Assembly (NCBI GenBank): GCA_001899235.1
Contig: MKVR01000024.1
Location: 1 to 34,791, forward strand
DNA length: 34,791 bases
Origin: Nitrosospira sp. 56-18
Lineage (GTDB): Bacteria > Pseudomonadota > Gammaproteobacteria > Burkholderiales > Nitrosomonadaceae
Reading direction: 5' to 3'
Shown: positions 1 to 34,791 of the stretch, piece by piece
How the letters are laid out: each line of letters begins with the position of its first letter
How positions within the stretch are numbered: the first letter of the stretch is position 1
Notes under the pieces: model-generated
What the model was told of the DNA's origin: nothing
Seen by the model: only the letters and a program-made list of their open reading frames with translations
The model's database searches: none
Position numbers and translations under genes: made by a program

Positions 1-212
1 GGCTGCTGGCGCCCCATGTATACTTTAGCGCGGTCTGGCATCCCCGACGCTGCCCGATCCCCGCTTCGCGGGGCCCCTCGGGCCACGCTCCGGGGAGCCA
101 TGGCGTTGCGCTCCTTGGCATCGTAGTCCCAGCTACGACCTGCGTCGCGCGCCTTATGATCATCCCGATTTTACCAGCACCGCGCTCAGTGGGGATTTGT
201 TCAGCGCTTCCC
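1..212 (-). mobile_element. MITE-like repeat, copy 1 (cut by window edge)
   Basis: This stretch matches 29335-29545 almost base for base, with a one-base length difference near 130 and scattered substitutions. It ends with the family's terminal inverted repeat, here GATTTGTTCAGCGCTTCCC, followed by TA. A CCCCGC-ttc-GCGGGG hairpin near 58-73 is shared with the other copies. No transposase reading frame is present, so it is a non-autonomous element or the end of a larger one whose other end lies outside the window. It sits about 160 bases upstream of the M48 protease gene and could affect that gene's promoter. The family assignment is seen in the sequence; the transposition mechanism is inferred. 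Confidence 0.8.
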
Positions 213-372
213 TAGGATCGTCTTGATGTGGGCTCGCCGGTAGACAGAACAAGGATACATGCAATCGACACCCGGCACCTCCGGACGCCGGCCGGTCCGG
301 AAGACTCGCCGAAGCCCGTGGGACAGGCGTGGGCTACGGGGATCATCGCCAACTTAACCCAGTGAGGAAACT

Positions 373-1182
373 ATGCTCGTCTTTCGTTTTTTAGCCGCCA
401 TCGGTATCGCGTCACTTACGCTCAATGGATGCGCGACTACGACTTCCGCAGGAGCGGTGGGCGCAGACCGGTCCCAGCTGATGCTCGTCTCCTCCGACCA
501 GCTGGAGCAAACCGCCGCGCAAGGTTATACCAAGCTGAAGAACGACTCCACGCAAAATGGAACGCTCAACAAGGATCCCAAAATGCTGGCGCGATTGCAG
601 GCCATTGCCCGCCGGATCGAACCCCAAACTGCCGTGTTTCGCAAGGATGCGCCTGGCTGGAAATGGGAAGTGAACATAATCGACAGCAACGAGCTGAACG
701 CCTTCTGCATGCCAGGGGGGAAAATCATGTTCTACTCCGGGCTGATCAACCAGTTACAACTTACCGACGCGGAAATCGCGGTAGTGATGGGACACGAAAT
801 AGCTCATGCGTTACGCGAGCATTCGCGGGAACAGGTATCCCAGGCGATCGCAGCCCAGGCCGCGCTGGGCCTCGGATCTGCGGCGCTCGGCCTCAGCCAG
901 AATACCGCAGCGCTGGCCAATGTCGGTTATGAAGCCCTTATTGCAACCCATTTCAGCCGTACGGACGAGGCCGAGGCAGACCGCATCGGCCTGGAACTGA
1001 CCGCGCGCGCGGGCTATAACCCTCGCGCGGGAGTAACCTTATGGCAAAAAATGATGAATGCCAACCAGGGCGGACAGCCACCCGAATTCCTCAGCAGCCA
1101 CCCTGCCGACTCCTCGCGCGTCCAGCAGATCGAATCATTGCTTCCGGTCGTCACGCCGCTGTATAACGCGTCGCGACGCTAG
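373..1182 (+). CDS. M48-family zinc metalloprotease, lipoprotein
   Basis: This is a predicted periplasmic or outer-membrane-attached metallopeptidase of the LoiP/BepA-like M48 group, which degrades misfolded envelope proteins. The N-terminus is a lipoprotein signal: a hydrophobic run followed by the lipobox L-N-G-C with Cys20 as the modified residue. The zinc site HEIAH is at residues 141-145, and the downstream SRTDEAEADRIG stretch at about 195-206 supplies the third zinc ligand. The length of 269 residues is normal for small M48 lipoproteins. The start is supported by a GAGGAA ribosome site seven bases upstream. The gene stands alone on the plus strand and converges on metZ, with 74 bases between the stops and no clear terminator. 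Its substrate cannot be told from sequence. Confidence 0.9.
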   Translation: MLVFRFLAAIGIASLTLNGCATTTSAGAVGADRSQLMLVSSDQLEQTAAQGYTKLKNDSTQNGTLNKDPKMLARLQAIARRIEPQTAVFRKDAPGWKWEVNIIDSNELNAFCMPGGKIMFYSGLINQLQLTDAEIAVVMGHEIAHALREHSREQVSQAIAAQAALGLGSAALGLSQNTAALANVGYEALIATHFSRTDEAEADRIGLELTARAGYNPRAGVTLWQKMMNANQGGQPPEFLSSHPADSSRVQQIESLLPVVTPLYNASRR

Positions 1183-1256
1183 CAGCGACAGGGTGCCGGA
1201 CCGCGCCAAAATACTGTCGGGGCGGGCGCCTGCAAATCTGCTATGGGGTTGCTTCC

Positions 1257-2438
1257 CTAGGTGGCTGCCAGACCTCTCGCCAGATCCGCCTGGATATCCT
1301 TCGCTGCTTCCAGCCCCACTGCGATGCGCAGCAGACCGTCCGTAATTCCGGCTGCGTCCCGGCTTTCCTGGCTGATGCGGGCATGGGTAGTGGTGGCGGG
1401 ATGCGTCAAGGTGCTCTTGGTATCGCCCAGATTGGCGGTAATCGAAATCATGCGGACGGAATCCACCACCCGCCAGGCTGCATCCTTTCCATTCTTCAAT
1501 TCGAAGGACACAATGCCCCCGCCAGTTTTCTGCTGGCGCCGCGCGAGATCGTATTGTGGATGCGACACCAGGCCGGGGTAATGAACTTTTGCCACGCCTG
1601 GCTGCGATTCCAGCCAGCGTGCAATCTCCAGCGCGTTGCTGGAATGCGCCTCCATGCGAATCTTCAGCGTTTCCATGCCTTTCAATATCACCCAGGCATT
1701 GAAGGGGCTCAGGCTCGGCCCGGCAGTACGCAAGAAACCGAATATCCCCTGCTCCATCACCAGGTCCCGGCTTCCCAGCACAGCCCCGCCCAACACCCTT
1801 CCCTGGCCTTCCAGATATTTTGTCGCGGAATGGATTACCAGATCCGCACCCAGTTGCAGCGGCCTTTGCAGCGCCGGGGAACAAAAGCAGTTGTCCACCG
1901 CGAGCCAGGCGCCCGCCTTTTTTGCAACGGAAGCCAGCGCGCCAATATCCGAAATTTCGGTGAGCGGATTGGATGGCGTTTCCACGAATAATAATTTCGT
2001 GCCGGGCCTCATCGCCGCTTCCCATTGGGAAATATCCGTAGCGGAAACAAATGTCGTCTCGATGTTGAAGCGCTTGAGAATATTGGTGAAGAGATTCACG
2101 GTAGCGCCGAACAGGCTGCGCGATGCGATGATATGGTCGCCGGCGGAGAGCAGGCCCATCGCACACGCAAGAATTGCCGACATGCCTGAAGAAGTGGCCA
2201 CGCACGCTTCAGCACCCTCGAGCGCGGCCAGGCGTTCTTCGAAAGCGGTAACCGTGGGATTGGTGAAGCGCGAATAGATATTTCCGGGTTCCGTGCCGGA
2301 AAAACGCGCTGCGGCCTGGGCGGCATTCTCGAATACGAAGCTCGAAGTCAGGTACAACGCTTCCGCATGCTCATTGAACTGGCTGCGATGAATACCCGTG
2401 TGCAGCGCCAGGGTCTCCAGCTCGAAATCGTCAGACAT
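1257..2438 (-). CDS. metZ: O-succinylhomoserine sulfhydrylase
   Basis: A PLP-dependent Cys/Met metabolism enzyme of 393 residues that converts O-succinylhomoserine and sulfide to homocysteine, the direct-sulfhydrylation route to methionine. The PLP lysine lies in SATKYLEGQG (Lys207), with the upstream YSRFTNPT stretch and the ETPSNP motif near 153-158 typical of the family. The metZ-type product is favoured over cystathionine gamma-synthase because of the purF-metZ gene order, known in many beta- and gammaproteobacteria, and the overall match; the two enzymes are close relatives. The start has a strong AAGGAG site. It does not simply follow purF: it has its own promoter and a SAM-II-type leader that should switch it off when S-adenosylmethionine is plentiful. 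Confidence 0.92.
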   Translation of the reverse strand: MSDDFELETLALHTGIHRSQFNEHAEALYLTSSFVFENAAQAAARFSGTEPGNIYSRFTNPTVTAFEERLAALEGAEACVATSSGMSAILACAMGLLSAGDHIIASRSLFGATVNLFTNILKRFNIETTFVSATDISQWEAAMRPGTKLLFVETPSNPLTEISDIGALASVAKKAGAWLAVDNCFCSPALQRPLQLGADLVIHSATKYLEGQGRVLGGAVLGSRDLVMEQGIFGFLRTAGPSLSPFNAWVILKGMETLKIRMEAHSSNALEIARWLESQPGVAKVHYPGLVSHPQYDLARRQQKTGGGIVSFELKNGKDAAWRVVDSVRMISITANLGDTKSTLTHPATTTHARISQESRDAAGITDGLLRIAVGLEAAKDIQADLARGLAAT

Positions 2439-2460
2439 CAGGATCTCCTTCCCAATAAAA

Positions 2461-2491
2461 AAACCCGTCCAGCATTTGCTAAAACGGGTTT
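2461..2491 (-). terminator. intrinsic terminator in metZ leader (attenuator)
   Basis: Read on the minus strand, AAACCCGT (2491-2484) pairs with ACGGGTTT (2468-2461), and the stem runs into seven T residues. It lies between the aptamer and the metZ ribosome site, so it would stop transcription before the gene. Its 5' arm overlaps a second, mutually exclusive hairpin (2478-2502), the arrangement expected of an expression platform. Confidence 0.8.
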
Positions 2492-2502
2492 CCCGCTTTA
2501 GC
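2478..2502 (-). promoter_or_regulatory. antiterminator hairpin in metZ leader
   Basis: On the minus strand GCTAAAGCGGG (2502-2492) can pair with CCCGTTTTAGC (2488-2478), an 11-bp stem with one G-U pair and a very short loop. Forming it removes the 5' arm of the terminator. Its 5' arm contains the conserved GCUAAA of the SAM-II pseudoknot, so ligand binding should sequester it and leave the terminator free to form. The pairing is seen; the switching logic is inferred. Confidence 0.65.
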
Positions 2503-2547
2503 CGAATTTATAACGCGCCCGCAAGCTGAATATCAAATCGGCGCAAG
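2492..2547 (-). promoter_or_regulatory. SAM-II riboswitch aptamer upstream of metZ
   Basis: The leader matches the SAM-II (metA) motif in order. P1 forms between TGCGC (2545-2541) and GCGCG (2518-2514). The conserved GATTTGA loop follows the first arm, then GCTTGC, then TATAAAT, then the pseudoknot arm GGCTAAA ending in GGG. The family is known to bind S-adenosylmethionine and repress methionine genes in proteobacteria. The predicted transcription start lies at the first base of P1, so the mRNA would begin with the aptamer. The assignment rests on motif recall, not on a covariance search. Confidence 0.85.
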
Positions 2548-2551
2548 ATCG

Positions 2552-2580
2552 AAACTACACTTCCCCATTCTTTTTGTCAA
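2552..2580 (-). promoter_or_regulatory. sigma70-type promoter of metZ
   Basis: On the minus strand a perfect -35 TTGACA (2580-2575) is followed after 17 bases by TAGTTT (2557-2552). Transcription would start near 2545, at the 5' end of the SAM-II aptamer, giving a leader of about 105 bases before the metZ ATG. Confidence 0.7.
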
Positions 2581-2718
2581 ATTGCTGCGATATGGCTTCC
2601 CGGAAAATTTCTGTGCCGCCGGCAATCATGCACAAAGCGAAGCAGCGATCGAAAGGATCTTCGCATGATGCCCGCAAGGCAACCGCCTCAAACGGGGAGT
2701 GCGGAAGCCATTGTTCAC

Positions 2719-2747
2719 ATCAGCAGAGCTTGTTCAGTGCTTCCTTA
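2719..2747 (+). repeat. possible decayed end of the MITE-like repeat
   Basis: TTGTTCAGTGCTTCCTTAA (2729-2747) resembles the outward end of the MITE-like family (TTGTTCAGCGCTTCCCTAA), and a few bases further inward also agree (CAGCAGAGC against CAGCGAGGA). It abuts and includes the purF stop codon. Only about 25 bases can be aligned, so chance resemblance is possible. Confidence 0.35.
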
Positions 2748-4265
2748 ATCCACCGCCGCCAGGTTCAAATCCAGCTGGCTGCTGGCGCCAGTGCTCGTCA
2801 ATGGCATGCCACTGCCCCGCTGCGCCTCCAGTATGGCAAGATACTCTTCCGTGATATCACCGGTGATATAGCTGCCGTCGAAGCATGAAGTTTCATAATG
2901 GGAAATCGAAGGATTGAGCCTGGAGACATCTTTCACCAGCGCATCGAGATCCTGGTAAACCAGGTAATCCGCACCGATTTCCCGGCAGATTTCATCATCA
3001 TCCCTGCCAGTGGCAATGAGCTCATGGCGTGTAGGCATGTCTATCCCGTAAACGTTGGGAAACCGCACCGGCGGCGCAGCGGATGCGAAATACACCTTGC
3101 TCGCCCCCGCGCCTTGCGCCATCTGGACAATTTCCCGACTGGTCGTGCCGCGCACGATTGAATCATCCACCAGCAACACATTCTTTCCGCGAAATTCGAC
3201 GCTCATCGCATTGAGTTTCTGGCGAACGGATTTACGCCGCTGCTGCTGTCCCGGCATGATGAAAGTCCGTCCTATATACCGGTTCTTGACAAAACCTTCC
3301 CGAAAGCTGACACCCAGGCGATTGGCAAGCTGCAAGGCGCTAGGCCGGCTGGAATCAGGGATGGGGATGACCACATCGATATCCAGATGCCGCATGGTCC
3401 TGTTGATCTTGTCGGCCAGGCTCTCACCCATGTTGAGCCGTGTTTCGTATACGGAAATACCGTCCATTACCGAGTCTGGGCGAGCCATGTAAACGAACTC
3501 GAAGATGCAGGGGTTATGCACAGGTGCGGCAGCGCATTGCTTGTTGTAAAAATTACCTTTCTCGTCGATGAAAATCGCCTCCCCTGGAGCGACATCGCGT
3601 ATCAGATGGAATCCCAGCGTGTCGAGCGCGACGCTTTCGGACGCCACCAGGTACTCTGTCCCGAACTCGTTCTCCGCGCGGCCGAATACCAGTGGTCGAA
3701 TGCCATGGGGGTCGCGAAAAGCCAGCAAACCATAGCCGGCTATCATGGCCACTACTGCATAAGCGCCCCGGCAGCGGCGGTGCACCCCCGAAACCGCATC
3801 GAATATGGCGGCTGGATCGAGATGATAGTTTTTCGTACTCCTCTGCAGCTCATGAGCCAGCACATTGAGCAAGACTTCCGAATCGGAATTGGTATTGACG
3901 TGACGCAAATCTTCTCGGAACAATTCCTGGTTGAGCTGGACGGCGTTCGTGAGATTGCCGTTGTGGCCCAGAACGATCCCGAACGGAGAATTTACGTAAA
4001 ACGGCTGTGCTTCGGCTGGGGATTCGGACGATCCGGCAGTTGGGTAGCGTACATGTCCAATGCCCATGTTCCCGACCATCGAACGCATGTTGCGGGTGCG
4101 AAAAACATCCCGCACCAAGCCGTTTCCCTTGTGCATGTGGAACCTGTTATGCTGCGCGGTAACGATACCGGCGGCGTCCTGCCCCCGATGCTGGAGCACC
4201 AGCAGGCCGTCGTATAGCAACTGGTTGACGGGAGTTTGCGCAACGAGGCCAAGAATTCCGCACAT
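2745..4265 (-). CDS. purF: amidophosphoribosyltransferase
   Basis: The first committed enzyme of purine synthesis: it transfers the amide nitrogen of glutamine to PRPP to give phosphoribosylamine. The protein starts MCGILG, so Cys2 becomes the N-terminal nucleophile of the Ntn glutaminase domain after methionine removal. The C-terminal phosphoribosyltransferase domain carries [10 protein letters not shown] (327-336) and the PRPP loop [14 protein letters not shown] (363-376). The 506-residue length and the lack of a cysteine-ligated Fe-S pattern fit the E. coli type. It lies 121 bases after cvpA, as in many proteobacteria, with a GGGA ribosome site. Its stop codon coincides with a possible decayed repeat end. 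Confidence 0.96.
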
Positions 4266-4386
4266 AATGTTTTCCCGAGTATGCCCTAATCAATCAACTG
4301 CACAAAATCCGCAGCCCGCCATTCGCGGCGCAGTGCCAGCATGCCTTCCCGTAATGAAAACCCGGTGTGAATCCATGCGTCCTGCG

Positions 4387-4896
4387 CTAATTTTTCTGCT
4401 TCGATTTCGCATAGCTGATATGGCTGGACAGATCCGGCGGGAGCCACGGTATCACCATCAGTGCTGCCATTTCAAGCGGCTTGCTCAGCATCGCATTCTT
4501 CCAGGCCGGCTCCTGGGGCAAGGTAGTGAATCCCGCCGCCAGGATCGCCAGCAGCACGACAAGCAGGCCGCGCGCAAAACCGAACAGCAAACCAAAAAAA
4601 CGGTCTGCAAACCCAAGCCCAGCCGTCCTCACCAGAGCCGAAATCAGCATCGTCAGCAGCCCGGCGCCCAGCAATGTGGAGAAGAAAAGCACCGCGAATG
4701 CCAAAAACACGCGTATCGATTCGCCACCGATAGAGGAAGGAATCATGGGCGCAAATCCCGATGCGAATGAATTGGCCGCCATGAATGCGGCTATCCAGCC
4801 CGCCAGCGATAGCAACTCGCGTACAACGCCGCGCATCAGGCTCAGCAATACCGATACGGCAAGAACTGCGATAACGCTGTAATCTAAAATGGTCAT
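4387..4896 (-). CDS. cvpA: CvpA family membrane protein
   Basis: A 169-residue integral membrane protein of the CvpA (colicin V production) family. Hydrophobic segments fall at about residues 5-20, 27-45, 65-90 and 98-122, fitting the four-helix topology known for the family. Its role is poorly defined; in enterobacteria it affects colicin V export and envelope stress resistance. It is fixed next to purF in many proteobacteria, as here, and follows the SPOR-domain gene by 32 bases, so all three are probably co-transcribed. The C-terminal tail is short and basic. Confidence 0.9.
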   Translation of the reverse strand: MTILDYSVIAVLAVSVLLSLMRGVVRELLSLAGWIAAFMAANSFASGFAPMIPSSIGGESIRVFLAFAVLFFSTLLGAGLLTMLISALVRTAGLGFADRFFGLLFGFARGLLVVLLAILAAGFTTLPQEPAWKNAMLSKPLEMAALMVIPWLPPDLSSHISYAKSKQKN

Positions 4897-4928
4897 GCTA
4901 CACGAAACGGCGCCCCGGATCTGACGGG

Positions 4929-5669
4929 TTATCTATCTATCACCACTCCCTCGAATCCCAGTTTCCTGAGCCTCTCGCGAGCAGCCTCCGCTTCCTCCCG
5001 CGTCTGGAAAGGACCGACGCGAACACGCGTTATCTCGCCGTCATCCGCTTCCTTCCTGCTGTCCAGCCCGCGCGATCCCGTCCCCTTGCCTGTCTTTATG
5101 GTTTCGGTATAGCCCTTGACATCCTTCTCTTTCGAGATCAGGCTCTGCAGTTGCCGCTGCGCCTTGGCGGGATTCGCAAAAGCGCCCAACTGCACCACGA
5201 ACATATTGGCGGCGATGGAACTTGTCCGCGCGCTCTCCGCGCCTGGCGCGATCTCCGGCGCGGGACTGTTCGCCGCCGGCTTACCCTTTTCCGCTACCTG
5301 GGCCGGGGGCTGCACCTTTTCCGCTACCTGGGTCGGGGGCTGCACCTTTTCCGCTACCTGGGTCGGGGGCTGTATGGGCTTGCCTGGCTGGAGCACAGCA
5401 GCCTCCTGACGCCGGGACTCGGAAGTTCCGGAATCCGGAACCCCTGCGGAAGGCGTCTGGGGGGAGTTTGCCGCTTCAGGCGGGAACTCGTCAGCTGTAT
5501 CTTCCGAAGGAATGCGGATTTCGATTTCTTGATTGCGCTGCTCCGGCTTGTTGTCCAGTACCATAGGCAGGACGACGACTGCCACCGCAACCAGCACTAT
5601 TGCCCCTATGAGCCGCCTTCTGGCCCGTTTCCGGAGCTGAATTTCATCTTCACTGAGAGTCTTAGCCAT
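4929..5669 (-). CDS. dedD: SPOR-domain cell-division protein (DedD-like)
   Basis: An inner-membrane protein with a short cytoplasmic N-terminus rich in Arg/Lys, one transmembrane helix (about residues 20-38), a long Pro/Gln/Glu-rich periplasmic linker, and a C-terminal SPOR domain starting at FVVQLGAFA that binds denuded septal peptidoglycan. The start chosen, MAKTLSEDE, gives 246 residues and overlaps the folC stop by eight bases; a longer open frame reaches 5819 but lies inside folC. The linker contains three tandem copies of a 10-residue unit (PTQVAEKVQP type). Position between folC and cvpA matches dedD in proteobacteria. No strong ribosome site is visible, so translational coupling to folC is likely. 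Confidence 0.9.
   Translation of the reverse strand: MAKTLSEDEIQLRKRARRRLIGAIVLVAVAVVVLPMVLDNKPEQRNQEIEIRIPSEDTADEFPPEAANSPQTPSAGVPDSGTSESRRQEAAVLQPGKPIQPPTQVAEKVQPPTQVAEKVQPPAQVAEKGKPAANSPAPEIAPGAESARTSSIAANMFVVQLGAFANPAKAQRQLQSLISKEKDVKGYTETIKTGKGTGSRGLDSRKEADDGEITRVRVGPFQTREEAEAARERLRKLGFEGVVIDR
5287..5376 (-). repeat. three tandem 30-bp repeats inside dedD
   Basis: Three nearly identical 30-bp units start at 5287, 5317 and 5347 (each beginning TTTTCCGCTACCTGGG on the plus strand) and encode the 10-residue repeats of the DedD periplasmic linker. Because the unit is a multiple of three, copy-number changes by slippage would keep the frame. Confidence 0.9.
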
Positions 5670-6987
5670 CAGATTGGAACCCGCCATGCACACCCGGCCG
5701 CTCTCGATAGCGCAACACGTCGGCAACGGTATGGAATGAACCGAATACGCAGATTCTATCATTTCCGCCAGCCTGCTCACAGGCATATGCGTACGCCGCA
5801 GCCGGATCTGAAAATGCAAGCATGGTCTTCCCTGCCTCCTTTATTCCCGCAGCTGCCAGCGCCTCCGCCACCTCGTCCGCGGAAGCGCCGCGCGGCGCAT
5901 GAATATCCGCTGTCAACCATACGTCCACCCTTTCCAGAAGCGCGCGTCCTACGCCAGCGATATCCTTGTCCTTGAGCATCGCGAATACGGCATAGGTAGT
6001 CCGGTAGCTTCCCATTCTTGCCAGATTGCCGGCAAGCGCTTCAGCAGCGGCAGGATTGTGCGCAACATCCAGCACCGTCGCGGGCCGTCCGGCTAAAACC
6101 TGGAACCTCCCGGGCCAGTTGACTTCCAGCAGGCTTCTTCGTATATCCCCCATCGTAACCGGAAGAATATGCCTGAGGGAATCGAGCGCCGCCAGGCAGG
6201 CGCTGGCGTTACGCAATTGATGATCGCCTCGCAGCGCCGGATGGGGGAGCGCATGCCTGCGCCCTCCCGGGCCCCAGAAACTCCATTGACTGGCGTCCGC
6301 CGAGTAACCGAAGTGCTCTCCGATATGCAGCAAATCCGCCTCGATCGAGCTGGCGTAACGGCCGATGCTCGCGGGAATATCCGGCTCGGAACAGATCGCC
6401 GCCTTTCCTCTCCTGAAGATTCCTGCCTTTTCCCACCCGATTTTCTCGCGCGTATCGCCAAGATAATCCATATGATCGAGGTCGATGCTGGTCAGCACTG
6501 CGCAGTGAGCATCAAAGATATTCACCGCATCCAGCCGGCCACCCAGCCCCACTTCCAGAATGGCCACATCCACGCCTGCCCGGCTGAAGAGCTGCATTGC
6601 CGCCAGCGTGCCGAACTCGAAATAGGTCAAGGACTCGCCGCTGGCTATCCGCGCCGCCTCTACCGTCTGGAATGCGTCGCATAGCTGCTCGTCTCCCGCT
6701 TCCCGCCGGTTGATACGCACGCGCTCGTTATAGCGCAGCAGATGCGGCGACGTGTAACATCCCACTGCATATCCAGCGCTGCTCAATATGGCTTCCATCA
6801 TGGCGCATGTCGAACCTTTGCCATTGGTTCCCCCAACAGTGATTATAGGAAAAGCCGGATCGAGATCGAGACTGGATCCGACCCGTTTCACGCGTTCCAG
6901 CCCCATCTCGATAGTTCTTGGGTGAAGACATTCCAGATAACCTAGCCAATCCAGCAGCGTCTGGAATTTCGGAGCGGGTTCAATCAT
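5662..6987 (-). CDS. folC: folylpolyglutamate / dihydrofolate synthase
   Basis: A bifunctional cytoplasmic ligase of the Mur-ligase superfamily that adds L-glutamate to dihydropteroate and to reduced folates. The ATP-binding loop GGTNGKGST is at residues 52-60. EVGLGGRLDAVN (about 147-158) and HNPAAAEAL in the C-terminal domain are family signatures. The length of 441 residues is normal. The 3' end overlaps the start of the SPOR gene by eight bases. It sits 236 bases after accD; that gap has no recognisable gene and no clear terminator, so read-through from accD is plausible. accD-folC-dedD-cvpA-purF is a conserved proteobacterial order. Confidence 0.95.
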   Translation of the reverse strand: MIEPAPKFQTLLDWLGYLECLHPRTIEMGLERVKRVGSSLDLDPAFPIITVGGTNGKGSTCAMMEAILSSAGYAVGCYTSPHLLRYNERVRINRREAGDEQLCDAFQTVEAARIASGESLTYFEFGTLAAMQLFSRAGVDVAILEVGLGGRLDAVNIFDAHCAVLTSIDLDHMDYLGDTREKIGWEKAGIFRRGKAAICSEPDIPASIGRYASSIEADLLHIGEHFGYSADASQWSFWGPGGRRHALPHPALRGDHQLRNASACLAALDSLRHILPVTMGDIRRSLLEVNWPGRFQVLAGRPATVLDVAHNPAAAEALAGNLARMGSYRTTYAVFAMLKDKDIAGVGRALLERVDVWLTADIHAPRGASADEVAEALAAAGIKEAGKTMLAFSDPAAAYAYACEQAGGNDRICVFGSFHTVADVLRYRERPGVHGGFQSDG

Positions 6988-7223
6988 CCTGAATCCGCCA
7001 GCCGGACAGGGTGGATATGGATGAACGTCGAGTACCGCAGATAGTCTTTTTGGATCATATCTCTAAACTGGAAATGAGCGGCCAACTGCCGGATTTGAGG
7101 TCATGGAGCGCCACGGCTGCCGGCTTGCCGGCCGGACCAGGAACACCGGAGGAATACCAGCGGGCGGCGAAAGCGATGAGGGCAGCAAGAACGGGAAAAC
7201 AATGCGGTTGCGCGCATGGCGCA

Positions 7224-8093
7224 TCAGGGCGGCGAGACGGATGAGTGCATGAGCAATGTGCACAGGGAGGCGACCTTGTCCCGCATGCGCCTGCGATCCA
7301 CTATCATGTCTATCGCTCCGTGTTCCAGTAGGAATTCGGCGCGCTGGAAGCCCTCCGGCAGGGTTTGACGCACTGTCTGCTCGATGACGCGCGGACCCGC
7401 GAAACCGATCAAGGCGCCAGGCTCGGCAATGACCACATCGCCGATAAAGGCGAAGCTGGCGGACACGCCTCCCATGGTGGGGTCGGTAAGCACCGAAATA
7501 AAGGGAAGTCGCGCCTGGCTCAACCGGGTCAGCGCTGCGGACGTCTTTGCCATCTGCATCAGCGACAGCAGGCCTTCCTGCATGCGGGCCCCGCCGCTGG
7601 CGGCAAAACATACAAAGGGCAGATGAAGATCAATGCATGCCTGGACGCCCCGGACAAACCGCTCGCCCACCACCGATCCCATCGATCCGCCCATGAACCC
7701 AAACTCGAACGCCGCTGTGATAAGAGGGATGGTTTTTACGCTGCCCTGCATGACTACCAGGGCATCATCCTCTTCGGTCTCCTTTTTGGCGGACGACAGG
7801 CGATCTGCGTAGCGTTTGCTATCCTTGAACTTCAATGGATCGAGCGGCAACACTTCCGAGCCTATCTCATGGCGTCCCTCGGTATCCAGAAACAGATCGA
7901 GCCGGACCCGGGCGGAAATCCGGTTATGATGATTGCACTTGGGGCAGACATTGAGATTGTTCCCCAGGTCGGAATAATACAGCACCGCCTCGCACGAAGC
8001 GCACTTGCTCCATAGCCCCTCGGGCACAGCCTTTTTTTCGCCACTTTCCTTGCGTTTGATTTTGGGCGGGAGAAGTCTCTGGAACCAGCTCAT
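7224..8093 (-). CDS. accD: acetyl-CoA carboxylase carboxyltransferase subunit beta
   Basis: The beta subunit of the carboxyltransferase component, which with AccA moves the carboxyl group from biotin-BCCP to acetyl-CoA, giving malonyl-CoA for fatty acid synthesis. The N-terminal zinc ribbon shows four cysteines (Cys31, Cys34, Cys50, Cys53), followed by the crotonase-fold core with [10 protein letters not shown] and a GGVSASFAF stretch. The length of 289 residues is typical. It follows trpA by 60 bases, a neighbour arrangement frequent in proteobacteria, and is probably co-transcribed with the trp genes. The last ten or so residues are poorly conserved in the family. Confidence 0.96.
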
Positions 8094-8153
8094 GGTCTTA
8101 GGGCCGTTACCTGATACAGGGTTGATTTATTCGAGATTTCGATCAGCGCCAGG

Positions 8154-8975
8154 TTATCGGCCGGCTATAGCCTGGCTGGCCTCGTCCATCGCTCCACGCA
8201 GGCCGGCCACCACGCGCGCCACATTCGTCAATATCTGGTCATGTGGGGAGCGTTCTATCTCCTCGACGAGCCGGCTTCCCACTACCACGGCATCGGCGAT
8301 TCCCGCAATCGCCCTTGCCGTCGCATTATCGCGTATTCCGAACCCGACGCCGATCGGGATGGAAATGGATGCGCGCAACTGGCCAAGCCTGCTGGCTACT
8401 TCGTCGAGGTCGAGCGTCGGCGCGCCGGTCACTCCTCTCAATGACACATAATATACATAGCCTTTTGCCATTTTCGCCACTTGCTCGATGCGTGTCTGCG
8501 GCGTAGTCGGCGAAACCAGGAAAATGGGATCGATCTGCCAGCGTTCCAGAATAGCGACCCACTCCTGCGATTCCTCAGGGGGATAGTCCACCGTCAATAC
8601 CCCATCGATTCCGCACGCTTTGGCCCTTTGCGCAAATATCTCATGCCCCATCGCTTCTATCGGGTTTGCATACCCCATGAGCACTACCGGCGTGGAATCG
8701 TCGCGCTCCCGGAACTCGCGCGCCATTGCCAGGACATCTTTCAGGCTTACATGCCGCTTCAGCGCCCGTTCGGACGAACGCTGTATGGCGGGGCCATCGG
8801 CCATGGGATCGGAAAAGGGAACACCCAGCTCGATGATATCCGCGCCGGCTTCCACCAGCCCGTGCATCAAAGACACCATGATGGCGGGTTCGGGATCGCC
8901 GGCGGTGATAAAAGGAATCAGAGCCTTTTTATGCTGCTGGTGCAACCGGTCGAGAGTGGCGGAAATTCGGGACAT
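8154..8975 (-). CDS. trpA: tryptophan synthase alpha subunit
   Basis: It cleaves indole-3-glycerol phosphate to indole and glyceraldehyde 3-phosphate; indole is then channelled to TrpB. The open frame extends to 9041 inside trpB, but the start at 8975 (MSRISATLDR) is preferred because it places the catalytic residues at Glu49 (IIELGVPFSDP) and Asp60, the same numbering as the E. coli enzyme. That gives 273 residues. It begins 16 bases after the trpB stop with only a weak ribosome site, so coupling to trpB translation is likely. The C-terminal phosphate-binding stretch GVGFGIRD is present. Confidence 0.95.
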   Translation of the reverse strand: MSRISATLDRLHQQHKKALIPFITAGDPEPAIMVSLMHGLVEAGADIIELGVPFSDPMADGPAIQRSSERALKRHVSLKDVLAMAREFRERDDSTPVVLMGYANPIEAMGHEIFAQRAKACGIDGVLTVDYPPEESQEWVAILERWQIDPIFLVSPTTPQTRIEQVAKMAKGYVYYVSLRGVTGAPTLDLDEVASRLGQLRASISIPIGVGFGIRDNATARAIAGIADAVVVGSRLVEEIERSPHDQILTNVARVVAGLRGAMDEASQAIAGR

Positions 8976-8991
8976 GGAATGTACGGGCCGG

Positions 8992-10188
8992 TCAGAGCAT
9001 GATTTGAGAGGCTTGCGCCACCGTGCCCATATCCTTGTCACCCCTTCCCGACAGGTTCACCAGCAAGAGCTGGTCCCGGCCCAGCGTTGGCGCAAGCTGG
9101 GCGGCATAAGCCAACGCATGGCTGGATTCGAGGGCAGGAATGATGCCTTCATAATGACAAAGGGAATGGAATGCTGCCAGCGCTTCGCTATCGGTTATCC
9201 CGACGTATTCCGCGCGCCTGCTGTCCTTGAGCCAGGCATGCTCGGGGCCGACGCCCGGATAATCGAGGCCGGCAGAAATGGAATGCGTCTCGACGATCTG
9301 CCCATTGTCGTCCTGGATCAGATAAGTGCGGTTCCCATGCAGTACACCGGGCCTTCCTCGTGTCAGCGTCGCGGCGTGCTGGCCGCTTTCGATCCCGAGT
9401 CCCGCCGCCTCGACGCCTATCATCCGGATATCACCGTCCAGATAAGGGTAAAACAGGCCGATGGCATTGGATCCCCCGCCCACGCACGCAATTAGCGCAT
9501 CGGGTTGCCGCCCATATTCCTCCTGCATCTGCAGCATCGCCTCGCGTCCGATGATCGCCTGGAAATCACGCACCATCATGGGATAAGGATGAGGTCCCGC
9601 CACGGTGCCAATGATATAAAAAGTATCCTCGATATTAGTCACCCAGTCGCGCATCGCCTCATTCAGCGCATCTTTCAGAGTGCGGGAACCGGATTCGACC
9701 GGCACCACCGTGGCACCGAGCAATTTCATCCGGTAAACATTGGCGGACTGGCGGGCAACATCCACCGATCCCATGTAAACCACGCACTTCATTCCATAGC
9801 GCGCAGCCACCGTGGCGCTCGCCACGCCATGCTGGCCCGCACCTGTTTCGGCAATGACGCGCGACTTGCCCATGCGCCGCGCGAGAAGCGCCTGCCCGAC
9901 CGCATTGTTGATCTTGTGGGCTCCCGTATGATTCAGGTCTTCCCGCTTGAGCAGAATCTGCGCGCCTCCCAGGTGGGCCGACCACCTGCTTGCATGATAG
10001 ATGGGCGTAGGGCGGCCAACGTAATGCTTCAGCTCATGGGCAAGTTCGGCCTGGAATTCTGCATCGTTCCGGGAAAGCTCATATTGCGCGCGCAACTCAT
10101 CCAGCGCAGCAATCAGCGTCTCGGCGACAAAAATTCCCCCATACGGACCGAAATGGCCGTATCTGTCGGGCAGATCATAAACTCTCAC
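8992..10188 (-). CDS. trpB: tryptophan synthase beta subunit
   Basis: The PLP-dependent subunit that joins indole and serine to make tryptophan. The PLP lysine is in [12 protein letters not shown] (Lys92 with the start used here), and the glycine-rich phosphate loop GGGSNAIG is present. The open frame reaches 10311, but the start is taken as the GTG at 10188 ([14 protein letters not shown]), because it has GAGGAG nine bases upstream and matches the usual N-terminus; the extra upstream codons would lie inside trpF. This start overlaps the end of trpF by 14 bases, indicating coupled translation. The product is 398 residues, normal for bacterial TrpB. Confidence 0.95.
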
Positions 10189-10798
10189 TGGCTCGAACTC
10201 CTCGCATGAAAGCGGCGATCTTATCGGCATCCTTGATACCCTTGGATGCCTCCACGCCGCTGGATACATCCACCGCCCATGGTTGAATCCGGCTGATCGC
10301 GAGCGCGACATTCTCCGGGCGCAACCCTCCGGAGAGGATCAAGGGCAGGCTTACATCACGTGGCACCAGGTCCCAGTCGAACCCCTGTCCGGTACCGCCG
10401 GGCTCGCCTTCCACAAACGTGTCGAGCAACAATCCTTTTGCGCCGCTATGACGGGTCGCGTATTGTATCAAATCTACCCCTTGCTTGACGCGAACAGCCT
10501 TTATATAAGGCAACGAAAATTGCCGGCAAAAATCGGGAGATTCCACACCGTGAAACTGCAGAAGATTCACGCCTGCGCGAGAGGATGTCTCAACCCAACT
10601 ACGGTCGGGATCGACATAAACGCCCACTGCGGTGATGAATGCGGGCAACAGGGAAATGATTTCTCGTGCCTTATCCGGTGAAATATATCGCGGGCTTCGC
10701 TTCCAGAATACGAATCCGATGGCGGTAGCGCCCAGGCGAACTGCCGCCTGCGCATCCTCGGCGCGAGTGATGCCGCAAATCTTTACTGGTGTAGCCAT
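10175..10798 (-). CDS. trpF: phosphoribosylanthranilate isomerase
   Basis: A TIM-barrel enzyme that isomerises N-(5-phosphoribosyl)anthranilate to CdRP, the third step of tryptophan synthesis. The N-terminal KICGIT carries the catalytic cysteine (Cys8), LLLDTFV contains the expected catalytic aspartate, and [10 protein letters not shown] is the phosphate-binding loop. The length of 207 residues is standard. It heads the trpF-trpB-trpA block; trpE, trpG, trpD and trpC are not in the window, the usual split trp arrangement of proteobacteria. It follows truA by 107 bases, in which no promoter stands out. Confidence 0.95.
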
Positions 10799-10905
10799 AA
10801 TGAATCACGTCCTCCATCGATACCTGCCTACGGCGCTTTCCGGCCAATGATGCATCCCGGCCCCGGACCAATCCATCGGGGAGCAAGAGCGATCCGGAGC
10901 ACCGC

Positions 10906-11754
10906 TCACCCGATGCCGCCGGGCAGGCTTGGCTCCCGGGAGCTTGTAGGCAATGACCTGTTCGACTTTTGCAGTACCGCCGCCAGTGGCGGTTCGATGA
11001 ATTCCGGAACCTGCCATCTGGCATCATAGCCGATGCCCGCCAGATACAGGCCGGCTGCCGGAAAAGTGGGAGCGGCAAGTTCACGCCTCCGCCGGGCCAG
11101 CACTTCCGCCATCCATGCCGGGGGATATTTGCCCTTCCCCACGTAAACCAGCGAACCGACAATATTGCGTACCATATGATGCAAAAAAGCGTTGGCGCGT
11201 ACTTCAAACACAATGATATCGCCATGCCGGGTGATTTCCAGCTTCGTCAGCTTGCGCACGGGCGACTTCGCCTGGCATTCAGCGGCACGAAACGCGCTGA
11301 AGTCATGCTCCCCCAGCAGAAACCCGGCCGCGGAACGCATGGATTCGAGATCGAGCGATTGATGAAACCAGCCCATCTTGCCCTGGTTGAGTGCCGGCCG
11401 TACCGGATGGGCGAGCAACAGGTACAGGTAGCAGCGCTCAGTGGCGCAGTAGCGTGCATGAAAATCGGGCGGCATTGGCAAGGCCCATAATACCGCAATA
11501 CTGTCCGGCAGAAATGCATTGACTCCCCGTATCCACGCATTCATGGGCCGCTTCGCTTCGGTGTCGAAATGCACCACCTGGAATACGGCATGCACGCCAG
11601 CATCGGTGCGCCCCGCCGTCAGCACTCTGGTAGCATTGCCGGCGATCCTCGATAATGCAGTCTCCACCGCGTCCTGCACCGAGCCACCGGACGGCTGGCT
11701 CTGCCATCCGCAAAAATTGCTTCCATCGTACTCGAGAACCAGTGCGATCCTCAC
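10906..11754 (-). CDS. truA: tRNA pseudouridine synthase A
   Basis: It converts uridines 38-40 of the anticodon stem-loop of many tRNAs to pseudouridine. The catalytic aspartate lies in AGRTDAGVHA (Asp51). FLHHMVRNIVG in the C-terminal half is another hallmark. At 282 residues it is slightly longer than usual; the extra length is a poorly conserved tail after the KSNRSLP stretch. It lies between fimV and trpF, the same order as in many beta- and gammaproteobacteria (asd-fimV-truA-trpF), and belongs to the long minus-strand run. Confidence 0.95.
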   Translation of the reverse strand: MRIALVLEYDGSNFCGWQSQPSGGSVQDAVETALSRIAGNATRVLTAGRTDAGVHAVFQVVHFDTEAKRPMNAWIRGVNAFLPDSIAVLWALPMPPDFHARYCATERCYLYLLLAHPVRPALNQGKMGWFHQSLDLESMRSAAGFLLGEHDFSAFRAAECQAKSPVRKLTKLEITRHGDIIVFEVRANAFLHHMVRNIVGSLVYVGKGKYPPAWMAEVLARRRRELAAPTFPAAGLYLAGIGYDARWQVPEFIEPPLAAVLQKSNRSLPTSSREPSLPGGIG

Positions 11755-12042
11755 GCTATCCTCCCAGCATAGGCGAGGAGTTCGGCAAGGTCGGCAGGCA
11801 TTCCCAGGCGATGCGTGGGCAAAATGCCCGGCCTACCACAGAAAATCCGCCAGGACCAGTGGCTGAAGAAGCATGTAAAGATATCGTCCACTCATTATCC
11901 TGAATCCGGCAGTTGGATAGCGTGGAGTGTGGTTTTTGGAGCGCAGGGTAAGGCACAACGACGCGCAATGGCCATTCCGTTCCAGGGAGTTGAAACGCAG
12001 CCATGTGCCGCAAAATTCAGGATTATGGAAGCCGGCAAGCCT
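11755..12042. other. non-coding stretch after the fimV remnant
   Basis: This is the gap between the decayed fimV 3' end and truA. Open frames on both strands are short, have no ribosome sites and match nothing I recognise. With the trace of the fimV C-terminus just upstream, it is best read as the original fimV-truA spacer plus decayed sequence. No terminator or promoter stands out. Confidence 0.5.
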
Positions 12043-13036
12043 GGCGGGGCCTGCAAATTTGACAACAAGGCCCTGCTCGCGCCTATTGCTGGATATCTCC
12101 CTCACGCACAACCTCCTGAAGGACTCGCTCGGCAGCCTTCAATTCCGCGGTAGGCGCCCCTGTCGCGTCCAGCGGCCGCCCTCGGTTCCATTCCATCGTC
12201 TGGGTATTGACTTCCTTGTCGGCCTCCATGCGGGAGACGGCCTTGATCTCCATCACGTCCGGTATTCTTAAAATGGGTCCTGCCTTGAGCTGGTGGATAT
12301 TGTTGCCCAGGAAAGCATCCCTGTTCGCACGCTGCAATGCAACCAGCATCTGGTTGAAGCTTAACCCGGGAGGAATCGCAATATGTTTTACTATCCCCCC
12401 CAGGGTATCACCCTGCTTCACGGGTCCATAGACCGTATTTTCCTTTGCGGAGAGCGTGGAATCCGACGCGCCTTCCTGCGCTCTTCTCTCCTTCGTCTTT
12501 TCCGGCAACTGCTTTCCGGGCAACCTTTCCACCCTGTCCATGGGAGCATGTCCGGATGCCGCGACAGGAGTGGACGGCGGCCTGTCGGAAGAGGGGGAAG
12601 CGGAACGCGCCGCCGAAGTCTCGTTTGCATGTGCTTCAGCCATCGGAAGCAGTACCGCGTACTCGCGCAATACGCGCCCCGAAGGCCAATTCAATTCGAT
12701 CAGCATGTTCAAGAGCGGCTCGGCCACGGGTTGCGCAGAAATGACCTTGATATAGGGCTGCCCATTGGCACGAGTTTCAACGCTGGTTTTAAATGCCGAG
12801 AGAGAAGGCGAGTAATCGACATGAGCGAGGCGAAAAGTATCCCGCGAGGCCAGATGCGCATCCAAAAACAGCCGTTCTTCCACTTTCACTGCAACCAGGT
12901 CGATTTCTGCTCTGAAGGGCTGCCCCAGCGTGGAATTGAGGGTTAATCTCCCAAGCCCCGCCGCGTCGATCGCCCCGATGAAACCAACCATGGCCAGGAA
13001 CAGGAATGTTTTAAAGGCAGGTTTGCGCACGACCAC
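12043..13036 (-). pseudogene. fimV: fimV, internally deleted
   Basis: FimV is an inner-membrane protein with a periplasmic LysM domain and a cytoplasmic TPR end, needed for type IV pilus function and polar organisation; it is normally several hundred residues longer. Here the reading frame ends at 12083. Present are a signal-like segment, the N-terminal FimV domain (LGRLTLNSTLGQPFRAEI onward), a LysM-like segment (YGPVKQGDTLGGIV to LRIP), and then abruptly AERVLQEVVREGDIQQ, the extreme C-terminal FimV motif. After the TAG stop the family's last residues continue: ARAG and, after a one-base shift, ALLSNLQ. So the middle is deleted and the end carries a nonsense codon (probably CAG to TAG) and a frameshift. 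The start is uncertain: GTG at 13036 is chosen, since upstream codons overlap asd. A short secreted product may still be made. Confidence 0.75.
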
Positions 13037-13053
13037 CCCAGGAGAAGAATCAG

Positions 13054-14166
13054 TCAGGCCTCCACGAGGATTCTCAGCATTCTGCGCAAGGGCTCGGCCG
13101 CGCCCCACAAGAGTTGGTCGCCAACGGTGAATGCCGACAGGTATTCTCCCCCCATTGCCAGCTTGCGTAGCCGTCCTACCGGTATCGTAAGCGATCCGGT
13201 GACGGCAGCCGGCGTCAATTCCTTCAAGGTTGTCTCGCGTTCATTGGGAATGACCTTCACCCAACTGTTGGATGCAGCAAGAATATCGTCGATTTCGTCC
13301 AGCGGAACATCCTTTTTCAATTTGACCGTCAGCGCCTGGCTATGGCAGCGCATGGCCCCCACCCGCACGCAGATCCCATCAACCGGTATCGCATGTTCTG
13401 TGCGCCCCAGGATTTTGTTCGTCTCGGACTGACCCTTCCATTCTTCCCGGGTCTGCCCGTTACCCAGATCCTTGTCTATCCATGGAATGAGGCTGCCTGC
13501 CAGCGGCACTCCGAAATTCGCGGTGGGAAAGTTGCCGTTGCGCAGCGTTCCCGCCACCTCCTTGTCGATATCCAGAATGCCGGAAGCGGGATCATCCAGC
13601 AGATCCTTCGCCACGCGATGGGCTTCACCCATTTGCAGCAGCAACTCACGCATATTCTGCGCGCCGGCTCCCGAAGCCGCCTGATAGGTCATCGCACTCA
13701 TCCATTCGACCAGGTCTTCTTCGAACAATCCCCCCATCGCCATCAGCATCAAGCTCACGGTGCAGTTGCCCCCAATATAATTCTTCACGCCATCGTGCAG
13801 AGCCTGCTCGATGACCGGCAGGTTCACCGGATCAAGTATAATGACGGCGTCATTTCCCATGCGCAACGTGGAGGCCGCGTCGATCCAATGGCCTTCCCAG
13901 CCTGCCTCCCGCAGCTTGCCGAAGATCGCGCTCGTATAGTCGCCGCCCTGGCAGGAAACCAGGATATCCATCGACTTCAGTTCGTCAATGTCATAGGCAT
14001 CCTTGAGCGGAGGAACTTCCTGGCCAATATCCGGAGATTTGCCGCCCGCCTGGGACGTAGTGAAAAATGTGGGCTCAACCAGCGCAAAATCGTTTTCTTC
14101 GCGCATCCGCTGCATCAGCACGGAACCCACCATTCCGCGCCAGCCGATAAAACCTGTTCGCTTCAT
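13054..14166 (-). CDS. asd: aspartate-semialdehyde dehydrogenase
   Basis: It reduces aspartyl phosphate to aspartate semialdehyde, the branch point to lysine/diaminopimelate, methionine and threonine. The NADP loop [11 protein letters not shown] is at the N-terminus and the catalytic Cys135 lies in GGNCTVSLM. The 370-residue length and motif spelling match the Gram-negative (E. coli-like) subgroup. It lies between leuB and fimV, a standard proteobacterial order. The gap to leuB is 138 bases with no clear terminator. Functionally it feeds the same methionine pathway as metZ further down the cluster. Confidence 0.96.
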
Positions 14167-14304
14167 GCTTGCACTCTCTATTATCTATTATCCCAAATCC
14201 TGCAGTTGATCACTTATTTCCAGTTTAGAGCCATGATCCACAACGGCTTTCCGCAGTACTCGACATTCACCTGTATGGTGAGTTTCTACAGAGCGGATTC
14301 AGGA

Positions 14305-15375
14305 TCATAAGTTTGCCAGCACTGCGGCGCCCATGGCCTCGGTGCCGATCTTCCTGGTACCTGTTTCGTAGATATCGGCCGTACGGTATCCATCCGCCAA
14401 TACTTTCCTGACCGCATTTTCGATCCGTGCTGCCGCCTCCTCCTGATCAAAGGTGTAACGCAGCATCATGGCTACCGAGAGAATGGTAGCCAGCGGATTG
14501 GCGATATCTTTTCCCGCGAGATCAGGCGCAGAGCCATGTATCGGCTCATACAACCCCTTATTATTTTCATCCAGCGATGCCGACGGCAGCATGCCGATGG
14601 AACCCGTCAACATGGAAGCCTCATCCGAAAGAATATCGCCGAACATATTACCCGTCACCATGACATCGAATTGCCGGGGATTGCGCACGAGCTGCATGGC
14701 GGCATTATCCACGAGCATGTGGGAAAGTTCCACTTCTGGAAACGCCTGTCCCGTCTCCGTGACAACATCGCGCCAGAGCTGCGTGCATTCGAGCACATTC
14801 ATCTTGTCCACGGAGCAAAGCTTGCGATTGCGTTTCGCTGCCGCCTGGAATGCCACTCGCGCAATCCTGCGAATCTCCGCTTCATTGTATATCATGGTGT
14901 TGAAACCGACGCGCTGGCTGTCGCGCCATTCTATTCCGCGCGGCTCGCCGAAATAAATATCGCCGGTAAGCTCTCGCACGATCAGTATATCCATCCCCGC
15001 CACGATATCGGGTTTAAGCGTCGAAACAGCAGCCAGCTCGGGATAGAGGATGGCCGGCCGCAAGTTAGCAAATAAATTCAAAAACTTGCGTATTTCAAGC
15101 AGGCCTCGTTCCGGCCGCATCTGCCGTGGCAGCGCATCATACCGCGGACCGCCGACAGCACCCAGAAGGGCAGCGTCAGCGGCTGCAACAAGGCGGCGAG
15201 TGGCTTCAGGGAACGGCTCGCCCAGCGCGTCCACCGCGCATCCGCCGAGCAATCCCTGCTCCAGCTCGAATCCCAGGCCGTCGCTCCGCAGGGCTTCCAG
15301 CACCCTTACCGCCTGAGCGACGATTTCGGGACCGATTCCATCACCGGGCAATATGGCGATTTTCATTATGGACAT
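14305..15375 (-). CDS. leuB: 3-isopropylmalate dehydrogenase
   Basis: It oxidises and decarboxylates 3-isopropylmalate in leucine synthesis using NAD. The N-terminal [12 protein letters not shown], the [20 protein letters not shown] region and the C-terminal [18 protein letters not shown] are diagnostic of the isopropylmalate dehydrogenase family. The open frame begins [11 protein letters not shown]; the usual N-terminus of the family would favour the internal ATG at 15366, three codons later, and no ribosome site clearly decides between them. The product is 356 or 353 residues. It follows leuD by 179 bases. Confidence 0.95.
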
Positions 15376-15554
15376 ATATAAAATGGAATAAACGGGACTG
15401 CGGGCAAGGCTGGTGATAAATCTTGCTGCTCTCCGGGCAAGTCTGCAGCATTGGCGGAAAAACTATGCTGCTGTTGCGGCCTGTCCGGCCGGAAGCCAGA
15501 ATCCGGATCGAAGGATCACGACGAAAGAACAGGGCTGCGGCGGAAAAAAACAGG

Positions 15555-16193
15555 TCACTGAAACAGCCATGGCTGGGATGCCGCATGCCTGGCTTCAAAG
15601 GCGGCGATCTGTTCCGCATGCTGCATGGTCAGGCCAATCTCATCCAGGCCATTCAGCAGGCTGTATTTGCGAAAAGGGTCGATATCGAAGAAAAAAGACT
15701 CGCCGTGCGGGGTTCGCACCGACTGGGCCTCCAGGTCGACGGTCAACCGGTAGCCTTCGGCCGCATTTACTTCATCGAACAGTTTATCGACGACGCTCGA
15801 GTCCAGCCCAATGGCGAGCAGCCCGATCTTGAAGCAGTTATTGAAAAAAATATCGGCAAAACTGGGTGCAATGATGACCTTGAAGCCGTAATCCTGCAAT
15901 GCCCAGGGGGCATGCTCGCGGCTCGAACCACAACCGAAGTTTGCGCGTGCGAGCAGTATTTCGGCTCCGAGATACCGGGGCTGGTTAAGGATGAAATCCG
16001 GATTGGGCTTGCGCCGGGAAGAGTCCACCCCTGGTTCGCCATGGTCCAGATACCGCCACTCGTCGAACAGGTTCTGTCCGAAACCCGAGCGCTTGATGGA
16101 TTTAAGGAATTGCTTGGGAATGATGGCGTCCGTATCGACGTTGGCGCGGTCGAGCGGTGCCACCAGTCCGTCGCAATACAGGAATTTTTTCAC
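15555..16193 (-). CDS. leuD: 3-isopropylmalate dehydratase small subunit
   Basis: The swivelling-domain subunit of isopropylmalate isomerase, which with LeuC interconverts 2- and 3-isopropylmalate. The signature stretch [15 protein letters not shown] is present, and [14 protein letters not shown] lies near the N-terminus. The length of 212 residues matches the proteobacterial long-type LeuD. It is separated from leuC by the small entericidin-like gene, an arrangement often seen in betaproteobacteria. The gap to that gene is only 18 bases, so all three should be on one transcript. Confidence 0.95.
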
Positions 16194-16211
16194 GAGCTAT
16201 CCGGTCGGGAG

Positions 16212-16337
16212 TTATTTTGCCTGGTTCTCTATTGCCTGTCCGCCGCTCTTGATATCCTTTCCGAGACCTTGCATCGTATTGCATGCCGACAAACCAAAAA
16301 CAGCGATCAAGCCAAGCTCTGCTGTTAGTGTTCTCAT
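16212..16337 (-). CDS. entericidin A/B family small lipoprotein
   Basis: A 41-residue lipoprotein lying between leuC and leuD. The sequence begins MRTLTAELGLIAVFG, and the lipobox L-S-A-C has Cys19 as the lipidated residue. The mature part, CNTMQGLGKDIKSGG, is the entericidin signature (CNT..G.G.D....G..I). Enterobacterial entericidins act as an antidote/toxin lipoprotein pair in stationary phase; in betaproteobacteria a lone copy is commonly embedded in the leu operon and its role is unknown. The start is preceded by a GGGG-rich ribosome site. The leuC stop lies 47 bases upstream and leuD starts 18 bases downstream. Confidence 0.85.
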   Translation of the reverse strand: MRTLTAELGLIAVFGLSACNTMQGLGKDIKSGGQAIENQAK

Positions 16338-16384
16338 ACCCACCCCTTTTTAAAGAAAAAAAGCTCTGATGTTGCGTTTGAATT

Positions 16385-17794
16385 CTAATATATTTTTCGT
16401 ATATCCACAAAATGCCCGGCTATCGCCGCGGCCGCCGCCATAGCCGGGCTGACCAGATGAGTGCGCCCGCCCGGGCCCTGCCTTCCTTCGAAGTTGCGGT
16501 TTGACGTGGAGGCACAGCGTTCGCCCGGCGCCAACCGGTCCTCATTCATGGCAAGGCACATGGAACACCCGGGCTCGCGCCATTCAAATCCCGCGTCCCG
16601 GAATATCTTGTCCAGCCCTTCCTGCTCCGCCTGGTATTTGACCAGACCCGAGCCTGGCACCACCATGGCCAGCTTGATGCTGGGCGCAATGCTGCGGCCT
16701 TTCACCACCTCAGCCGCCACGCGCAGATCTTCGATCCGCGAATTGGTGCAGGACCCGATGAATATCTTATCGGGATGGATATCACTGATCGGCGTATTGG
16801 GAGCAAGCCCCATATATTGCAAGGCATGCTCCATGTCATGCCGCTTCACCGCATCGGAGATCCGCGACGGATCGGGGACTTTACCATCGACGGTCGTCAC
16901 CATTTCCGGCGATGTCCCCCAGGTCACCTGGGGCTTGATCGATGCCGCATCCAGTCGCACCACTTTGTCGAATGTCGCATGCTCATCGCTTTTCAAAGTA
17001 CGCCAATGGGCGACCGCTTTCTCCCAGAGACCGCCTTTCGGCGCAAAAGGACGGCTTTGCAGGTACTCGATAGTGGTATCATCCACGGCGATCATTCCGG
17101 CCCGCGCGCCTGCCTCTATCGCCATGTTGCACAATGTCATGCGCCCTTCCATCGAAAGCGACCTGATGGCGCTGCCCGCAAACTCGATTGCGTAGCCGGT
17201 ACCCCCGGCAGTCCCGATCTCGCCGATGATCGCCAGCGCAATATCCTTTGCCGAGATGCCATGGCCCAGCTCTCCCTCCACCAGAACCTGCAAGGCTTTG
17301 GCTTTCTTCGCCCACAGACACTGGGTAGCCAGCACGTGCTCCACCTCGGATGTGCCGATGCCGATGGCCAATGCAGCGAATGCCCCATGCGTACTCGTAT
17401 GCGAATCCCCGCATACCACGGTCATTCCCGGCAATGTGGCTCCCTGTTCCGGACCGATCACATGGACGATGCCCTGCCGCCTGTCATTCATCCTGAATTC
17501 CGTGATCCCCAGTTCCTGGCAATTCTGGTCGAGCGTCTCGACCTGCAGGCGCGATATGGGATCAGTGATTCCATGAGCGCGTTCAGTAGTCGGGACATTA
17601 TGATCGGCCACGGCCAGAATGGACTTCAGCCGCCACGGCTTGCGCCCGGCGAGCTTCAATCCTTCGAATGCCTGGGGACTGGTGACTTCGTGCACCAGGT
17701 GGCGATCGATATAGATGAGCGCCATTCCGTCCGGCTTGCCGGACTTTTCATGCACCACATGGCTTTGCCAAAGCTTATCGTATAGAGTCTGCAT
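16385..17794 (-). CDS. leuC: 3-isopropylmalate dehydratase large subunit
   Basis: The aconitase-family subunit that carries the [4Fe-4S] cluster of isopropylmalate isomerase. Cluster cysteines are visible in [14 protein letters not shown] and in the pair [13 protein letters not shown]. The N-terminal [12 protein letters not shown] and the [15 protein letters not shown]-like stretch (here [15 protein letters not shown]) are family hallmarks. The length of 469 residues is standard. It is probably the first gene of the leuC-entericidin-leuD-leuB-asd transcript: a 105-base gap separates it from the MFS gene upstream, and a GGGGAA ribosome site precedes the ATG. No leader peptide rich in leucine is visible in that gap. 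Confidence 0.96.
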
Positions 17795-17899
17795 CTTCGT
17801 ATTTCCCCGTTCAATGCGAAATTATCCCATATCGGCGGAGCAAGAAACAGGTCACCCTTCAAGCCGGATTCCCGTCGCCCCCGGTTTTCATTCTCCAAA

Positions 17900-19057
17900 T
17901 TAGCGGGTGAGTTCTCTTCTCCATACTATCAAACTCAATCCGGCTAGAGCGGCGGTCGCGCTTATGGTGAAGGTGAGGCTGGGGCCCAGCCACTGCCAGC
18001 CATAACCGCTGAGTATCCCTCCCAGGGTGCCGCCGACGCCAAAAGCCAGCCCCGTATACAGCGCCTGCCCCTTGGCCTGATGGCGGCCGCTGAAGAAGCG
18101 ATGAACGAGAACCATCGCAGCCGCGTGATGGGCGCCATAAGTCGCCGCGTGCAACACCTGTGCCAGAAGGATCACAAAAGGCCATTCTGTTCCCCAGCCG
18201 ATCATCAGGAATCGTGCGGTCGCGCAACTGAAACTGAAGACCAGAATCTGCCTTACATCGAACCGGCGCATGAGCTGCGGCATCAGGAAAAAAATACCGA
18301 TTTCGCAGGCCACGCCCGTAGCCCATAACAAACCCACGGTACTTTTGCTATAACCCTGTTCCACCAGATAAATGGAATAAAAAGTGTAATAGGGCCCGTG
18401 CGCCGCCGCCATCAGCAGGCATGCCGCGAAGAATGCGAGCACTTCTGGCCGCCGGAATATTTCACCGATAGGCGAGCCATCGCTGGAACGTACGACCGGC
18501 TGCCCGGCATCGGGAATCTGATGGGAAAAAAACAAGATGCCCAGCTTGAATCCGAGCACAGCCCATAACAAGGCCGTGATTTCCGTCGCCTCCAATAAAT
18601 AGCCCACTCCAACCACGGCAAGGATGAATCCCACCGAACCCCAGCCTCGGATTCGCCCATACCTGTCGGTGCCGTGTCCGAGATAGGCGAGCGTGGTGGC
18701 CTCGATAAGCGGCAGCGAGGCGCCCCAGAAGAAACTCATCAGGGCCATGACTGCGGCAATCCAGGCAAACGATTGATCGAAAAAAATGCCGCAATAACTG
18801 ATCAAACCCATTGCCGCCGCAACCTGAACGATCAAAAGGCGTTTGCCGGTGTGGTCGGCAAGCCAGCCCCAGGCCGACGGAGCAAAGATACGGGTGACAT
18901 GCAATAGCGACATCAGCACGCCGATCTCGAAGGCGTTGAAGGAAAGGGACTTGAGATAAAGGCCCCAATAGGGAGAAAACGCCCCGATAAATGCGAAATG
19001 GAAGAAATAAAAACCGGAAAGACGCCAATAAGGGAGGGGTTGGGTAATGGATTGCAT
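17900..19057 (-). CDS. MFS transporter (HcaT/LacY-like)
   Basis: An inner-membrane transporter of 385 residues with about twelve hydrophobic segments. The N-terminus (YWRLSGFYFFHFAFIGAF) and the WGWLADHTGKR loop between helices 2 and 3 resemble the MFS_1-like group that includes the phenylpropionate permease HcaT and nucleoside permeases. SLPLIEATTLAYLG and GRIRGWGSVGF are further features of that group. The substrate cannot be deduced. It is the first minus-strand gene of the biosynthetic block and has 105 bases before leuC, so it may or may not be co-transcribed. Confidence 0.85.
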   Translation of the reverse strand: MQSITQPLPYWRLSGFYFFHFAFIGAFSPYWGLYLKSLSFNAFEIGVLMSLLHVTRIFAPSAWGWLADHTGKRLLIVQVAAAMGLISYCGIFFDQSFAWIAAVMALMSFFWGASLPLIEATTLAYLGHGTDRYGRIRGWGSVGFILAVVGVGYLLEATEITALLWAVLGFKLGILFFSHQIPDAGQPVVRSSDGSPIGEIFRRPEVLAFFAACLLMAAAHGPYYTFYSIYLVEQGYSKSTVGLLWATGVACEIGIFFLMPQLMRRFDVRQILVFSFSCATARFLMIGWGTEWPFVILLAQVLHAATYGAHHAAAMVLVHRFFSGRHQAKGQALYTGLAFGVGGTLGGILSGYGWQWLGPSLTFTISATAALAGLSLIVWRRELTR

Positions 19058-19223
19058 TTCGCGATTTTAATCTTCCGATCATCCGCATACAGCGGCTTGG
19101 GTCTTCATGCGAGAATGGGGACAATTGATAGAATGCATTCGCCCGGCCAGTCCGCTGCAGCCAGCCGCAACACCTGGAGCCACGGTGAAAGCATGGTGAT
19201 CGAGCGGGGATAATCCAGGGGAA
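19058..19223. other. spacer between MFS gene and helicase remnant
   Basis: This is the divergent gap upstream of the MFS gene. It has no recognisable gene; short open frames on both strands lack ribosome sites. No strong promoter pair stands out for the MFS gene. Confidence 0.4.
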
Positions 19224-19690
19224 CTGAGATATAGCGTGCCTGTATGCGCGTTGTGCGGGTTCACCGCCAGACCGGGCGATCTCGATCCGCGCTCTCTGCG
19301 CTTTCCGCACGGGAAGGAATTGCCGGCCATGGAATGGCTGCATCGCGCGGCGCCTCCTCCTATCGGACCGAATCAGCCTGGCAGGCGATTATAAGCATTT
19401 ATCCGTCCGCTGACAGGCGGACGGATATGATCCTGCCCGCATCCGGCTGGAAGAGATCAAGACATTTCGCAACCTTGGGATTGTCTCAGGTCAATTCCAT
19501 CAATGAGCAGATAAAAAACCGGATGAACGCGGCCTTTGGCCACGATTACAACTATACCTACCTATTCCCAGGCATGAGAAATGCGTACAGGCGGCGAGCA
19601 GGACCATTCGCACCGCGCTTGACTACGGCGTCGTCTATCTGATCGATGAGAGGTATTGCCGCCTGGAAGTGATGCGGTTATCGCGAAGCC
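19224..19690 (+). pseudogene. DEAD2/Rad3-type DNA helicase, N- and C-terminal remnants
   Basis: Reading across frames recovers both ends of one gene. The N-terminal end is LRYSVPVCALCGFTARPGDLD (to about 19290), then after a shift AREGIAGHGMAASR, then after another shift ADGYDPARIRLEEIKTFR (about 19417-19470), the nuclease-like N-terminal region found in one group of DinG/Rad3-like helicases. This joins directly to the C-terminal end: LSQVNSINEQIKNRM, then TYLFPGM, then one frame later VQAASRTIRTALDYG and VVYLIDERY, the last helicase motifs. The Walker A and DEAH regions in between are missing, so several hundred codons are deleted, with at least three further frameshifts. No product is expected. 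The family name is from recall of these motifs. Confidence 0.75.
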
Positions 19691-20060
19691 TTGCCATCAG
19701 CAAGGCCGCCTTGGCTCGGGCAGTGCAAGCAGGTCCGAACAGGTGTAAGCGGACACGGAAGCGCGGGCTTTGCTGGCTTCGTAAACTGCGGATCTTCCAA
19801 TTCTTCTTATGTCTGGCAGCGCACGGAGCAAGCCTCAGTCGTTCCCGATAATATCCCGATAATAAACGGGAAGCCTGCGGTTTCAGGGGGAGAAAAGCAA
19901 CGCATGGCAATCTGGAATCCAGGCCTTTAATCTTGTTGAATAATTTGGGGAGAACCGGATCATGGCGGAGCTTTCCGGCCTGTCCAGGGAAGAAAACGAG
20001 AAGGATAAAGAAGGAATGCAGTCACGCGAAGCTCTGGATCTTCTGGACCTGCATGACACT
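19691..20060. other. stretch before the egtB remnant, no clear gene
   Basis: It holds a short tandem (CCCGATAATAT, CCCGATAATAA near 19847) flanked by TTCCCG and CGGGAA, and no recognised coding sequence. An ATG at 19962 with GGGGAG nine bases upstream opens a frame that runs into the egtB remnant; its first 33 or so codons are rich in Glu, Lys and Asp and do not resemble EgtB. Whether this chimeric 77-codon frame is translated is unknown. Confidence 0.4.
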
Positions 20061-20195
20061 CAGATGGCACTGCGCGGCGGTTCCTGCGCCACCCCCGCAT
20101 CGTCCATGCGCAAGTCCTGCCGCAATGACTTCGCGCCGCAGGCGCGCTGGCAATTCTCGGGAATCCGCTTCTCTCGCGATGGAGACACTTCGTGA
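20061..20195 (+). pseudogene. egtB: egtB C-terminal remnant
   Basis: The frame ending at 20195 reads [16 protein letters not shown] and then ends [16 protein letters not shown] plus a short tail. This is the C-terminal end of EgtB, the iron-dependent sulfoxide synthase of ergothioneine synthesis (typically LRGGSCATP...RWQFSG.RLARD). The DinB-like domain and nearly all of the formylglycine-generating-enzyme-like domain are absent. The stop codon overlaps the GTG start of egtD (GTGA), keeping the coupling of the original egtB-egtD pair. A full egtB elsewhere in the genome cannot be excluded. Confidence 0.8.
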
Positions 20196-21172
20196 TATCC
20201 GCAACCCAGCCTCACTCCCGATCATATACTTGCCCGACTACCAGGCCGGATATCGCCACAGACGTGCTGGAGGGCCTGTGCCGGGTTCCTAAAAGCCTGC
20301 CGCCCAAGCTGCTCTATGATGCTCGCGGCTCCGCCTTGTTTGAACAGATAACCGACCTGCCGGAGTATTACCCGACGCGGACAGAAGCCGCAATACTGGC
20401 CGCGCATGCGGAGGAGATCTGTTCAAGGCTCGAGCGTGACATTTCCGTCAGCGAGCTGGGAGCCGGCAGCGCGACCAAGACGCGGATTTTGCTGCGCTCC
20501 CTGCTGCATCGCCAATCCACCGTCGATTACTTTCCCCTCGACGTTTCGCACGCCGCGCTGCAGATTGCCAAGGATGAGGTCGAGAACGAATTGGATGCGG
20601 TGACCGTATATCCCCAGATCGGCGATTTCACCGATCTGGCATTTCTCGTCCGGCAGCCTTCTCCACGGCTGGTCCTGTATATCGGATCGAGCATCGGAAA
20701 CCTGGAACAGGCCGATGCCATATCGCTTCTGCAAACCATCGCGGGGCATTTGTCCAGCGGAGACAAGCTGCTTCTGGGGGCGGATCTCGTAAAAGACAGC
20801 GCTGTGCTCAACGCCGCGTACAACGACAGCGCGGGAATAACCGCTTCGTTCAACAAAAATCTGCTCCTGCGCATCAATCGTGAGTTAGGAGGACACTTCG
20901 AGCCCGACGCGTTCTCCCACGTCTCCTTCTGGAATGAACCGGAATCGCGGATCGAACTGCATCTCGAAAGCTTGTGTTCCCAATCGGTTCGGGTCGATGC
21001 GCTCGACGCCACCCTGAATTTTTACCCTGGCGAACGCATCCATACGGAAAACAGCTATAAATACACACTGGAGCGTCTCAAGAATCTTCTACGATACGGC
21101 GGCTTCCAGGTGGAGCATACCTGGACCGACCCAGATTGCTGGTTCGCCGTAAGCCTGGGCGTCGTCGCTTAG
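20192..21172 (+). CDS. egtD: L-histidine N-alpha-methyltransferase
   Basis: It transfers three methyl groups from S-adenosylmethionine to histidine, giving hercynine, the first step of ergothioneine synthesis. The SAM-binding [10 protein letters not shown] is at residues 88-97, YYPTRTE at 59-65 is the substrate-side signature, and LLGADLVKD and the C-terminal [15 protein letters not shown] are also characteristic. The 326 residues cover the full domain. The start is a GTG with GGAG seven bases upstream, overlapping the stop of the egtB remnant. With egtB reduced locally, the cell may stop at hercynine or depend on a second egtB. A MITE-like element lies 59 bases downstream. Confidence 0.93.
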
Positions 21173-21231
21173 ATATTATTTCTCGGCAAGCTGTCTACCC
21201 AAGATAGGAGAGACCGAGGTTGAGGGGTCTA

Positions 21232-21580
21232 GGGAAGCGCTGAATAAATCCTCGCTGAGCGCGTTGCTGGTAAAATCGGGATGATCATAAGACGCGCGAC
21301 AAAGGTCGTAGCTTGGACTACGATGCCAAGGAGCGCAACGCGGTGGCTCCCCAGAGCGTGGCCCGAGGGGCCCCGCGAAAGCGGGGATCGGGCAGCGGAG
21401 AGGATGCTTCGACCGCACCACAGTTTTGTTGGGGCGCAGGCATCCCGCTACGGGGTCGCATCTTCCTTTCGGAAGACGCTGCTCCGCCCTGCGCGGTCGC
21501 ACCATTCGCGTCGTCGCCTTTCGCGCATCCCCTCCCGCAAAGCCACCGCCGCGCCAGCGGAGATTTATTCAGCGCTTCCC
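21232..21580 (+). mobile_element. MITE-like repeat, copy 2 (complete)
   Basis: A 349-bp element bounded by perfect 19-bp inverted repeats: GGGAAGCGCTGAATAAATC at 21232-21250 and its complement at 21562-21580. Similarity continues inward for several more bases (CGCTGAGCGCG against CGCTGGCGCG). The left flank is TA and the right flank TG, so a TA duplication would have one change. It is inverted relative to copies 1 and 3 and lacks about 70 bases that copy 3 has. Open frames cross it, but they differ in phase between copies and encode no transposase. It lies between egtD and the glycosyltransferase gene. Confidence 0.85.
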
Positions 21581-21715
21581 TGGGTTACTATTACACTGGG
21601 GATAAAGTGATGAAAATAGAATAGTTAGCGCTATCTACCCAAAAAGGCTGAACCGTCATCGGTAGATAATCTTGCATAACCTTCATAGTTAGATTGTTCG
21701 GTGTAGGAAATCAAT

Positions 21716-22399
21716 ATGTCCAAAATCAGTATCCTGATGCTCACGCACAATGCGCCGGAGCATGTGAAGCTAAGTATTCACTCGGTACGTGAACACACAA
21801 AAGATGTCGGTTACGAACTCGTTGTAGTGGATAACGCATCAGAAGCCGAAACAGTCTCGTTGGTTACAAATCTGCATGCAGAAGGACTGATCGATACGCT
21901 CAAACTGCTTGACTACAACTCGCTCTTTGCCGAGGGCAACAATATTGCGGCAAAGCTCGCCTCGACTGACAGCAGTTATTTCCTGCTGCTCAATAGTGAC
22001 ATCGAGGTCAAAAGCCCCGATTGGTTGTCGCATCTTCTCGCGGCACATAAACGCGGCATTACCTCCTACGGTATTGCGGGAAACCCTTGGGGAAGCGTCG
22101 GTAATGACCCGGGTAAGATCCCACTTCGCGTCGATGGTTTCTGTCTCCTGATAGACCGTGATTTGTACGAAAAAACGCCACTCGACGAAAAACATCAGTG
22201 GTGGTACGCTGTAACGAAACAGCAAGCCAGATTGCTGCAGGAAGGCTGGAGTGTTCAGGGATACGCATCGCATGAACAGTGGTTGCATCACTTCGGCGGA
22301 AAAAGCGGGACCGCCTTTAAATCCGCACAAGGGATGAACGTATCCCAGGAAGAAGTATGCGCATGGTTTAACGGCAAATCCGCCCGGATACTTGCATAA
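21716..22399 (+). CDS. family 2 glycosyltransferase
   Basis: A 227-residue GT-A-fold glycosyltransferase. The N-terminal ISILMLTHNAPEHVKLSI, ELVVVDNAS and the metal-binding LLNSDIEV (an NSD variant of DXD) are diagnostic. It lacks membrane helices and is short, with no obvious accessory domain. The start has GGA about nine bases upstream. It and the next gene are visibly richer in A and T than the biosynthetic block and stand between a MITE-like element and terC, which suggests acquired surface-polysaccharide genes. Donor and acceptor sugars cannot be inferred. Confidence 0.85.
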   Translation: MSKISILMLTHNAPEHVKLSIHSVREHTKDVGYELVVVDNASEAETVSLVTNLHAEGLIDTLKLLDYNSLFAEGNNIAAKLASTDSSYFLLLNSDIEVKSPDWLSHLLAAHKRGITSYGIAGNPWGSVGNDPGKIPLRVDGFCLLIDRDLYEKTPLDEKHQWWYAVTKQQARLLQEGWSVQGYASHEQWLHHFGGKSGTAFKSAQGMNVSQEEVCAWFNGKSARILA

Positions 22400-22556
22400 T
22401 TATCTTTCCATAAAATTACGGTAATGAGTCCCATTATAGGGTGACAATACCGCGCGCATAATGGCGGATACAACACACCTCCGCCGGCTCATCCCGTTTT
22501 TTACCAGAAAAAGCAAAACTCTCCCAAAGTTTCAAATATAGTTTCGGGGATGTCGA

Positions 22557-23231
22557 ATGCATACTTCCGCAATGATCAATTGTCAAAGTTTTTTTGAAAC
22601 TTATGCGAAATCGTTCAGTAATGAGAACGTTAGGGTTATCGAGATAGGTTCGCAAAATATCAACGGAAGTTTGCGAACCCTGTCTCCTCAGGGCTTTGAA
22701 TATATTGGAGTGGATTTTGTTGCTGGCGAAGGTGTCGACGTAATACTGGATGACCCTTACAAGTTGCCATTCGATTCTGGCTCTGCCGATATCGTGCTCT
22801 CAAGCTCCTGCTTTGAACATTCCGAAATGTTCTGGATTATTTTTTTAGAAATATTAAGAGTACTAAAATCGAAAGGCCTCTTTTATCTCAACGTTCCATC
22901 TAACGGACCTTTCCATCGCTATCCGGTAGATTGCTGGAGATTTTATCCAGATAGTGGTCGAGCTTTGGTAGCCTGGGCAAAACGAAATGGCATAAACGCA
23001 GCGCTGCTTGAATCATATACGAGCGTTCAAGTCGAAGATGTCTGGAACGACTTTGTAGCTGTTTTCGCCAGAGACGAAAGATTCGTTTCCGAGTTTCCCC
23101 GAAGAATTCTAGACGATAAAGAAGATATGACTAACGGCCTTCTGTATCATAAGGAGGAATTTATCAGGCGGGAGCGTCTACCGGAAGATCAAAAGAAGCT
23201 TCTCGCCATCTCAGAACTCCAGTCAACTTAA
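22557..23231 (+). CDS. class I SAM-dependent methyltransferase
   Basis: A 224-residue protein with a Rossmann methyltransferase core: motif I VIEIGSQNINGS, an acidic residue after the second strand (YIGVDFV), then DDPYKLPF and ADIVLSSSCFEH, then LRVLKSKGLFYLNVPS. This is the methyltransf_11/25 layout common in polysaccharide and glycan-modifying clusters. HRYPVDCWRFYPDSG is a feature of sugar- or lipid-linked relatives. The start is supported by GGGGA six bases before the ATG. It follows the glycosyltransferase by 157 bases on the same strand and shares its AT-rich character. The substrate is unknown. Confidence 0.8.
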   Translation: MHTSAMINCQSFFETYAKSFSNENVRVIEIGSQNINGSLRTLSPQGFEYIGVDFVAGEGVDVILDDPYKLPFDSGSADIVLSSSCFEHSEMFWIIFLEILRVLKSKGLFYLNVPSNGPFHRYPVDCWRFYPDSGRALVAWAKRNGINAALLESYTSVQVEDVWNDFVAVFARDERFVSEFPRRILDDKEDMTNGLLYHKEEFIRRERLPEDQKKLLAISELQST

Positions 23232-23585
23232 ATCAGCTCTGTCGAAGGCCAATTTTTGCTCCTTTGATGTGTTAATGGAACCCGGTCTCCCGTCGAATAG
23301 CGCTCTCCCCCGCTGCTCTTCACATGATTCGTTGCGTGATTCATGTGCGCCAAAATGACGGGCAGCTTCTGACTGATCCCTTCCAGAAAATTCCCTGCCT
23401 CTTATCCCTGGGCTTCGCATTCCTCGCGGAACCAATATTGAATATCAGGATAAAATCGGTTTTAAGCGGAAAATGCCATGCCTCCACGTCAACCGATTCA
23501 ACAGATCATCATGGCTCAATACTGTTCTGGCACAAGTCCGGGATGAATGGGACAATAACCGGTTCAGGATAAAGAGGGGAAGCGG
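23232..23585. other. gap before terC, no supported gene
   Basis: No gene can be supported. On the minus strand two overlapping open stretches (about 23223-23435 and, in another frame, about 23226-23400) look mildly coding-like but have no good start or ribosome site and match nothing I know; they could be remains of a gene. The plus strand ends with AGAGGGGAAGC, the terC ribosome site. Confidence 0.4.
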
Positions 23586-24344
23586 ATGTTCGAGTGGCTG
23601 GCCAGCCCGGAAGCGTGGATAGCACTGGTGACCTTGACTGCACTGGAAATCGTGCTGGGAATCGACAATATTATCTTCATCTCGATTCTCGTAGGCCGCA
23701 TTCCTGAAGCGCAGCGGGATTTTGCCAGAAGAATGGGCCTTGGACTGGCCATGCTGACCCGTCTGGGTCTGCTTTTCTCCATCTCGTGGGTCATGAGCTT
23801 GACTGCACCCTGGTTTACGATCCTTGGCAATTCCATTTCGGGCCGGGACATCGTTCTGATCGGAGGCGGGTTGTTCCTGCTTTTCAAGGCAACTCATGAA
23901 ATACATAACAGCATGGAAGGGGTCGACGAAGGCAGTCACGCAGTCGTGGCCAACAGCATGGGAATGGTTTTATTGCAGATTGCCGTTCTGGACATCGTTT
24001 TCTCGCTCGATTCAGTCATCACGGCCGTTGGCCTGGTCGATCATGTCTCGCTGATGGCCATCGCCATCGTACTGGCGGTGCTGGTTATGCTGATGGCTGC
24101 CAAGCCGATAGGAGATTTTGTCGATGCCCACCCCACCATCAAAATTCTCGCCCTTTCATTTCTGATACTCGTGGGGGTAACGCTCATCGTCGAGGGTTTT
24201 GATATCCACGTGCCCAAAGGCTATATCTATTTCGCCATGGCATTTTCTGTTGGCGTGGAATTTCTCAATCTGCGGATGCGCAAGAAAAAGGCTCTCAGAC
24301 GACTGCACAAGCGGACTCCTGATATCGATGTCGATATTGACTGA
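23586..24344 (+). CDS. TerC family integral membrane protein
   Basis: A 252-residue membrane protein with about seven hydrophobic segments, of the TerC/YkoY group linked to metal-ion (mainly manganese) export and to tellurite resistance loci. The signature GIDNIIFISILVGRIPE follows the first helix and LDSVITAVGLVDH lies in the second half, giving the two conserved acidic membrane motifs. The C-terminus ends in a short basic and acidic tail. An AGGGGAAG ribosome site precedes the ATG. No other ter genes are nearby, so a tellurite-specific role is not indicated. mnmC starts 21 bases downstream and may be co-transcribed. Confidence 0.92.
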   Translation: MFEWLASPEAWIALVTLTALEIVLGIDNIIFISILVGRIPEAQRDFARRMGLGLAMLTRLGLLFSISWVMSLTAPWFTILGNSISGRDIVLIGGGLFLLFKATHEIHNSMEGVDEGSHAVVANSMGMVLLQIAVLDIVFSLDSVITAVGLVDHVSLMAIAIVLAVLVMLMAAKPIGDFVDAHPTIKILALSFLILVGVTLIVEGFDIHVPKGYIYFAMAFSVGVEFLNLRMRKKKALRRLHKRTPDIDVDID

Positions 24345-24365
24345 TCCAGATCCAGCCAGTGCTGA

Positions 24366-26231
24366 ATGCTGAATTTTCGCGCAGACATCGAGTGGGTGAA
24401 CGGGCAACCGTTTTCGCGCCGCTACGGCGATATCTATTTCTCGAGAGAGGGAGGGCTGGCGGAGAAACGCCACGTCTTTTTGGATGGCAATAACCTTCGG
24501 GAACGTTTTGCCTCACTGGGGTGCAGGCAGACATTCACCATAGGCGAGACAGGCTTTGGCATAGGCCTTAATTTCCTGTGCGCACGACAATTATTCGAAG
24601 AAACCGCCAACGCAGGCAGTAGCCTCGACTATTTCAGCGTGGAGAAATACCCGCTGGATGAGCGCGAACTGGAACAGGCGCTCGCGCCATGGCCGGAATT
24701 TCGACGATACGCAGTGGAATTGATCCAGCGCTGGCGTCGCCGTGTCCCTGGCTGGAACCGGTGGAGTTTTGCGAATGGCCGTGTCCGGCTCACGCTGGTG
24801 ATCGACGATGCGCTGACGGCGTTGCCCGAAGCTTCCGCGTCTGTCGATGCCTGGTTTCTCGACGGATTTGCCCCCTCGCATAATCCTGAGCTCTGGACGC
24901 AACCCGTGTGCGAGAGCATCGTATCCGCCTCGAGGTCCGGCACCACTTTTTCCACCTACACCTGTACCGGCTGGGTGCGGCGCAGCCTGGAAAAGGCCGG
25001 TTTCCAGGTCGACAAGGTTCCGGGCTTCGGCCGCAAACGCGAAATGCTCCGGGGATGTCTGCCTGGGGCAGCGAATCCCTCATCGCCTCCGGCGACAGCC
25101 ATTGTAATCGGCGCGGGCCTCGCGGGTTGCAGCGTGGCTTCCGCCCTGGCGGCCCGCGGCGTTGCCGTATCGCTCATCGAGCAGGCGCCGCGCCTTGCGG
25201 CCGCCGCCTCCGGAAATTCCCTGGGCATCCTCCATGCCCGCCTGAGTGCGGGAATGAGCCCGCTGCAGCGCTTCGTTCTTGCCTCGTACGGATATGCTCT
25301 TGCCTTGCTCGACGAAAAGCTGCCCGTGGACGGAATTGCACGCGCGGAATGCGGAGAATTGCAGCTTGCCTTCTCGGATGACGAAACCAAGCGTATCGAC
25401 AAACTGGCAGCGCTTGATTGGCCCCCGCACATCTTGCAACATGTCGGGCCGGCAGACGCATCGAACCTGGCTGGCCTAAAGCTCGCACATGGCGGCTTGT
25501 GGTTCCCTGCAGGAGGATGGGTCGTACCGGCAAGCGTGTGCGAAGTACTAGCGGCTGATCCCCGGATCACGCAACGGCTGGGCTGCAGCGCAGATTCGCT
25601 GGCCTGGAAAAAAGATACCGATGCAGGATGGCATGTGGCAGGCCAGGATCAGAATGGACAATCCTGGGAGCAAGCCGCTCAGATAGTGGCGGTTTGCACA
25701 AGTTACCAGGTGAAGAACTTCAAACCGCTGGCAGACTTTCCGCTGACGCCGGTCAGGGGACAGATTACCGCGCTGCCCGTCACGCCACCCAGCAAAAATT
25801 TGCGCACTATTGTGAGCGCTCGCGCTTACCTGTCTCCCGGGGTTGCGGGCACACATGTGGCCGGCGCCACGCATGGCTTCAACGATGTGTCGCTCGAACT
25901 GCGAACCTGCGATCACCTGGAAAACCTGCACAAGCTCTCCGAAATCTCTCCGGCCCTCGTGAAGGCATGGGATAACGATACGCTCCATCCCGCCCGGCTC
26001 GGAGGCCGCGCATCGGTGCGTGCCTCGCTTCCGGGCGCTATGCCGCTGGCCGGCGAATTTCTCCCCGGGTTATTTACGAGTCTGGGGCACGGCACGCGCG
26101 GCCTGCTGACCGCCGGGCTCTGCGGAGAATTGATCGCAGCAGCAGCTTGCAAGCAACTGCTCCCCCTGCCGGGGGCGTTGTCCAGAGCGCTGAATCCGGC
26201 TGTGCGGCACGCAAGCCGCACCGCTCGCTGA
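24366..26231 (+). CDS. mnmC: bifunctional tRNA mnm5s2U34 synthesis protein MnmC
   Basis: It completes 5-methylaminomethyl-2-thiouridine at the wobble position of tRNAs for Lys, Glu and Gln. Both domains are present: an N-terminal methyltransferase (about residues 1-235; SAM loop GETGFGIGLNFL, then YFSVEKYPL and WFLDGFAPSHNP) and a C-terminal FAD-dependent oxidoreductase opening with AIVIGAGLAGCSVASALA. LGHGTRGLLTAGLCGELIAA near the C-terminus closes the FAD fold. The 621-residue length is close to other two-domain MnmC proteins. It begins 21 bases after terC. Confidence 0.95.
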   Translation: MLNFRADIEWVNGQPFSRRYGDIYFSREGGLAEKRHVFLDGNNLRERFASLGCRQTFTIGETGFGIGLNFLCARQLFEETANAGSSLDYFSVEKYPLDERELEQALAPWPEFRRYAVELIQRWRRRVPGWNRWSFANGRVRLTLVIDDALTALPEASASVDAWFLDGFAPSHNPELWTQPVCESIVSASRSGTTFSTYTCTGWVRRSLEKAGFQVDKVPGFGRKREMLRGCLPGAANPSSPPATAIVIGAGLAGCSVASALAARGVAVSLIEQAPRLAAAASGNSLGILHARLSAGMSPLQRFVLASYGYALALLDEKLPVDGIARAECGELQLAFSDDETKRIDKLAALDWPPHILQHVGPADASNLAGLKLAHGGLWFPAGGWVVPASVCEVLAADPRITQRLGCSADSLAWKKDTDAGWHVAGQDQNGQSWEQAAQIVAVCTSYQVKNFKPLADFPLTPVRGQITALPVTPPSKNLRTIVSARAYLSPGVAGTHVAGATHGFNDVSLELRTCDHLENLHKLSEISPALVKAWDNDTLHPARLGGRASVRASLPGAMPLAGEFLPGLFTSLGHGTRGLLTAGLCGELIAAAACKQLLPLPGALSRALNPAVRHASRTAR

Positions 26232-26308
26232 TTGAGTGCCAAGTGCTGAAACTGGAAAACAGGGGAAAAGAGGAATGGCGGAGAAAAGTGATATACAGCC
26301 GGGATAGC

Positions 26309-26524
26309 TTAGTCTTTCGCGTTCATCCTGATACGAGCTTGCGCATCGGCCTTATTGAGAGCCGAGATCTGGCGGCCGAACGCATCCCGTGTTTTCCTGT
26401 CGGCCTGGGCGCTCTTGATGCTGCGCTCGCACCTCCAGCGTTTTCCCGTTTTTGTCACCACCAGGCGCATCTCGTCTCGCGTATGGGGAATATGGCAATG
26501 ATAGCAATAGATAGTGTTAGGCAT
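26309..26524 (-). CDS. small Cys-containing hypothetical protein
   Basis: A 71-residue protein that I cannot assign to a named family. The N-terminal half has a metal-site look: Cys7 and Cys10 (YCYHCH), His11/His14 and Cys32 (RWRCERS). The C-terminal half is helical and rich in Ala, Lys and Arg. Codon use and composition look like a real gene. It is a lone minus-strand gene after mnmC, with only a weak GAG before the ATG. A zinc-ribbon-like nucleic acid binding role is possible but not shown. Confidence 0.6.
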   Translation of the reverse strand: MPNTIYCYHCHIPHTRDEMRLVVTKTGKRWRCERSIKSAQADRKTRDAFGRQISALNKADAQARIRMNAKD

Positions 26525-26769
26525 GCTCGTGTTGGAAATATTGGCTTAAGTGCAGATGCTGCCTGATATCAGCAGGAAAACGGGATTGGGTTTTTGCATC
26601 CAGGGCATTCTGATTGGGAAATCAGCCCTTGTCAGTTTATCATGAATCGGCTGGTTAAATCACGAAAAACCATGCGCGGCAAACATCGGGCTGGCGGCCC
26701 GGCTTCGGACGAGCGGCTGATCTCGAGATTGTTTGCTCTCCACGGAAATCTCGGGACTATTTTCCTTTT

Positions 26770-27993
26770 TCACCTTTCGGCTCCTTCCTTTTCCATATAT
26801 CCATATACGGCTCGAATAAAACGGCCGTTTATCCTGTGATAGATTTTTTGCAGAATGACATAACCCCAGGCGGGCATCGCGCTTTTACAAAACCTGACGA
26901 TCACTGATACGAGCAACACCCAGATCCGGGTATACAAAGCAGCAGAGAAAAAGTTATCGGGAAGGTGTTTCCAGATCTGATAGCGATTTAGAATCAGGTC
27001 CATCACTCCTATTCTGGAATAGTGCGATAGCACGATGTGCGCCGGATATCGATAGTCGCCAGGATAGGGGTAGGCAATCTCTTCTCCCGAAAGAAAGTAT
27101 CTCCTTATTGCAGGAGCCCAGTCATCGCCAAAATATTTGGTATGATCTATCCATAAAGTCGGCCGCATATCCGCCTCGAAAAAATACAATCTTCCATCCT
27201 GCCCGGACCGGATGCTGCTGATATTGGCAAAGCCGTCGGCTCCAAGCGCCTTTCCGAGCAGACTTAGCTGATCAAAAATCTCCTTTTCCAGGAAAGCAAG
27301 CTGCGTATATCTTCTGACCGAAGTCGGCCCGAACCGGTATTGGTATCTTTCCACCATGGAGCAGGCAAAATGGATGAGCGCGCCGTTCTGGTAAAATGCT
27401 TCGAACGACACCTCGCTACCCATGATTTTCCTTTGCGCCAGGACGGGGTAGACATGCGGTTTGCTCGATATCACCCCGAGATCGCTTTCGTTTGCGCATT
27501 CAAACACCCCTCTTCCGCCTGTGGATGAGTCCAGTTTTATGACGACCGGATAGCCAAGCATGGCTAGAGACGCCTTTAGTTCCTGCTCGTTATTGGCTAT
27601 CGCGTAGCCGGGCGTGTTGATTCCGCTTTTATCCAGTAACAGCGACAGGCCGATCTTCGAAAAAATATGGCCGAGATGCTCCTTCGATATGACCGGCAGC
27701 AGCTTCGCCTTCTCCTCTTCATGCAGATCGGAATGCAATATCGCGCCTAGTGTCGGATCATCCGTTACCACAACCAGCGAATAGTGTTTCCTGGACTGAT
27801 CGACCGCCGCTTTTATCAGGGTGTCATCGTTTTGCGCAAAAACGTAGTTCCGTATCGATCCATTGTGCTTCAAGGAATCGTTGATGGAAATGATATCGAC
27901 GGCAAAGCCAGCACGGGCCAGCAGTTCCAGGGTCACTGCCATGAAATCTGGCCAGTGGCCGCCGATTAAAAGCGCTTCGAGCTTATGCATCGC
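26770..27993 (-). CDS. ATP-grasp domain protein
   Basis: A 407-residue protein of the ATP-grasp superfamily (carbamoyl-phosphate-synthase-like). YPVVIKLDSSTGGRGV is the ATP-binding lysine and glycine-rich loop; FFEADMRPTLWID carries the metal-binding acidic residue of the C-terminal subdomain. The N-terminus (EALLIGGHWPDFMAVTLELL) is a Rossmann-like pre-ATP-grasp fold. The last 80 or so residues include a hydrophobic stretch (YTRIWVLLVSVIVRF) that may touch the membrane. Such proteins ligate an amino acid or similar group to a carboxylate; the substrate is unknown. The open frame extends to a GTG at 28038, but MHKLEALLIG at 27993 gives a more natural N-terminus. No biosynthetic partners are adjacent. 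Confidence 0.75.
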   Translation of the reverse strand, partial: AMHKLEALLIGGHWPDFMAVTLELLARAGFAVDIISINDSLKHNGSIRNYVFAQNDDTLIKAAVDQSRKHYSLVVVTDDPTLGAILHSDLHEEEKAKLLPVISKEHLGHIFSKIGLSLLLDKSGINTPGYAIANNEQELKASLAMLGYPVVIKLDSSTGGRGVFECANESDLGVISSKPHVYPVLAQRKIMGSEVSFEAFYQNGALIHFACSMVERYQYRFGPTSVRRYTQLAFLEKEIFDQLSLLGKALGADGFANISSIRSGQDGRLYFFEADMRPTLWIDHTKYFGDDWAPAIRRYFLSGEEIAYPYPGDYRYPAHIVLSHYSRIGVMDLILNRYQIWKHLPDNFFSAALYTRIWVLLVSVIVRFCKSAMPAWGYVILQKIYHRINGRFIRAVYGYMEKEGAER

Positions 27994-28361
27994 GTCGTTG
28001 TCTATCCGTCCGTAACATCGCCATAAAAAGCGGCGCACGACGGTAGTAGATCATTTTCGCTGCCGCGCTGATAGCTGTATAAAATTACAGGAACCCCTTC
28101 GGGGCGGCCCCGCCCAGGAAAAAAGCGGGTGAACCGGAGGCGGAGTCCAGGCACGGCCGTGCTAATCAGGTGGATAAACCAGAACAACGAATACGTCAGG
28201 TTGAATCGAGAAAGGAATGCCTCGAAGATGTGCTGGGACGATATGAAGCAAAAGGCCACCATGAAGGCTGGCCCCGGGCCACCAGGGGTATCAAGGGGGA
28301 ATATCCATAACGTCAGGGGTTCTGCCCACCTGCCTATAGTCGGGGCGGAGTGTCGGGATTA
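27994..28361. other. upstream region of the ATP-grasp gene
   Basis: It contains one minus-strand open frame of 86 codons (28002-28262) whose stop lies eight bases before the ATP-grasp start. It is hydrophobic in its first half and basic in its second, has no convincing ribosome site and matches nothing I recognise. It could be a small upstream gene or a decayed fragment. No clear promoter is seen. Confidence 0.3.
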
Positions 28362-28541
28362 TCAGAACTTGATGTCGTCCGGAATACTGATACGGCTCCC
28401 GCGAAAATACCGATCCTCCTCGCGTTCCGCATCATCGACCCTGATCGATGCCTGCATTTTCCACTGAATCAGCGCGTACTCCTCGGTCTCATTCTCCGGC
28501 ACAACGTTCAATACACCGCCTGTCGTTATGAATGCCTTCAT
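28362..28541 (-). CDS. small hypothetical protein
   Basis: A 59-residue acidic protein beginning MKAFITTGGVLNVVPENETE and ending in SRISIPDDIKF. The start at 28541 is chosen over the upstream ATG at 28577 because an AGGGGGAA ribosome site lies six bases before it. I do not recognise the family. Composition is consistent with a small globular protein of mixed strands and helix, and the good ribosome site supports translation. It is isolated, 368 bases from the ATP-grasp gene on the same strand. Confidence 0.6.
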   Translation of the reverse strand: MKAFITTGGVLNVVPENETEEYALIQWKMQASIRVDDAEREEDRYFRGSRISIPDDIKF

Positions 28542-28648
28542 TTTATTTCCCCCTATCCCGGTTTCAGAGTTTATCATTCATATTCCGCATGAGCTATCTC
28601 ATGCGTATAGCCAACATAGACCATATGTATACAGCTCATGTGAGACAA

Positions 28649-28749
28649 GGCTGGGCAATTTCCGTAAAGCACGGCATATGCCAGAATATGTCATTCGCCT
28701 AATCAGCCTACTGGAATTCGCTGCGGACTTGCCGGGATATTGCCCAGCC
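28649..28749. repeat. 11-bp inverted repeat, 79 bp apart
   Basis: GGCTGGGCAAT at 28649-28659 is mirrored by ATTGCCCAGCC at 28739-28749. The repeat lies in the gap between two small hypothetical genes. The intervening 79 bases hold no recognisable gene. It may be the ends of a tiny decayed element or a long-range hairpin; nothing decides between these. Confidence 0.4.
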
Positions 28750-28854
28750 TGGGATCAAGGAAGCCATTTACTTCTCTTTATACGGCGGTATAGTTGCACG
28801 TTACACCATTGTTAGTGGGAAGAACACACCTGCAAATAATCAATATCTGATGAA

Positions 28855-29136
28855 ATGAAAACTCCCTTTCCTGAAGACCACCATTTCTCCTTGCTGGAAT
28901 GGGTGCAGAATTCCTCGACAGACGGGAATATGGAATTCGACTGGTCGCTTATCGAAGATGTCTGTGCCGCCAGCGGGATGGACATGGAGGAATTTCTGGA
29001 TACCCGCGAGCACGATGCCGCAGCGCTCATACATGAGTGGTACGCCGAACATCGGGGACGAGGTGGCGATCCCGATCCTATCATGGAAGATATTCTTACC
29101 GCAGCGAAGATCGAAGAAGCGTTAGGGAAGCGCTGA
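28855..29136 (+). CDS. small acidic hypothetical protein, truncated by MITE-like repeat
   Basis: A 93-residue acidic protein (MKTPFPEDHHFSLLEW..., with several Asp/Glu-rich helices) of unknown family. The genomic coding part ends at about codon 89 (IEEAL). The last residues, GKR, and the stop TGA are read from the terminal repeat of MITE-like copy 3 (GGGAAGCGCTGA from 29125). The natural C-terminus is therefore probably lost, or the insertion landed at the very end of the gene. There is no strong ribosome site before the ATG. Whether it is still functional cannot be told. Confidence 0.55.
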   Translation: MKTPFPEDHHFSLLEWVQNSSTDGNMEFDWSLIEDVCAASGMDMEEFLDTREHDAAALIHEWYAEHRGRGGDPDPIMEDILTAAKIEEALGKR

Positions 29137-29545
29137 ATAAATCGCCGCTGGCGCGACGGCGGCTTTGCAGGATGGGATGCGCGAAAGGCGACGACGCGAA
29201 TGGTTAATCCCCTTCGCCAGGAACCTGACAAGGCAGACCACCCGCAAATCCCCGTCCCATAAGGGTTGCGGTAAAATCGGGCGAGACCGCGCAGGGCGGA
29301 GCAGTTTCTTCCAGAGGAAGATGCGACCCCAGCGGGCTGCTGGCGCCCCATGTATACTTTGGCGCGCTCCGGCATCCCCGACGCTGCCCGATCCCCGCTT
29401 CGCGGGACCCCTCGGGCCACGCTCTGGGGAGCCATGGCGTTGCGCTCCTTGGCATCGTAGTCCAGCTACGACCTGCGTCGCGCGCCTTATGATCATCCCG
29501 ATTTTACCAGCAACGCGCTCAGCGAGGATTTGTTCAGCGCTTCCC
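29125..29545 (-). mobile_element. MITE-like repeat, copy 3 (complete, longest)
   Basis: A 421-bp element with terminal inverted repeats GGGAAGCGCTGAATAAATC (29125-29143) and its complement with one mismatch (29527-29545), flanked by TA on both sides (TTA on the left, TAA on the right). The right half equals copy 1; read in reverse, it aligns with copy 2 except for about 70 extra bases near 29210-29290. It encodes no transposase. The flanks fit a TA target duplication as in the IS630/Tc1-mariner group, although TIRs of this spelling also recall IS5/IS1182-type ends; the mobilising transposase is not in the window. Its left end supplies a stop codon to the upstream gene. Confidence 0.85.
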
Positions 29546-29675
29546 TAAGTAATTCAAACAAGGACAATGAGGATAAAAAAGATTGAATAGCAAGCCCTGG
29601 CAATTAGAAAGAAGATGCCATGAATAAAACTGGCGGGAATAAATATTCCCCTTGGTCGTCAATAAAGGAGATGCA

Positions 29676-30239
29676 GTGAGCGAGCCCGTACTTCCACAGG
29701 GGCAAACTGATGAAGGCACGGAAGCATTTTTTGGCGCCGACACCATAGCGTCTGGCGTGATCGCCGCACTGATAAAACAGTATGGGCCAAAGTCAGCTGA
29801 AGCAGTATATAAGGCGATAAAGGGCGATGATGTCGTTTTTTTCAGGATATTTGCAAGCTGGCAGGATAGCGAAGGCTATTGCATCCGGCTGGGACTGGAG
29901 AATTTGCTCCCCCACGGGGTTTATATCGAAAACATCAGGACAGTAACTCCAGATGATCTTCCGATGAAAGTATTAAAAGATAGCATAAGCTTTGGAGAGG
30001 GCAGCGGGGAACAAGGCCGATCGTTTGAGCCGATTTTGCTGCCTCCATACGGACCGGCCGGTGCATCCAAGACAGTATGGTTGCGAATTCAAGACCACGC
30101 GTTGAAGCTTCAGAACAAATCCCATGTCAAACTGCAATTCAAGTTGGTTAGACTGGATGAGGTAATTGATGTAGACAGGGAAATCAGATCCTTGACGGTA
30201 AGAATTCGGCATCTCGATAATTCCGCCGGCAGCTATTGA
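29676..30239 (+). CDS. hypothetical protein
   Basis: A 187-residue soluble protein of unknown family. The start is the GTG at 29676, with AAAGGAG five bases before it; an upstream in-frame ATG at 29652 has no ribosome site. After an acidic N-terminus comes GADTIASGVIAALIKQYGPKSAEAVYKAI, probably helical, and then a beta-rich part (VVFFRIFASWQDSEGYCIRLGLENLL and onward). No signal peptide is evident. It begins 131 bases after the MITE-like element and stands alone. No function is proposed. Confidence 0.65.
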   Translation: MSEPVLPQGQTDEGTEAFFGADTIASGVIAALIKQYGPKSAEAVYKAIKGDDVVFFRIFASWQDSEGYCIRLGLENLLPHGVYIENIRTVTPDDLPMKVLKDSISFGEGSGEQGRSFEPILLPPYGPAGASKTVWLRIQDHALKLQNKSHVKLQFKLVRLDEVIDVDREIRSLTVRIRHLDNSAGSY

Positions 30240-30366
30240 TACCCTCTCATTCTCAACTCATGGGAATGGATGAACCTATCTTCAGTCCCGGATGCTCGCC
30301 TGCGGCGGATAACATCATCACCAGGATAGAGCTCTGCCCAGGATGGGTTTGTAGTTGGTTATTTCG

Positions 30367-30627
30367 TCACGCAACTTTCTTGTCGGGGCTCTTGACCTGT
30401 TTTACTTTTGTTTCGACAGCAGACGACGTTCGCCCAAGAATTTGAGCAAGCCGCCTGAGAGGGATTTCCTGGCTGATCAGGTTTTTCAATAATTGGATCT
30501 GCTCCGCCGTCCAGGGAGTGCCGTAGTTGCGGTATTCCTTCCTCCTGTCGGATAGTCTTCGCCTGTCCTCGATTCGCCGTTCTGGCTCATGATGCGTGGC
30601 ATCGTTCTTACGTCTATCGTGAGGCAT
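30367..30627 (-). CDS. small SANT/Myb-like DNA-binding protein
   Basis: An 86-residue basic protein. The first 35 residues are dominated by Arg, Asp and Glu (DRRKNDATHHEPERRIEDRR). The second half, WTAEQIQLLKNLISQEIPL followed by RRLAQILGRTSSAVETKV, has the spacing of a SANT/Myb or GcrA-like helix-turn-helix, with the tryptophan at the start of helix 1 and the RT..AV recognition region. It ends in a lysine-rich tail. The GGAG ribosome site seven bases before the ATG is good. It is probably a DNA-binding regulator; the target is unknown. Confidence 0.7.
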   Translation of the reverse strand: MPHDRRKNDATHHEPERRIEDRRRLSDRRKEYRNYGTPWTAEQIQLLKNLISQEIPLRRLAQILGRTSSAVETKVKQVKSPDKKVA

Positions 30628-30692
30628 AACTTGTCTCCTTATCCGTTAACGCCCAACCCTTTCCATTGGTGGATTCATTGTATAAAAATTAA

Positions 30693-30813
30693 GAAGCGCT
30701 GAAAACAAAAACCGCTTGGTGTTGTAAGAACATAAGCATCTGAATCTACTAATGAATTATCACACACCTCGTGGAATTCGAACCTATGGCTCCTTGGTCC
30801 GCTGCTACGGGTT
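30693..30813 (-). pseudogene. decayed partial copy of the tRNA-Arg locus
   Basis: On the plus strand this stretch aligns with the tRNA-Arg 3' region and its terminator at 31285-31421. Shared blocks in order are ACCGCTT.GTG, ACATAAGC, CTGAATCTACTAA.GAATTAT, GAATTCGAACC against GGATTCGAACC, CCTTGGT.CG and GCTACGGG. The anticodon and D-stem part is deleted and the acceptor stem is disrupted, so no tRNA can form. The copies are about 590 bases apart in the same orientation. Confidence 0.75.
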
Positions 30814-31060
30814 CCAAAAAATATATTAAATTTTCCAACTAGAAACATCTACTCTGCCCTGTTCCCTTATCACCGCGGAATGGAGCAAATCTTTTTAGTC
30901 AGGCGAAACTCACGCACGTTCTATAAGAACAGCTGAGTTAGCGAGCGAGCCAAAACTTCCGGCCTGGAGACATCAAAAATGTCATAAACCCGGGATAAAA
31001 TTTGCGCGCCACTGAACAATCGATCCATGTTGTGACGCGTCCGTATAACAAGTATTTTAA
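30814..31060. other. stretch between tRNA remnant and small ORF
   Basis: This AT-richer spacer contains no gene I can support. Short open frames are present on both strands without ribosome sites. It lies inside the segment bounded by the decayed and intact tRNA-Arg copies. Confidence 0.4.
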
Positions 31061-31204
31061 ATGGTCTTCGCCCTCGCCTTCCTATTCTTCCTCGCCTTCC
31101 TGGCATTTGTCGCCTTCGCCCCGCAGGAGGCAATCCAGACATTCCTTACTCTCGCCTGGGGAGGCATGCTGCTTTCTGTTATTTGGACATTAGTGGGAGG
31201 ATAA
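31061..31204 (+). CDS. possible 47-residue membrane protein
   Basis: The frame opens MVFALAFLFFLAFLAFVAFA, continues through a short polar turn (PQEAIQTF) and ends in a second hydrophobic segment (LLSVIWTLVGG). This two-helix hairpin is typical of tiny inner-membrane proteins, and the composition is hard to explain by chance. Against it, no ribosome site precedes the ATG. It lies between the decayed and intact tRNA-Arg copies. I know no named family for it. Confidence 0.4.
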   Translation: MVFALAFLFFLAFLAFVAFAPQEAIQTFLTLAWGGMLLSVIWTLVGG

Positions 31205-31289
31205 CTACTTGAGCTCATGGGCTTTGAGGAAAGTCCAGTCCTGCTGCTCGGATAAATAATCGGCTTTACATCCCAACTCGGCGCAAGCA

Positions 31290-31325
31290 AAGAAAAACCG
31301 CTTAGTGTGTTAGCACATAAGCGGC
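31290..31325 (-). terminator. intrinsic terminator of tRNA-Arg
   Basis: On the minus strand CCGCTTATGTG, loop CTAA, then CACACTAAGCGG form a stem with a small bulge, followed by TTTTTCTTT. It starts about 20 bases after the tRNA 3' end and would end the tRNA transcript. Confidence 0.8.
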
Positions 31326-31344
31326 TGAATCTACTAAGGAATTA

Positions 31345-31421
31345 TGGCGCGCCCGGCAGGATTCGAACCCACGACCCCTTGGTTCGTAGCCAAGTACTCT
31401 ATCCAACTGAGCTACGGGCGC
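31345..31421 (-). tRNA. tRNA-Arg (anticodon ACG)
   Basis: The 77-nt cloverleaf is complete. The acceptor stem GCGCCCG pairs with CGGGCGC, followed by discriminator G and an encoded CCA. The D-arm region is AGCTCAGTTGGATAGAGT. The anticodon stem CTTGG/CCAAG encloses CTACGAA, giving anticodon ACG (read as ICG after deamination). The T arm is GTGGGTTCGAATCCTGC. It reads arginine CGU, CGC and CGA codons. A decayed second copy lies about 590 bases downstream. Confidence 0.97.
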
Positions 31422-31532
31422 TGAAGATCGATTAAAAGCTGTTCCAGACAGCCGGCCAATTATAACAGACTGGGGCATATTCCACGCAAGGCGCACCCGG
31501 CAACGAGGATATTTTTAGAATTCCCATGTTTT

Positions 31533-32543
31533 TTATTTCCCGGGAATAAGTACTGCCGCGCCCGTCAGCTTTCCTTCGCGCAGCCTTGTCAAGGCCACGT
31601 TCGCTTGAGACAGAGAGAAAGATTCGGTGATTACCTTGACGGGGATTTGCGGCGCCAGCGCGAGAAACTCTTCCGCATCGCGCCGCGTCAGATTGGCGAC
31701 CGAGACCAGCCGTTTTTCCCGCCAGAGAATGTCGTAGGGAAAGGCCGGGATATCGCTCATGTGAATGCCTCCGCATACCACGGTCCCGCCGGGCCGGATC
31801 GCACGCAGTGCCGCCGGCACCAGCGCGCCCACCGGCGCAAAAATGATCGCGGCATCGAGCTCTTCCGGCGGCATGGTATTCGATCCGCCCACCCACGCCG
31901 CCCTCATCCTGTCGGCAAAATTCTGCGCCGCCACATCGCCGGCGCGGGTGAAGGCAAATAATTCGCGGCCTTGATAAGCCAGTATTTGCGCCACGATATG
32001 CGCGGCCGCGCCAAAGCCGTAAATTCCCACCCGCTCGGCTTCTCCGGTCATTTTCAACGCGCGATACCCGATGAGGCCCGCGCATAGCAGAGGGGCTGCT
32101 TCGACATCGCTATAGATGCCCGGAATGCGAAAACAATAGCGTGCATCCGCGACGGTATAACCAGCATAACCACCATTGATCTGATAGCCGGTGAATCTGG
32201 CCTTCAGGCACAGGTTCTCCATGCCATTGCGGCAATACCGGCATTCGCCGCACGTCCAGCCCAGCCAGGGAATGCCGATACGCTGCCCGATGGAAAAACC
32301 ATCCACATCGGCACCGCACGCCTCCACCCTGCCCACGATTTCGTGCCCGGGAATAATGGGCAAATCCGGATTGGGCAGCTCTCCATCGATCACATGCAGA
32401 TCCGTGCGGCACACCGCGCAGGCCGCTATCTTCACCAGCAATTGGCGCGGACCCGGCTGGGGCCGGGGGATGGTACGCAGCTCCACGGGCTGCCCGGGCT
32501 CATCCAGCACCATTGCCTGCATGGATGTCGTTTGTTCAATCAC
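31533..32543 (-). CDS. zinc-dependent alcohol dehydrogenase family protein
   Basis: A 336-residue medium-chain dehydrogenase. The catalytic-zinc ligands are in CAVCRTDLHV and PGHEIVG; the structural zinc site is the four-cysteine lobe CGECRYCRNGMENLC. The nucleotide-binding strand GIYGFGAAAHIVAQ shows a G-F-G-A-A-A variant of the usual GxGxxG. The layout matches the AdhP-like or 'zinc-binding alcohol dehydrogenase family' proteins; substrate and NAD/NADP preference are uncertain. The start is the GTG at 32543; an ATG seven codons later (MQAMVLDEPG) is an alternative. It diverges from the DUF4336 remnant. Confidence 0.9.
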   Translation of the reverse strand: MIEQTTSMQAMVLDEPGQPVELRTIPRPQPGPRQLLVKIAACAVCRTDLHVIDGELPNPDLPIIPGHEIVGRVEACGADVDGFSIGQRIGIPWLGWTCGECRYCRNGMENLCLKARFTGYQINGGYAGYTVADARYCFRIPGIYSDVEAAPLLCAGLIGYRALKMTGEAERVGIYGFGAAAHIVAQILAYQGRELFAFTRAGDVAAQNFADRMRAAWVGGSNTMPPEELDAAIIFAPVGALVPAALRAIRPGGTVVCGGIHMSDIPAFPYDILWREKRLVSVANLTRRDAEEFLALAPQIPVKVITESFSLSQANVALTRLREGKLTGAAVLIPGK

Positions 32544-32587
32544 GATGGCAGCGTCAGCGGCGACAAAACTTATTGGAGATTAATTCG

Positions 32588-33164
32588 TCCATATCAATAC
32601 CTGGCAGCGTTGACCCGGCAGTGGAAAAGCTGGGAGCTCCCCGCTGGATTGTCGGCCCGAACCGTATCCATTATTGGTGGATTCCCGACTGGAAAAACGC
32701 TTATCCGACGGCGACAGTTTACCTCGCTCCACGCATAAAAGAACAGGCACGAAATCGTATCGATTTTGATTTTACCGGGCTGGATGATGATCGTGGCTAT
32801 CTCTGGGATAGGGAAATCGCCACGCTCCCTGTCAGAGGAAAATTCATGACGGAGATCGAGTTCTTTCACTATCCAAGCCGGAGCTGCTCCTGACAGACTC
32901 ATCGAGAACTTCGAACCGGAAAAACTCGACTCTTTCCTTCTGCGCTGGTTGACACGCCTGGGCGGCGTGCAGGATCCGGACGGCAAAACGCCGCGCGATA
33001 TGCGCCTGACTTTTTCCGGCAAGGAATTAAGGAAAGCCGTTCAAAAAATGATTCAATGGGATCCGGCATGAATCATTCTTGCCCATGGCAGGTGGTATGA
33101 AGAGAACGGGACACTTGAATTGCGCCGCGCGTTTCGATGGTTGCTTGATAAATCCGGTGTTTAG
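32588..33164 (+). pseudogene. DUF4336 family gene remnant
   Basis: Reading across frames gives most of a DUF4336 (metallo-hydrolase-like) protein: DPAVEKLGAPRWIVGPNRIH, WWIPDWKNAYPTATVYLAPR, MTEIEFFHYPSR, then after one lost base ELLLTD, after another LIENFEPEKLDSFLLRWLTR and onward to MIQWDPA, a TGA, and then IILAHGRWYEENGTLELRRA to a final TAG at 33162. The lesions are a missing N-terminus (roughly the first 50 codons), two single-base deletions near 32882 and 32898, and a nonsense codon at 33070 that a C-to-T change of CGA would explain. No function is expected. Confidence 0.85.
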
Positions 33165-33274
33165 AGTAAATTCCTTTTTCGGGTCTTTCCTGATGGGTTT
33201 CCGTACATGTCAAACTTCCGCTGCCTCCCCGACAGAGTCGGAGAAACGCTCACGCATGTTCAGGATGACTGCAA

Positions 33275-34009
33275 TCACTGCTTTCTTCTTCGCTCCTGCT
33301 CCAGCTTGTTCACGTAGCGCTGAATAAGGGACAATGTGGTTTCCGGAATATCCACATACGCGCATCGCGCGCGCTGGCCGTTTCCTTCGGCGATTTCCGA
33401 AACATGCTGTACCTGCAGGTTGACCTTCGCAGTGCCCAGTTCCGGTAACGTCACCAGGCAATCGCGGTAGAGGGCGCCTGCCTGGAAACCCACCTTTGAC
33501 CGGGAATCGATCATCGCCATGCCGCCACCGCCGATATCGGATACGATGACTTCCACCCTGACGAATTGGTTCGCTACCCGTTCGGACCCGGCTAGCAAAA
33601 TCGTGCATTTCACCGGGGGAACGACCGGAACAGGGATGCGGTAATACTCTCTCCTCTGGAAACGCAATAGTATCCGGGGAACAAGAGCAAGAAAAGCGTC
33701 GCGCCCTTCGTATTCGATTTTTTCGAACCCCTCACAGGTAAACTCGATTTTTACCTTTTCCAGATAGGCCACCATATCAATCGCATCGGCTTCGAGCGCC
33801 CGCTTGTTGATCGTCTCATCCGGACCATAATCCAGCACCATATCGCCATTTCCTCCATCGATGTCGATAATAGCGGTAGGAATCTGATGTCCGCCAGGAC
33901 CAAAATGGCAGGTTACCAGGCAATTGCTCTGCATCATGGCTCGAAGTATGGAAAGTATTCCAGTCCGTGAATGAATGCCATATTTTTCGTCGTCTTCTTC
34001 TTTCAACAT
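33275..34009 (-). CDS. YcgR-like PilZ-domain protein (flagellar brake type)
   Basis: A c-di-GMP effector with an N-terminal YcgR domain and a C-terminal PilZ domain; YcgR slows the flagellar motor when c-di-GMP is high. The arginine motif RREYYR begins the PilZ domain. The second PilZ motif, usually (D/N)xSxxG, reads DIGGGG here (in VSDIGGGGMAM), so the serine is a glycine. The start is taken at 34009 (MLKEEDDEKYG, 244 residues) because the 33 upstream codons of the open frame do not resemble the family, although the ribosome site is weak. No flagellar genes are in the window. It diverges from the GAF-repeat gene. Confidence 0.8.
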   Translation of the reverse strand: MLKEEDDEKYGIHSRTGILSILRAMMQSNCLVTCHFGPGGHQIPTAIIDIDGGNGDMVLDYGPDETINKRALEADAIDMVAYLEKVKIEFTCEGFEKIEYEGRDAFLALVPRILLRFQRREYYRIPVPVVPPVKCTILLAGSERVANQFVRVEVIVSDIGGGGMAMIDSRSKVGFQAGALYRDCLVTLPELGTAKVNLQVQHVSEIAEGNGQRARCAYVDIPETTLSLIQRYVNKLEQERRRKQ

Positions 34010-34181
34010 CGGTTCGCCGGTATGTTTATAAGAATTTGTATGTACACCATTTTCAGCCAGATGACAATCACCGGGAATATAATAGATTTGCCGATCTCGT
34101 CCCGGCAACCCTGTTGCCCGTGACCGGGCCGAAGTCGGGTTGAATCACAGATCGACGAGATGGACAAAACCAGGAGTCTCC

Positions 34182-34791
34182 ATGCCCATAGAAATGAACC
34201 AGCCCGAGGATGTCTGCCGGCGCCCGGCCGAGGAACCCGCAAACTCCGGAGGCAGGCTGCACGAACGCTTGAAAGAAATAACCTGCCTGTACGAGATTCG
34301 CCGCGGCATGGGACAGGAACTCTCCCTGGAAGAAGCCAGCCGCCATGTCTTCGCCCACCTGATCCCGGCAATGCAATTCGCCGCGATTGCAACAGCGATG
34401 ATAGAACTCGAAGGCGAGCGCTTCACTTTCGGAAACCACGGGCAGGGGCTCACGCACGAACTGCGATCGAAGATCAGCGCCAATGGCAGGATCTGCGGCC
34501 AACTCCGCGTATTCTATCCCGAAGACAAGCCGTTCCTGCTACCGGAAGAACAGCGGCTCATCGACGCCATAGCGAGCGACCTGGAGATATGGCTCGAGCG
34601 CAAGCAGATCGACGAGGCGCTGCGCGAGCGCCTGAAAGAGATTACGTGTCTCTATGAAATCCGCCGGGGAATGGGACTGGAATTATCCGTCGACAGCGCC
34701 TGCCAGCATATTTTCGAATACCTGATACCGGCCATGCAGTTTCCGGAAATCGCCACCGCCGTGATCGAGCTCGATGGCAGGCGCTTCAACT
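34182..34791 (+). CDS. sensor protein with tandem GAF-like modules (5' part)
   Basis: This gene starts at an ATG with AGGAG five bases upstream and runs off the right edge after 203 codons. After a short polar leader, a module opens with RLKEITCLYEIRRGMG, continues LIPAMQF and IATAMIELEGERF, and ends LLPEEQRLIDAIASDLEIWLERKQ. A second copy begins 121 codons later with the same RLKEITCLYEIRRGMG, again with LIPAMQFPEIATAVIELDG. Modules of this spelling occur as GAF-like sensory domains in proteobacterial histidine kinases and diguanylate cyclases. The output domain lies outside the window. Confidence 0.75.
   Translation, partial: MPIEMNQPEDVCRRPAEEPANSGGRLHERLKEITCLYEIRRGMGQELSLEEASRHVFAHLIPAMQFAAIATAMIELEGERFTFGNHGQGLTHELRSKISANGRICGQLRVFYPEDKPFLLPEEQRLIDAIASDLEIWLERKQIDEALRERLKEITCLYEIRRGMGLELSVDSACQHIFEYLIPAMQFPEIATAVIELDGRRFN
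34263..34791 (+). repeat. 363-bp tandem coding repeat
   Basis: The segment starting GAACGCTTGAAAGAAATAAC at 34263 recurs from 34626 as GAGCGCCTGAAAGAGATTAC, a period of 363 bp or 121 codons. Protein identity between the copies is much higher than the DNA identity at third positions, so the duplication is not very recent but the module is under selection. The second copy is cut by the window edge. Confidence 0.85.

Follow-up and report, generated by a model that had tools for sequence, protein, structure and literature searches.

A predicted SAM-II termination switch upstream of metZ in Nitrosospira and its probable identity with the metXZ element and the Bp2_287 sRNA

Introduction

SAM-II riboswitches have been described in alpha-, beta- and gammaproteobacteria (PMC2704228). 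According to Corbino et al. (2005; PMC1273637), who include Bordetella bronchiseptica in a figure, the promoter usually lies just ahead of P1 and many copies have terminators; Barrick and Breaker (2007; PMC2258182) stated that SAM-II in alpha- and betaproteobacteria seems mostly to go with terminators. Closest to the present case is the SAM-II switch of Sinorhizobium metZ, which is predicted to terminate transcription and in S. meliloti yields an sRNA of ~100 nt whose level is higher under a high-SAM growth condition (Scheuer et al., 2022; PMC9373788). In the metA leader of S. meliloti, a translational SAM-II switch is followed by a terminator that is not predicted to be SAM-responsive (PMC9373788). 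SAM-V and SAM-II long loops are related pseudoknot aptamers (PMC2704228, PMC2864571).

Two further RNAs have been described ahead of methionine genes under other names. Leyn et al. (2014; PMC4239095) found matches to the Rfam SAM_alpha model only in Rhizobiales and Rhodobacterales, and presented a new element, metXZ, in 35 betaproteobacterial genomes, in which a pseudoknot is followed by a terminator; metZ of Nitrosospira multiformis is included. Khoo et al. (2012; PMC3521395) located the sRNA candidate Bp2_Cand287 ahead of methionine genes, its neighbours including purF, metZ and metX; its Rfam family is RF02424. In the table of a 2024 review, BTH_s31 and Bp2_287 are other names of RIT77, and Bp2_Cand287_SIPHT, BTH_s31 and RIT77 are equated (PMC10987360). 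The review describes RIT77 as upregulated when nematodes are infected and when biofilms grow; nowhere does its available text mention a riboswitch (PMC10987360). A B. thailandensis table enters BTH_s31 with '>>' and BTH_II0686 (PMC4035088). In a literature search over titles and the starts of abstracts, mostly of open papers, none of the matches listed links the metXZ or Bp2_287 names to SAM-II.

Here we analyzed a 34,791-nt stretch of DNA from Nitrosospira sp. 56-18 (contig MKVR01000024.1; hereafter the window), in which a SAM-II attenuator had been predicted in front of metZ. Since betaproteobacterial SAM-II elements with terminators (2007) and the Sinorhizobium metZ switch (2022) have been published, the leader belongs to a known kind. 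For the window alone, the result would be an ordinary feedback switch, so far unannotated, by which an ammonia oxidiser controls methionine synthesis.

Leader architecture

On the minus strand, the interval between purF (2745-4265), whose product scores above the cut-off of a curated PurF model, and metZ contains a promoter, a SAM-II aptamer, an antiterminator, a terminator and a ribosome site, in that order (Table 1). The closest named relatives of the MetZ protein, 88-91% identical, are from Nitrosospira and Nitrosovibrio. When the coordinates were re-read by script, the aptamer, promoter, antiterminator and terminator of the original prediction were all present in the sequence. Its placement of every element within 2461-2580 holds for the promoter, aptamer and antiterminator, and fails for the ribosome site; the start of metZ also falls outside this interval. 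The promoter, described there as visible, has a full -35 box and a 17-nt spacer, but its weak -10 box was missed by a consensus promoter/terminator scanner, which reported neither a promoter nor a terminator at the leader. In our reading, the poor -10 box and a bulge in the terminator stem account for this. Judging from the position of the -10 box, transcription is predicted to start at 2545, on the first base of P1 or next to it. The P2 3' strand is contained in the 5' arm of the antiterminator in the window sequence, and the overlap of these two elements stands as it had been described.

Table 1. Features of the metZ leader region, in window numbering
Feature	Position	Strand	Remarks
-35 box TTGACA	2575..2580	-	6/6 consensus letters
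-10 box TAGTTT	2552..2557	-	3/6 consensus letters, weak; 17-nt spacer; ends 6 nt ahead of P1
P1 5' strand UGCGCC	2540..2545	-	
P2 pseudoknot 5' strand CAGCUUGC	2521..2528	-	
P1 3' strand GGCGCG	2514..2519	-	
Loop L3 UUAUAAAUUCG	2503..2513	-	
P2 pseudoknot 3' strand GCUAAAGCG	2494..2502	-	
Antiterminator hairpin GCUAAAGCGGG/CCCGUUUUAGC	2478..2502	-	2502-2492 with 2488-2478; 11 pairs including one G.U; -15.3 kcal/mol
Intrinsic terminator hairpin and U-tract	2457..2489	-	2489-2478 with 2473-2463; U-tract 2463-2457
RF00521 match, whole model	2481..2554	-	31.8 bits
Ribosome site AAGGAG	2445..2450	-	
metZ, O-succinylhomoserine sulfhydrylase	1257..2438	-	NF006003 705.8 bits (cut-off 522); TIGR01325 584.3 bits (cut-off 510.05)

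Identity of the aptamer

A search with the SAM-II covariance model had been proposed as the test that could refute the prediction. RF00521 matched the leader at a score under the gathering score of 36 (E 1.2e-5 for 4227 families over 301 nt), and in the whole 3.3-Mb genome the leader was found at E 3.0e-5, with the next match at E 3.4. Because the leader scores below 36, a routine Rfam scan of the window yields only a tRNA: no SAM-II match was obtained at gathering level. The tRNA gene (31348-31421, minus strand) is the only Rfam match over cut-off in the window.

Across the window's own genome and 60 relatives, RF00521 matched 42 of 61 genomes at E 0.05, only two of them over the cut-off; 3 of 14 control genomes also matched. 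By genus label, matches at this E value were found in 21/23 genomes of the window's genus, 5/5 of g2, 4/4 of g4 and 0/5 of g3. We also built a model, R1, from 94 betaproteobacterial aptamers, partly from genomes later searched. R1 matched 22 of the 23 genomes of the window's genus, the sole miss being a genome that is 80% complete. In G013, of the same genus, the R1 match was restricted to model positions 2-36, the 5' two thirds of the aptamer (G013:C17:134590-134625). The four named Nitrosomonas metZ loci (L046-L048, L089) had no SAM-II within 400 nt upstream. SAM-II long loops (RF01726) and SAM-V (RF01826) were rejected as candidates for the leader, neither being listed up to E 10 on window positions 2400-2700; neither was listed up to E 1 on the loci of 18 relatives, mostly variants.

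Alpha- and beta-type aptamers recognise each other by model search. Outside the order, R1 matched 55 genomes; RF00521 matched all of the 20 taken from these, 15 of them over its cut-off and with up to 83 bits. The core letters, with at most one substitution, are common to all 13 other-class loci that scored at least 59 bits with RF00521, 11 of which are in the joint alignment described below. Alphaproteobacterial metA and metZ SAM-II (RF00521) and the leader share the core letters, P1, the predicted P2 pseudoknot, the placement next to the promoter, the terminator and the methionine genes. The leader differs in its P1, which is GCGCC/GGCGC and not the CGUGG/CCACG common in high-scoring loci, in its outer P2 and in scoring below the Rfam cut-off. 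With the S. meliloti metZ SAM-II and its RZ sRNA (PMC9373788), it has in common the gene, the predicted mechanism and the expectation of a short terminated RNA; RZ comes from another bacterial class, and its expression was measured.

Covariation of P1

Aptamers were collected by a core pattern of ATTTG-, GCTTGC- and GCTAAA-like motifs with at most one substitution, leaving P1 unconstrained; the near-invariance of the core letters arises because this selection pattern fixed them. Alignment A1 contained 94 of 112 distinct aptamers, leaving out L018, L030, L034 and 15 variants with L1 or L3 insertions. Alignment A2 joined 46 chosen alpha- and beta-type aptamers over P1, L1, P2 and L3.

P1 covaries between beta- and alphaproteobacterial aptamers. 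In A2, P1 sequences differ yet pair, with changes on both sides at four of six pairs: one pair is C-G or U-A (33/13), and another is C-G, G-C or U-A (31/7/2). A one-base P1 insertion is misplaced in a few rows of A2, lowering two pairs. The covariation score of the whole structure was 0.195, compared with a shuffled mean of 0.093, and was reached by none of 500 shuffles and by no slid version. Two of the five A2 measures were no better than shuffles or only mildly better: further pair types numbered 10, compared with 10.9 in shuffles (439/500 reached the observed value), and pairs with a double change numbered five, compared with 3.3 (30/500). A1 alone gave a score of 0.064 versus 0.037 (0/500 shuffles), with 11 further pair types versus 9.8 (74/500). 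P2 pairs were formed in 95.6% (A1) and 87.8% (A2) of cells; P2 is almost without covariation and is uninformative, because the selection pattern fixed the letters of its four invariant inner pairs.

Conservation of the expression platform

From 191 loci, 20 were excluded by name (L002-L008, L073, L074, L093, L154, L157-L159, L162, L166, L170, L173, L183 and L185) and 27 were coreless or ran off the contig end, leaving 144 leaders, 128 of them distinct. Among those excluded, L154, L157, L159, L162, L166, L170, L173 and L183 were weak RF02424 or RF00521 matches without a core near the centre of the retrieved locus sequence, and L158 and L185 had the core only with two mismatches.

A terminator, defined as a hairpin of at most -8 kcal/mol followed by a U-tract within 190 nt, was present in 126 of the 128 distinct leaders, as against 62 of 256 control places taken at random on the sense strand of the same loci, largely in coding DNA. 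Promoters with at least 9 of 12 consensus letters stood ahead of P1 in 89/128 leaders and at 7/640 control places. At the best-scoring promoter site, 92/128 distinct leaders had a -35 box with at least five of six letters, compared with 30/640 control places, and the spacer was 17 nt in 71 of these 92.

The antiterminator left a moderate signal in the relatives that is not universal. Complementarity of the P2 3' strand to the 5' arm and loop of the terminator was above the shuffled median for 114 of 126 leaders. In only 48 of the 126 was it reached by at most 5 of 100 shuffles, in a test that truncates the arm where the loop is short, as in the window's leader. By group, this level was attained in 10/17 leaders of the window's genus, 42/102 leaders with GCUAAAGCG and 3/16 leaders with GCUAAAGAG. 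In L182 and L186, a changed strand, GCUAAAGACGA, stands opposite UCGUUUU. The antiterminator of the original prediction is real in the window and is not a family-wide rule.

Downstream, a methionine or SAM gene was the best match within 1,400 nt in 116 of the 128 distinct leaders. The best downstream genes were metZ in 78 leaders (a count raised by the 56 loci fetched through MetZ, 21 of which are among the 128), metX in 23, metH in 8, a metN-like gene in 5, metK in 2 and an ilvA-like gene in 1, with no assignment in 11. When one representative per met gene was compared with NCBIfam, MetZ, MetX and MetK were over the cut-offs. The MetH representative, truncated where its locus ends, and the MetN-like one, a complete ORF of 245 residues from an internal Met, had the MetH and MetN families, respectively, as best or second match, below cut-off.

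Annotation at the Rfam cut-off leaves most betaproteobacterial copies unmarked. Among 200 genomes of the order, RF00521 matched 92 at E 0.01 and only 36 over the Rfam cut-off; RF00521 or RF02424 matched 108; and R1 at E 0.001 matched 148, training genomes included. In the phylum, R1 matched 73 of 299 genomes, 18 of the 73 lying in the order. The suggestion that a betaproteobacterial copy is a rarity is contradicted by the 148 genomes and by the published betaproteobacterial SAM-II elements with terminators (PMC2258182; Bordetella in PMC1273637).

Model of the switch

Without SAM, GCUAAAGCGGG would pair with CCCGUUUUAGC as soon as the latter emerges, and the antiterminator would sequester the 5' arm of the terminator while the polymerase passes over the U-tract, so that metZ is read. 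With SAM, GCUAAAGCG would be locked in the P2 pseudoknot and the full antiterminator blocked; the terminator would then fold and release an RNA of ~89 nt (2545-2457).

The antiterminator (Table 1) competes for segment 2488-2478 with a terminator of -13.3 kcal/mol as a bare stem and -16.4 kcal/mol with flanking pairs. In folding of the growing RNA without ligand, the probability of the antiterminator fell from 1.00 at nt 81 through 0.72 at nt 83 and 0.28 at nt 85 to 0.02 at nt 89. When P1 was formed and the P2 arms were occupied, the probability of the terminator was 0.80 for the 81-nt transcript and 1.00 for the 83-nt one. When only the eight P2 letters were blocked, the inner GGG/CCC of the antiterminator still paired at 0.80-0.85 up to nt 79. 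In the full leader without ligand, the terminator had a probability of 0.98 at nt 89. Because the terminator wins in the full-length RNA even without ligand, the switch must act during elongation, as the polymerase passes the U-tract; these equilibrium calculations on partial transcripts support the originally predicted switch only as a kinetic one.

Alternative explanations

We consider it very likely that the leader is a SAM-II riboswitch and that, at high SAM, it silences metZ through premature termination of transcription. Aptamer homology, P1 covariation, conservation of the terminator and the overlap of P2 with the antiterminator in the window sequence are computational results; SAM binding, timing and the direction of control are predicted. 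The original interpretation is supported: computation bears out the SAM-II assignment, the position of the promoter, the overlap of P2 with the antiterminator, and the terminator. The same aptamer might instead control metZ mainly through RNA stability or translation, with a constitutive terminator. Folding of the terminator at full length without ligand fits this scheme, and S. meliloti metA provides a precedent in the SAM-unresponsive predicted terminator after its translational switch (PMC9373788). However, the ribosome site lies 43 nt past P2 and downstream of the U-tract, out of reach of direct masking by P2, and an 11-bp antiterminator overlapping P2 is present, with complementarity above chance in the 10 of 17 leaders of the genus mentioned above; we give such a scheme only a slim chance. 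The terminator/antiterminator layout would also suit a methionine attenuator coupled to translation of a leader peptide. We rejected this candidate, as a run of Met codons is absent from every frame of 2545-2439, and the lengths of L1 and L3 differ among relatives by non-multiples of three; it can practically be dismissed.

The remaining alternatives concern the names under which such leaders may have been published. That the leader is a metXZ element separate from SAM-II, differing in ligand or pairing scheme, would agree with the 2014 proposal, in which SAM_alpha was confined to two alphaproteobacterial orders and metXZ, N. multiformis metZ included, was called new (PMC4239095). Yet four named N. 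multiformis metZ loci (L041, L044, L045 and L049) have the exact SAM-II core followed by a terminator, and the core letters and P1/P2 topology are common to alphaproteobacterial-type aptamers far over the Rfam cut-off, which makes a distinct element improbable. Even less probable is that the functional RNA is an antisense sRNA of the plus strand (RF02424, Bp2_287). RF02424 does match the plus strand of the window at 2458-2558, with 24.8 bits against a cut-off of 70. For 45 of its 73 matches at E 0.01 in the 200 genomes of the order, however, the opposite strand has an overlapping RF00521 match, and no RF02424 match overlaps one on its own strand; of the remaining 28, the opposite strand carries the SAM-II core in 21 and lacks it in seven. 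The RF02424 consensus starts in a run of A, complementary to the U-tract of the terminator, which places the proper terminator on the strand of the met gene. The original RT-PCR was oligo(dT)-primed, and the available text describes no strand-specific step (PMC3521395).

The metXZ element and Bp2_287

We think it probable that the metXZ element, Bp2_287 (BTH_s31, RIT77) and the leader of the window are one RNA, a large betaproteobacterial branch of SAM-II that is for the most part unannotated, occurs in about three quarters of the order's genomes sampled and has L3 and L1 variants of its own. The sRNA reported as raised in nematode infection and biofilms would then be a terminated leader that reads out SAM and not a trans-acting regulator. 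The metXZ element and the leader share the genes, one species and the pseudoknot with terminator; metXZ was presented as new and with a different pairing, and its ligand is not named in the available text (PMC4239095). Gene, organism and layout suggest that metXZ is SAM-II, and the 2014 study likely missed this owing to the Rfam cut-off, which only the 36 of 200 genomes given above pass.

Bp2_287 (Bp2_Cand287_SIPHT, BTH_s31, RIT77; RF02424) resembles the leader in its position upstream of metZ or metX, its purF neighbour and its overlap with SAM-II on the opposite strand. Unlike the leader, the family is modelled on the opposite strand, and its only match over cut-off in the 200 genomes (L094, 107.5 bits) has an L3 hairpin; this locus has the core and a P1 of GCGUC/GACGC, and scores 14.6 bits with RF00521. 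Annotation by the Rfam cut-off is probably why a comparative study announced a new element and why sRNA surveys listed the leader as an sRNA without an assigned role. Correcting this would give the metXZ and Bp2_287 entries a ready function, SAM sensing.

Aptamer variants and tandem copies

In five of the 128 leaders (L105, L117, L118, L155 and L161), L3 is ~5-6 nt long instead of ~11 nt. All five stand before a metN-like gene, which follows none of the other assigned leaders (117 assigned in all), and the Rfam SAM-II model listed none of four short-L3 loci at E 1. Short-L3 aptamers before metN-like genes could serve as a test of which parts of the SAM-II fold are needed. L3 carries an insertion, by eye mostly a hairpin, in 12 leaders (L063, L094, L101, L120, L122, L152, L153, L156, L163, L165, L167 and L168), and L1 carries one in three (L160, L164 and L172).

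Tandem SAM-II-like aptamers were seen at two loci of the order and three of another class; two-mismatch matches from a loose scan for tandem copies are probably mostly chance and were not used. Another SAM-II-like aptamer, with a hairpin in L3, follows the first aptamer's terminator in L175 (from 1679) and L176 (from 1702) and precedes a small ORF that matched no NCBIfam family. In the other class (L193, L197 and L198), the first aptamer is of the betaproteobacterial type and the second, with a different P1, follows ~120-170 nt on. L187 (G042) has a degenerate second copy of the 3' part of the aptamer between the terminator and metZ. In L128, a c-di-GMP-I-GGC riboswitch match (1820-1901; 50.9 bits, cut-off 59) lies on the other strand, ~240 nt from the SAM-II match.
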